64,000 nucleotides of DNA, taken from positions 8,944 through 72,943 of the forward strand of contig CAXIWS010000516.1 in assembly GCA_964036195.1 (NCBI GenBank), given 5' to 3'. Below the pieces are notes generated by a model that had not been told where the DNA came from, ran no database searches, and worked only from the letters and a program-made list of their open reading frames with translations. The DNA comes from Sphaerolaimus hirsutus. Lineage: Eukaryota > Nematoda > Chromadorea > Monhysterida > Sphaerolaimidae. The position numbers and the translations under genes were made by a program. Shown piece by piece: positions 1 to 64,000 of this stretch. Positions within the stretch are counted from its first letter, which is position 1; every line of letters begins with the position of its first letter.

Positions 1-78
1 GAATACCCCCCCCTCGAATTATCCCCCCTCAAATTTTGCTGGCGAAATAACTTGGGGGTATTTCGAGGTAATACGGTA
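1..78. repeat. Right end of a TACCGTATT-family MITE
   Basis: Only the terminal part is in the window: CCCCTCGAATTA-type text, a TTTTGCTGGCGAAATAA block, then the inverted end TTTCGAGGTAATACGGTA. The same end occurs complete at 8485-9084, 47630-48076 and elsewhere. Confidence 0.75.
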
Positions 79-1156
79 TACGCAAAGGTACCAGTACGCT
101 TATGTTCCCCCTAAAAGTACATTTTTGATATGTATATTTTTTGAAAGAATAAAATGTTGTACCGCTAGTATTTTTGGTATTTATATTTAGTGGATGTATT
201 AATTAGTGTTCCATGAAAAAGTGTTGTAAACATTCCTGCTATATTTTGTTGCATAATCATAACTAAATATTCATGACAAGAAAAATAAACAACTCTGCTT
301 TGTTGTTGTGCTTATACCTTATTACTTTTTCAACCATTTAACTATTTATACACTCATTTTGAGCTATTTTTCATTCTGCTTGAGTGATTACACTACATTT
401 TGCGTTCAGAGCCATGTAAAACTTAGGTATGTATTGAACCCCGCAAACATGCCAATCCTCAAACAAAAGTTTTCAGATTTTTATCACAGCTTAACATACT
501 TTTTGCGATGTTCTATTTATGTAATGAGACATTCCATTTAGCTTCTCATGACATCGTGAACGCGTACCTTCTTTCAGACTATGAAGCGTTGGCACTGAGC
601 CAAAAACGTAAATACGTGGGTACTTACGTAAATGGGTATGGGCTCAGCCCCCTGTAACAGTATTTTGCCATTTTTTAACTTTTTAAAATTTCCTCGGAAG
701 GGTCAAGCTATTACGCATGTAAACCCATTATGCATGTAGACCCATTATAGACACATTATATTTACCTGCAGAGGTAAGAAAGGGGGCGGGTAACGCCACC
801 CCAAACCGCTCAGGTATCTATCTACCTATCCCTGAGGCAAATTGTTTTGGCACTTTCCCCTGAACAGCCCCCACCCCCTGAAAATACCCTAGCTATCTAC
901 CTATCTGGAGCAATTTTACCCTAATTTTCATCCAAAGTCAGGAATTTTCATACTTTTCATAGATTTTCACCTTAAAAATCACTAGTTCATGTGTTTTATT
1001 GCATAATTTCAGCATGCTGGCTGGGTACAGTTAAATGCATGCCAGGTCTACATGCGTAATGGCACAGGGCCCCTCGAAATACCCCCACGGTTTTTTAAGC
1101 GTGCAAGTGTAAAGGGCGTTTGATCGAGGCCGGGGGTATTTCAAGGGGGTGTGGGG
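79..1156. other. Non-coding AT-rich DNA with old repeat scraps
   Basis: No gene was recognised. About 784-1010 is a degraded copy of the family containing 'ctatctatcc' and 'ggggtaacccccc' text (intact copy at 40609-41127). About 1068-1150 has inverted CCCTCGAAATACCCCC-like ends of the TACCGTATT group. The short open frames here have no protein character. Confidence 0.5.
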
Positions 1157-1717
1157 TAACCATGGCAAAAAAAGATTCGATAATTCAAAAACGTTTTCGA
1201 ATTTTCGAATTTTTTTGGACTTTTCGAATTTTTGAACACGCGGTGAAAAAAATACATAAAAATCGATTTTTTTCAAAAAATTCGAAAAGACTTTTCAAAT
1301 TTTTTTCTAGTAATTCGAGGCATTGATATGATATTCTAAGTTCGACATTCTAAATCGATTGACAATTGACTTGCAGTGTGTCTGAGCTGTAATAAAGACG
1401 TAAAACGTTGAGTTCCAAGTTCAATTAAGTTTTGAATAAACTTTTTTTCAAAAAATTCGAAAACTATTAAAAAAAGGCTATTTACACAGGTCCCGGTCCC
1501 CGGCCGGGACCTGTGTAAATAGCCTTAAAAAAATTCGAAAACTACCCAAAAAAAAATTGAAAACTACCAAAAAATTCGAAAAATACCAAATAAATTCGAA
1601 AACTAAATTCGAAAATTTGAAAACTGTTTTGGGGAAAAATTCAAAAATTAGAAAAGTCATTTCAGAAAAAATACTTAAAAATTTAAATACTTTTTTCTGG
1701 AGGGTTTGCCATCGTTA
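1157..1717. mobile_element. hAT-like MITE, YAACGATGG family, TTCGAAAA-filled
   Basis: The left end TAACCATGGCAAAA and right end TTTTGCCATCGTTA type termini are flanked by an exact 8-bp duplication GTGTGGGG (1149-1156 and 1718-1725). The interior is dominated by reiterated AAATTCGAAAA in both orientations. A 49-bp fold-back element is nested at 1476-1524. Eight-bp duplications are the hallmark of the hAT superfamily; the assignment is inferred because no transposase is present. Confidence 0.85.
1476..1524. mobile_element. 49-bp minimal fold-back element (two fused termini)
   Basis: Two perfect 21-bp inverted arms beginning GGCTATTTACACAGG are separated by a 7-bp centre. An exact 9-bp duplication TTAAAAAAA flanks it at 1467-1475 and 1525-1533. 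Its arms match the outermost ends of the 12.4-kb fold-back element at 49514-61890. Its 9-bp duplication distinguishes it from the 8-bp host element it sits in. Confidence 0.88.
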
Positions 1718-2097
1718 GTGTGGGGGAATTATTTCGCCAAATTGTTTTTGCAATTGATCGAGATTGAATTTGTCAGTCCACCTTTTATTTGTCGTTATTG
1801 TCTAACTCCACCTTTATGAATATCCTTCAGTTTTAACATTTTTTGGGGGAAACTTGTACGTACAGTATTTAGTACTATTTACATAATCAGTTGTTTTTTG
1901 GTATGCGTTTTCTTTTAACTGAATGCGTCATTTTGATACTGAGCCTGTAATGCGAAATAAACACTGATTAATCCAATTGCTATCCCACAACGAATTCACA
2001 TGTTTTTATCGGAAACGTTAAAATAAAATTTAATCGTTTGTAACTTTTTATGATAAAAACCTACGCTCGCATTGTCTTTGTTTTTTTTCGTTTTTCA
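1718..2097. other. Unassigned AT-rich intergenic DNA
   Basis: It starts with the 8-bp target copy of the preceding MITE and a short 'gggaattatttcgcc' scrap of the TACCGTATT group. Nothing else was recognised. Confidence 0.5.
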
Positions 2098-2325
2098 TAT
2101 ACTCAGCGGACCGCAAGGTATGCGCCCAAAATTACTTATGTCTTAGTCGATAACGCGTGAGTAGGATATTTATGTACCTATTTATGCACTTTCACAACAA
2201 GGAAAAGGCAAGTGGCGAATGTTTTTCCCGGGGCAATTTTTTTGGAACAATCGTTCTTTTATAAATAATGACGTCATGATGTAGTGTTTCCTTGAAAATG
2301 CATAGCATGCGGTCCGTGGAGTATA
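2098..2325. mobile_element. TATACTC-GCGGAC family MITE
   Basis: Inverted ends TATACTCAGCGGACCGCA and TGCGGTCCGTGGAGTATA bound 228 bp without coding capacity. Copies with the same ends lie at 19807-20001, 26699-26877 and 39508-39702. TA at the outer edge suggests TA targeting, but the duplication cannot be separated from the inverted end. Confidence 0.75.
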
Positions 2326-3040
2326 TCTGTGTGCCAATTACCACTTGCAGATTGGCTTCATTTCATGAACTGCAGATCAAAAGTTATTGGAAACATCTAA
2401 ATGGCTTAAAACTGGTTGACCGGAACATGTAAATATTCACATGCAATATATATTTTATTTATTTTAATTTTAGAATACCCGTAAATGCACCTGATATGCT
2501 TTAAATGTGCTCAACATGGCAAATTCCACAGAAGTTACCATCGGTAAACTGAACCAAGGTGTGGTGAATTTGTGAAAATGGAAATAATGAAAAACTGGAT
2601 ACGATTGGAAACTGTAAATCTTGATACTGTAACTGTATTTGCAACTGTAACTGCAACTGTAAGTTTTTATTAATAGTAATGGTCAGAATTATACTGCGAC
2701 ACTGGCGCCTGGCGTTAGCGCCACAGCAAAAATCGCATTGGCGCCACTTTCCTTTGGTGCTATTGGCGATTCGCTGGCGCCATACTTATAAAGTCCTAGA
2801 CTTGGGTGGCGCCATGTTTTCCAAAGACGTCGGCGCCCTTTTCAATCTGGCGCCAACGTTTAGTGTACGGTAATAATAATGATTCTTGGCGCCATTTGAC
2901 GCTTCGATTGGCGACGCCAATTTCTCTAATGGCACTATAGACCGCGAGTTTGACGCCATTTTCCTAGCGATTTTTAACCACTAGCAGAAGCAGCCATAGC
3001 ATAAAAATACAGTTTCCAAAATTCTACAGTATTTGTAAAA
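2326..3040. repeat. Degenerate GGCGCC-box array in intergenic DNA
   Basis: About 2694-2960 repeats GGCGCC/TGGCGC boxes like the hAT-like elements at 28236-28481 and 60168-61115, but without their TAGTGATG ends, so it is an old or partial copy. The open frame through it is a repeat translation. The remaining sequence shows nothing recognisable. Confidence 0.6.
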
Positions 3041-3220
3041 TACCGTATTTGCTTGAATAGTTCCCCCTTGAATAATTCCCCCTCGAAAAATCCACCCCCT
3101 GTAAGTCGAGTGAGGAAATAATAATTCCCCCTCGAATAATTCCCCCTTGAATAGTTCCCCCCCTCAAAAAAGTCTGGCGAAATAATAATCCACCAGGGGA
3201 TTATTCAAGCAAATACGGTA
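3041..3220. mobile_element. TACCGTATTTGCTTGAATA-family MITE (180 bp)
   Basis: Inverted ends TACCGTATTTGCTTGAATA and TATTCAAGCAAATACGGTA match copies at 11840-12106, 19306-19642 and 25045-25339. The interior is CCCCCTTGAATAATT-type repeats. It ends 33 bp before the acceptor of the exon at 3254. Confidence 0.85.
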
Positions 3221-3253
3221 GATCTCACAAATCTGCCAAAAATCAATTCACAG

Positions 3254-4540
3254 ACAGTGCACCGCCACCAAAAAAAACGTTTAGTATCAGGGATTTTATT
3301 CTGTTGTTGGCTTTGTGTCTGGGAGTTTTGATTGTGGCGGAAATAATGTACACTGATGGAAGGCAAAATGTCATGTTGGCAATGATGACAAGTGGACAAG
3401 TAAAACTGCTTGGAAATGAGGTGAGTGCTGAAGTTTTACTTGTAGGGTGTCTTAGAGAGACTACCGTATTGCCGCTAGTGTAGTTTCATACCCTTGGGTA
3501 GTTTTTTTATCATCATAGATTACACCATCGAAAATTCACTGCCGCTTTTTCTTGATACCTAATTGCGTTCTATTTATCAAACCTGACGCGGTTGAACGGC
3601 AGCTGACCGTTACGTTGGAAAAAGGCGTTTAAATTTTACGTTTTTAATGAGTTTTAGAATTTTTGTAGTCTTTTAATATATTTTTTTCAGAAAACTTAAT
3701 CTAGTTCTTTCTCATCTTTATCAAACAGATTTTTTGAAATTTGAATTTCTCCGGAACAAATACCAGTGTTTTTATTCATGGTGAAATAAAAATTGAAATA
3801 AAAATAAGAATGAATTTTCTATTTTTGTTTTCCATCGTTACCTACCGGAATGCGTGCATTCTTTCCCACATCGCTGTTATTTTTTTATCCCTTTTTGTAA
3901 ACATTAAACGCTGTGGCTCATTCTTGCTACTAAAAAAGAAACCAGTCTGAAAAATATACAGCAGTTGGATGTTCATTTGGAGTGCATGTGAATACCGTAT
4001 TTCCTCGAATTACCCCCCGGGGGGTTTATTTTTTCAGAGTGAAAATTTTGAGAGAAAAACGTGAAAAATGCACCATTTATAAGTTTTACAGCCTTATATA
4101 AATATGTAGATGGTATTAACGATGTTCTAACGTAATACAGTAAGTGTTTTGAACGTCTGTTGTGCATTTCCAGGACCACGAATTCATAGTGCCGATTTTG
4201 AGGGGGGTATTTCGAAGGGGGTAGGTATATATTTTTAGGTTTGTGTTTTTCTCGATATTTTGGTAATGTTGCATTTGGCAGCTTATTTCTGTGCTCCAAA
4301 AAATGATTAAAAACCATATCTGCCGAGAGCCAAAAATTAAAATCTTAAAATTTCAGCATAATATGTCAATTGAGCCAATCACCAATGACACTGACAAATT
4401 GGAATTCCACAAAATGCCAGTGAACTCGACGGATATCACATTCACAATGGCATCTGTGCCAGAAAAAAGAGTCAACCACTCGCATCCATTCCAAAACAGT
4501 TGCAAATATCCACTGCTGCAGCCGAATGACCCAATGATAG
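3254..4540 (+). CDS. Partial gene: two exons (3254-3420, 4357-4540) of a putative type II membrane glycoprotein
   Basis: Exon A follows an acceptor ending TTCACAG and ends at a GTGAGT donor (3421). It encodes a basic PPPKKTFS stretch, then a hydrophobic segment (FILLLALCLGVLIVA) that reads as a signal anchor. Exon B follows an AAATTTCAG acceptor and ends at a GTAAGT donor (4541). It encodes a Ser/Thr/Asn-rich segment with several N-x-S/T sites and the motif CKYPLLQPNDPMI. The A-B junction keeps phase 0; exon B ends in phase 1. The Cys-Pro-Asp motif faintly recalls DUF229-type membrane proteins, but this is a weak resemblance. No start codon or later exon is certain. Exon B could join the 18.9-25.6 kb exons: the TATATTGTG acceptor near 18942 and the GGGAATGG acceptor near 20022 both fit phase 1. 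The intron holds a TACCGTATT-type repeat. Confidence 0.45.
3993..4226. repeat. TACCGTATT-family MITE copy in the intron
   Basis: The left end TACCGTATTTCCTCGAATTA is clear. The right side has GAGGGGGGTATTTCGAAGG but lacks the final ATACGGTA. A closely similar interior is at 61987-62228. Confidence 0.7.
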
Positions 4541-5480
4541 GTAAGTCTAGCTTTTTAGTTGATAAAACATTGGCACCAGGGGCCAGATTTAATTCCTTGC
4601 AGATTTGTAGGGTAGGGTGTACGCCAAATGGATTTTTTAAAGTTCAGCTACATCGACGCACGTGCACTGAGAGCCCGACATGTGAAATGCACGAAAGTAT
4701 TCCTTATGGTGCGATTACAGCTAATTTTACGCCGCGTAAAATGCTGGCGTAAAAGTCCAGCGTAAAATACGCTGGCGTAAAATGTTTCTCTTGCCCCAGC
4801 TGTCCGGCGTAAAAACAGCGGCGACATCTTGGCGTAAAATGTTGCGGCGACATCCCGGCGTAAAATGTAAGTCATTGATGTATGACTGACCGTATTTGTA
4901 AAGGTGATTGTAAGCGATGTAAAAGCTTTGTCACCCAAACATAGCGCCGTTGGACCATAGCCAAACTTTAAAATGCAATTTTGATCAATTGAAAATTGAA
5001 AAATTGAAAAACAAGCTTTTCCGCCATTTGAGCCCTACAATATATAAAAGTTATGATTAAAATCATAATTATATACTTATTATTTATTAAAAAATCTAAT
5101 TTTACGCTCACATTTTACGCTCGCAAATTGTCTGGCCCAGCTTCCGGCGTAAAATGTGAATGTAAAATAGTCTAATTTACGCGGCGTAAAATGGAATTTC
5201 ACGCTACAATTTTACGTCAAGGTGATTGCATGCAATCACAAAATGTTGTGATTAAATGTCAAAATAAGTTTTTTTAACTTGTTAAAGTGTAGGTGTATTT
5301 TTAACAGCAAAACACATTAAAAATAAAATGAATATAGACAAAGTAAGTGTCACAATTTTTTTTTTAATTTTTTCACATGTAATCATAAATGCCTGCATAA
5401 TCATAAAATAGATTTACACATGAGGAAAAATACAACTTGGTTTTAAATAGGTGACAATCAAATAGCATATTGAAAAATTT

Positions 5481-6391
5481 ATGCTGGGTTGCATTTTAAG
5501 CCGGGAAGCATATTATGCTGGGTTGCATTTTACGCTGGGAAGCATTTTATGCTGGGTTGCATTACGCCGGGAAGTATTTTACGCCGGGAAGCATTTTACG
5601 CTGGGAAGCATTTTATGCCGGGAAGCATTTTACGCCGGGAAGCATTTTACGCTGGGTTGCATTATGCCGGGAAGTATTTTACGCCAGGAAACATTTTATG
5701 CTGGGATACATTTTACGCCGGGAAGCATTTTAAGCTGGGTTGCATTACGCCGGGAAGTATTTTATGACAGGGAAGCATTTTATGCTGGGAAGCATTTTAC
5801 GCTGGGAAGCATTTTACGCTGGGAAGCATTTTACGCTGGGAAGCATTTTACGCCGGGAAGCATTTTACGCTGGGTTGCATTATGCCGGGAAGCATTTTAC
5901 GCCGGGAAGCATTTTACACTGGGACGGATTTTACGCCAGGAAGCATATTACGCTGTGAAGTATTTTACACTGGGAAGCATTTTACGCCAGGAAGCATTTT
6001 ACGCAGGGAAGCATTTTATGCTGGGACGGATTTTACGCCAGGAAGCATATTACGCCGTGAAGTATTTTACACCAGGAAGCATTTTACGCTGGGTTGCATT
6101 ATGCCGGGAAGCATTTTACACTGGGAAGAATTTTATGCTGGGAAGCATTTTACGCCGGGACACATTTTACGCTGGGAAGCATTTTACGCCAGAAAGGATT
6201 TTGCGCCAGGAAGCATATTACGCTGTGAAGTATTTTACGCTGGGAAGCATTTTATGCCAGGAAGCATTTTATGCTGGGTTGCATTACGCCGGGAAGCATT
6301 TTACGCCGGGAAGTATTTTATGCTGGGAAGCATTTTACACCAGGAAGCATTTCAGGCCGGGAAGCATTTCACGCTATGGGTAGGAAATTGA
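5481..6391 (+). repeat. Tandem array, 17-bp unit GGGAAGCATTTTACGCT, about 50 copies
   Basis: The unit GGGAAGCATTTTACGCY is repeated with point variants; a 15-bp variant GGGTTGCATTACGCC is interspersed. Because 17 is not a multiple of three, all three frames are open for long stretches. That explains overlapping frames translating to GSILRREAFYAGKHF-like text. Confidence 0.95.
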
Positions 6392-6917
6392 CGCTGGGAG
6401 TAAAATTACCAGCACCTGTACTTTACACATACACCACAAGAACTAACAGTTTTCTTGTCAGTGTCCATCATTTCAATTGCGTTCAGGCTGAGAGCAGTCT
6501 GGAAGAAAGTTTAAATATACATTTTCATGTAGAATATATTCATTTTAAGATGCTAGATCACATTGAATGTAATCTGTAAAATGAATGTAACATTCATATA
6601 TGTTCTAAATTAACACAATCAATCATTTAAATAATTTTATATAACAGATTTTATACAACAGAGTTTAAATTGTAGTTTATGTAACATTTAATAAATACAT
6701 AACACATTTATCTAATGCAGTATACTCTCAATATAACCTGAAAATTTTCCATCAACTGTTCCATGGTTGGTACATAAGCTGATTTATGCAAACGGCAGTA
6801 TGCACTTAACAATACCTCAGTTGGAGTTGAAACAAGCAGTGTACACCTGTGATTTTTGTTTGAAGCAATTTAACAGTACTAATTAGTTCTTGTGGTGTAT
6901 GTGTAAATTACAGGTGC

Positions 6918-7410
6918 TGGTAATTTTACTCCCGGCGTAATGCAACCCAGCGTAAAATGCTTCCCGGCGTAAAATGCTTCCTAGCGTAAAATGCTTCCCG
7001 GCATAAAATGCTTCCCGGCGTAAAATACTTCCCGGCGTAATGCAACCCAGCGTAAAATGCTTCCCGGCGTAAAATGCTTCCCAGCATAAAATGCTTCCCG
7101 GCGTAAAATGCTTCCCGGCGTAATGTAACCCAGCGTAAAATGCTTCCCGGCGTAAAATACTTCCTGGCGTAATGCAACCCAGCGTAAAATGCTTCCAGGC
7201 GTAAAATGCTTCCAGGCGTAAAATGCTTCCCGCGTAAAATACTTCCCGGCGTAATGCAACCCAGCGTAATATGCTTCCTGGCATAAAACCCTTCCTGGCG
7301 TAAAATGCTTCCCGGCGTAAAATGCTTCCCGGGTTAATGCAACCCAGCGTAAAATGCTTCCCGGCATAAAATACTTCCCGGAGTAATGCAACCCAGCGTG
7401 AAATGTAATT
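6918..7410 (-). repeat. Inverted counterpart of the 17-bp tandem array, about 28 copies
   Basis: Reverse complement of the 5481-6391 unit (AGCGTAAAATGCTTCCC), with the same 15-bp variant. The two arrays face each other across about 520 bp of AT-rich unique sequence and could form a very large hairpin. Confidence 0.93.
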
Positions 7411-7836
7411 CCAACGTAATTCTTCGAGTAACACCATTTTACGTCGGTAAAAACGTGGCCCCAGCTTGGGCGTAAAACTCGGTCAGCGTAAAACTCGTTC
7501 CATATACAGTATTTTACGCCAGCGCGTGGCGCGGCGTCTTACTTGGCGTAAAACTCCAACTGAAAATACAAATTTCACCGACGTAAAATACACACCAGCG
7601 TAAAATTCGAGCGCAAAATTCCGGCACATAATGGGAAAAATTTGTGCGAAAATTCATAACTCCCAGTACAATTCAAATAAACTGATGAGCTTTGGGCACA
7701 AGAAACGTCTGCATCTAACCTATCTTTGACTGAAATTACAATGTCGTATCTTTATCCATTCATCTGTAAATCAATTTTACACCCAAAAATCAATTTTACG
7801 CCTGGTCTATTTTACGCCCGAGCTGTAATTGCCACA

Positions 7837-8484
7837 TTATGGGAAATTTATGCGCTTCTCGACTTTTAGAAATTGGTGCCCATAGTGGACTTATCACATT
7901 TCTTGCGTTTTTTCCCATAAAAAAATGATGCGCAGGATGGACTTGTCGACTTTTAGCCCAAAACTAAGTGGACTTGTCGACTTCTTGCCCAATTTTTTTG
8001 CATTTTTCCCCAAAAATGTCGAATTTGGCACTATGCCATATGGGCATGTGAGGTCAAAAAATTTATGGAAAATGATGAAAAATGTGCGGAAGTAGCCCCA
8101 GATGACGTTTTCGGGCCTAACTCGAAATTTTCATATTTGGACTTGTCGACTTTTAGAATTGGACGCCTCAATTTCAATCTGCCGTTCAATTGGAGCTACC
8201 GTTAAATCGGCGGCTGTCGTTCTATTGTTTTCGTGAGCGCAAAAACGTGCCAAAACTTGCCGTTCTATGGAGGCGCCATTCTATTGGAGGTATGCCGTTA
8301 TATTAGAAGAAATACGTATTTACACGCCGTTTTATGTAGAAACACTAGACACTGGTGCACCGGTACTGTAGGATTGTAAACGAGCAGGCCCACTTCCAAT
8401 GGTCGCCTCTGTTTGCTCTGCAATCCTTAATTTTTGCAAAAAAAGACACAGTCTCCAATCAACCTCTGTTCCCGCCAACTAGCC
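7837..8484. repeat. GGACTTGTCGACTTTTAG repeats and a CCGTTCTATTGGAGG element fragment
   Basis: About 7857-8160 contains several spaced copies of GTGGACTTGTCGACTT. About 8165-8320 has CCGTTCTATT-GGAGG text ending in TTAGAAGAAATACG, the right end of the family seen complete at 48770-49169. No gene was recognised. Confidence 0.55.
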
Positions 8485-9084
8485 TACCGTATTACCTCGA
8501 ATTATCCCCCCCCCCCTTGAATTAACCCCCCCCCCCTCGAAATACCCCCCCGTGACGTTAGGGAAGGGTTTTTGTGTATATATCACAGCGAAACACAGCT
8601 CTCCGACAACTAGCTGCCAACTCGCTTGCCAAATGTCAAAAATGTGGCCAACTCGCTGACAACTGGAGTGCAGCTTACTGACAACTCGCTGACATTTTAC
8701 TCGGTGCATGCATTAACTGGCTGACAACTCGCTGCCAAAAACACATTTTTAAAACCCATGCCAACTCGCTGCCAAATGCTGACAACTACCTACCAACTCG
8801 CTGCCAAATGCTGACAACTCGCTGCCAAGCGTAAACAGAGCATCGTCAGCTTGTTGGGAGCGAGTTGTCGGAGAGCTGTGTATACAGTAATATATGCCTA
8901 TAAACACATATAAATCTATGTGATCGTTCGATTTTTCTACGTCTGCGTATGGGGAATTTCAGAAAATTTCTGGCGAAATAATAGACCCCCCCCCCTCGAA
9001 TAACCCTCCCCTCGAATTATCCCCCCCTCAAATTTTGCTGGCGAAATAATAAACCCCCTGGGGGTATTTCGAGGTAATACGGTA
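8485..9084. mobile_element. TACCGTATT-family MITE, complete 600-bp copy
   Basis: The inverted ends TACCGTATTACCTCGAA and TTCGAGGTAATACGGTA bound C-run text at both sides and a shared core (TGACGTTAGGGAAGGGTTT, CTACGTCTG) that recurs at 20448-22095 and 22885-23311. Every copy begins and ends with TA, consistent with TA target duplication (Tc1/mariner-like, inferred). A second inverted-repeat element is nested at 8593-8881. Confidence 0.85.
8593..8881. repeat. Nested inverted-repeat element filled with CAACTCGCTG
   Basis: 18-bp inverted ends ACACAGCTCTCCGACAAC and GTTGTCGGAGAGCTGTGT enclose repeated GCTGACAACTCGCTGCCAA text. It is absent from the same core position in sister copies of the host MITE. 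No clean target duplication was found. Confidence 0.65.
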
Positions 9085-9277
9085 TGTTTAAAAAAAAACT
9101 TTTAAATAGACTGCGTTCGGATCAAGTTCGGCAGTCACTTTTCGAACTGACTACTGACACTCGAACTGACTGCAGTGATGACATTTGGGTGGGGGGGGGG
9201 GTGTAGCCGAAATGTGGGCCGTGTGTGCCATACACAAACGCGGGGCTACGGCAACCCGCCGAAATGTGGGTCGCCGT

Positions 9278-9583
9278 TAGCATTGAAAAAAATCGTCAAT
9301 TTTCAGAAAATATAATCAAATATAATCTCGGAAAATCTGTCAAGAAAAAAATATAATTTAATCTCTCTCAAACAACCTCGAAAAAATATAAGTAAATATA
9401 AATATCAGAATTTGAGAGATTTTCTGATATTTTTAAAAATCTCAGAAAATCTCTCAAAAAGAAAATATAATTAAATCTCTCTAGAAAATCGTGAGAAAAA
9501 TATAAATCTCAGAAAATCATATATTTTTTGAGATTTTCTGAGATTTTAAAAATATAAATATCCCAGAGATTTTTTCAATGCTA
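9278..9583. mobile_element. hAT-like MITE, TAGCATTGAAAAA family
   Basis: Inverted ends TAGCATTGAAAAAAAT and ATTTTTTCAATGCTA are flanked by an exact 8-bp duplication GTCGCCGT (9270-9277, 9584-9591). The interior repeats AATCTCAGAAAATATAA in both orientations. The region before it (9085-9277) is unassigned, with a G-run near 9190. Confidence 0.88.
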
Positions 9584-9734
9584 GTCGCCGTATATGCGGA
9601 CAATTTTTTAGCGGTATTCACTGTCGTCACAAGTCCGGTTCACAGTAATTCTTCACCATTGCGGGTGCCGTCCGTAACTCTTGATACAATGGACAGGTTG
9701 AAACTGAAATTTGGGGGATATACCGTATTTCGTC

Positions 9735-9992
9735 TAATGTGCCTACAGCTACACACACTAGTTTTCACAGTGACTTCGTGTGAAAACTGAAATTTTTTCA
9801 AATGCAAATTAACGAACACGGTTGGACGATTTAATCTAATTTAAATTTGTCATTAAATCAATGAAAGTTAGAATTTGAAAATTTTCAAACTAAAACATAT
9901 ATAGCATACAAAAAGAGTAGGCTAGATGTCGCCATTTGGCCATTTCAGTTTTCACATCGGTCACGGTGAAAACTAGTGTGTGTAGGGCCAAT
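9735..9992. mobile_element. ACACACACTAGTTTTCAC-family MITE
   Basis: Inverted ends (CTACACACACTAGTTTTCAC, and GTGAAAACTAGTGTGTGTAG) enclose AT-rich DNA without coding capacity. Close relatives are at 36003-36253, inside a PGK intron, and 45205-45389. Confidence 0.75.
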
Positions 9993-10174
9993 AGAACGGC
10001 ACCTCCAATAGAACGGCACCTCCAATAGAACGGCAGGTTTTGTCACGTTTTTGCGCTCACGAAAACAATAGAACCTCGAATAGGACGGCACGTAGAAATT
10101 ACATTAGATGAGTGCCAAGACACAAAAGATAAAAAAATTGATGGTGAGAACATCCACATCATTCAAGTAGATAT

Positions 10175-10790
10175 CAGAGTTGTTAAAATACTGGTATTTT
10201 TGGAAAGCGTAAGCGTAAGCGTAAATACACTTTCCAAATTTTGAGTATGGATACTGTAAGCGTAAGGTATTTTTAAAATACCTAGGAAAGCGTAAAAAAA
10301 AAGCGTAAGCGTAAAAATTTTTTGAGAGAGCGCTCTTGCTATTGAGCATCGGAAAATACCCTTGTGTTCACATCTAGATCAATGCATCACAGATTCTGTT
10401 CATTTTTGTATAGTGAATACTTTCACAATCACGCTCTCAGTGACATTTTTCCCACTTGGTAGTCTGCTCTTTGATGAAGATGGCAATTTATGGACAGCGA
10501 CACTCAATTCCTCTAGTGCCGCTATTTTCAGTGTTTTACTGCACACTAGCGGTCATTTTTTTGTGTTACACGTTGTCGTTCATTTTCGTTTTTGTAGTTT
10601 TACACTTTTTCAAAAGCGTTAAACTGGACCATGTGAAAAGTTTTTTTACGCTTTTGGTATCCGGGTAAATTGGCTGGGAAAGCGTAATAAAGCGTACGGG
10701 TATTTTATGAAAGCGTAAGCGTAAGCGTAAGTATAAATACCCATTTACCCGGGTATTTCGGGTAAGCGTAAATACGCTTTCGCAACTCTG
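10175..10790. mobile_element. hAT-like MITE, CAGAGTTG family, AAGCGTAAGCGTAA-filled
   Basis: The ends CAGAGTTGTTAAAATA and CGCAACTCTG are flanked by an exact 8-bp duplication GTAGATAT (10167-10174, 10791-10798). Both subterminal regions are reiterated AAGCGTAAGCGTAAATAC. A degraded copy without that array is at 34282-34579. Confidence 0.9.
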
Positions 10791-10977
10791 GTAGATATTA
10801 CCTAAATCTCAAATTGATGCTCTGATGTTTAAATACCTATTTCTCAAGTTTCATTCAATAATAAGACTGTTGGAATGAAAAATGTGTGTAAAAATTGAGG
10901 CAAAAATGAAACAACAGCCTCCAATCGAATGGCATGTAAAAAGTTGACGAAAAAAGTAGAACGGCACTCTTCTATTA

Positions 10978-11401
10978 GCTGCAATTATAGCTCGGGTGTA
11001 AAATTGACCGGGCATAAAATTAATTACAGATGAATGGATAAAGATACAACATTGTTATTTCAGTCAAAGAAAGCTTAGATGCGGACGTTACTTGTGTCCA
11101 AAGCTCATGAGTTTATTTGAATCGTACTGGGAGTTATGAATTTTAGCACAATTGTTCCAATTATGCACTGTAACTGGTGTAAAATTACGGCATAAAATTA
11201 AAAAGATTTGCACCAAAATTCATAACTTCTAGTACAATTAAAATAAACTGATGAGCTTTGGACACAAGCAACATCTGCATCTGCGATTTCTTTGACTGAA
11301 ATTACAACGCCATATCTTTATCCATTCACCTGTAATTAATTTTACCCTCAAAAATCAATTTTACGCCCAGTCAATTTTACGCCCGAGCTGTAATCGCAGC
11401 A
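10978..11401. mobile_element. Harbinger-like MITE, complete 424-bp copy
   Basis: The ends GCTGCAATTATAGCTC and GAGCTGTAATCGCAGC sit between TTA trinucleotides (10975-10977, 11402-11404). GGCGTAAAATTGA text follows each end. It interrupts the CTTCTATTAGAAGAAAT terminus of another MITE. Confidence 0.8.
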
Positions 11402-11412
11402 TTAGAAGAAAT

Positions 11413-11839
11413 CCCCCCCCCCATACTGTATACTGAATGGCGAATGCAGCAACCCAACAAATTTGTCGGTCGCCGCGCATCATGAGGGTTTTTTTTAACA
11501 GAAGCGGTGTCACTGCAATGGTTTTTCACAAACATTTACATTAGGTAAAGCAGCGTTTACACGATTTCGTGTGCCGACAAAAAAAATTGAGTGAAAAAGT
11601 TCAATGATTCCGGAAAACAGTTCCATATCTGAGAGAAAAAGGCAGTGCAGTGTGCTCACTAGTGAAGTGTACACAAATGCCGATTTGACATAATTTATTA
11701 CACATTAGATAATTTGAACCTGTTGTCCGAGACTTGAATACGAATTTCAGTTGTCGGTTCGTTTTTTGTTCTGAAACCGAACTGAACTTAATTTGTAAAT
11801 GTGGAAGAAAATTTCATTTGCCACATTAAAATTTTAACA
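11413..11839. other. Unassigned intergenic DNA
   Basis: AT-rich sequence with no recognised gene or repeat boundary. Confidence 0.5.
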
Positions 11840-12106
11840 TACCGTATTTGCTTGAATAATTCCCCTGGGGGATTATTATTTCGTCAGATTTTTCAAGCAT
11901 GTTTCTATCTACTCATTCAATGAAATATGCTTTATTGACACAATAATGTGCCATTTTTGTTCAAATTGGGCACAACAAATTGATCAAATCTCTTCATGGG
12001 GGGATTATTCAAGGGGGGGGGGTGATTATTTCCTCGCTCGTCTTACAGGGGGCGGGTATTCGAGGGGGGACTTATTCAAGGGGGAACTATTCAAGCAAAT
12101 ACGGTA
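11840..12106. mobile_element. TACCGTATTTGCTTGAATA-family MITE
   Basis: Inverted ends ATACCGTATTTGCTTGAATA and TATTCAAGCAAATACGGTAT. The interior carries GGGGGATTATTATTTC blocks and a core (TTTGATGAAATATGCTTTATT-like) shared with 19306-19642. Confidence 0.85.
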
Positions 12107-12158
12107 TCTAAATGTGAAATTTTGTGTTCAGCACAAGTGGGCAGTAACTAAACTCCAC

Positions 12159-13026
12159 CAGGGTTGGTTTTATAAAAATTCATTTTAGTAAAATTGTATA
12201 AAAATTTTATAAAAATTTTATTTTATTTTTATTTTATTCTTGTTTCATTTTATTTTATTTTATTTTATTCCCAAAAGTCATTAATAAAATAAAATGACAC
12301 ATTTTACAAAAATTTTACAAAAATTTTACAAAAAAATCAGAATCATGCATGCAAGGCCAGAAAAATGTTATAATTAGACCTATACATGAAAAACCTGTGA
12401 CAAATTTTTCCCTTACTTTTCAAAAGTTGCATGCAGTATATATTGTTAGCTAGCTGCAAGTGTAAAGTTACAATTATTGATAAGAATGGTTTGCATTTTC
12501 AATAGAAGGACTACTGGAGTGTGCTGGGCACATTTGTAAAATATCATGCAAAGTGGCAATTGTCATGACAAATGTCTTGCAAAGTGTAAATTGTGTATCC
12601 AAATCTTGTGTTTTTGTATCCATAGTATGTTTTGTATCGAAATCTTATGTTTTTGTATCCAAATGTTCACATGTCATGACAATTTACATTTTACTTTACA
12701 TTTGCCATGACAATTGACACTTTGCATGAAATTTTACATGACATTTTACACTTTACAAAGCTTGGGACTGCCCCTCAGATCCATGAATAAACAGGAAGAA
12801 ACTCGAGCAATGAGATGAAATTTTACAAAAAATATGAATTTTTATACAATTTTACAAAAATCCAAATTTTTATACAATTTTACAAAAAATTTACAAAAAT
12901 TCAAATTTTTATACAATTTTTACTTTATTCTTAAATTTTCCATTTTATTTTATTTTATTTTATTCTTGAATATTCCATTTTATTTTTATTTTATTTTTAT
13001 TTTTTTCTGAGATTTTGCCAACCCTG
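12159..13026 (+). mobile_element. hAT-like element, CAGGGTTGG family, copy A
   Basis: Ends CAGGGTTGG and CCAACCCTG; exact 8-bp duplication AACTCCAC (12151-12158, 13027-13034). The flanks are ATTTTATTTTATT tracts. The middle contains the GTAAAGTGTCAAATGTCATG-type repeat ending in AGCTTGGGACTGCC, present at the same place in copy B (14982-15862). The composite structure therefore predates both insertions. Confidence 0.92.
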
Positions 13027-13634
13027 AACTCCACCCACACCCCCATTTAAAGGGTGTGCTTCTAAAAGTACCGATCTACAAATTTTTCAAATTTGAGTTA
13101 GGACTAGTGATGGAAAAGCGCCATGGCGCTAGCGCCAAAGCAAAAAGCGCCATGGCGCTTTTGGCGCTTGGCGCTAAAACGCTCTGGCGCCATTGGCGCT
13201 CATCGCTGGGGTCTGAGAAAGCGCTTGGCGCCATCTTCTGGTGGCGCTATTGGCGCCTGGCGCCGACAAATGGCGCCAAAAAAGCGCCAACCATGGTAAT
13301 AAAAAAATTGTGATAATACGGTGAAATCGACACTGCAGTTGATCAATTTTGAGGCAACTGAATAAATATTGATTAATATTAGGGTAGACTTTATATAAAT
13401 AGATGCCTACATTGAATAAAAGCAGAGGTGTTAAAATCGAGGTAAAACCCCTTTTGCTTTATGCTTTGCTCCCATTTCTTTCTTGCAGTCTAAATCAGGG
13501 GTTCAGTCTGGCAGGGGTTGGAGGGGGGGTTACCCCCAACAAATGCTTCAGCTATCTATCTATCCCCGGGGCTGCTCAGCTATCTATCTAACCTGAGGCT
13601 AAATTTTAGGCTACTATCCCTCGAGCCCCCCACC

Positions 13635-14948
13635 TAAGGCTCGAACTCGACTCGACTCGACTCGTGACTCGAGGGTAAAATGGGGTACCGACTCGACTCG
13701 ACTGACTCGACCGGAAAAATATGGCCCAGACTCGAGACTCGAGGTTTTTGCCCGACTCGACTCGAAAATTCAGCAAATTTCGAGTCGGGGTTTCCCATTG
13801 AATCATATCAAAAATATAAATTTTCATATGAATTTTAAACATTACTTTGCAAAAAATTTGCGCGCAAGCGCGCATTTCTGCACCGCATGCAGCATCTATA
13901 ATTGCTTGTCATATCTGTTCAATGATGTCTGAAGTCAAGTTTCTCAACTCAAGTTGCCACACAAATCTACAGAATGAAACACACACACACCACATCAACT
14001 ACATTCCACAATGTTGGCACTGACCCAAAAAGATGTAATGTACCTAGTTGATTTAACTTCACTATTGGATTGGAATGAATGAATGAATATGAATACAACA
14101 ATGTCTAGGCAGTATGTGTCTTGTCACCTTCTTTCGACACTTTGCATGACATTTTACATTTTCAGGTCATTTAAAGGTGTTGTTTTCCATCCCCAGGCTG
14201 GCTTCATTTTTGTTTGTGGCAACATCAAGAAAGTGAACAGGTGTGACAAACTGTTATATTTTTGCTTGATATTAAAATCAACTGTTGGCATTAGAGTGTG
14301 TGTGAAAACATTGGTTGAAGAACCAGTATCTGCAGGGTTGTATCCAGGGGGAGGGGGCGGGGCCCCCTTCCCGGGGTGAGACAAGAAAAGTTCAGGAAAA
14401 TGTCACTTTTACTACAAATTTCCAAAGTTTGTAAAAAAATTTGCCCACAAGCGCGCAATTGCCACTCAGAAGGTCTTTTCTCTGGATACCTCCCGTATCC
14501 AGGCAAACCTATGTCAATACCCTCAATTTTCTGCCTGTCACTGTGTACTGTATGAGTATTTACCTACAAATACGGCAGTTTTTTCGCTAGTGCCAACGCC
14601 AATGGCGCCATGGCGAGGCGCCTACAAATGGCGCCAGCGCCTAGCGCTATTTCTTTAGTCTGTGAGGGAAATTTTTAGGGGGGTGGCTGAGCCCCCCGTT
14701 CACATGGCTCTGTAAACAAACAGCCCCCCCCCCACTCCAAAATCCTGGATACGTGCCTGAGTATCTGAAATTTCTGCAAGTATCATGTGAAAAAGTAACG
14801 CATCCGACTCGACTCGAGACTCGAGATTTTTGCCTGACTCGACTCGACTTTTCACTGACTCGCCCGACTCGACTCGCCGACTCGACCGGGAAAATTTCGG
14901 GGTTGAGACTCAAACTTGAGTTTGAAAAAAATCGAGTTTCGAGCCCTA
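13635..14948. mobile_element. hAT-like element, TARGGCTCGAA family, ACTCG-filled
   Basis: Ends TAAGGCTCGAACTCGA and TCGAGTTTCGAGCCCTA; exact 8-bp duplication CCCCCACC (13627-13634, 14949-14956). GACTCGACTCGACTCG arrays lie inside both ends. Its middle (about 13880-14760) includes other repeat scraps, among them a 'cccctggatacg' type fragment near 14700-14765. Confidence 0.87.
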
Positions 14949-14981
14949 CCCCCACCCCCTCAGATATGTATCTCTCCAGAG

Positions 14982-15862
14982 CAGGGTTGGCAAAATCTCA
15001 GAAAAAAATTAAAATAAAATAAAAATAAAATGGAATATTCAAGAATAAAATAAAATAAAATAAAATGGAAAATTTAAGAATAAAAATAAAAATTGTATAA
15101 AAATTCGAATTTTTGTAAAAAAATTGTAAAATTGTACAAAAATTTGAATTTTTGTAAAATTGTATAAAAATTCATATTTTTTGTAAAATTTCATCTCATT
15201 GCTTGAGTTTCTTCCTGTTTATTCATGGATCTGAGGGGCAGTCCCAAGCTTTGTAAAGTGTAAAATGTCATGTAAAATTTCATGCAAAGTGTCAATTGTC
15301 ATGGCAAATGTAAAGTAAAATGTAAAGTAAAATGTAAATTGTCATGACATGTGAACATTTGGATACAAAAACATAAGATTTCGATACAAAACATACTATG
15401 GATACAAAAACACAAGATTTGGATACACAATTTACACTTTGCAAGACATTTGTCATGACAATTGCCACTTTGCATGATATTTTACAAATGTGCCCAGCAC
15501 ACTCCAGTAGTCCTTCTACTGAAAATGCAAACCATTCTTATCAATAACTGTAACTTTACACTTGCAGCTAGCTAACAATATATACTGCATGCAACTTTTG
15601 AAAAGTAAGGGAAAAATTTGTCACAGGTTTTTCACGTATAGGTCTAATTAAAACATTTTTCTGGCCTTGCATGCATGATTCTGATTTTTTTGTAAAATTT
15701 TTGTACAATTTTTGTAAAAATTTTGTAAAATGTGTTATTTTATTTTATTAATGACTTTTGGGAATAAAATAAAATAAAATAAAATGAAACAAGAATAAAA
15801 TTAAAATAAAATAAAATTTTTATACAATTTTACTAAAATGAATTTTTATAAAACCAACCCTG
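14982..15862 (-). mobile_element. hAT-like element, CAGGGTTGG family, copy B (opposite orientation to copy A)
   Basis: Ends CAGGGTTGG and CCAACCCTG; exact 8-bp duplication CTCCAGAG (14974-14981, 15863-15870). It is collinear over its full length with the reverse complement of copy A (12159-13026), with few differences. The different duplications show two separate insertions rather than one inverted duplication. Confidence 0.92.
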
Positions 15863-15923
15863 CTCCAGAGGGATTATTTGAGAAATTTGGCCCCGATTTG
15901 GTGGTTGTTTGAGTGGGCAAAAG

Positions 15924-16715
15924 TAGGGTGGCAGAATTTACCGTACCGTACCGCGTACCGCATTTTCCAAAATTTACTGTACCGTACCGCGTACCACACT
16001 CATTTACCGCAGAAAATGCGGTAAATTTTACTCAGATTGACCTTAAATATGGCTGTTTATAGATGAAAATTTATGTGGTGTTCTGAATTTTTTTGCGCGC
16101 AAGCGTGCTAATTTCACAACATTGTTTGAAGCCCTTTCATTTTGGCATGCACTATTGCTATAAATCATGATTTACATTAGTATAATGTGCTTTATAAAAT
16201 CGAGCCATGTGCTTCAAGATGCTCTTAAGGTGTGAAACATCACCCTCAATGTATTTACTTTTTAGTTTAAGCTTATCTGTTGCAGTGATATGTTTTATGT
16301 ATGCCTATATACTCATTTTCAACTATTTTCACCTACTTTTAGCAATTTTTTACCCACTTTTGGCAATTTTTTCTCCATTTCTTCCTTCTACACCTTGAAT
16401 AAGCCCCTACAATGTAGGTAATGGAATTTTATGTCATCATACTGTTATTGTGTTCTTAAGTCCCATTTATCAGATTGTGTAATTGAATTTGGTGTCAAAT
16501 TATGAAGTAAAGGTTGTCTGTAGTCCCGCATTGATGCATTTCTGACATCGGAAATTTATTGTACCGTACCGTACCGCGAACCGCACTTTTCAGATTTACC
16601 GTACCGTACCGTTTACCGCAAAATTGAAGATTTACTGTACCGTACTGTTTACCGCAAAATGGAAAATTTACCGTACCATACGGTTTACCGCAAGGCCGTA
16701 CCGTCTGCCACCCTA
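15924..16715. mobile_element. hAT-like element, TAGGGTGGCAGA family, ACCGTACCG-filled
   Basis: Perfect inverted ends TAGGGTGGCAGA and TCTGCCACCCTA; exact 8-bp duplication GGCAAAAG (15916-15923, 16716-16723). Subterminal arrays of TTTACCGTACCGTACCGC occur on both sides with an AT-rich middle. Confidence 0.92.
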
Positions 16716-17403
16716 GGCAAAAGTTCAATAGACTACCATGACTTCAGCGGTACGTCACTCACAGTTATGCACTCATTATTCTACCATCAAATTGTAGAAC
16801 TAATTTTTTGGCGCTGGCGCTATTGGCGCTTGGCGCCATTACCCTCTGGCGCCATTGGCGCTTGGCGCTGAGGTTCAGAAAAGCGCCATGGCGCTTTTGG
16901 CGCTTGGGGCCATTTTGCTCTGGCGCCATTGGCGCTTGGCGCCGAGGCCAGAAAAGCGCCATGGCGCTTTTGGCGCTTGGCGCCGAAAGCCTGGCGCTTT
17001 TTCCATCACTAGTTAGGACCATTTTGGGGGTCCCCATAAAAATGCGCTCCAAGAATATATTTATATAATATGTGGGGGGTGCGAAATTCAATTTTTAGAT
17101 ATGGGGGGGGGTCGAAAAATGCAAAAAAATCGCAAAATACAGTTTCCGAAATTTTAAAAGTACCGATCTACAAGCTTTTTCAGCTTTTGGGAGTATTGCA
17201 TACTCCAAACTTTCAATTGCGATTATCTCAAAATCGATTTTTTGTAGATCGGTACTTTTAGAAGCACACCCTTCATTTGCAGTGGCATACAAAAATTTAG
17301 TTACAAATACAAAAGAGGGGAAAAGAGATGTAAGGCCATACCTCCAGAGAGGTTGCGCCAATCTGATCACTGTGACAGATCAATCAGCAGTCTTGCCCTC
17401 ATC

Positions 17404-17655
17404 TAGGGTGTCAAAAAATTTTATTACGGAAAACGGAAAACGGAAAGGGAAAAAATTTTCACTTTACGGAAAACGGAAATGTAGAAAAAAATTGTCGGCC
17501 GGAAAACGGAAAACGGAAAGGAAAAATTTTTTTGGCTGCCGGAAAACGGAAAGGTAAAAATTTTTCAGCTGCCGGAAAATGGAAACCGGAAAGGTAAAAA
17601 AATTTTCCTGTGGAAAGGCGGAAACCGAAAACGAAAACGGAAGTTTGACACCCTA
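17404..17655. mobile_element. hAT-like MITE, TAGGGTGTCAAA family, GGAAAACGGAAA-filled
   Basis: Inverted ends TAGGGTGTCAAA and TTTGACACCCTA; the interior is reiterated GGAAAACGGAAAGG. The flanks share only CTCAT, so the 8-bp duplication is not proved. Ends and structure match the neighbouring TAGGGTG elements. Confidence 0.72.
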
Positions 17656-17926
17656 CTCATGACCGTTTTCACAGCATTTATATCTTTTGTGTAGTTTTAG
17701 GTGATGGGTTTACCGGTCTGTTGTCCACACGAGACATTTCTAGATTAATTCATTTATCCCTATTCTACGAGAGTGACATGTACGTGATCCCAACATGTTT
17801 TCATGCCAGTTACATCGTATTGAGCAGGGAATCTCACAAGTTTTGCTCTTTCCACTTGGGTAGCTCTATACATTAGTAATACATGATGTAGATTAGATCT
17901 TTACATGGTCTGTGGAACAGGCTTTA
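17656..17926. other. Unassigned intergenic DNA
   Basis: No gene or repeat boundary was recognised. Confidence 0.5.
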
Positions 17927-18713
17927 TGCTGCGATTACAGCTCAGGCGTAAAATTGACTGGGCGTAAAATTGACTGGGCGTAAAATTGATTTTTGAGCGT
18001 AAAATTAATTACAGGTAAATGGATAAAGATATGGCGTTGTAATTTCAGTCAAAGAAATATCGGGTGCAGCACATTTTTTCAGATCATGGGTATGAACATC
18101 ATTTTCCAGGTCATAATCACTTTGGATTTGGGTGGTGTGCCATTGGCAAGTTGCTTGATAACAGAGGGTGATTGACACGATGTTAGGTGACATTCTTTAT
18201 GTTTTTGTTGGCATTGGAATTTTGTTCATTCTTGTGTTGACATTGAATATATATTTCCTATATACTGTATCCTGAATGGAAGGACCAGACCTTATCTTGG
18301 TTGTCCCTCATGTATGAGTAATTTTTTTAAATTGCTTGTATGTTGATCCGCTCTACCCTTTAAAAAAATAAAATAAAGTGCACATGCAGATGTTGCTTGT
18401 GTCCATGACTCCACAGCTCATCAGTTTATTTTGATTGTAATAGAAGTTATGAATTTTGGCGCAAATTTTTTTTATTTTATGCCTTAATTTTACGCAAGTT
18501 ACAGTGTATAATTGAAAAAATTGTGCTAAAATTCATAAGTCCCAGTATGATTAAAATAAACTCATGAGCTTTGGACACAACAAACGTTTGCATCTAAGCT
18601 TTCTTTGACTGAAATAACAATGTCATATATTTATCCATTCATCTGTAATCAATTTTACGCCCAAAATCAATTTTACGCCCGGACAATTTTACGTCCGAGC
18701 TGTAATCGCAGCA
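17927..18713. mobile_element. Harbinger-like MITE, 787 bp
   Basis: Ends TGCTGCGATTACAGCTC and GAGCTGTAATCGCAGCA with flanking TTA (17924-17926, 18714-18716). GGCGTAAAATTGACT text follows each end. An AT-rich insertion in the middle distinguishes it from the 424-bp copy at 10978-11401. Confidence 0.8.
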
Positions 18714-18894
18714 TTACAGATTTTTCTGCCACTTTTGACCATGTATTTACGAAGCGCGTTGTATTTATCTCGCAGCAAGCCAGTAGTCAAAATATTAAAG
18801 TTCGTTAAGCTTAAATCGGTATTCAATATTTGACTTCAAAATCGGGAAAATATTCAGTTACAAATTCCACAAATTGGTTGCTTCCAGTTTCAAC

Positions 18895-21800
18895 ATGCTG
18901 TTATACCTGGTGCTAATTAATTACCTGACCATAGTATATTGTGATAAGCACTACAGCTTCTATAACAGACAGCGACTACTAATTCCAAAGAGCCAGGTCG
19001 ATCGTAATTTACTGAATGCAGACTCAAATGAATTTGAATGTGCATTGGGTGAAGCGTTGGCGCCGGTGAGTGAAATGGCTAATTTTTGTTATACCGCAAA
19101 TCCTTGAAAAGATTTTTTTGAGAGGGGGGGAGTTATTCAAGGGGGGGGAGGTATTTTTTCCTCGGAAGTTTCAGGAAAACTTGGACTTCGGTACGCTAAC
19201 AGGCTTCTTTTGTATAATTCGTTATACACACTGCATTGAATTTGCATTCGATAAATCAGTCCCCAGAGCCCAGACGTAAATATTTATGTTTTTGGTTTTT
19301 GTGACTACCGAATTTGCTTGAATAATCCCCCTGGGGGATTATTATTTCGTCAGACTTTTTTGAGGGGGGGACTAATCGAGAGGGGGAATTATTCGAGGGG
19401 GGGGATTATTATTTCATCAACAATTTCAACCATGTTTCTATAAACTCATTTGATGAAATATGCTTTATTCACACAAAAACGTGCCATTTTTGGTCAAATT
19501 GGCACAATAAATTAAGCAAATCTCTTAAGGGGGGGGGGAGGATTATTCGAGGGGGGAATTATTATTTCCTCACTCATCTTACAGGGGGATTTATTCGAGG
19601 GGGAGAATTATTCAAGGGGGAACTATTCAAGCAAATACGGTACCTAGATCGATTGTTTTTTTTAATTTGTGCAGCATGTTTTCCACCCATCACGGAGGGG
19701 GAGTTATTCAGGGGGTGTTATTCAGAGGGGTATCCCATTTGAAGACTTAGGGTAAATATTTACTAACAATGTTACGATATTTTACCAATCTTTTCTAAAA
19801 TATACGTATACTCGGCGGACCGCAACTGTGCAGAATCCTACCATAATTCAATGAATAAAATCTTGTGATAAATTTCGTAATTACTTATTCCATAGTAAAA
19901 ACAAAATATTATGATGAAAAAATTGACAAATCTTTGGCACATTATTCAGATGGCTTATGGTAGGTTTCCATATTAGGTGAGTGTGATGTCCGCCGAGTAT
20001 ACACTACATGAAACTACAGGGGAATGGATACGATGTTCTAAAGCGAATTTTGTCACTGCGAATGAACAAAAATACCTTCTAATCACACAGAAACCGAGCG
20101 GCACTGGCTACACGTGCAAACAAATTGAACACCCGGAATGTGTACAGGTATGTAAAATACTGGGAGCATAAGTGCTCCATTCTGCTTCGCATTTCAGATA
20201 TAAGTACGTAAAATTGCCCACAATTCACAGCCAAGCTCAAAACCTGATTTTTTCAAAGTCGAGTTTCCATTCCGTCATAGCTTCCAACAATTTTGTCGAC
20301 AATTTTCCAACCTTACTCACATACAAAAATTGCAAAAAAGTACTCAGTGGAAAAAAATCAAGTGTTGTGTCACACTTACAGCCAAATTTTTCCCATAGAG
20401 CTTTTTGGTATTAATTTTTAGCACTGAGTTAACAGAGTTGTAAAAATTACCGTATTACCTCGAATTATCCTCCCCCTTGAATTAACCCCCCCCTCGAAAT
20501 ACCCCCCTCTAAATTTCGGCTGAGGAAATAATAAACCCCCCCTCGCAATACCCCCCTAAAATTGAGTGTAAAGAGAACGTACATAACAAATACCGCAGTT
20601 TGTGATCTGTATAGTCAGAACCAACGATGGAAAGAACACAGAAATTGAACACAGAAACTCATTGAGTTTCTGTGTTTTTGTTTTACACAGAAACACGGAA
20701 ACTCACAAATTTTGAAAAACTCAAAACTCAAATGAGTTTTTTTTTGGAGAACACAGAAACACAGAAACACGGAAACACAGAAGAGTTTTTTGAGTTTTTT
20801 GAGTTTTTTCTCAGCGAAGTGGTTGAATTCACATGATTTCAGCTAAATTAATTCAACAAGATAAGATATGCATGTATAGTATATGTAAATAATATGTACA
20901 TAGATGTATTCATATTTTATTATGGAAGAAAGAAGAAATTAAAGATGGCATGCACAATTGCACATATCCTGGTGGAATTGACAATTTAAGTTTCAACATG
21001 TTTCGATATACCATATTACCTCGAATTAACCCCCCTCAAAATGGAATGGCAAAATAATAAGCCCCCCTCCAAATACCCCCCTCTGGGATGATGTACATGT
21101 ATTATCCAATGTATATGGTGTATTTATTACTGCTAATATGCATTGCAGCTACACATAGACTGTACTAGATTGTGCAGCTATCTACACGTTTATTTCAAAT
21201 ATGTCCTGTTTGTACATTTATAACTTGTTTTGGTTATGTAAATGCCTACTATTTACCATGATCCTTATGCAATTGTCTGACAAAATAATAACCCCCCCCC
21301 TCAAATAAGCCCCCCTGTCAAAATTTGCTGGTGAAATAATAAACCCCCATTTCAAAGTAATACAGTAGTTGTAGTTAAAATCAATTCTGTGGCCTTCCAT
21401 ACAGTGCACATCCATTGAAGAATTTTGGAGTACTGCATAAATTGTTATTTCTGGGCCTTTAGTTGATGCTGGTGTTGTGATGTGGATGTCCTGATTGTGG
21501 ACATTTTATGGACTTTTTCGACACTTGAATGAATACACAGATGTTATGTGGGGCTAAAACATGTGCAAAACCAATATAGTATTTATAAGAAAACCACTGT
21601 TTCCACATCGAAATGCCGTAAATCATAATTTTTTGGAAAAACTCAAGTTTTTTGGGAAAAAACTCAAGTTTTTTAGTAAAAAACTCAAAAAACTAGAGTT
21701 TTTACAGAAAACACAGAAATAAAAACAGAGTTACTCAAGTTTTTTTCGAGAAAAAAACTCAAAACACAGGTATTCATTTTTGAAAAACTCAAAACACAGA

Positions 21801-24800
21801 AAGTGTTTTTTTTTGGAGAACTTACCCATCGTTGGTCAGAACACACGTTAAGACTGATGATTGAGTGACGTTAGGGAAGGGTTTATGTGTATATACAGTT
21901 ATTAATGCCTAAAACCACATATACGTCTATGTAAATGCTTGATTTTTCTACGTCTGAGTATGCGGAATTTCTGAAAATTTCTGGCGAAATAATAGACCCC
22001 CCTCGAATAAACCCCCCCCCCCTCGAATTATCCCCCCCTCAAATTTTGCTGGCGAAATAATAAACCCCCTGGGGGTATTTCGAGGTAATACGGTACTGTA
22101 CTTTTGTCAAAGTACACGTATTTGTAAAATACTTGTTTTTACTCGCCCCTGATTACAGAAAAATGTAAAATACATTTTTACCTGTACTCATGATCTGAAA
22201 TACATTTTGTGTACACGTGTACTTTTCAAAATTACGCGCACAGGTGAGAACAGGTACTTTTTAAAGGTATATGTATATGTATTTACCCAGTACTCCAGTA
22301 GATGCATTTTTTAAGTAAATGTAAATACATTTTAACAACTGTGCGAGTCACAAGTCGAATTTGAACCCTTTTTGACAGGCATTCGACTGGGACGGGTCCT
22401 GTAGAGATCAGGAAGCCAAATTTGCGAACCACGATGGTGGCAGAAGGGCCTATGTTTGTGGGGTAAAAGCAGTGGAACAGGAGATTTTGTGCTGCCTATC
22501 TGTGTCCACTCAATTGACAAAGTATGTTTGCTTTGGGGGAAGGGTGGGTGAGAAAATATATAGCAGGGGTATCCTAGATTTTGACCCTCCAGGGGTTGGA
22601 TAGATAGCATATCGCTCCTCTGGAGGGATCGATAGCTGAAAACAATTTGGGCGGGGAAGGGGGTTGGGGGGGAGGGGGTTGCGGGAGTTCAATATATAGG
22701 TAGGTCTTTTCAAGGTGTAGAAGGAAGAAAAGGGCGAAGCATCAGTAAAAGTAGTCGATAAAATAGCTCAAAATAGGTATATGAAAACGTATAGGAATAA
22801 AATATAACTGAACAGAGACAGTTAGACGCATGGACTGGTGATTTTGAAAATCAAAAGCCATAAAAAGGTATGGAAATTAGCGATTACCGTATTATCTCGA
22901 AATACCCCCAGGGGGTTTATTATTTCGCCAGCAAAATTTGAGGGGGGATAATTCGAGGGGGGGGTTTATTCGAGGGGGGTCTATTATTTCGCGAGAAATT
23001 TTCGGTAATTCCCATACGTAGACGTAGAAAAGTCGAACAATTACGTGGATGTATATGTGTTTATAGGCATATATAACTGTATATACACGTAAACCTTTCC
23101 TAACGTCACTTAGCCATCACTTCTAACGTGTGTTCTGCTCTGCATTGTACAGATCACAAACTACGGTATTCGTCATGTACGTTCTCTTTACACTCAATTT
23201 TAGGGGGTTATTTCGAGGGGGGGGGGGGTAATTATTTCCTCAGCCGAATTTTAGGGGGTGTATTTCGAGGGGGGGTTAATTCAAGGGGGGATAATTCGAG
23301 GTAATACGGTATCAGCAAAAAATTTGCGTAACATTTCTCAAAAATTGCTCCAGATAGGTAGATAACTGACCGATTTGGGGGAGGAGAGGGGGGTTCAGGG
23401 GGAGATAGTAGCCAAAAAAATTGCGTCGGGGAGAGATAGATAGCTGGGCGGTTTGGGAACCCCTGCGGTATCGGGCAGGGATCTCGAATGGGGGGGGGGG
23501 TTGGGAGGGGGGTGATTTCTCCCACAGCTCTCTTTGAACCTGTTTGGTATATTGAAGTACAACAACAATATTCAATCTCACAGCTGCAAATGGCAACGAG
23601 TGGCTCACGTAGAAGATATCAAGTCACGCAGCAGAAACAGCATCATCGGTGACATACTTTTTGACCAGTGAGCACTTTCAAAGATACTTTTTGTTCTTGT
23701 CAATAACAGCTTCTATTTACTTCTATACTTCTGCCTTTTTTACACACTTTTTTACTCACCCCCTGAGTACAGAAAACGTAAAGTAATTTTTCTACTTTTA
23801 CTCATGAGTAAATGTGAGTAAAAACACTTTTTTACCGCGGAATGTCAAAGTGAGTATTTCGATAAATTTGACCCCAATTTTCACTAATTTTCATATTTTT
23901 TTTGCACTTTTTCACCTTCAAATTCATTTGTTCATGTGATGTTTTGCCTATATTTGAGCTTTTATTTGTTATTTATTATGTAGCCATTTCTGGCTGATTT
24001 TCCTTATCTTTAAAGACTTTTTCCTTCCTTCTATCCCTTGAAAAAGCTCATAGGTATAAAACGTATCTGAAATATGTTTTCTGTACTCATGTACGTTAAA
24101 AAGTATACGTCAAAGTAAGTAAAGGTATTTGTTTCATAGCAAACGTGAACATATCTACTCAGTACATGAGTATACGTATTTTTTGAGTAAACGTAAATAC
24201 ATCTTAACAACTATGGATGGCACCAAGCGCCATGCCAGTTTTCCAATCCCCATCACCAAGAGCGCTATGGCACTTTTACATCAGTACCTGGTGCCAATTC
24301 CAGACCCTGTAAAGTGTTAAGTAAAGTGTCAAATGTCATGTATTTGACACTTTACTTAACACTTCACAGGGTCTGGGATTGGCACCAGGTAGTGATGTAA
24401 AAGTGCCATGGCATAAATTTTACTGGGTCTGGGACTGCCCGTGCCAGCCACATGCCACTGCCCCTGCCCTGCAAAATTCCCACCCCGAACAAGCACCCCC
24501 TTCCCAGACATTCAACCGCAAACCCACCCCTGCCCATCCTAGTGGAAACGTGCAAGCCAGTTGAAAGCATCGAAGGCATCTCAGCTCAGGCGCCACTCCC
24601 AGACCCTGTAAAATGCCCTGTAAAATGTGAAATGTCATGCAAAGTGTCAAAAGTCACGTAAAATGCCCAGTAAAATGGCAAACGTTTGCCATTTTACCTT
24701 GCATTTTACATGACTTTTGACACTTTGCATGACATTTGACATTTTACAGGGCATTTTACAGGTTCTGGGACTGCCTGCAGGAATGTGAAGATTTGAAGCC

Positions 24801-25558
24801 TACAACGCCCGGACCAGAATCTGAATATGAGGATCAAGAAATCGACTGTAGTATATATAGCGGAGATGAATTGGCGGCTTGTTTGAGGGCGGAAAAGAGG
24901 CAGCAATGGCTCGATGAAGAGTACAGAAAGAAAAAGATCGCTGGTTTGTTTGATTTGTGTATTTTGTGTTGGCTGTTGGCCAATTATGGAAAATAATTAA
25001 AATGATATATAAAACGTTTACGGTTAGTGTTCGATAAAATAGAATACTGTATTTGCTTGTATAGTCCCCCCTTAAATAATTCCCCCCTGTAGAACGAGTG
25101 AGGAAATAATGACCCCCTTTAATTAATCCCCACTTATGAAATTTGATCAATTTGTTGTGCATAAATTTAACAACAATTACACTTTTTTACTAAATAAAGC
25201 ATATTTCGTGAGATGAGTTAGTATAATTATGCTTGAAAATTTTGACGAAAAAATAATTACCCCTCGAATAGTTCCCCCTTCCCTAAAAGAAAGCCTGACA
25301 AAAAAATTCCCCAGGAGAACGATTCAAGCAAATACTGTAAAATTTTCGTAATGAAATGCACCGAGAAATCGGCAATTTTATAGTGAAATACTTAATATTT
25401 TTTTTCAAGTCTTTTAAGTTTTTTTCAACAAATTTATGTGAATATAACCACGTTTTTAAGACCGTTAAACATTTGATGCAGGTACGGCTGTACGAGCAAC
25501 GGGAATTCTCTTGGCGAAAAATCTCCCGCCGAAGATTTGGCCGCCCGAAAGAAAATAA
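18895..25558 (+). CDS. Putative small secreted, Cys-containing protein; exons 18895-19065, ~19977-20147, 24781-24943, 25482-25558
   Basis: I do not recognise this protein. Exon 1 starts at ATG 18895 with a signal-peptide-like run (MLLYLVLINYLTIVYC) and ends in phase 0 at GTGAGT. Exon 2 ends in phase 0 at CAG/GTATGT; its acceptor is unsettled (TATTAG at 19976, or the CCGCCGAG of the abutting MITE). Exon 3 follows CTGCCTGCAG, encodes an acidic Pro/Glu-rich stretch and Cys pairs (ECEDL, DCSIY, AACLR), and leaves phase 1 at GTTTGT. Exon 4 follows GATGCAG, resumes the phase and stops at TAA 25556. The protein would be about 190 residues. Exon phases agreeing across four exons is the main support. 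Alternatively exons 2-4, or a shortened exon 1, belong to the 3.2-4.5 kb gene. The 4.6-kb intron 2 is almost entirely transposons. Confidence 0.5.
19306..19642. mobile_element. TACCGTATTTGCTTGAATA-family MITE in intron 1
   Basis: Ends TACCGAATTTGCTTGAATAA and TTCAAGCAAATACGGTA bound GGGGATTATTATTTC and GAGGGGGAATTATT blocks. The core is shared with 11840-12106. About 19090-19165 and 19690-19730 are G-run scraps of the same kind. Confidence 0.82.
19807..20001. mobile_element. TATACTC-GCGGAC family MITE abutting exon 2
   Basis: Inverted ends TATACTCGGCGGACCGCA and TCCGCCGAGTATA, with an interior (AATAAAATCTTGTGATAAAT) shared with 39508-39702. Its right end overlaps the start of the predicted exon 2 reading frame. 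Confidence 0.82.
20622..21834. mobile_element. hAT-like element, YAACGATGG family, AACACAGAAACTC-filled
   Basis: Ends CAACGATGG and CCATCGTTG; exact 8-bp duplication GTCAGAAC (20614-20621, 21835-21842). Arrays of AACACAGAAACTCA text lie inside each end. The middle holds a degraded TACCGTATT-type MITE (21009-21367), giving a three-level nest. Confidence 0.9.
21009..21367. repeat. Degraded TACCGTATT-family MITE, innermost of the nest
   Basis: Ends TACCATATTACCTCGAATTA and TTTCAAAGTAATACAGTA, with C-run text inside each. It is more diverged than its host copy. Confidence 0.7.
22096..22884. repeat. Mixed repeat scraps
   Basis: About 22100-22345 has alternating GTACACGTATTTGTAAAATAC text with an ACAACTGTG end. 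About 22563-22720 begins CAGGGGTATCCTAGATTTTG, one end of the family that is complete at 40609-41127. No gene was recognised. Confidence 0.5.
22885..23311. mobile_element. TACCGTATT-family MITE, uninterrupted 427-bp copy
   Basis: Ends TACCGTATTATCTCGAAATA and ATTCGAGGTAATACGGTA. The core contains CCTAACGTCACTTAGCC, AACGTGTGTTCTGC and GATCACAAACTACGG, which define the family and locate the insertion in its sister at 20448-22095. Confidence 0.87.
23312..24775. repeat. Intron 2 filler: poly-purine scraps and GACCCTGTAAA repeats
   Basis: About 23320-23520 is a 'gatagatagctgggcgg' scrap. About 23690-24215 repeats TTTTACTCATGAGTAAA-like text. 24300-24440 and 24600-24777 are two copies of a repeat with CCCAGACCCTGTAAA and TTTACAGGGTCTGGGACTGCC-like ends around an inverted GTGTCAAATGTCATG core. 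The second ends at the acceptor of exon 3. Confidence 0.6.
25045..25339. mobile_element. TACCGTATTTGCTTGAATA-family MITE in intron 3
   Basis: Ends TACTGTATTTGCTTGTATAG and TTCAAGCAAATACTGTA, diverged from the consensus at two positions, with CCCCCTTTAATTAATCCCC-type interior. Confidence 0.78.
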
Positions 25559-25645
25559 TGGTAATGATAATGGAAAAAAGCATAATGAAATGGGTGTGAA
25601 ATGCTTAAAAACAATATATTTACCTATTTCAATTACTTTTACACA

Positions 25646-26095
25646 TACCGTAAATGCTCCAATAAGGCGACTGTCGGTTTATTGTTTTCAGCACATTTTT
25701 GGGGGTCGCATTATTGGAGGGGTCGCTTTATTGGAGAGGGTTGCATTGTATTTTTCAACACCTCAACAACTTAACTGTTCATTTAACTCGTATGAGCATG
25801 GCATCGTAAAGCAATATTGTACAGCAATAATCACCACAAAGTCACAAAATTTGCTAAATTTGGGGTAAAGTTTGCCGAATTAGCAGCGTCCGACCATTGC
25901 GACATCATTTTCAACGTCCGTTTCTTGTTTTTTATTCTTCTTGGGGGTCGCATTATTGGAGGGGGTCGGATTATTGGAGGGGGTCGGATTTTTGGAGAAG
26001 GTCGCTTTAATCTTACACAACGTGCCAAAGGGGGTCGTACTATTGGAGAGGTCGCTTTATTGGAGGGGGGTCGTCCTAATAGAGCATTTACGGTA
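25646..26095. mobile_element. TACCGTAAATGCTC-family MITE
   Basis: Inverted ends TACCGTAAATGCTCCAATA and TATTAGGACC...AGAGCATTTACGGTA-type enclose repeated GGGGGTCGCATTATTGGAG. It has the TACCG start of the TACCGTATT group with a different terminal word. It lies just downstream of the predicted stop at 25556. Confidence 0.8.
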
Positions 26096-26196
26096 ACATT
26101 ATACCGAAGATATTGCCGTCGTTTTTGGCAGGATAAAATTGTGCACCCAATACGTGATGTTCTTCATCGATTTGTTGTTATAAAGTGCCTACCTAC

Positions 26197-27447
26197 TAAC
26201 GATGGCAAAAAAAGATTCGAAAATTCGAAAACATTTTCGAATTTTCGAATTTTTCCGGAATTTTCGAATTTTTATTTCACCTCTAGAAAAAACACTTAAA
26301 AATCGATTTATTTTTCAAAAAATTCGAAAATTCTAAAATTCAAAAATTCAAAAATACTTTTCGAATTTTTCAGGCAATTCAAGGCACTCTTAAGTTCAAC
26401 GTACTAAATACAACGACAATTGATACGCGATGCTTATGCAAAAGCGAAACAAAACAGAAAAAACGTCCAAAAACGTTGAAATGTAAACTGCCCTGTAAAA
26501 TGTGAAATTTCATGCAAAGTGTCAAAAGTTATGAAAATGCCATGGAAAAATGGCAAACATATTTGCCATTTTCCACAGCATTTCCATGACTTTAGACACT
26601 TTGCATAACATTTAACATTTCACAGAGCATTTTACAGGTGTCTGGGACTGCACATAGGAACTGCACATATTTATAAGTAAAAGAGATGTGATCAAAGATA
26701 TACTCCAGCGACATTACACTTTACAATGAAACCTACCATATCCCATCTGAATAAAATAACAAACATAAAATTTTTTCATCATATTAATTAAATTGCTTTG
26801 ATAAATTCATTAATTCTTTAATTTTTTCAGATGGATCATGGTAGATTTCATTGTAGGTGTAATGTCGCTGGAGTATAAGAGTGGTTTTGAGTATTGGTTT
26901 GAGAAGTACCCATATTTCATGCAGTTAGCACTGTATGCACTGAGTACGCTCAGTGTGCTATACTTGGGCGACATTACACCCTACATTTTTCTGGTGCTAA
27001 CACTCCATCATGACGTCATAACCGCAGTCCGCAGTGAACTTACGGCTGACTGAACTGGTTCGGAGTCAGGATGAAATGGAGTGGAGTGGTGAATCAGTTC
27101 AAAAGTTTTCAGTTGGCTGTCTGCCAGCAAAAGATATAAATCATATCTATTTGTAGATTAGCATGTCTGCTGAGTATAGTCACTTCCAAAACAGTCCAAA
27201 TTCTGTGTTTAAAGCTTCAGATTCAATATTTTTCCAAAAAAAATTGAAAATTATTTGCAAAAAAAATTGAAAAATAGCCAAAAAAATTCGAAAATTGCCA
27301 AAAAAGATTCAAAAATTCGAAAATTCGAAAATTAAATTCGAAATTCGAAAATTAATTACAGGAAAAATTCGAAAATTCGAAAATTCATTTTGGAAAAAAA
27401 ACACTTAAAAATTTAAATACTTTTTTTTGGAGGGTTTGCCATCGTTA
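26197..27447. mobile_element. hAT-like element, YAACGATGG family, 1.25 kb with nested repeats
   Basis: Ends TAACGATGGCAAAAAAAG and TTTGCCATCGTTA; exact 8-bp duplication CTACCTAC (26189-26196, 27448-27455). Arrays of AAAAATTCGAAAATTCG lie at both ends, as in 1157-1717. Nested inside are a GTGTCAAAAGTTATG repeat (about 26490-26650) and a TATACTC MITE (26699-26877). Confidence 0.9.
26699..26877. mobile_element. TATACTCCAGCGACATTACAC MITE (179 bp)
   Basis: Inverted ends TATACTCCAGCGACATTACA and TGTAATGTCGCTGGAGTATA; inner text CCATATCCCATCTGAATAAA recurs at 35175-35245 in PGK intron 1 as a one-ended fragment. Confidence 0.82.
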
Positions 27448-27455
27448 CTACCTAC

Positions 27456-28235
27456 ACATACTACCATATTTCCTCGAAATACCCCCAGGGGGTTTATTAT
27501 TTCGCCAGCAAATTTTGCGGGAGGGGGGGGGGGGGTGGCTATTATTCGAGGGCGTCTATTATTCCACCAGAAAGGGCGTCTATTATTCCACCAGGCGTCT
27601 ATTATTCCAGATAAATACTCAGACGTAGACAAATCTTGAAGAATGATGCAAAAAAGTGTCTACCTAAGTGTAAATAATAATAAACGCTGTCCTAACGTTA
27701 CAGTCATTGATTATAACGTGTGTTCTGCATTACACAGATCACAAACACTGTTCAAATGAAAAATGTCAGAAAAATATTGGTGAACAAAATAGAACGGTAG
27801 AACCTCCAATAGAACGGCACCTCTAATAGAACGGCAGGTAAAAAAGTTGACGAAAACAAAATAATGGCGGTTTTCTATTACAAGAAATACGGTAGTGTTC
27901 TAACAAAATTCCCAAAACCAAAATATGGAAAACTCAAGTGAGCTTTACTGGGAGTTTACTAGAATAAGTTTTAAAAACTCGCCATCAGTAGTAGTTGACA
28001 AATACTTCATTCTGGTGAACTCAAATACCTACATTCGAAGCTGGAAACATTTCGAAACATTTTTCAAAATTTTGGAAGAATACTAGTGGTGTAAGGCCAA
28101 TCGTTGCATTCGATCAACATAATGCATAAAACACTGTAAATATGAATCTAAAATAAACACAATAAACGAAAAAATACACTCATTTACACAACACTCAATA
28201 CGCATGAACCAATAGGTAGCATGATATGTAATAAT
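27456..28235. repeat. Partial MITEs in intergenic DNA
   Basis: 27462 starts a TACCATATTTCCTCGAAATA copy of the TACCGTATT group. About 27790-27900 is the right end of the ATAGAACGGCACCTC family, ending AGAAATACGGTA. No gene was recognised between here and the next element. Confidence 0.6.
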
Positions 28236-28481
28236 TAGTGATGTAAAAGCGCCATGGCGCTGGCGCTTAGCGCTAGCGCCAAAGCGAAAAGCGCCATGGC
28301 GCTTTTGGCGCTTGGCGCTATTTTGCTGTGGCGCCATTGGCGCTTGGCGCCATGCCCATGAAAAGCGCCATGGCGCTTTTGGCGCTTGTTGCTATTTTTG
28401 ACTGGCGCCGGGAACAAAAAGCGCTAGCGCCAAAACAAAAAGCGCCATGGCGCCAAAGTTCAGGCGCTTTTCACATCACTA
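28236..28481. mobile_element. Compact GGCGCC-box hAT-like MITE (246 bp)
   Basis: Ends TAGTGATGTAAAAGCGCC and GGCGCTTTTCACATCACTA with 7/8 matching flanks (GTAATAAT 28228-28235, GTAAAAAT 28482-28489). The entire body is GGCGCC/GGCGCT boxes, so it is the family stripped to ends plus array. Confidence 0.85.
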
Positions 28482-28565
28482 GTAAAAATTATACCCAAGG
28501 TATTTATGTACTTTATGTCGCATCACACACATAACACTACACCATTTTTTTAACCAGTATAACTT

Positions 28566-29225
28566 TTATAAAAAAGAGAGCCGTGTTTCGACTGTGATCC
28601 TATACACGGGCTAGCACCCTACCCAGTGTCGTCAGTAGGATAGTAGGGTGCCACTCTTTTACATTACCAAATATTTTACCACTGAAAACTACCACCAAGA
28701 AAACCATACCTACCGCACGCTTTCTTTTCCTTCGCTTGCCATCCTGTTTTCCATTCTTGCCAGCGCCTGGCATTTTGCCAACTGCAGCGAGCCAAAACAC
28801 GACAAATGGCGGTTTCGCTGTAGAAAATGTAGCTAGGGTAGCGAATATATTGACCCTGTGTGAGAACAGGTGAACGTGAATGTTATCAAACAGTAAAAAC
28901 CACCAAATTGGGGCACGGATCATTTTTCTTTTTATTTTCAGACATAAGTATCTAGTAATTTAAAACCTCGTTTGTTAATTTACGTGCAGAGACGGGGTCC
29001 ACAACCCCCAGTGGGAAGGTTAAAACAGGGAACGAGGTAAATATTCTATTTAGTACCTGTTTTAGGCGGAGTCGCCCAAATTTATTTTTCTCAAATTCCA
29101 GACAAAGGTTACGGCATTGGGAAATGACGCCACCTCTGCTGGAAATAATACGTAAGTACCTAAGAATTTGACCATAGAACACTGCATATCCTAAGTTGTG
29201 TGAAACACAAGAGTCGGCATGCAGT
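28566..29225 (-). repeat. 3' pseudo-LTR of the Penelope-like element (660 bp)
   Basis: It matches 33395-34054 at a fixed offset of 4829 bp. It includes the last 91 codons of the RT ORF, the 3' untranslated part and the hammerhead-like motif near its outer end. Confidence 0.95.
28581..28651 (-). ncRNA. Hammerhead-like ribozyme motif, copy 1
   Basis: On the minus strand the core boxes are CTGACGA (28635-28629) and GAAA (28589-28586), with a predicted GTA cleavage triplet ending at 28603. Stem I is ATCCTA (28641-28636) with TAGGAT (28602-28597). Stem II is ACTG with CAGT. Stem III is CCGTGT (28609-28604) with ACACGG (28586-28581). A 9-bp helix GCACCCTAC/GTAGGGTGC (28651-28643 with 28622-28614) closes the first loop. 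Strand order differs from a normal hammerhead and the first stem II pair is C/C. Hammerheads are known in PLE pseudo-LTRs; activity here is inferred. Confidence 0.55.
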
Positions 29226-31807
29226 GCCCTGTTTACCTTAAAATTAAAATCTTTTCTTTTGTCATACAATCCAAAGGTAACCGGGTCACCTTTGAAAATA
29301 TTTAAATCCAAAAACGGGGCACACGCTTCACTGTCAACACTCGTTTTGTTGAGTGTCAAGGCTGCAGGATAGATGTTTTTGGCTAAATCCAGAAAGTTTT
29401 CACAATTGACAACCAAGATGTCATCTACATATCTAAAAACACCATAGAAACTTTGACCACCACACTTTCTACCTTCATTTTTGACAAACTGATATTCAAA
29501 CATTGCTAATACTGCTATGGCCACACTACTGGAGTGCGCACCACCTTGTGGTACACCATTTACTTGCTGAAACATATTACCTCCAAAACAAACATAAGTT
29601 TCTAGAATACTATCTCTTATCAGAGTTTTAATTTCATCTTTCTCCAGAAAAATAAAAGACTCTGACAATTTAACTGTTTGTTTTAATGAAACAAATTTGT
29701 GCGAAATGCACAAATACTTTTTATTCATACACAAGTCAACCAATTTATCAAGCATTCTAAAAATGTCAGCGAAAGGCAAACTCGGGAACAGGTTCGAAAA
29801 ATCAGCTGTCACAATTGAGCGTACTGGCTCACTCATATTTTTCAACTGGTCAATTATTTCACTACTGTTTTTAACCACCCAAAAATGCGACATACCAGAT
29901 TGCTCTCTGGCAGTGTCACAATAACCTTCTAATCTCCTGATTAGAAAGTCCAGAATTCTATGCACCAGTTGACATATGGGTTTTGTGCTTGATTTAGAGG
30001 CGCCTGCAATAAACCTCATTTTGTACGGATTTTTGTGTAACTTAGGGTTGGCAAAAATTACTGGTATTACATCAGATGCATTTGACACATTGTATTTATA
30101 ACTTCCAACCAACTGTCGATGCTCTAGGAAAAGTTTATCCTGCACCTCTACTAAATTACCCAGTGGTTGGTAGGTACCATTGCCACTTACTTGTAAAGTA
30201 CCCCCTGAAAATGTGACACCCAGCTCGGCACACATTTGGAGCGTGTACCACTTTTTGCACATAACCACATAGTTGCCAGCTGCCTTATCAGCCGGTGCAA
30301 TAATGTAGTTTTTCTGTATTTCCTTCAAACCAGATACACTATAGCGATATTTAGGTACATTTAAATCAATTTTTGACAGACGCACAATCGCCCTATCAAT
30401 AGCTTCACTTATGGGAAGTATCCAATCCGCACGGGATAGATTACTTCCACTTTTTTTGTTTAACTTTTCACCTAAAACTCGAAACCCAGCCACCAGGCTG
30501 GTTCTACAGTGACCCCAGTTAATTACCTTAGGCAGACGGAATTTACTACCACATTTTAAAATAGAAAGCAAACCTTCATCTTCAAAAAACTTTAAGTCAC
30601 CTGTGATAATATGACCAGCCGGTGGATAAACGTAGGCCGATCCAAGGCAGTCACAATCACCATCCAAAATCTCACACATCTCCTGACGCAGTAAACTGCA
30701 AAGAAATGTGTTGTAATTAAAAACTTTTCTGGCGAAGGGTGGTTCATATTTATAGCATATTCGTGAATTTCTGAGCAGAACTTTTTGTTCAGCGTTTAGC
30801 TGTCCCAGACACCCACTTGCTCTCAAAAGCCTCCTAACATTAAGGTAATCCATGCCCTTATTTGGATATTCAAAAGACACCGTGATCTCTACCTTATTGG
30901 TTTTTGTTTTCTCCTTTTTTGAAACTTTTGCAAAGTAAAAACACCTCACAAACTTGAAAAATTCGCACTCCACACCCATATTGAAATAGGTACCAATTGC
31001 ATCAATAACTAACTTTATATTTTTATCACTGAGCTGCGATAGCTCCGCATACCACGTCCTGAAGCGCTTGGAACAGTTCCATTTCGTCAGTCGACGCAGC
31101 CCTGAAATGTACATGTCTGTGTCAAGGTCCGTAGACCCACGAGCACGCTTTTTAACAACACTTTTAACACCATGGGGGCGCGCCAACCGAGGAACTGGTT
31201 TGGAGAAATATGGGAAATTATCCCCACGCAACAACACCGAAAAAGTTTTTCGATGTACTAGTCCCACACCTTTAACCTTGTGATTTAGGCCTAACGGCCA
31301 GGCCGTATTTAAAACCCTAATCCAATGTGATTCACGCTCAGTCAGCAAATTTTTGAAATTGCTGCCTGTAACGTGCTCCACATGGTCAATTATTTGCCAA
31401 CAAAGGTTACTAATACCACAGAATTTGAAATGCTTATAAACCAGCGAACCAGTTCCTTTTTTGGCTGCCGCCATGTGTTCCTTCATTCTAATACAAAAAC
31501 TACGTTTAGTCTCGCCGACATATTGCATTCGGCATTTCAAACATGTGATCAAATAGACCACACCTTTTACACTACAGTCTAAGTGACTAGAAAAGTTGGA
31601 CACAAAGCGTTTTCCAGTGATACTACTTTTGAAGGTATTTGAGGTAGGTACTCTGTTGCATGCAGTGCAATCTAATTTATCACATGCTTCATAATTTTCC
31701 CCGGACCTAGAATCGTCCCAACTGAAAGTCAAATCCGAGTGATTGTATTTTAACGCCAAAACCGACCTATCCACACACAATTTTTCATTTGGGGAATTGT
31801 TGGCTGC
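28952..31807 (-). CDS. ORF2: GIY-YIG endonuclease plus reverse transcriptase of the Penelope-like element
   Basis: About 942 residues counted from a TTG at 31780; there is no ATG between that point and the in-frame TAA at 31810-31808. In order: a Cys cluster (C33, C38, C41); GIY-YIG nuclease about 72-160 (VVYLI, YVGET, Arg in KRSFCIRMKEH, Glu in LLTERESHWI); a long linker; and RT with NPKLHKNPYKMRFIAG (fingers), TADFSNLFPSLP (motif A, Asp about 660), NGVPQGGAHSSS (motif B) and FRYVDDILVVN (motif C, YVDD at nt 29431-29420). It would nick target DNA and copy the element RNA. An ATG in the same frame at 31906-31904 lies upstream of the TAA, so the true start, a nonsense mutation or an intron remains open. 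All RT catalytic residues seen are intact. Confidence 0.9.
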   Translation of the reverse strand, partial: AANNSPNEKLCVDRSVLALKYNHSDLTFSWDDSRSGENYEACDKLDCTACNRVPTSNTFKSSITGKRFVSNFSSHLDCSVKGVVYLITCLKCRMQYVGETKRSFCIRMKEHMAAAKKGTGSLVYKHFKFCGISNLCWQIIDHVEHVTGSNFKNLLTERESHWIRVLNTAWPLGLNHKVKGVGLVHRKTFSVLLRGDNFPYFSKPVPRLARPHGVKSVVKKRARGSTDLDTDMYISGLRRLTKWNCSKRFRTWYAELSQLSDKNIKLVIDAIGTYFNMGVECEFFKFVRCFYFAKVSKKEKTKTNKVEITVSFEYPNKGMDYLNVRRLLRASGCLGQLNAEQKVLLRNSRICYKYEPPFARKVFNYNTFLCSLLRQEMCEILDGDCDCLGSAYVYPPAGHIITGDLKFFEDEGLLSILKCGSKFRLPKVINWGHCRTSLVAGFRVLGEKLNKKSGSNLSRADWILPISEAIDRAIVRLSKIDLNVPKYRYSVSGLKEIQKNYIIAPADKAAGNYVVMCKKWYTLQMCAELGVTFSGGTLQVSGNGTYQPLGNLVEVQDKLFLEHRQLVGSYKYNVSNASDVIPVIFANPKLHKNPYKMRFIAGASKSSTKPICQLVHRILDFLIRRLEGYCDTAREQSGMSHFWVVKNSSEIIDQLKNMSEPVRSIVTADFSNLFPSLPFADIFRMLDKLVDLCMNKKYLCISHKFVSLKQTVKLSESFIFLEKDEIKTLIRDSILETYVCFGGNMFQQVNGVPQGGAHSSSVAIAVLAMFEYQFVKNEGRKCGGQSFYGVFRYVDDILVVNCENFLDLAKNIYPAALTLNKTSVDSEACAPFLDLNIFKGDPVTFGLYDKRKDFNFKVNRALHADSCVSHNLGYAVFYGQILRYLRIISSRGGVISQCRNLCLEFEKNKFGRLRLKQVLNRIFTSFPVLTFPLGVVDPVSARKLTNEVLNY

Positions 31808-32127
31808 TTATTTTTTGTCACCCACAGGTGGGACCAGCCCGGACCCATGCTGTGAGCCAGAAGTATATTTACTGGGGCTGCCAGTATGGAATAGAGACAA
31901 AACCATTTTTGTATTTTATTTCAAGTAGCGTTACCAATCACAATCTTCTGTCAATGTGAAATGGCAGGATCACACATTAAATAACTTACATTAAGCTCAC
32001 GATAACGTACCATAATCAACAAAACGAAAATTCAACAAAAAAGTTTATACCCGTGGAAGTGTGAGAGAACTTTGGGGGAGTACCCGACCAGCGATCTAAA
32101 TATACAAAAAAAACCGACACTAACCGC

Positions 32128-33153
32128 TCAAGGCTGAGTTTTTGCAACATAAACTGTCGGGAGGCGAATCACGCCATTTTTCTGGGTGGCGAGCACCTTG
32201 TGGACACTGGCGCCACCGTCCGGGGACGATGTCGCCAGCGGTCCAGTCTGGCGGCCGACACCCCCAAATGGCATTGTAGCATCCCTCCCAGCGCCCATCA
32301 CAGCACCACTAGAGGAACTGCCCGCCACCATAGTCTCGTCCATGGCGGTGACGTTGACATTGTCACCCCCGATGGCGGACCCCTGAACGGGGCTCGCACT
32401 CGGGGGTGCCACCACCAACGCGCCAGAGACGAAGAACTCTGGATTTTTTACGCGCAACTCCTCTAGTTCGTCCTTGATCTTGCGCCAGGAGCGGATCAAC
32501 GGCTCCGCCCCCTCCGGTTTTCCAGCGAAAGTTACGCCGATCTGGTTCATGTCGTGCTGCCACACCTTGCGAAACCCGTCGGCGGACCTGAGTCGCACCA
32601 ACACCTTTTGTAACTCGACGTTGACTTTAACTTGTTGCTCGGTGCGGTCGGCCATGATGGACACGAAGTCCAACAGCTGGCCATTCGCACCGGAAAACTT
32701 CAGATTATGCTTTCGCAACTCCAAGCGATAGAATTTTACACATTTTTCGGGAATGTCAGAGCGACAAAATTCCACGCGCACCGTTTTTGAGGACAGACGG
32801 CGCGCCTCTGTAACACAAGCCACCTCTTCGCGAGGCATTCCACACCGCTCAAACAAGAACCCTTTAATCACATCAATTAACTTACTACCACCCACACCAA
32901 AATGAGGGAAGTTTTGAATCAAAATGCTGTGTTTCTTCACAAAGGCTTCCACGGGGTCGAATCGTTTCTTTTGCCACTGTTCGAAATCGGCCTTTGACAG
33001 CAGGTGACGCGTGTCCACGACCGGTTTTTCTTCATTGCCATCGCCCGACTGCGCTGACGCATTTTTCGAGTTGTTCTGAAACGAGGAGAAAAACACTCTA
33101 AGGCAGGAAAGGGAAGTTCGAAGTATTTCAGTACACGCCCCACTTGGGGTCAC
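32128..33153 (-). CDS. ORF1 of the Penelope-like element, unknown function
   Basis: 341 codons are open from 33153 (a GTG; the upstream stop is at 33159-33157) to TGA before 32128. No ATG occurs in the N-terminal third. A strong acceptor (TTTTTCTCCTCGTTTCAG, AG at 33077-33076) suggests the coding exon starts at 33075 after a 5' intron. The product is charged, with a basic/acidic N-terminus, an amphipathic helical middle (DRTEQQVKVNVELQKVLVRL) and a Ser/Gly/Ala/Pro-rich low-complexity C-terminus. No nuclease, RT or Cys-His knuckle motif is visible. A nucleic-acid-binding ORF1-like role is only a guess by position. It ends about 320-350 bp before ORF2 in the same orientation. Confidence 0.7.
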   Translation of the reverse strand: MTPSGACTEILRTSLSCLRVFFSSFQNNSKNASAQSGDGNEEKPVVDTRHLLSKADFEQWQKKRFDPVEAFVKKHSILIQNFPHFGVGGSKLIDVIKGFLFERCGMPREEVACVTEARRLSSKTVRVEFCRSDIPEKCVKFYRLELRKHNLKFSGANGQLLDFVSIMADRTEQQVKVNVELQKVLVRLRSADGFRKVWQHDMNQIGVTFAGKPEGAEPLIRSWRKIKDELEELRVKNPEFFVSGALVVAPPSASPVQGSAIGGDNVNVTAMDETMVAGSSSSGAVMGAGRDATMPFGGVGRQTGPLATSSPDGGASVHKVLATQKNGVIRLPTVYVAKTQP

Positions 33154-33394
33154 GCGTTATCCACTGAAAATCCTCAAGAAATTGCGCACCGCTCCACTTG
33201 GGATCGCGGCATATGCGCGGCAGACCACATCACCCTCAGGTTCGAAGGGAATGCCCCCAATCCAAAACACAAAAAACTACAGGTACGGTGGTAACGCGCA
33301 GGAATATGTTGTACATACACAACCTAGAGATACTCCAGAGTGATGAATGCGGTAGGCGGAGCCACACCATTCACTCATTGACTCGGAAAACTCA

Positions 33395-34054
33395 TTATAA
33401 AAAAGAGAGCCGTGTTTCGACTGTGATCCTATACACGGGCTAGCACCCTACCCAGTGTCGTCAGTAGGATAGTAGGGTGCCACTCTTTTACATTACCAAA
33501 TATTTTACCACTGAAAACTACCACCAAGAAAACCATACCTACCGCACGCTTTCTTTTCCTTCGCTTGCCATCCTGTTTTCCATTCTTGCCAGCGCCTGGC
33601 ATTTTGCCAACTGCAGCGAGCCAAAACACGACAAATGGCGGTTTCGCTGTAGAAAATGTAGCTAGGGTAGCGAATATATTGACCCTGTGTGAGAACAGGT
33701 GAACGTGAATGTTATCAAACAGTAAAAACCACCAAATTGGGGCACGGATCATTTTTCTTTTTATTTTCAGACATAAGTATCTAGTAATTTAAAACCTCGT
33801 TTGTTAATTTACGTGCAGAGACGGGGTCCACAACCCCCAGTGGGAAGGTTAAAACAGGGAACGAGGTAAATATTCTATTTAGTACCTGTTTTAGGCGGAG
33901 TCGCCCAAATTTATTTTTCTCAAATTCCAGACAAAGGTTACGGCATTGGGAAATGACGCCACCTCTGCTGGAAATAATACGTAAGTACCTAAGAATTTGA
34001 CCATAGAACACTGCATATCCTAAGTTGTGTGAAACACAAGAGTCGGCATGCAGT
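33395..34054 (-). repeat. 5' pseudo-LTR of the Penelope-like element (660 bp)
   Basis: Direct repeat of 28566-29225, representing a 5'-truncated upstream copy. Its truncation point at 34054 joins host DNA that happens to repeat CATGCAGT. Confidence 0.95.
33410..33480 (-). ncRNA. Hammerhead-like ribozyme motif, copy 2
   Basis: It is identical in all boxes and stems to copy 1, shifted by 4829 bp; the predicted cleavage lies between 33432 and 33431. Two copies flanking the ORFs would release a unit-length RNA if active. Confidence 0.55.
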
Positions 34055-34089
34055 TCATGCAGTGAATTTTTTCTTTCACAATTTTCCAT
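33781..34089 (-). pseudogene. Truncated C-terminal fragment of the RT ORF in the upstream repeat
   Basis: Codons from 34054 to the stop at 33781 equal the last 91 codons of ORF2. The residues before 34054 come from flanking DNA. It lacks all catalytic motifs. Confidence 0.9.
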
Positions 34090-34281
34090 TCGAACGATTT
34101 CTTATTTTCGCTTTTTAGTTCGGATTCATAAAAAAATATTCGAACACGTAACAAAAAATTCCCATGTGTGGTGCGTTGATACTCACTCACGTATGGCACT
34201 CGGTACATAAATATTTATGGAGCACATTTTTAGAAGCTTCATATGCGATAAGTACACTTTCAAAAGAAATCAGCATAGATC

Positions 34282-34579
34282 CGTAGTTGTTAAAACGTAT
34301 TTACGTTTACTCGATAAATACGTATACTCGCGTACTGCGTAAATACGTTTACGTTTCCTCCCGAAAAAATACCGGTACGCACATACTTTTTGAAAGTACG
34401 CGAGTACAGAAAACGTATTTTAAGGGGACAGAAAATGTCATTTTGTCAAACAGGAAGTGAAAAACATAGGACATTAAAAAAAAAATACTCTACGTTTTCT
34501 GTACGCAGGTGAGAGTAAAATAAAAATAGTTTACGTTTACGTTTACTTTTAGAAAAGTTCAGTACTTTAAACAACTCTG
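34282..34579. mobile_element. Degraded hAT-like MITE, CAGAGTTG family
   Basis: Ends CGTAGTTGTTAAAAC and TTTAAACAACTCTG; 6/8 matching flanks CATAGATC (34274-34281) and CATATATT (34580-34587). The interior repeats CGTTTACGTTT and AAATACG text. It lies between the retroelement and the PGK promoter region. Confidence 0.6.
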
Positions 34580-34786
34580 CATATATTTTAAAAGCGCCTC
34601 GAAAAACAAGCTAAATAGCTAAATCAGCGTCGAAATGGATGGAAGATTTCGAAATTTTATTTTTTTTATCGAATTCCACTTTCGTGTGAAATCATTTCTT
34701 TTTAGCGTAAAATAAAAATTGTTACAGTCGCTATCTCAAATTCGAATGTAACAACATTGATAGCAATAAATGAATATATGAGTGAA

Positions 34787-35011
34787 TATAAAAACTATCG
34801 ATATAACGTATCCCAACTTCACACATCACCCCAAAAAAGTAAGAAAAAAATGACGGAAAACCTCAAACAAACGACCAAACTCCTGAAAAAAATACGAGTG
34901 TCTCCCACACAAATTAGCACGTTTCGCTCACCAGGAAGCGATCTCTGCACACTTTCCCCACTTCCATTTTTTTCCGATTTAATCGTGTTTTTCACACGTG
35001 GACAATTTTAG
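34787..35011 (+). promoter_or_regulatory. Candidate PGK TATA box and 5' UTR intron
   Basis: TATAAAA lies at 34787-34793. A GTAAGA donor at 34839 and a TTTTCACACGTGGACAATTTTAG acceptor (AG 35010-35011) would remove a 173-bp leader intron, placing the PGK ATG 12 bp into the next exon. This is inferred from sequence signals only; the leader exon would be very short. Confidence 0.3.
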
Positions 35012-35023
35012 GAACCTGGTATC

Positions 35024-38000
35024 ATGTCTCTGAACAAATTGGCCGTGGACAAAGTCGATGTCAAAGACAAACGCGTTCTTATTAGGTTGGTTTTGAAGGA
35101 TTTATAGATTTGAACTTGATTGGCTGTTTGATATTGTGAAATGATTTAGCTTGTGTGCTTTGTGGGGAGCATTTGGCGCGGTTTTACTCCAGCGAAATTA
35201 CACCCCACAATGAAATCTACCATATCCCATCTGAATAAACGACGAAACATAATTTTTTTCTCTTTGATCACATTGCTGTTATTTTTGGTGAATTTGGTGC
35301 AGTTTTTCACGCGACCTTATTCATCAAAATATGGTATCATCGATTGTATAGCAGTTTATCTGTCCAGTTTATGTAATTTACTATGTGGTTGAAGTGTGTT
35401 ATTGTATGAGCGGACGAAAAATATTTCAGAACAGTTGGAAAATAGCTAGAAAACGATAACTTGAACATCAGCTAAGATTGGGCTTGGAAAAACTGCTCTT
35501 AAAATCTAGCCTGGTTTCATAAATTTCAGTCTAGCCTTGGGGCACTCCCACAACCTGTAAAATGTCAAATTCCATACACGTGTTAAAAGTCATGTAAAAT
35601 GCAACAGTTTTATTTGACATTTTCCATGTTCTCCGACCTTCCCAAAATGTCACGCGATCAATTCCAACCCCCTTTCAACCCCCTTCCCTTCCAGAGTCGA
35701 CTTCAACGTGCCGCTGAAAGATGGCAAAGTGACCAACACGCAGCGCATAGTGGCCGCCGTGCCCACCATCAAATACTGCCTCGAAAAGGGTGCCAAATCC
35801 GTGGTACTTATGTCCCATTTGGGCAGGCCCGATGGAAATAAAAACGAGAAGTACACCATGAAACCTGTTGTGGATGTTCTAAAGGGACTGCTCGCCAAGT
35901 TGGTGTTTTTTTGTAAAATTGGATTTGGATTGTAGGTTTGATGACGGTTTTGTCTTTTTTGGGGGTTGAAGGTTGACAGTCGTTCCGTTCAACCCACTAT
36001 TGTGCCTATACACACTAGTATTCACCGTGACTTCGTGTGAAAACTGAAATTTTTTAAAATGCAAATTAATGAACACGGTTGAATGATTTTATTTTATTTT
36101 GATTATAATTTAAATTAATGAATCTTAAAATTTATAATTTTTAAAACTAAAACACATAATATAGCATACAAAAAGAGTAGGCTAAAGGTCGCCATGTCGC
36201 CATTTCAGTTTTCACATCGGTCACGGTGAAAACTAGTGTGTATAGGGCCAATATCTGTATATGTATATTCAATTGTTTTTTTACTACAATTTTTGGGATG
36301 AAAATGAATTATTGAATAGATTGGATGGCTCGATCAATCACGATTTGATCTGCCCACTGCATGGAACAATCTTTTTTTTTGTAGGTTGCGTAATAGTGCA
36401 CATATTCAGATAAATATTTTTCTTGTTGTTGTACGGATTTGTTCCATTCTAGGCTGCATAGAACAAATTCTCCGACAACAAGAAAAATATGCTATCTACT
36501 GTGCATTATTACGTAATCTATAAAATTTCATGATCCTTTTATGCAGTTAAGCAGAGCAAATGATAATCGATCGAGGCGCCTTCCTATCTATCTAATAATT
36601 GATTTTCATCCCCCCCAAAAATAATTGAAAAAGTCGACATTTTTGTCGTCACAAAAAAAACGTGTAAACGTCGCCTGAAAGTTCATGATTGAAAAAAAAT
36701 CATCCAACCCCCCGCCCCCCCCCCCCCAACTAGGGTTGGCCGATGTTTTTTTAAACGTTTTTTTTTTTAAAAAAACATGACGTCCGAAATGTTGTTTTTT
36801 TTAAAACATCGGCCGAAATTTTTAGTACTAAGCACTAGGTATTTTGCAAAATTTTTGCGCGCAAGCGCGCAATTTCACACACAAATTGACATTGGTGGTT
36901 GTTTTCATTGGTTTTGTGGCATTTTTAGTGTCAAAGTATCCATTTCTATGTGCTACCATGGGTTAATAAGCCGTGATATGTTGCTGTAGTATATAATATT
37001 GAGGTAATGTGCTTCCATGTACCTCCACAGTATGTAACTTCACTCCCAAAGTAACAACCTCATTTTATAACCTTGTTTCATCACTATTCCGTGCCAAACT
37101 TTACCTGAAGTCACGAACATTCGACTATAAGGCGATATACGAACAATATGTTGACGAAAAATGGATATTTTTGACACAAATCACCACTTATAATGCTATC
37201 CCATGGCTCCACAGACATTATATGGCCATATATAACATCACAGAGTATTGCCACTGTCTGATATAAATATATATGTTGACACAAGGTCATATCTGGGAGC
37301 TTTTAAAAAAAACGTTTTTTATTTAAAAAAAACGTTTTTTTTAAACATCGAGTTAAGTAAAACGTTTTTTTTCCAACCCTACCCCCAACCCCAGAGATGT
37401 AACCTTCCTATCCGACTGCGTGGGCGCCGAGGTGGAAGCTGCCTGCGCCAACCCCGCCCCCGGCTCGGTGATCCTCCTGGAGAATCTCCGCTTCCACGTG
37501 GAGGAGGAGGGCAAGGGCGTCGACAAGGATGGAAATAAGGTTGGAAAGGGGTTGATCGGGTGGGAACCCCCCACCCTCACGTCTGGGGACGTAGCCAGGA
37601 TTTTTGAGCGGGGTGTTGTATACAGAACAAGCCGGACGGGGGGGGGGCTGCCCCCCCTAAAAATTCGCCTGTGTGATAACGGAATGGCGTCACTGCGCTG
37701 ACGCCATCGAATTTGTCTGTTGATCTGAAATCACTTTCCACCCCCAGGGGTATCTTGAATTTTGACCCTCCGAGTGGTTGAATAGATAGCTGAGCGGCCT
37801 TCGGGATAGATAGATAGCTGGAAAACATTTTGTTGGGGGGGGGGTTGTGGTGGTTCGATATATAGGCTATTTGAGGGTGTAGAAGGAAGAAAAGGAGGAA
37901 AAATCGCTAAAAGTAGGTGTAAAACAGCTCAAAATGGGTATACAAGAGCATATAGTACTAAAAATAGTTGAAAATAGGTACAGCAACTAGTATTTTGGAG

Positions 38001-41000
38001 GTAAAAATCTACTAAAAGGTATGAAAAATAGCGATTTTTAGCGAAAATTGGGGTATAGTTTCTCAAAAATCGCTCCTGATAGGTAGATAGCTGATCGATT
38101 TCGGGGGGGGGGGGTTTAGGGGGTAGTAGCCCAAAATTTAGCCTCCGGGATAGATAGATAGCTGGGCGGTTTGGGGGAGGTAACCCCCCCTATCCTTTTC
38201 TTGAAACGAGTTGAAAAAAAATCAAGTGCCATCCCAAGTTATGTCAATAAAAACAACCGAAGCTCGTTCGCAGATCAAGGCGGACGCGGGCAAGGTGAAG
38301 GAGTTCCGCGCCAGTCTCACCAAGCTCGGCGACGTGTACGTCAACGACGCTTTCGGCACCGCGCACAGGGCGCACAGGTTCGAGGCCTGTTTTGCCTTAT
38401 TTACCCCCTCCTCGCGGAAAAAAGTAAACGGAAACGGAAAGTGTGCAATTTATGTTACTTTTGGGGCATCTAGCCAGATGTATTTGTAGACCATATTTAT
38501 GGAAAATTTCAGAAAAGAACCTTTACTATTAGAACGTTTTCCAAAATCCCGATCCCGAAACCCTGATCCCGAAATCTCAAAAGAGGAATCCCGATCCGGT
38601 AAAACTAAAAAAAGCATGCCGACCCGGAAAACTATAAAAAACAATCCCGACCCCGAAAAGTCAATCCCGATTCAACTCTAACCCAACCTTCAGCTCGATG
38701 GTGGGCGTGGAGCACGAGGTGCGCGCGTCCGGCTTCCTGCTCAAGAAGGAGCTGGCCTACTTCGCCAAGGCGCTAGAGTCGCCCGAGCGCCCGTTTTTGG
38801 CCATTCTGGGCGGAGCCAAGGTCAAGGACAAGATTCAGCTGATCGAGAATATGTTGGACAAGGTGAACGAGATGATTATCGGTGGCGGCATGGCGTATAC
38901 GTTTTTGAAGGTGATGCATGGATGCAAGGCGAGTCTTTTGGGAGAATGTTTTTTGAGTGTGATTAGTGTTCTAAATGTTTATGGGGGATTTATGTTTTAA
39001 AATCTCAGAAAATATAAAAAATCTTATTTTTATTTTTATTTTCAATTTTGAATTTGAATTTGATTCAATTTTGAATATTTATTTTATGAGAAGAAAGTAA
39101 AATAAGTTTCATTTATATTTTTTATATTCATCTATACTTTCCCACTGTTTTCCAAAGAGATTCAAATATATATTTTTGACAGATTTTCTTAGCTATTTTT
39201 CGAATGCTAATTGTGATCTAATGTAATTTGGGACCAGGGACGTATCCAGGATTTTTGAGCGGGGGGGCTGCTTGTTTACGGAGCCCGGTGAACGGGGGGG
39301 GGGCTCAGCCCCCCCCCCCCCGCAACAATACATCTGCAGAAAGGGCAAATGCGCGCTTGCGCGCAAAATTTTCTACATTACACCTTCAAAGTGGTACCAG
39401 AAGTTGCATTTTCACCGACTTTTTCATGTCTCGCCCGGGAACGGGGGGGGGGGGCTGCCCCCCCCCCCTGGATACGTCCTTGTTTGTGACTGGTTTTCCC
39501 ACAGTAGTATACTCGACGGACAGCACACCTAGTATGAAAACCTACCATAAGTTAATGAATAAAATCTTGTGATAAATTTCGTAATCAATTTTTCGTCAGT
39601 AAAAACGAAATATTATGATGAAAAAAACTGTATAACTTTGGGTTCATTATTCAGATGGGTTATGGTATATTTCCATACTAAGTGTGATGTCCGCCGAGTA
39701 TACCAAAAATATATTTCCCTTGAATCTCCTAATTAACGTTTATTCCATTTTCTTTCACAGATCGGCGCGAGTCTGTACGACGAGGAAGGCTCCAAGATCG
39801 TGCAAAAGCTGGTCGACAAAGCAAAGGAGAAAAACGTGCGTTTCCGTTACTTTCAGTTTTTTTTTGGCGCGCTTACGCAAAGTGTTTGCGCTGCATTTTG
39901 TTTTGCCCGGGTTTTTTTTTCAATTTAAGCTTTTGCAAAAATGTGAAGAAAGTGTGCTGTTTTGTAAAAATGTGCAAAAAAGTGAGCAGTTTACAAGTTT
40001 TTGTCGCTGTATACCTCCATAATAATGTGCATTTTTATAAAACAAGGTAAATAGATATGGACGGCATAGTAGAAATCGATTATAAAGAGGATTATTAACT
40101 TCACAGTTTGCATTTGCACGATACCCAGCTGCTAAAATGCGTTTTGCTGTTGAGTGCGATATTAACTTACTTGTTTACAGCTAAATACGCACTGGTTGGC
40201 GTAAATAATTTGGACTACTTATCGTCTCGGGGGCGTATTATTTTTCACAGAATAAATGTATTTGTTTATGCCGTTAATTGAAATGAAAAGTGGAATCAAA
40301 CAACATTCCCGGCAAAATTTCTGCGAATTTTACCGTTTGCGGCATTTTCCAGCAAAAAAAGCGATATACGTAACGAGTCAAAATAAAAATAACATGCTTT
40401 TGACAAAAATCACCACTTATAATTCCATCCCATGACTCCACAGCATAGGCGGCGTAAGTGCTTGTGCGCTTCTGAATGTCACAAGCACAAATTCACGGAA
40501 TTTTCGGTGTCACAAGCAGAAATACCTAGTTTACCTAGTAAAAAGTGCACAAGGTCAAATTTTGGCCAATGTGATTGTGTATGTCACAAGCACAAATTGG
40601 GACCTTGCCAGGGGTCTCGAATGGGGGGGTTGGGGGGGGGGGGGTTAACCCCCCCCCCAAACCGCCCAGCTATCTATCTATCCCGGATGCCGCTCAGCTA
40701 TCTATCTATCCCGGAGGCAAAATTTTGGGCTACTACCCCCTAAACCCCCCCCAAATCGCCCAGCTATCTACCTATCCGGAGCGATTTTTCAGAAACTATA
40801 CCCTAATTTTCGCTCAAAATCGCTATTTTTCATACCTATATATAGATTTTCACCTCCAAAATCACTGGTTCATGCGTATAACTGCCTATTTTCAGCTATT
40901 TTAAGTACTATATGCTCTTGTATACCCATTTTACACCTACTTTTAGCGATTTTTCTCCATTTTCTTCCTTCTATGCCCCGAAAAAGCCTATATATCGAAC

Positions 41001-44000
41001 CACCACAACCCCCCCCCCAAACCCCCCCCCAACCCCCCCCAGAAAATTTTTCAGCTATCTATCCCTCCGGAGGAGCGATTTGCTATCTATCCAACCACTC
41101 GGAGGGTCGAAATTCAAGATACCCCTGGACCTTGCGCTGCCTATTAGCTGCCACAGTAATAATATGACAACAATGGACATAACAATAGGTTATGTGACAC
41201 TCAACTTAAAATATATTTTTGCTCTTTACCACCATGTTTGACGATTTTGAAAAAAATCTGATTTTAATTTTTTTCAAATCAATTTTTGAAGAAACTGTTC
41301 TTTCCCATGCTAACTGCACTTTGTCGTACCTGTCATGCGTAACTGTGTCAAAATGCACGTTTTTCTAATGCAGTTTTCCGTAGTTTTCATGACACCACCC
41401 CGTCATATTCACGTCGGAAAGTTTTACACTTCAAGCCCGCCAACGTATGCAGTTTTTTTTTGTTTCATAGTGGCGGCGCATACGCGCATGAAATCAGGCC
41501 CGCCGTTGCGTCACGTTTTTATAAAATGTGTGAATTTTCCGCGGCGGCGACACTTTCCGCGCGGCATAGTCGATTTTGCGTGGGCAGTGCACCTGCTCCA
41601 GCCGCTTCCGCGGCAATGTCTTTAGCGGTACCCATTTTTAAAAAAAGTGCGTGGCGCTATGGCGCGCCCCTTAGAAATTTCGCTGTGGTTTTTTTAAAAA
41701 GTGGTTACGATGCCTGCATTTTTTTCTAAAAACGCCCCACACACTAGTTGACATCGACACCAAATGTCAACTGTTTCCGATTCCAATTCCAAGCTTTCAT
41801 TTGAACGTCATTCGTTGGCTCGTCAGCTAGCTTTCAATTGGGATCGGAACCAGTTGACATTTGGGGTCGATGTCAACTAGTGTGTGTGGGCCCAAACAAC
41901 GTTAAACACGGTAAATGCCGGACTGCCGTAAAGATTCCATCCAACCCACCCCCTCCCAGGTCAAGCTGCACCTGCCCACCGACTTCGTGACCGGCTCCAA
42001 GTTCGCCGAGGACGCCGACGTGGGCCAGGGCGACCTCAGTTCCGGCATACCCGATGGACATCTCGGTCTGGATGTGGGCCCCAAGAGTACCGAGGAGTTT
42101 GTGCAGGCTGACCAGCGGGCCAAGACGATTGTGTGGAATGGACCCATGGGCGTTTTTGAGTGGGAACACTTTGCTAAGGTGGGTTTTGGTTGGGGGGGGT
42201 TTGGATGGGGGTCTTAGATGGTGGCGCTTGGACTCAGATTTGTTGAGTATGGAACAAAAATTCAAATCATATGTAAACGTAAGGCATTAATTTTTACTCC
42301 CCAGTACAGAAAACGAAGTAAATTTTACTCATGTGTAATACCTTTCCCTGGAAAACGTAAAACTGAGTATTTTTTAGAATTTTTTTCCTATTTTCTCTCA
42401 AAATCACTTTTTTCAAATTTTTGCCCGTTTTGCCCAACTTCAAAACTCGTCAACTTTAAATCTTCAATTTCACGTCTCTCGAGAAAGTGAAAACCTTCCC
42501 GCCACAGTCCTAACCCCTTTTCCTCACACCTCAGTCCTGATTGTAAGTGAAAAATTCTATCCCGTTAAGTCTCCCATCGGGCTACATGAAAAACTTTGTC
42601 GTGCAAAGAGACTGACCCGACGCAACCCAACGCAACGGTAGAGTTGTTAATCCGACCCTACCGGACCCGATACCATTTACCCGCACACATTTCCACCCCC
42701 ACCCCCCCCCCGATACCATTTACCCGCACACATTTCCACCCCAACCCCCCCCCCCCCCCCCCCCCGATACCATTTACCCGTACACATTTCCTCCCCACCC
42801 CCCCCCCCCCCCCAGGGCACGAAAGCGGTCATGGACGCAGTAGTAGCTGCAACAGCTAGCGGCGCGACGACGATCATCGGCGGCGGCGACACGGCCACGT
42901 GCTGCGCCAAGTGGGGCACCGAGGACAAGGTGTCGCACGTGAGCACCGGCGGCGGCGCCAGCTTGGAACTGCTGGAGGGTGGGTGGGGTGGGGGGTTGTA
43001 GTTTGGGCTGGGGCGGTCCCAAGCCCTGTAACGATTTGGATACAAATACATAAGATTTGGACACGAAAAATAAGATTTGGATACACAACTGACACTTTAC
43101 TTTACATTTGATATCACATTTGACACGCATGACAATTGACATTTGACTTTACATTTGACACTTTACAGGGTTTGGGATTGGCCAGGGTGTTTTTGACAGT
43201 TTTCTGTTTTGGAAGCATTTGTCAGGTTTTTTTAGTCTTTCTACTGACTCTTTCTGGAAGCTGAAAATTTGTGAGAGCGTTTCTGAATGAAATTTCAGGT
43301 GTCGTGACATTTTCAGAATTCCTTGTTTGTCAAAAATATGCAGAAATAAAATTCTGAAAGTGTCACGACTTTAAAAAACATCCCTACTATTTTTCTTAAA
43401 ATAACCTTCCGAATTTAAAATGTTTCCAAAAATTATTTTTCGATTTAAAATTGTCGAATTTTGTTTGCCATCGTTGGTGGAGTACAACACTCGACTATGA
43501 GATTGTTGAAATAGGTATTAAATACCCTAGAAACGTTTTTCAAAAACAAACGCATTAAGAAGCGTGGTTTCATGACCCGTCTACCCAGGGACTTAGCCAG
43601 GATTTTTGAGCGGAGGGGGCGGATTGTATACGGAGCTCGGCGAACGGGGGGGCGGCACCCCCCCCCCTGAATTTGACCCCTGTGGTAAAGGAATGGCGCC
43701 TTGGCGCCAGCGCCATTCGTAGGCGCGACGCCATGGCGCCATTGGTGTTGGCATTGACGCCAAATAGTGCTGTACTTGTATGTATTTTACATTCATATAA
43801 ATACAGCGACGGGGGCGAATTTTCAGTGCTTTTTTGGTCCTAAACCACAGGTATAACCAATGACGTAGCCAGGGGGGGCGGCCGCCCCCCCCCTTCCCGG
43901 GTCGGACCAAAATATATGCCAGAAATGGCACTTCCGTAAAGCGATTTTGTCGGCAGTCCGGAAAAATTTTGCGCGCAAGCGCGCATTTCGGCGCCGCACC

Positions 44001-44406
44001 GTATTTTGCCTTCATATTTATAGTTAAGGCCAAAAAATCACTCAAAATCTGTCCCCGTCGCTGTATATGTATATAACATACATGTACAGCTGTATTTGGC
44101 GCCAATACCAACGCCAATGGCGCCATGGCGTAGCGCCTACAAATAGTGCTGGCGCCATTCCTTCACCACTGGGGTCAAATTTTAGGGGGGGCTGAGCCCC
44201 CTCCCCCGTTCGCCGGGCTCCGTACACAATCCGCCCCCCCCCCCCGCTCAAAAATCCTGGCTACGTCCCTGGGTATAACTAAAATATACTGTGCCCCCCC
44301 CGCCCCCCCTGGCCACGTCTACCAAAGAACTTCTGGACTCAAAACGTTCTGCAACATTCACACAGGCAAACAGCTGCCGGGTGTGGTCGCTCTATCGTCT
44401 GCCTGA
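35024..44406 (+). CDS. PGK: Phosphoglycerate kinase, 9 coding exons, 415 aa
   Basis: Exons: 35024-35085, 35695-35898, 37395-37539, 38274-38377, 38694-38928, 39761-39835, 41960-42178, 42816-42978, 44366-44406. They join in phase to 1248 nt, the normal length of animal PGK. The enzyme transfers the acyl phosphate of 1,3-bisphosphoglycerate to ADP in glycolysis (cytosol). Substrate-side motifs: [12 protein letters not shown] (21-32), Arg38, SHLGRPDG (61-68), LENLRFH (117-123). Nucleotide-side motifs: [17 protein letters not shown] (335-342), GGGDTATC with Asp373 or Asp374, [13 protein letters not shown] near the C-terminus. The C-terminus is [10 protein letters not shown]. All introns are GT-AG except intron 5, which starts GCGAGT (38929). 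Exons are GC-richer than the AT-rich, transposon-filled introns. No frameshift or stop occurs, so it should be functional. Start chosen because [13 protein letters not shown] matches the family N-terminus. Confidence 0.97.
35175..35245. repeat. One-ended TATACTCCAGCG MITE fragment in PGK intron 1
   Basis: The TTTTACTCCAGCGAAATTACA text and CCATATCCCATCTGAATAAA are shared with 26699-26877; the other end is missing. The rest of intron 1 is AT-rich, with a CACAACCTGTAAAATGTCAAA repeat scrap near 35545-35625. Confidence 0.65.
36003..36253. mobile_element. ACACACTAGT-family MITE in PGK intron 2
   Basis: Inverted ends CCTATACACACTAGTATTC and GAAAACTAGTGTGTATAGG. The interior CCGTGACTTCGTGTGAAAAC is nearly identical to the copy at 9735-9992. 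Confidence 0.8.
36731..37381. mobile_element. hAT-like element, TAGGGTTGG family, inserted at the PGK exon 3 splice acceptor
   Basis: Ends TAGGGTTGGCCGATG and TTCCAACCCTA; exact 8-bp duplication CCCCCAAC (36723-36730, 37382-37389). Subterminal arrays are AAACGTTTTTTTTAAA. The right duplication plus CCCAG is the whole remaining polypyrimidine tract of intron 2; exon 3 starts at 37395. Confidence 0.92.
37587..38205. repeat. Repeat scraps in PGK intron 3
   Basis: About 37590-37690 is a GGACGTAGCCAGGATTTTTG fragment (family of 39235-39482). About 37747-38190 starts CAGGGGTATCTTGAATTTTG and continues with 'gatagatagctg' text, one end of the family complete at 40609-41127. Confidence 0.65.
38929..38934 (+). 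other. Non-canonical GC donor of PGK intron 5
   Basis: The sequence is AAG/GCGAGT. Protein alignment requires the exon to run through VMHGCK before [10 protein letters not shown]. The nearest GT (38911) would delete six conserved-length residues. The acceptor TTTCACAG at 39760 is standard. Confidence 0.85.
39235..39482. mobile_element. hAT-like MITE, CAGGGACGT family, in PGK intron 5
   Basis: Ends CAGGGACGTATCCAGG and CCTGGATACGTCCTTG with 7/8 matching flanks (TTTGGGAC 39227-39234, TTTGTGAC 39483-39490). The interior has long G and C runs facing each other. Confidence 0.82.
39508..39702. mobile_element. TATACTC-GCGGAC family MITE in PGK intron 5
   Basis: Ends TATACTCGACGGACAGCA and TCCGCCGAGTATA; interior closely matches 19807-20001 (AATAAAATCTTGTGATAAAT). 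It ends 58 bp before exon 6. Confidence 0.83.
40609..41127. mobile_element. hAT-like element, CAGGGGTMTC family, in PGK intron 6
   Basis: Ends CAGGGGTCTCGAATG and TTCAAGATACCCCTG; exact 8-bp duplication GACCTTGC (40601-40608, 41128-41135). The interior repeats CAGCTATCTATCTATCCCGG and long C runs. One-ended relatives are at 22563, 37747 and 53416. Confidence 0.9.
41739..41890. mobile_element. CACACACTAGTTGACATC MITE in PGK intron 6
   Basis: Inverted ends CACACTAGTTGACATCGACA and GTCGATGTCAACTAGTGTG enclose ATGTCAACTG repeats. Relatives are at 45769-45911 and 46115-46337. Its outer ends resemble the ACACACTAGT family at 36003-36253. Confidence 0.8.
42668..42815 (+). repeat. Three C-rich tandem units forming the exon 8 acceptor tract
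   Basis: CGATACCATTTACCCGCACA-type units start at 42668, 42711 and 42765, each ending in a long C run. The last run leads straight into the CCCAG acceptor of PGK exon 8 (42816). Confidence 0.88.
43013..43181. repeat. GACACTTTACAGGG-type repeat in PGK intron 8
   Basis: It opens GTCCCAAGCCCTGTAA and closes TTTACAGGGTTTGGGATTGG. Inside it are ATACAAATACATAAGATTTGG and alternating GACATTTGACTTTACA text typical of the family (52884-53203, 59447-59807). Confidence 0.75.
43858..44271. mobile_element. hAT-like element, CAGGGACGTAGCC family, in PGK intron 8
   Basis: Ends CAATGACGTAGCCAGG and CCTGGCTACGTCCCTG; exact 8-bp duplication GGTATAAC (43850-43857, 44272-44279). It holds G/C runs, a GCGCGCAAGCGCGC palindrome and a GGCGCC patch. 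A second, one-ended copy begins at 43588. Confidence 0.83.
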
Positions 44407-46559
44407 AACTCTGCCGAAATCTAGGATTGAAAAGTTCCGCTCTCGTTATATTTACAAGTGTGGGCTAGTGTGTTATCTCACTTTAGGGTTTGATCGTTTT
44501 GTTCAAACAAGCTAAATAGGTAATGAACAGATTTATTTATGTGTTTGAATATTTGATAGTGATTTGATTTTTAAAATCAATCGAGTTTGGCTTATTTAGT
44601 CGCTATGGTGTTTTTTCTGTCTTCGTTACTAAAAGTATTTTGACGTAGTTTTTTAGTCACTCGGGGTTCATTAAAAGTCAACTGCAAGCGAGTACGAGTA
44701 TAGATTTTACGTACCGTATTACCTCGAATTAGCCCTCGGGATATTTTTTTAATCGTATTTGAATCTAGGAGATTGATATGTGTGTTACAGAAACTATGGT
44801 TGTCGATTTTTTCAGCGACAAATTATTTTCAGACGTGATTGATAAAATTACTTTATTGGTTAAAGATATTGTTACTCACTCGGGTGCCACTGAGGAGTTA
44901 TTCAAGGTAATACGGTAGCCAAGTTTAGAATGATATCATATTTATGTGTCAGGTAAATCAGATTTACAATACATGCATACTAGTCATCAATGGTTTACAC
45001 TGAAAATACAACTTTGAGATAGGTAAACAGAAGTGTTTACAGCAGAAAAATAAAGCTTCACTTATCCATTTGAATACAGTTTGACAGTGGTGGCAAGAAT
45101 CGATAAAAGTAAATTATTTACTTTTAGACACATGCTGATTGGAATGTTTATCAGCAAATGCTACTACCAATACTGCTTAAAATATTTACAATTAACAACA
45201 ATTACTCTGCGCACTCTAGTTGCACCGTGACTGGTGAATAGTCAATTTAATTCAAATTTAAATGAATAAATTTGGTTGAACGATTTAATTAAATTTTAAT
45301 TAATGAAAGTTTACATTGAAAACTAAAACACATAGCCTACAAAAAATTGCACACTGAAGTGACGGTGCAAACTAGTGTGCGTAGGCATAATTAAACACAT
45401 TAATTAATGCAGAAAATACAATTATTAGATAGGAACAATGATAAAACAAACGATTGGTGGATTTAGAAAAAAAATACCAACAAAAATTCTCAACTTACGA
45501 ATACAACCAGTTACCCGATGGATGATTTCCGACTATTGGAACCTTTCCATAATTGTTGCAACCATAAAAAAATCCCTGAAACACTGTGAACACCATGTAA
45601 ATAAAAAGAATGCTACTAGGAGGGAGATTGTTCAATAATTTATGAATATAAATTTACACAAATAAGATCGCTCAATAATAAAAAAGTCTTATCCCCGAAA
45701 ATGTTGAGGGGAGAATCGTGAATGTATGATACGGGCGGATGTAATTTCGAGGTGCCTTAATGGCGGCCATCACACTAGTTGACACACGTGTGTCAACTCT
45801 TAAACTTGACTCTTGTACTTGGAAGATCATATTACGGCAAGTGCATCGGAGGATCGCTCTGCAATACATGAAGCAATTTTAGTTGACACACAAATGTCAA
45901 CTAGTGTGGTGGCCGCTTAATCCACGATTGATGTCCATAAAACATGTCCAGTAGTATGTGTGAAAGTTTAGATACTGCGAAATTGCACCGAAGGTCCTGG
46001 GGAACACTATCTATGCATGAATATTGACGGGGTAACACTCATGAAAACTTGTGTTAGAAATGCAGAGCATGTGATGGAGCACTTCGATGGCAATGACTAT
46101 TGGGGCTGCAACAATGGGCCCACACACGCTAGTTGACATCGCAAATTTGTGTCAACTCAATGTCAACTAAATAACACAAAAAGAATTTCAAAAGCAGCAC
46201 ACTTAACAGTATTGATGAAAATTAAGTGTCATTATGTAAAATAAACTATGCTCTATCAGATAGGAAAGTTGAAATCACATAATTCTCAAAAAATTTAGTT
46301 GTCATGAGGTCAGTTGACATCCAGCGTGTGTGGCGCCAATGTAAGATATTGTTGTCTTGTTCTATACCCAGCCCATGAAAAAATTTGTTTTTACAACTGA
46401 GCAATTTGAAAAATTGATGTTTCCATCGCTAGCACAGAGAATCAACCCACAAATACAAACTTGACTACAAAGAAACCTGTATTCAAATATAAACACTACA
46501 AAAAGTATGCTGCACAAAAACAAACCACAAAAAATCAATCATTATTTAAACCTTTAAAC
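44407..46559. other. PGK 3' flank with several MITEs, no gene recognised
   Basis: 44712-44917 is a TACCGTATT-family MITE (ends TACCGTATTACCTCGAATTA, TTCAAGGTAATACGGTA). 45205-45389 is an ACACACTAGT relative. 45769-45911 and 46115-46337 are TAGTTGACA elements. The 66-codon frame at 45438-45638 has no recognisable features. Confidence 0.65.
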
Positions 46560-47503
46560 TCATGCCCCTCCCAAATCAGCCCATGTGGCCCCTCTTGAAC
46601 CAATGGCCACCCTCAATGCCAGAATGACATGGTAAGCACCTGGCAACAAACATAAAATGCCAAAAATAATTAGCCCATATGGTGCTATGACACCATACAT
46701 TCTGCCAACACTGAGCACTCCAAGAATGGCCAAAATTCCAAAGCATATGAATGTGCACCCAAGTATGCATAGGATGATAGCAAAGAGAATTCTGCACCAT
46801 GGGGGGCCCTTTTGGGCTGTGCTTGGGGGGACCACCTGTGGAATTTAGTGGGTTTTAGAATGTTTTATTTTGTTATCACTGAGGAATCATAGTTAAGCTT
46901 TGTATCCCACTCTGAACTAAGATTTAAAGTGTCAAATGTCATGTCAAATGCCAATCGAAACAAAGAAAATATTTTATTACTGAACTTTGCATGACAGTTG
47001 ACATTTTACTTTACCATTTTGTCATGACAATTGACACTGCATGGCATTTGACACTTTACAGGGCTTGGGACTGACCCCTGTACTCATTGACAATTAAGCA
47101 AGCCAATTAACCCAGTTAATATGTCAACGATGCAAAAAGTCATGGTGTCTACATTTTATTGCAAATTTACTTTTTAAAAAACACATAAAAAACCCACAAC
47201 TTTCTCCACATCCAACAAAAGCACATCCTCTCTGGAACAACCAGACACTGTATGTCTGTGTCCGAGTCTCGTCATTTTTGGCACTGGCACTTCACCCCCT
47301 TTATCTGGGTCCACTTTTGCTCCCTGCTCATTTGGTTCTGAAGTGCATCTATCTATCAAATCTTTGTTCGTGTCCGACATTTTGGGGGTGCCCTCTTTTG
47401 AATGGCTGGCATTTTTCTGCGGGGGGTCCACAATTGTTACGCTTGTTGTTGGTGCATTGTTGCAGGGGACCAGGGGTTGGGCATCTAGTGTGCCTCCCTC
47501 CAT
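46560..47503 (-). CDS. TMEM230/TMEM134-like (DUF872) two-pass membrane protein, two exons
   Basis: Exon 1 (47503-47201) starts at ATG and ends DVEK before a GTTGTG donor. Exon 2 (46835-46560) follows AAATTCCACAG and runs to the stop. The phase-0 junction gives 192 residues. The N-terminal 100 are hydrophilic, Ser/Pro/Asp-rich. Then come a KGPPW segment, a first membrane span about 116-140 (ILFAIILCILGC...), a short loop, a second span about 153-174, and a cytosolic tail. The segment LIIFGILCLLPGAYHVILALRVA aligns by eye with the second span of TMEM230 ([21 protein letters not shown]). The upstream REDVLLLDVEK-VVPPS echoes its DGYIDLQFKKTPPK. Family members are vesicle/endosome membrane proteins. 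The 365-bp intron holds a GACATTTTACTTTACC repeat (46920-47078). Confidence 0.75.
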
Positions 47504-47629
47504 TTTAGGGGGGGGGGGGGCTGGTTGAATTGAATTTAGAGTGTAGTGCCTGTTATTGTATGTAAATTTTGACGTGTTTATTGTTTACATTTCGGCGATT
47601 AGAGGTACATAAAGCATATAAATAGTGTT

Positions 47630-48076
47630 TACCGTATTACCTCGAATTATCCCCCCTTGAATTAACCCCCCCCCCCCCTCGAATTAACCCCCCCCCTCAA
47701 AATGGCCTGGGGAAATAATAAACCCCCCCTCGAAATACCCCCCCCCTTCGGAATGATTTACGTCATGTACATAATAAATACGTCATGTATGCAATGTACA
47801 TGATGTATATTACTGTTAATTTGCATTGCAGCTACACATAGACTAGATTGTGAAGCTATCTACGTTTTTATGTCTAAATATATCCTGTTTGGACACATTT
47901 ATTACCTGTTTTGGGTATGCAAATGCCTACTATTTACTACGATCCTTACGAAAATTTCTGACGAAATAATTAAAAAAAACCCTAGAATAACCCCCCCCCC
48001 CCCTCGAATTAACCCCCCTCGAATTTTGCTGGCGAAATAATAAACCCCCATGGGGGTATTTCGAGGTAATACGGTA
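47630..48076. mobile_element. TACCGTATT-family MITE
   Basis: Ends TACCGTATTACCTCGAATTA and TTTCGAGGTAATACGGTA with C-run text and a core (GTACATGATGTATATTACTG) shared with 21009-21367. Confidence 0.85.
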
Positions 48077-48207
48077 TATAGCGCGAAATGTGTAATTTTA
48101 AACATGTTTAACCACATGAAATGCTGTTTTGCAAGTAAAATAAAATGTGGAAAAATGAAAACGACAAAGCGCGGTAAATGCTTAACGTTTTAAATGGCAT
48201 GGTGATG

Positions 48208-48334
48208 TACCGTATTTCGTCTGAATACCCCCAGCCCCAGGGGGTTTATTTTTTCAGTGTGCAAATTTCGAGGGGGGTATTTCGAAGGGGGGATTGGTGA
48301 ATTCAAGGATGGGGTATTTCGAGGAAATACGGTA
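48208..48334. mobile_element. Minimal 127-bp TACCGTATT-family MITE
   Basis: Ends TACCGTATTTCGTCTGAATA and GGTATTTCGAGGAAATACGGTA-type; almost nothing but ends and G/C runs remain. Confidence 0.82.
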
Positions 48335-48458
48335 TCTATATTTTTATTTTTCTGGTGTTTGTCCATCGTGGCTCTCTACGCGCTATTTTATGGCCCAGCT
48401 TTCTGAAGCTGAAAGATCTGTTTTAGGTTTTTAAGTTTTACACATTGTAGTTTTCCAG

Positions 48459-49420
48459 GATTTATGACAAATGTAATCATGGAATCCTCTCTATTTACAC
48501 AGCTTAATTGTAATGATTTTATGACGAATAATGTATACCTAAGCAGAAACAATCCTGCAGAAACAGAGACAGTGAATGCAAACACACAGTGCAATAAATT
48601 TCCCAACACGCCAGTGCATAAATCAATTCGCAATGATAGCGCCGGCACAGAATGTCAACCCGAGTATATTAAACCTGGCATCATGTTGGTAATATGAGAG
48701 AAAAATTCCTAGCTGCAAATCAAGCTACCTTCCCGAGAGCGAACGCGCTCACTAGGTAAATATTTTACATACCGTATTTCTTCTAATATAATGGCATACC
48801 TTAAATAAAATGACGGTTTTGGCACTTTTTTCACCCTTGGAAACCATAAAACAGCAGCGTTAAATAGAACGGCACCTCCAATAGAATGGCAGGTAGAAAC
48901 TACATTGGAAGAGTGCCAAAACACAAATATTTGAAAAATGTTGGTTGGAACACTCAAGATGTTCAGAACTATGGCCCAGGCTTGTTTTCATGTCTGGTTT
49001 TGTTTGAATTGATGCTATAATATTAACATGTTGATGTGTCTCATTAAAAATACTAGGTGTGCAAAAGTTTAGTAAGAAAAATAGAACGACAGGCACCAAT
49101 AGAACGGCAGGTAAAAAGTTGACGAAAAAATAGGTCGAACGGCACTCTTCTATTAGAAGAAATACGGTATTTACAATGTATACATCTTATGCTATGTTAT
49201 TAATGGTCAATAGGTACAGCTAAACATGATGGAAAATGTAGGAATTTGTTTGTGTCAAGGTAAAATCAGAATTACACCGGTCAATCATGCTGATAACGAT
49301 GAAATGAACCTGCTGTCGCACCGGCGTGGGTTTATATATAATTCACATGCACCGAAATATCGATTATTTTTTACAACGTCAGCTATGGAGAACAGACTTT
49401 ATACCGACTGGACCACATAA
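48459..49420 (+). CDS. Candidate two-exon gene fragment (48459-48688, 49220-49420)
   Basis: I do not recognise the product. Exon A follows a TAGTTTTCCAG acceptor and ends at TTG/GTAATA in phase 0. It is non-repetitive and polar, with six Cys/Asn-rich stretches (TQLNCNDFM, NTQCNKF, GTECQPEY) and N-x-S/T sites. Exon B follows a TAGGTACAG acceptor in phase 0 and is open to TAA at 49418-49420. A 400-bp MITE occupies the intron (48770-49169). The last codons of exon B run into TATACCGACTGGACC, an end of the TATACTC MITE family, so the stop may be repeat-derived. No start or upstream exon was found; M at 48464 could be the start. A hydrophobic frame on the opposite strand (48648-48388) is an alternative. 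Confidence 0.35.
48770..49169. mobile_element. TACCGTATTTCTTCTAAT-family MITE, complete 400-bp copy
   Basis: Inverted ends TACCGTATTTCTTCTAATA and TATTAGAAGAAATACGGTA with repeated AATAGAACGGCACCTCC and AGGTAAAAAGTTGACGAAAA. This copy defines the family found broken at 8165-8320, 9721-11412 and 27790-27900. Confidence 0.87.
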
Positions 49421-49513
49421 TATGCTCAGAATGCTACCGTAATTCAATGAATGAGAAAAACAGGGGTAAATTGCCCACCGCGTTGTCCCATGATGAAATA
49501 AAGCAATGTAATA

Positions 49514-50135
49514 GGCTATTTACACAGGTCCCGGCCGGGGACCGGGACCCGGCAAAAAATAAATTTTTTCAAAAGTTGATAATTGGTGTCTATGTGTTAT
49601 TTGCATGTTAATTAGGTGAATTATCACCAAATTAGCATGCACAAAATTTTCGCAAGATGTTTACATGCTCTGATGTATTTTCTTTGGGCGAGTGTCAAAT
49701 TTTTGTTGGAATTGTCTGAATTTTTGCATGCATGTACTCCTGCATGTAGTGAGCGCGCATGCAAAATTTCAGCTCAGGGCGATAAACGGTTCTTATTTTT
49801 TTAACGCTATTATTTTTGTTAATCACTGTATTTTTCTATAGTGCATGTAATCTTGCCGGGGTCCGGTCCCCGGCAATATCGAAATGTCCCCGGTCGGGGC
49901 CAAATGACCCCGGTGAGAAAATTTTGTTTTCAGTATACAACAAATTTTGGTCCCCGACCGGGGTCGTTTGGCCCCGGTACCACACGAAAATTTATGGCAC
50001 TTTTTGATGCTTTGTGGTTATTGTCCCCTGTCGGGGCCAAACGACCCCGGTGAGAAAATTTTTTTTCGGTATACAATAAATTTTGGTCCCCGACCGGGGT
50101 CGTTTGGCCCCAGTACCACACGAAAATTTATATTA
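49514..50135. repeat. Outer terminal module of the fold-back element (left); mirror at 61270-61890
   Basis: Contains the GGCTATTTACACAGG end and then CATGTAATCTTGCCGGGGTCC-type text. It continues with inverted GACCCCGGTGAGAAAATTTT and GGTCCCCGACCGGGGTCGTT boxes. A diverged copy of this entire module is found on each side of the palindrome centre (54411-56278). Confidence 0.8.
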
Positions 50136-50288
50136 TATAAATAAATTATACATCAATATATTAACGTGTTACGATTTTATGACCATAGCAAACGGCAAAC
50201 ACTGTTCAGGGACATTCTACATGCTGTTGTACATTGGCCGATTTTGATGTCATTAAAGTATGTTGGGGTTTGGGGTTTGGGCTATGAC

Positions 50289-53200
50289 TAGTGATGGAAA
50301 AAGCGCCAGGATGTTGGCGCCAAGCGCCAAAAGCGCCATGGCGCTTTTCCGGACCACGGCGCCAAGCGCCAATGGCGCCAGGGCGTGTTAGCGCCAAGCG
50401 CCAAAAGCGCCATGGCGCTTTTCTAAACCACGGCGCCAAGCGCCAATGGCGCCAGGAGGCAGTGGCGCCAAGCGCCAATGGCGCCAGCGCCAAAATGAAT
50501 TCGCTTCATAAGATGCACACACAATGCTTAGTGTCATATAAATATTTGTAATTATCGCTTTGTGTAAGCTATATCAGTTGCGAAACCACTAGCAATATTC
50601 TCATTGTAACCAAAAAGCATTCCTATTGAACATTTTAAAAACCTTTGATGTTCATGCTAGTGTGTAGGGATAACCCACCCATCCCATACTGAACCCCTGT
50701 CCCACACACTTCTGAAGTACGAAACACTCACAATGTATCCTTCCTTCCTCCTCTCACAAACTTTTTTAAGCACTCCATGCCCAATTTCACTTGAAATCAC
50801 AAATGTTAGACAAAAGTCAATATGTGATGGGTCAAAAAATGAATGGATTTTTTTTGGCATAAATCACAACCTATAATGCTGTGCTGGGCCATTGGCTCCA
50901 CAGCCGTTCTTTTGCTATATGTATAAGTAACATCACAAAGTACATACTGCCACATGTCTGGCATAGATGTAAATTTAGAAAAACGCGAATTCTGTGCGTT
51001 TTTCACTGTCTGGTGTTGGCGCTTTTTTGGCGCTTTTTTAAATGCCAGCGCCAGGCGCCAAAGGCGTCAGCGATGGATAGCGCCAAGCGCCAAAAGCGCC
51101 ATGGCGCTTTTTGCACCAGCGGCGCCAAGCGCCAATAGCGCCACAGCATAATGGCGCCAAGCGCCAAAAGCGCCATGGCGCTTTTGGCACTTGGCGCTAA
51201 GATGCTCTGGCGCCATTGGTGCTTGGCACCGGCACCTGAGAAAGCGCCATGGTGCTTTTGGCGCTTGGTGCCATTTTCTGGTAGTGCTATTGGCGCCTGG
51301 TGCCAGCATTTTAAATGCTGTGTTGACCATAGTGGAATGGATGAATAGAGAATACAGAGAAGTAACAATTAGGAGTAATTTGTCCATATTTATTTCATGC
51401 ACTGTGTAATTTATCCGCACAAACTATTTCTATTCATGCACTATATTATTTTACCACAACTAATAGTCAGTTTTCATACACTATATTTTTTCTCCATGGA
51501 AAATATTTGAGTAAGAAAGTGTCTTATAAGTTATTGTAGGATTATTGAGAATATTCAGGTTAAAAGGTCAATTATGTTATAATTAGGTTTATGGATATAA
51601 AATTAGGCTCGTTCGACTCACCATAATTTTCTGGATATATTATATATATATACATTTGTATGGTTTACATGTAAAATGGAAGCATCAAACCTTGTTATAA
51701 TATATTTTCTTTACTTTACTTTACATACCTTCTTTGAACAAGCGTCCTAATAGAGAAATGGTGCCCTGCATATTTGACTAGCATATACTTTACATAGCCC
51801 TTGGCGTAGACATATTCAATTAACTTCACAATACTCTATTCACATATATATTTGACATGTTTTATATATGGAATCTCATGCCAATTTCAACTATGACATT
51901 CATTTACCTTGATTAAACCCCAATTTGCTCAACTATCAAATACACATTTTTAGGAAGTGATTATTATACTTAATTCATACCCTGCTATGCTTATATTTAG
52001 GAACAGTTTCCAACACTATTTACAGTTTCCAACTCTATCAAATTAGTTTCCAAACTGCGTCAATGTTTTCTGACAAATTGGAATAGATTAGTAACTCGCC
52101 TGAGTTTGCCAACTTAGCGCCCCACAAGATAAATTGTTTCTTTCTCACCCAATTTGTACTCTGTATTTCTTTACCATACTTGTTTGAATGTGTACGCGCG
52201 CTGCATAAGCCAACAGTTTAGGCTAAATGTATCCTATTTGTGCATTGTATTTAGGAAATTATTGTAGCCAAGTTTTCTATACAAATTTCCGTGTTTCTGC
52301 AACTTTGGAAGCTTTTACTTCAGTCTTTTGACCCCAAGTTTGGAATAAATAAGTTAGCAATAGAAACTTCAACTAGGAAGCTTGCTAACTTTGCGCTTTT
52401 GTATTTCATGCTGCATCTGACAATAAAGTACCTGAAACAACTTTGAACACCTCTTTCAACACACAACAACGAAATAAACATAATTGGCTGCCGGCAAGTG
52501 AACGTTTGGCTACAAGGAAAATCCAACCACTCTAAAGACTGTCACTCAATACAGTCTTGGAGTTGCCGGAATCGGTGGCAGAGGTTGCTAACTTCAGTGG
52601 CTTCACCACAAATGGGCCAAAAAAGCGCCAGCCATGATTATACAAAATTCAATAATGCAGATAAATCAACAATCTAATTCATGAATTTTCAAGAAAACGG
52701 AATTAATTTTGCTGAATTATGGTATACTCAACATAATTTCATAAATACCATATATAGGCAAGCAATTCCCCAGGAATGTTTTTTGTCAGACGTTTCTGAG
52801 GGGGGGGGGCTATTCAAGGGGGAATACACCATATATGAAATATGAAACACATCCAGGGGGCAACATGAAAAATACTGAGGGGTGGTCCAAAACCCTGTAA
52901 AGTAAAATGTAAAGTTTCATATGTAAAGTCAAATGCAAAGTAAAGTGTCCACTGTCATGCAAAGTGTCAAATGTAAAGTAAAGGGTCAATTGAGTATTCA
53001 AATCTTATTTTCTGTATTCAAAATATTAATTCCTGTATATGGAAAATAAGATTTGGATACAAAAGTAAGATTTTGATACACAGTTGAGACTTGACTTTAC
53101 ATTTGACTTTACATCTGATATGTTTCATGACAATTGACACTTTACCTTGCATTAGACTGATTTTACTATTGACACTTTACTTAACAAAGCTTGGGACTGC

Positions 53201-53730
53201 CAACAGGTCTGAGTAAGCTGGGGAAATAATACCCTCTGGAAATACCCCCACCCAAAATGAGTGTAAAGAGGATGTAAATTAACTGTATTTTGTGATCTGT
53301 GTTATGCAGAACACATGTAAAAATATGACTGAGTTACATTAGGACAAGGATTATTATGCGATCTATATTTTATATGTATTTGGATACTTATCTTTACATT
53401 ATGGTTATTGTCTGAGTCAGGGGTATCCAGGATTTTGTTCCTCTCAGGGGTTTGATAGATAGCACATCACCCTCCCAGGGATTGATAGCTGAAAATACTG
53501 TTTGGGACATCGTGCCACATAATAAAACCACATTTTGACTTTGGCGCTTGGCGCCATACCCTCCTGGCGCCATTGGAGCTTGGCGCCGTGATCCAGAAAA
53601 GCGCCATGGCACATTTGGCGCTTGGCACTAAAACGCTCTGGCTCCATTGGTGCTTGGCGCCATGGTTAGGAAAAGCACCATGGCGCTTTTGGCGCTTGGC
53701 GCTTAAAACCTGGCACTTTTTCCATTACTA
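50289..53730. mobile_element. Hybrid GGCGCC element in the left arm (fused from two)
   Basis: The left end TAGTGATGG is preceded by GCTATGAC (50281-50288). The right end CCATTACTA is followed by AACACATG (53731-53738). The two flanks do not match each other, but each matches the flank of a different element in the right arm (60168-61115 and 56943-59093). GGCGCC arrays lie at 50289-50497, about 51019-51300 and 53540-53730. It also contains the AT-rich unique stretch 51310-52800 and a GACCCTGTAAA repeat at 52884-53203. Confidence 0.8.
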
Positions 53731-54410
53731 AACACATGGTTTCTGCATGGTACTTTTACAAAGTGCAGAAAACTTTTAACCTACATGTTTCATTGTCAAA
53801 ATTGAAACAGCTACTCAATTGAGCCCTCAATAAATTCCACTTTGAATACCCCCACCCCCACTTGAAAAACTGAACATTGAATAATTTCCCTCAAATAACT
53901 CCTCTATAAAGTTGGGATTGAATAATGCCCCTTGAATAAATCCATCCCTTAGATAAAATAGTTCACATTGAATAATTCCCACTTTGAATACCCCCACCCC
54001 CTTCCAAAAACTGAACCTTGAATAACACCCCTTTGAATAAATCTCTCCTCATTGAGTAATTCCTTGCTTGAGTAAGATGTGATTGAGATTGATTGGTCTT
54101 TGGTTGATTTTTTTGTGCACGATTCCTGCGTGGTACTTGCAGACAGTGCAAAGAAGTTGTAACTTACATCTCTCTTTGCCAAAATTGATAGAGCTACTGT
54201 ATTTACTCCATTGTTTCCCTCTCTAACTCCCCCCTGTTAGCTGAGTGTAGAAAAAAGAAAAAAATACCCACTCCCTCTAAAAAAACCCCACTCCCTGATA
54301 GAACTCGCCTCTGATTGATGTCTATGAAAACATTCATGGAAAAAAATATGTCATGTTTGTTTTCTTTTTAGTCATATATTCTTTTGTCAGTAAAGGGGGC
54401 TTTATTATGG

Positions 54411-56278
54411 GGCTATTTACAGCAGCCCTTATAAGGGGGCGATCCCAGGTGGAAAATAATTGTTTTCAAAAGTCAATAATTTGTGTGTATGGCTTGTATG
54501 CATATTAATTATGTTTATCATCACTAGTGATGTAAAGGCACCGGGGCACCGGTGCCCCGGTGCTGGGCACCGAAGGGCACCAGCACCGGTGCTGGTGCGG
54601 TGCCATTGCAATCTTCAGGGGTGCCATGCCGGTGCCGGTGCCATTTTTTTCAGAATAGCACCGGTGCCGGTGCGGTGCGGTGCCATTTTATTGCCGGTGC
54701 CAAAGGTGCTAGCACCAGGGCAAAGTAAAAGGCACCGGGAAAGGCACCGGCCAAGGCTTCATTTGCTGTGCAATTTTGTCCATAGTATGTGCTTATTCAT
54801 ATTTCAAAAAACAGCGATATATTTACCCAACCGTTTTTGCTTTTTTTGTAAACCTCCCATCAAATAAATATACCTACTGTGAAATCCATTATACCCGATA
54901 CGTGATCTGATGAGCGAATCTAAAATTTTGTTGAATTTTAAATCATTTTTATATTTATGTATCTTACTTTTTTGTTCAAAATTTGTTGTCAGTTTACGAC
55001 AGAGATTGTTCCATTCTCTGTACAGCAACGACTCCAATCAGTAGACAATAATGGCTATGGACCATGTAATGAATTAGATATTTTTTCTTTCATATGTAAT
55101 CATTGTAATTGCTTCATAAAAGTGATTGCCACATCATTCTGATTATTTTAAGTGCTCAACCATCAAAATCGGTTGAAAATTCATGGAAATATGCACTTCC
55201 AAAGGTGAGACCACTGAGAAACTGCCCGATATTTACTTCAGAAATTCCAGCCCGGTGCGGTGCCTTTCGGTGCTAGCACCGGCAACCCGCCGGTGCCCTT
55301 CGGTGCCGGTGCCATTTTTTCCAAAAGGCACCGGTGCCGGTGCGGTGCGGTGCCATTTTCTGGCCGGTGCCCCAGGGTGCCAGGTGCCCTTTCCATGCGT
55401 TGGCAAAGGTGCCGGTGCGGTGCGGTGCCATTTTTCCCGGTGCCTTTAACATCACTAATCATCACAAAATTTGCAAAATTTCTTCAAGATGGTTACATGC
55501 GCTGATGTAACATCATTGTATAGAAATTTTTCAATTTGTCTCAATTTTTGTGTATTTACTTCGATTTGTCTCAATGTGCTTACTTATTCATTTAGTGAGT
55601 ACGCATGCCAAATTTCAGCTCAGAGCAGTTAGCGGTTCTTATTTTTTAATGCTTTTATTTTTGTCAACCACTGTATTTTTGTATAGTGAATGAAATCCCA
55701 CATGGGACCGGTCCCTGGTGACAACAGAAAGTTCCCCGACGCAGTCCAAACATCCCTGGTGAGAAATTTTTTTCATTAACAAATAATTTTGGTCCCTTAT
55801 AAGTAAAACAAATTTTTGTGTGGCACTATGACCGAATGGACAGTTTAAGGGACCAAAATTTTTTGTTTATGAAAAAAATTTCTCACCAGGGATGTTTGGA
55901 CTGCGTCTGGGACCTTTCTGTTCTCACCAGGGACCGGTCCCCACTGGGATTTTGTTCACTATACAAAAATAGTGATTGACAAAAATAAAAAAAATTTGAA
56001 AAAAAGAACCGCTAACTGCTCTGAGCTGAAGTTTGGCATGCGTACTCAGTAAATGAAGGAGTAAACACATGTCAAAATTGAGACAAATTGAAAAATTCCT
56101 ATACACCCTCCCAACGATGTTACATCAGCGCATGTAACCATCTTGAAGAAATTTTGCAAATTTTGTGATGATAAACATAATTAATATGCATACAAGCCAT
56201 ACACACAAATTATAGACTTTTGAAAACAATTATTTTCCATCTGGGACCGCCCCCTTATAAGGGCTGCTGTAAATAGCC
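54411..56278. mobile_element. Central fold-back element, diverged relative of the outer termini
   Basis: Ends GGCTATTTACAGCAGCCC and GGGCTGCTGTAAATAGCC. Inside each end comes CATATTAATTATGTTTATCATCAC, then the CAAGATGGTTACATGCGCTG and GGGACCGGTCCC text that parallels the outer module at 49514-50135. It forms the middle of the palindrome. The left half is interrupted by 54525-55457. Confidence 0.78.
54525..55457. mobile_element. GGTGCC-box hAT-like element, present only in the left half
   Basis: Ends TAGTGATGTAAAGGCACC and GGTGCCTTTAACATCACTA; exact 8-bp duplication ATCATCAC (54517-54524, 55458-55465). The right half at about 56165 keeps the unfilled site. Ends equal those of the GGCGCC family, but the arrays are GGTGCC/GCACCGG. 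The unique middle is about 54770-55230. Confidence 0.93.
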
Positions 56279-56942
56279 CTGTAATACTGACAAAAGAATA
56301 AATGACTAAAAAGAAAACAAACATGACATATTTTTTTCCATGAATGTTTTCATAGACATCAATCGGAGGCGAGTTCTATCATGGAGTGGGGTTTTTTAGA
56401 GGGAGTGGGTATTTTTCTTTTTTCTACACTCAGCTAACAGGGGGGAGTTAGAGAGGGAAACAATGGAGTAAATACAGTAGCTCTATCAATTTTGGCAAAG
56501 AGAGATGTAAGTTACAACTTCTTTGCACTGTCTGCAAGTACCACGCAGGAATCGTGCACAAAAAAATCAACCAAAGACCAATCAATCTCAATCACATCTT
56601 ACTCAAGCAAGGAATTACTCAATGAGGAGAGATTTATTTAAAGGGGTGATATTCAAGGTTCAGTTTTTGGAAGGGGGTGGGGGTATTCAAAGTGGGAATT
56701 ATTCAATGTGACTATTTTATCTAAGGGATGGATTTATTCAAGGGGCATTATTCAAGGCCAACTTTATAGAGGAGTTATTTGAGGGAGGTTATTCAATGTT
56801 CAGTTTTTCATATGGGGGTGGGGGTATTCAAAGTGGAATTTATTGAGGGCTCAATTGAGTAGCTGTTTCAATTTTGACAATGAAACATGTAGGTTAAAAG
56901 TTTTCTGCACTTTGTAAAAGTACCATGCAGAAACCATGTGTT

Positions 56943-59093
56943 TAGTGATGGAAAAAGTGCCAGGTTTTAAGCGCCAAGCGCCAAAAGCGCCATGGTGCTT
57001 TTCCTAACCATGGCGCCAAGCACCAATGGAGCCAGAGCGTTTTAGTGCCAAGCGCCAAATGTGCCATGGCGCTTTTCTGGATCACGGTGCCAAGCGCCAA
57101 TGGCGCCAGGAGGGTATGGCGCCAAGCGCCAAAGTCAAAATGTGGTTTTATTATGTGGCATGATGTCCCAAACAGTATTTTCAGCTATCAATCCCTGGGA
57201 GGGTGATGTGCTATCTACCAAACCCCTGAGAGGAACAAAATCCTGGATACCCCTGACTCAGACGATAACCATAATGTAAAGATAAGTATCCAAATACATA
57301 TAAAATATAGATCGCATAATAATCATTGTCCTAATGTAACTCAGTCATATTTTTACATGTGTTCTGCATAACACAGATCACAAAATACAGTTAATTTACA
57401 TCCTCTTTACACTCATTTTGGGTGGGGGTATTTCCAGAGGGTATTATTTCCCCAGCTTACTCAGACCTGTTGGCAGTCCCAAGCTTTGTTAAGTAAAGTG
57501 TCAATAGTAAAATCAGTCTAATGCAAGGTAAAGTGTCAATTGTCATGAAACATATCAGATGTAAAGTCAAATGTAAAGTCAAGTCTCAACTGTGTATCAA
57601 AATCTTACTTTTGTATCCAAATCTTATTTTCCATATACAGGAATTAATATTTTGGATACAGAAAATAAGATTTGAATACTCAATTGACCCTTTACTTTAC
57701 ATTTGACACTTTGCATGACAGTGGACACTTTACTTTGCATTTGACTTTACGTATGACACTTTACATTATACTTTACAGGGTTTTGGACCACCCCTCAGTA
57801 TTTTTCATGTTGCCCCCTGGATGTGTTTCATATTTCATATATGGTGTATTCCCCCTTGAATAGCCCCCCCCTCAGAAACGTCTGACAAAAAACATTCCTG
57901 GGGAATTGCTCGCCTATATATGGTATTTATGAAATTATGTTGAGTATACCATAATTCAGCAAAATTAATTCCGTTTTCTTGAAAATTCATGAATTAGATT
58001 GTTGATTTATCTGCATTATTGAATTTTGTATAATCATGGCTGGCGCTTTTTTGGCCCATTTGTGGTGAAGCCACTGAAGTTAGCAACCTCTGCCACTGAT
58101 TCCGGCAACTCCAAGACTGTATTGAGTGACAGTCTTTAGAGTGGTTGGATTTTCCTTGTAGCCAAACGTTCACTTGCCGGCAGCCAATTATGTTTATTTC
58201 GTTGTTGTGTGTTGAAAGAGGTGTTCAAAGTTGTTTCAGGTACTTTATTGTCCATCAGATGCAGCATGAAATACAAAAGTGCAAAGTTAGCAAGCAAGGT
58301 AAATGAATGTCATAGTTGAAATTGGCATGAGATTCCAGATATAAAACATGTCAAATATATATGTGAATAGAGTATTGTGAAGTTAATTGAATATGTCTAC
58401 GCCAAGGGCTATGTAAAGTATATGCTAGTCAAATATGCAGGGCACCATTTCTCTATTAGGACGCTTGTTCAAAGAAGGTATGTAAAGTAAAGTAAAGAAA
58501 ATATATTATAACAAGGTTTGATGCTTCCATTTTACATGTAAACCATACAAATGTATATATATATAATATATCCAGAAAATTATGGTGAGTTGAACGAGCC
58601 TAATTTGTATCCATAAACCTAATTATAACATAATTGACCCTTTAACCTGAATATTCTCAATAATCCTACAATAACTTATAAGACACTTTCTTACTCAAAT
58701 ATTTTCCATGGAGAAATAATATAGTGTATGAAAACTGAAGATTAGTTGTGGTAAAATAATATAGTGCATGAATAGAAATAGTTTGTGCGAATAAATTACA
58801 CAGTGCATGAAATGAATATGGACAAATTACTCCTAATTGTTACTTCTCTGTATTCTCTATCCATCCATTCCACTACGGTCAACACAGCATTTTAAATGCT
58901 GGCGCCAGGCGCCAATAGCACCACCAGAGAATGGCACCAAGCGCCAAAAGCACCATGGCGCTTTCTCAGATGCCGGTGCCAAGCGCCAATGGCGCCAGAG
59001 CATCTTAGCGCCAAGTGCCAAAAGCGCCATGGCGCTTTTTGCTTTGGCACTAGCGCCAGGCGCCAAAAGTGCTATGGCGCTTTTCCATCACTA
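56943..59093. mobile_element. GGCGCC hAT-like element in the right arm (second)
   Basis: Ends TAGTGATGGAAAAAGTGCC and GGCGCTTTTCCATCACTA; flanks CATGTGTT (56935-56942) and CATGTGCC (59094-59101), 6/8. Arrays at both ends (56943-57140, 58890-59093) surround a unique AT-rich centre with a GACCCTGTAAA-type repeat (57473-57792). Relative to the left arm it lacks about 460 bp near 58300. Confidence 0.78.
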
Positions 59094-59446
59094 CATGTGC
59101 CTATTATGTTGGAGCAGAGTAAAACACATGCAAACATCAAATGCTCCACTTGATTAATCGAACATTGACTACTCAATCGCATCAATGTGAACTTTTTCAA
59201 TTTACAATGTGTCCCATTGCAAAATACAGTTTATGCCACAATAAATACCCCACTGTAAAAAACAATTGTAAGAATAATCTGTCACTTACATAGCCATTCA
59301 AAGTAATTATTGCTGTGCACCACAGATCATCATAAATCACAATCTCGATCATTTGGAGATCAAAAAATGTTTCTGCAGGCCATATGCAAAATAATAATAG
59401 TGTGTAAACTAGAAATGGGCATAGACCACATGCTGGGGGCACACCC

Positions 59447-59807
59447 AGACCCTTTAAAAGACCCTGTAAAGTGTTAAAGACCCTGTAAAATGTCATGTGT
59501 CATGTAAAACCCTGTAAAGCGTCATGTGTCATGTAAAAGACCCAGTTAATTGTCAAATGTCATGTAAGAGACCCTGTAAAGTACCATGTGTATCCAAATC
59601 TTATGTTTTTGTATCCAAATCTTATGTTTTTGTATCCAAATCTTATGTAAACGGTAAGATTTGGATACAAAAACATAAGATTTGGATATGATAAGAAAAG
59701 ATTTGGATACACATGACACTTTACAGGGTATTTTACATGACACATGACATTTTACAGGGTCTTTGACACTTTTCAGGGTATTTTACAGGGTCTAGGAATG
59801 GCAGCTG
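59447..59807. repeat. GACCCTGTAAA repeat with inverted ATACAAAAACATAAG core
   Basis: Alternating CCCTGTAAAATGTCATG on the left, and inverted CATGACATTTTACAGGGTC on the right, surround TTTGGATACAAAAACATAAG in both orientations. It lies in the 59094-60159 stretch that is present only in the right arm. Confidence 0.78.
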
Positions 59808-60167
59808 AGAATCAGAACATAAATATGGAAGCTCCAGGTGATTATGATCATTTTAAGTGTTTATTGGTGAAAATCGGTTGAGAAATGGCTGAGATATTGA
59901 GTTCTGAAATTGCATGCATTTTCATTCAACTGGATCAAATCAGCATATGAAATTTACACATCACTAATCCAACCACAAAAATTGAATCTGCACGCTGTCC
60001 TGGTGATTTTAAGTGTTGACCAATCCAAAACAGCCCATAAATGACCAACTTTTTAAGCTTCAAAATCAATTTCCAGATTAGGCATACAAAATGAACACCT
60101 TTGTATAGACCCCCCTTATCTCAGGACTGGGGGATTATTTGAGCAAACAATAATTTTTGGTCATAGC

Positions 60168-61115
60168 TAGTGATGGAAAAGCGCCATGGCGCTGGCGCTT
60201 GGTGCTAGCGCCAAAGCAAAAAGCGCCATGGCGCTTTTGGCGCTTGGCGCCATTATGCTGTGGCGCTATTGGCGCTTGGCGCCGCTGGTGCAAAAAGCGC
60301 CATGGCGCTTTTGGCGCTTGGCGCTATCCATCGCTGACGCCTTTGGCGCCTGGCGCTGGCATTTAAAAAAGCGCCAAAAAAGCGCCAACACCAGACAGTG
60401 AAAAACGCACAGAATTCGCGTTTTTCTAAATTTACATCTATGCCAGACATGTGGCAGTATGTACTTTGTGATGTTACTTATACATATAGCAAAAGAACGG
60501 CTGTGGAGCCAATGGCCCAGCACAGCATTATAGGTTGTGATTTATGCCAAAAAAAATCCATTCATTTTTTGACCCATCACATATTGACTTTTGTCTAACA
60601 TTTGTGATTTCAAGTGAAATTGGGCATGGAGTGCTTAAAAAAGTTTGTGAGAGGAGGAAGGAAGGATACATTGTGAGTGTTTCGTACTTCAGAAGTGTGT
60701 GGGACAGGGGTTCAGTATGGGATGGGTGGGTTATCCCTACACACTAGCATGAACATCAAAGGTTTTTAAAATGTTCAATAGGAATGCTTTTTGGTTACAA
60801 TGAGAATATTGCTAGTGGTTTTGCAACTGATATAGCTTACACAAAGCGATAATTACAAATATTTATATGACACTAAGCATTGTGTGTGCATCTTATGAAG
60901 CGAATTCATTTTGGCGCTGGCGCCATTGGCGCTTGGCGCCACTGCCTCCTGGCGCCATTGGCGCTTGGCGCCGTGGTTTAGAAAAGCGCCATGGCGCTTT
61001 TGGCGCTTGGCGCTAACACGCCCTGGCGCCATTGGCGCTTGGCGCCGTGGTCCGGAAAAGCGCCATGGCGCTTTTGGCGCTTGGCGCCAACATCCTGGCG
61101 CTTTTTCCATCACTA
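60168..61115. mobile_element. GGCGCC hAT-like element in the right arm, exemplar copy (948 bp)
   Basis: Ends TAGTGATGGAAAAGCGCC and GGCGCTTTTTCCATCACTA; exact 8-bp duplication GTCATAGC (60160-60167, 61116-61123). GGCGCC arrays (60168-60385, 60905-61115) flank a 520-bp unique centre. This defines the family architecture used elsewhere in the window. Confidence 0.92.
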
Positions 61116-61986
61116 GTCATAGCCCAAACCCCAAACCCCAACATACTTTAATGACATCAAAATCGGCCAATGTACAACAGCATGTAAAATGTCCCTGAAC
61201 AGTGTTTGCCGTTTGCTATGGTCATAAAATCGTAACACGTTAATATATTGATGTATAATTTATTTATATAATATAAATTTTCGTGTGGTACTGGGGCCAA
61301 ACGACCCCGGTCGGGGACCAAAATTTATTGTATACCAAAAAAAAATTTTCTCACCGGGGTCGTTTGGCCCCGACAGGGGACAATAACCACAAAGCATCAA
61401 AAAGTGCCATAAATTTTCGTGTGGTACCGGGGCCAAACGACCCCGGTCGGGGACCAAAATTTGTTGTATACTGAAAACAAAATTTTCTCACCGGGGTCAT
61501 TTGGCCCCGACCGGGGACATTTCGATATTGCCGGGGACCGGACCCCGGCAAGATTACATGCACTATAGAAAAATACAGTGATTAACAAAAATAATAGCGT
61601 TAAAAAAATAAGAACTGTTTATCGCCCTGAGCTGAAATTTTGCATGCGCGCTCACTACATGCAGGAGTACATGCATGCAAAAATTCAGACAATTCCAACA
61701 AAAATTTGACACTCGCCCAAAGAAAATACATCAGAGCATGTAAACATCTTGCGATAATTTTGTACATGCTAATTTGGTGATAATTCACCTAATTAACATG
61801 CAAATAACACATAGACACCAATTATCAACTTTTGAAAAAATTTATTTTTTGCCGGGTCCCGGTCCCCGGCCGGGACCTGTGTAAATAGCCAATGTAATAC
61901 AAGGAAAACTCAAAATGTTTGGTTCTTTATACTCTAGTCAGTAAGTCAGTAGAAAAGGGGGCGGAATAAATTTTAAGAGATTAGGA

Positions 61987-62228
61987 TACCGTATTTCCTC
62001 GAATTATCCCCGGGGGTTTATTTTTTCAGAGTGAAAATTTTGAGAGAAAAACGTGACAAATGCAGCAATAACCACCATTTAAAAGTTTTTACAGCCTTAT
62101 GTAGGATGTAGATGGTATAAATGATGTTCTAACGCAACACAGTAAGTGTTTTGAACGTCTGTTATGCATTTCCCGGACCACAAATTCATAGTGCCCATTT
62201 TGAGGGGGGTATTCCGAGGAAATACGGA
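61987..62228. mobile_element. TACCGTATT-family MITE
   Basis: Ends TACCGTATTTCCTCGAATTA and TATTCCGAGGAAATACGGA. Interior AGAGTGAAAATTTTGAGAGA and AGTAAGTGTTTTGAACGTCT match the intronic copy at 3993-4226. Confidence 0.82.
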
Positions 62229-63220
62229 ATTCAAAATATGATGGTGGAGGCGGCGCCCGCCATTAATTACTCGCCTTTTGTAAGCTGCAGATAGAGCACT
62301 ATTTAATCACTAATTTGCACTAATTCGGCCAAAGCTTAATTAAGCCCTTGATACTGAGTGAAATGCGGCCTAACTTATTCTGATGTGTGTGCTTAAAGAT
62401 CTGGTTTAATTACAAGGGAAAACACCGGTTGATTGCTGGGTAAATAGATACTGAAGTTTACATGACTTTTGACATTTTACAGGGTTTTTTACATGACAGA
62501 TTACATTTTATAGGGCCGTCGCCGACAACTGTATAATGTCAAATGTCATGCAAAGTGTCTAAAGTCAGGTGAACTTCGTTTGTCATGTTGCAGGGCATTT
62601 TACATGACTTTTGACACTGAATGACATTTGACATTTCACAGGATCTTGGACTGCCTTCTGGGGGCATTCCCAGACCCTGTAAATATCCCTATAAAATGTC
62701 ATGTGTCATGTAAAACACCCTTTAAAATGTCATGTGTCATGTAAATGACCCTCTAAAATGCCATGTGTTATGTAAAAACCCTTTAAAATGCCAAATGTCA
62801 TGTAAAAGACCCGGTAAAGTGAATTTTATCTTATTGTATCCAAATCTTGTGTTTTGTATCCCAATCAGATTTAGATACACATGACACTTCACAGGGTGTT
62901 TTACATGACACATGAAATGACAGTTTACAGGGTATTTTACATGACATTTTACAGGGTCTGGGACTTGCACTAGGTGTGTTTGTGTGTGACGTGTGTGTGA
63001 CGTGTGTAGCATGTATAATATATTGAAGCAACTAAATAGATTTTTCTGATTAATTAAATTTATTGACACTTGAATCCACACTTCAATATTTGCAGTAGTA
63101 ATCTTTCAAAGAACCATGGAACAAAAATGTCATGCTGACGATTATTTCTTCAATACTAATTAACTTTGATAAGTGCGAGCTAAGCCCGAGGATAATCTCT
63201 TTTTCAAAATACATCTGTTA
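62229..63220. repeat. GACCCTGTAAA-type repeats in otherwise unassigned DNA
   Basis: 62452-62650 and 62667-62966 are two adjacent copies (ATTTTACAGGG and CAGACCCTGTAAA ends, inverted TGTCATGTGTCATGTAAA core). 62966-63010 has a GTGTGTGACGTGTGTGAC microsatellite. No gene was recognised. Confidence 0.65.
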
Positions 63221-64000
63221 AGCCGAAATTACAGCTCAGCGGCGTTTGACGTGAAATGATGACGTCGTAAAATTGATTACATAAAAATAGACATAGGTAC
63301 AGCGTTGAAATTTCAGAATTTGATAGTTCTAGTAATTGTGTGTAATGTCCCAAATTTTGTTTATCAATTACCGTATTTCCTCGAAATACCCCCCCCTCGA
63401 AATACCCCCCCCTCGAAATACCCCCCCTCGAAATGGACACTATGAACTTATAAACCCCCCCCCTCGAAATACCCCCCCCCAAATGTAGTGTATAGAGAAC
63501 GTAAATGACAAAGGCTGCGGTTTGTCATCCCGACAATGCAGAATACACGTTAAAAACGATGACTCTGTTATGTGAGAACAGTGTTTGTACGTCTACACAC
63601 TTATAAATGTCTTTAGAGTCTTATAAATGGCGATTTTTGTTGCATTTTTCGACGTCTGCGTACGTTTCAGACTACATTTTAGTACATGGATTTCAAAAAA
63701 TTTCTGGCGAAATAATTAACCCCCCCCCTCGAAATACCCCCCCCTCGTTTAACCCCCCCTCAAAATTCTCACTCTGAAACAATAAACCCCCCGGGGGTAT
63801 TTCGAGGAAATACGGTAATCATTATTTAAGCAGTTATTAATTTAATGTCAAAATGATTTTGTGATGTAAAATGTTTGACGTGAAATGTTGACGTAGAATG
63901 TGTAAATTTTGACGTAAAATTAATAACTTATTAAATAATAATTATTTTCTTAATTTTTTTATGAAATTACAAACAATTACTAGAACTATCAAATTCTGAA
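63221..64000. mobile_element. Harbinger-like MITE, truncated by the window, with a nested TACCGTATT MITE
   Basis: The left end AGCCGAAATTACAGCTCAG follows TTA (63218-63220). The text TTTCAGAATTTGATAGTTCT at 63312 recurs inverted at the window edge, so the right half is entering. 63369-63817 is a complete TACCGTATT-family MITE (ends TACCGTATTTCCTCGAAATA, TTTCGAGGAAATACGGTA) inserted in its middle. Confidence 0.7.

Follow-up and report, generated by a model that had tools for sequence, protein, structure and literature searches.

The catalytic core of the hammerhead ribozyme falls into three blocks, termed C, S and G. Ribozymes in which these blocks follow one another in non-circularly permuted order were described by Eckert et al. 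2023 (NAR 51:2850, PMC10085705). Type SGC (HRIMA-1 and variants), with 583 predicted sequences, stems from metatranscriptomes, where it occurs alongside hairpin ribozymes, and one candidate was given for type GCS. Type CSG comprises two similar sequences, both of which cleave in vitro at the expected bond, and the authors themselves regarded the evidence for a biological relevance of this type as weaker (PMC10085705). Hammerheads are also found within the terminal repeats of canonical Penelope-like elements (PLEs) and Terminons, and PMC7761336 describes these as type I (block order CGS) and minimal, without helix III or loop-loop contacts, and possibly acting as dimers. For a PLE of the anole, PMC11167929 reports that the hammerhead cut solely when protein was added, and that ribozyme mutants left insertion in vitro unaffected.

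The locus described here lies in a stretch of 64,000 nucleotides from the nematode Sphaerolaimus hirsutus (contig CAXIWS010000516.1), referred to as the window, whose minus strand carries what appears to be a Penelope-like retrotransposon with a knotted RNA structure close to its 3' end. We think, with a probability of roughly 0.87, that this RNA is a type-CSG, i.e. non-circularly permuted, hammerhead, and that the element bearing it at the 3' end is a PLE whose GIY-YIG endonuclease is N-terminal. The features of the element and of the predicted ribozyme are as follows.

28566..33394, minus strand: full element unit, 4829 bp, ending in ..TTTTTTATAA
33395..34054, minus strand: 5'-truncated upstream copy, 660 bp, 100% identical to 28566-29225, which makes a partial tandem
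28952..31780, minus strand: 942-aa ORF with N-terminal GIY-YIG endonuclease (residues 72-158) and C-terminal reverse transcriptase (RT) motifs with YVDD
32128..33153, minus strand: 341-aa ORF1, with homologues in close siblings at 51-84% identity
28581..28651, minus strand: predicted type-CSG hammerhead ribozyme, downstream (3'-terminal) copy (scanner and covariation)
33410..33480, minus strand: upstream copy, identical, of the predicted type-CSG hammerhead, where the two units join (scanner and repeat comparison)
28566..28662, minus strand: region inside a predicted outer helix that encloses both hairpins, imperfect in the window copy
28643..28651, minus strand: 5' strand of the bridge helix, GCACCCUAC, joining stems I and II (fold scores)
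28636..28641, minus strand: block C, stem I 5' strand AUCCUA, 6 bp with UAGGAU (covariation)
28629..28635, minus strand: block C, CUGANGA box, here CUGACGA (core letters)
28624..28628, minus strand: block C, stem II 5' strand, ACUG at 28627-28624 plus unpaired C28628
28614..28622, minus strand: 3' strand of the bridge helix, GUAGGGUGC, 9 bp with 28651-28643
28604..28609, minus strand: block S, stem III' CCGUGU including U16.1, 6 bp with ACACGG including U16.1-A15.1
28602..28603, minus strand: predicted cleavage site, between 28603 (A, H17) and 28602 (from hammerhead geometry)
28597..28602, minus strand: block S, stem I 3' strand UAGGAU (covariation)
28590..28594, minus strand: block G, stem II 3' strand, CAGU at 28594-28591 plus C28590, 4 bp with ACUG
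28586..28589, minus strand: block G, GAAA (core letters)
28581..28586, minus strand: block G, stem III 5' strand ACACGG, its A15.1 shared with GAAA (covariation)

From 28651 to 28581 the minus strand thus reads GCACCCUAC-U-AUCCUA-CUGACGA-C/ACUG-G-GUAGGGUGC-UAGC-CCGUGU-A^UAGGAU-CA-CAGU/C-GAAA-CACGG, with the blocks in the order C (I-CUGACGA-II), S (III'-UA-I') and G (II'-GAAA-III), and the ribozyme stops 15 nt short of the unit end. A sequence-only reading of the window had assembled a hammerhead at this place from a CUGANGA box, a GAAA, a GUA triplet and stems of 6, 4 and 6 bp, and all of these are found in position on the minus strand. The strand order that it gave (I, CUGACGA, II, III', UA, I', II', GAAA, III) was borne out both by rereading and by a scanner that covers all six block orders. 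It had further connected the outer ends of stems I and II by a linker on one side and a 9-bp helix on the other; the I'-II' linker of 2 nt and the helix are both seen, which supports its picture of two kissing hairpins, and the identical copy that it had noticed at 33410-33480 lies 4,829 bp away, inside the 660-bp stretch of complete identity. Its cut between 28603 and 28602 holds as a prediction from hammerhead geometry. The claim that no hammerhead with such a connectivity had been described fails, however, because the order in the window is the published CSG order of Eckert et al. 2023 (PMC10085705), of which two examples have been cleaved.

Compared by description, the window ribozyme shares with the published type CSG (PMC10085705) the block order, the core letters and a helix that bridges stems I and II. 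The sizes are similar too: the published fragments measure 48/49 and 29 nt; in the window the predicted cut would leave 49 nt, counted from where the bridge helix begins, and 22 nt up to where stem III ends. Whereas the published sequences come from metagenomes and show modest covariation, the window family resides in retrotransposons of one animal-like genome and offers 24 distinct cores and strong covariation, and both of its hairpins are enclosed by a predicted outer helix in the subfamilies closest to the window. With type SGC (PMC10085705) it has in common a non-circular permutation with a bridge helix, but in another block order. The location within a PLE terminal repeat is shared with the hammerheads of canonical PLEs and Terminons (PMC7761336), from which the window family differs by its CSG order, its complete stem III and its bridge helix.

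The 942-aa protein matches GIY-YIG with an E-value of 2.1e-5, which is over the cut-off, as are the matches of two relatives (L010, L022), with a further one (L029) just under it, and the domain lies N-terminal to the RT motifs. The RVT_1 match of Pfam is below cut-off in the window protein (E 0.009) and also in the related proteins, with none listed for L010; the YVDD is invariant in 14 rows, and a PDB search with the RT gave as its sole match a maturase RT, weakly (E 0.0089). Between endonuclease and RT there is a CxC motif, whose cysteines C376 and C378 are invariant in the 14 aligned rows. In PLEs with an N-terminal endonuclease (Naiad/Chlamys), the GIY-YIG domain reportedly also precedes the RT, with a CxC between the two, and partial tandems with pseudo-LTRs are said to occur, such as the one present at the window element. 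The endonuclease before the RT and the two invariant cysteines point to this group, and we take the window element to be an N-terminal-endonuclease PLE, an assignment that leans on these reported features. Such PLEs are said to be without canonical hammerhead motifs, which may be explained by the fact that a permuted hammerhead would escape searches for the canonical motif. ORF1 gave no match in Pfam. The insertion looks young, because nothing differs between its copies over 660 bp and neither ORF is interrupted; a target-site duplication was looked for at the window element, and no clear one was seen.

When a mismatch was permitted solely at the first stem II pair, the scanner matched nothing in the window except the site and its copy, each in the order CSG, and had no match in 60 dinucleotide shuffles of the window. 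The no-mismatch setting gives no match in the window because of the C/C pair at this position. In 38 related loci that setting gave 23 matches, 23/23 of order CSG, which correspond to 20 distinct places because some loci overlap, and shuffled sequence totalling 1.85 Mb contained no match at this setting. When shorter stems were accepted, a single match (SGC) arose in shuffled sequence; with one mismatch per stem permitted, shuffled sequence gave 16 matches in five orders, 5 of them CSG, and the real loci also gave 13 matches in orders other than CSG. A plain DNA pattern for two of the families matched 48 times genome-wide, as against 0 for the reversed pattern. Rfam reported no hammerhead at gathering scores in the window, in 15 sibling loci and in 11 loci without a nearby CSG. 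RF00163 was silent over the whole genome and in control genomes too, a result that says nothing on the absence of classical hammerheads.

The genome (348 Mb, 762 contigs) includes a 14,754-base contig whose COX1 is read with TGA as Trp and AGA/AGG as Ser, which points to an invertebrate host. Relatives of the element were collected by searching this genome with the 942-aa protein, which gave at least 50 matches (48 of 549 first-look candidates scored). Joining L016 with L017, L024 with L057 and both parts of L056 left 47 elements, of which 46 have an assessable 3' end, L012 being left out. Among the matches listed, a type-CSG hammerhead follows the RT gene on its 3' side in 36 of the 46 assessable elements. 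The scanner found 29 of the 36 with at most one mismatch, including L047, whose CSG lies about 2.9 kb downstream and which has another upstream of its ORF; four have one inserted base beside CUGANGA (L019, L026, L027, L043), and three are decayed, having lost GAAA or its G or changed stem I (L045, L046, L057). A different conserved RNA structure takes the place of the CSG in nine of the 46 (among the matches listed), and in one, L048, neither was found within the 1.8 kb examined. This context, a Penelope-like retrotransposon with the same ribozyme in most of the relatives examined, had been missing from the sequence-only reading. On a midpoint-rooted tree of 26 proteins, which contains one very long row (L059), 20 CSG elements make up one side of a branch with support 98/97, and most families have just 30-34% protein identity to the window protein. 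Outside this genome, viral contigs searched by protein alignment and with one DNA pattern gave no relatives. A collection of genome contigs contained one PLE-like ORF (L059:1332-4037), which is 29% identical to the window protein. Its 4.4-kb contig is binned into a Nanoarchaeales (archaeal) MAG, where it is probably a eukaryotic contaminant; no CSG is present anywhere on this contig, which covers just ~400 nt 3' of the match.

Covariation was assessed in 24 distinct cores, with decayed and bulged ones left out and L047 not included. The pairs were counted on joined core blocks, because whole-ribozyme alignments with MAFFT misplaced block S in some rows. Of 432 cells (18 pairs), 94.7% are paired, a fraction that is inflated, like the invariance, because the scanner that chose the 24 rows demands core letters and pairing. 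Changes on both sides are seen in 16/18 pairs. The covariation score is 0.832, compared with 0.228 +/- 0.022 for shuffled rows, and was reached by none of 500 shuffles; in slid registers it is at most 0.165. A measure of further pair types was not above shuffles (277 of 500). To allow for kinship, the changes at 16 pairs were mapped by parsimony onto a protein tree of 16 of the elements with these cores, which gave 48 pair changes: in 39 both sides change in a compensatory manner, 3 are confined to one side, 5 lead to an unpaired state and 1 leads from it. Covariation among siblings, whose absence the sequence-only reading had named as what could refute it, has come out strongly in its favor. 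The anatomy and the position recur, and the three stems covary, across a deep clade of elements.

The core letters CUGANGA, GAAA and U16.1 with H17 are present in 24/24 rows (the decayed L045 and L057 left out), but in this wider set they were a search condition of the scanner, and the invariance is thus not independent evidence. Plain DNA similarity, which is free of any motif, gave 15 matches, and in all eight loci that were fetched from these every core letter is kept, with N7 varying between A, C and T. The bridge helix scores on average 21.0 within rows and 12.95 (sd 4.47) across rows. It is clear (>=21) in 11/24 rows including the window and weak (13-19) in 13/24, to which shuffled letters come close with 12.75 (sd 3.12), and the nested part of L022 shows no folding advantage over shuffled sequence (z -0.59).

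The weak point of the window copy is the mismatch C28628/C28590 at the first stem II pair (10.1-11.1), which the sequence-only reading had already pointed out and which is real. A standard pair at this position is usual in hammerheads, but it is not defining. It is present in 18/24 cores and replaced by a non-standard one in 6/24, and five of these six belong to the two nearest subfamilies, which together have eight cores (L001, L003, L004, L008, L020; L013, L015, L017), so that the C/C fits a tendency of the subfamily and is not a lone defect. The close siblings L003, L004 and L008 have A-U here. That the family is real and the window copy inactive or weak is nevertheless conceivable, and it would be compatible with our explanation for the family: besides the C/C pair, the outer helix of this copy contains a mismatch, and decayed copies exist (L045, L046, L057). 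With its copies identical over 660 bp, both ORFs uninterrupted and the insertion apparently young, and with a non-standard first stem II pair in 5/8 distinct cores of the nearest subfamilies, we regard such a loss of activity as unlikely, though not negligible.

Alternatively, the structure might be kept for another purpose, such as binding of the RT or the ORF1 protein, a promoter or a packaging signal, with cleavage being incidental or lost. It does sit in a repeat that is expected to hold template and promoter signals, the stem I sequence CCAAA is the same in 6/6 rows of one family (L028, L029, L030, L032, L037, L053), and TATATAAAAG stands directly upstream of the ribozyme in L003-L007. 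These observations have to be weighed against the loci found by DNA similarity, which keep the hammerhead core letters while N7 is free, and against stems that turn over with compensation across families, and this explanation appears quite improbable to us. That the order was misread, and the RNA is a hammerhead of the classical types I-III or some other known ribozyme, can practically be dismissed, since, even though minimal type I hammerheads occur in canonical PLEs (PMC7761336), the all-order scanner without mismatch gives CSG in 23/23 matches, Rfam at its gathering scores reports no hammerhead, each of the three stems crosses the other two, unlike in types I-III, and the covariation is lost in slid registers.

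In the favored type-CSG hammerhead, the hairpin of the bridge helix and that of stem III would kiss via stems I and II and thereby build a standard hammerhead core. By analogy with type CSG, the RNA would cut itself between 28603 and 28602. Cutting of transcripts from tandem units would release monomers of 4,829 nt with half a ribozyme at each end, and these ends could stay paired. The template might then be a re-ligated unit circle or uncut RNA, which we propose with less certainty. Six distinct 3' insertion ends of the nearest subfamily (L001 = 28566, L003, L004, L006, L008, L020) stop directly after TTTTTTATAA, at TTATAA, 37 nt past the predicted cut; L002, L005 and L007 represent junctions between tandem units, and the set does not extend to six weaker DNA-similarity matches. 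A linear cut monomer would start at the cut and template just 37 nt from TTATAA, and a full copy would therefore need a circle or an uncut multi-unit RNA. The circle is weakly favored over uncut RNA because it would also yield the partial tandem. It is suggested, weakly, by the junction positions alone, and uncut RNA as template is equally consistent with the DNA.

The nine elements without CSG, a sister clade of PLEs, possess two conserved boxes near the 3' end, the second of which is incomplete in L041: [AATTAGC]TGGTAAAC[GCTAATT]CCGG-CGCGAGGTG-CTGGTC ... GACCAG-GCGATAAAAGCTCGCC-ACCAGC. This pattern has 66 exact matches in the genome and 0 when reversed. Among 29 sequences, some of them nearly identical, the first helix takes the forms AATTAGC/GCTAATT, TTTAAGC/GCTTAAA and TATAAGC/GCTTATA and the second the forms CTGGTC/GACCAG and CTGGCC/GGCCAG, with a few broken copies. 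The loop TGGT can pair with the terminal ACCA, and the structure is apparently pseudoknotted. Five of the nine elements form one clade (100/100). Rfam gave just weak matches to snoRNA/sRNA families for this structure, none of them convincing. Its position makes it a candidate ribozyme of a further class; a permuted twister was considered, but a by-eye comparison with twister sequences did not prove it. Loci with the structure are L040-L042, L049-L052, L054, L055 and L066-L085 (e.g. L042:900-1018, minus strand). It is tempting, but rather doubtful, to generalize that a major clade of N-terminal-endonuclease PLEs has the type-CSG hammerhead as its regular ribozyme, and that a sister clade in the same genome has a further pseudoknotted self-cleaving RNA, the classes having been exchanged while the slot was kept.

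The topology is already published, and what appears to be new is the home in a PLE, the family size and the covariation; no report of a permuted hammerhead in a PLE was found by title and abstract start in the openly licensed literature, preprints not included. Type CSG can now be tied to a host genome, to a mobile element as its home and to a fixed position, and its strong covariation recurs independently on a tree, which makes its biology testable. The family also provides an extensive natural alignment in which to study how the same active site is formed by a knotted RNA, and it prompts one to ask whether the processing of PLE RNAs yields unit-length molecules or circles.

A few further observations concern the surroundings of these structures. 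The TATATAAAAG of L003, L004, L005, L006 and L007, which adjoins the ribozyme on its upstream side, resembles a TATA box, and the window has AATGTAAAAG there. About 90 bp past the 3' end of the insertion, at 28269-28475, there are short palindromic repeats rich in GGCGCC/AGCGCC, and short A/T-rich tandem repeats of the AAAATTCG type are found at 26233-27395. A 75-bp repeat (85%) flanks the element on either side, at 26701-26857 and 35185-35259, about 8.5 kb apart, and 26822-26857 is an inverted copy of part of it.
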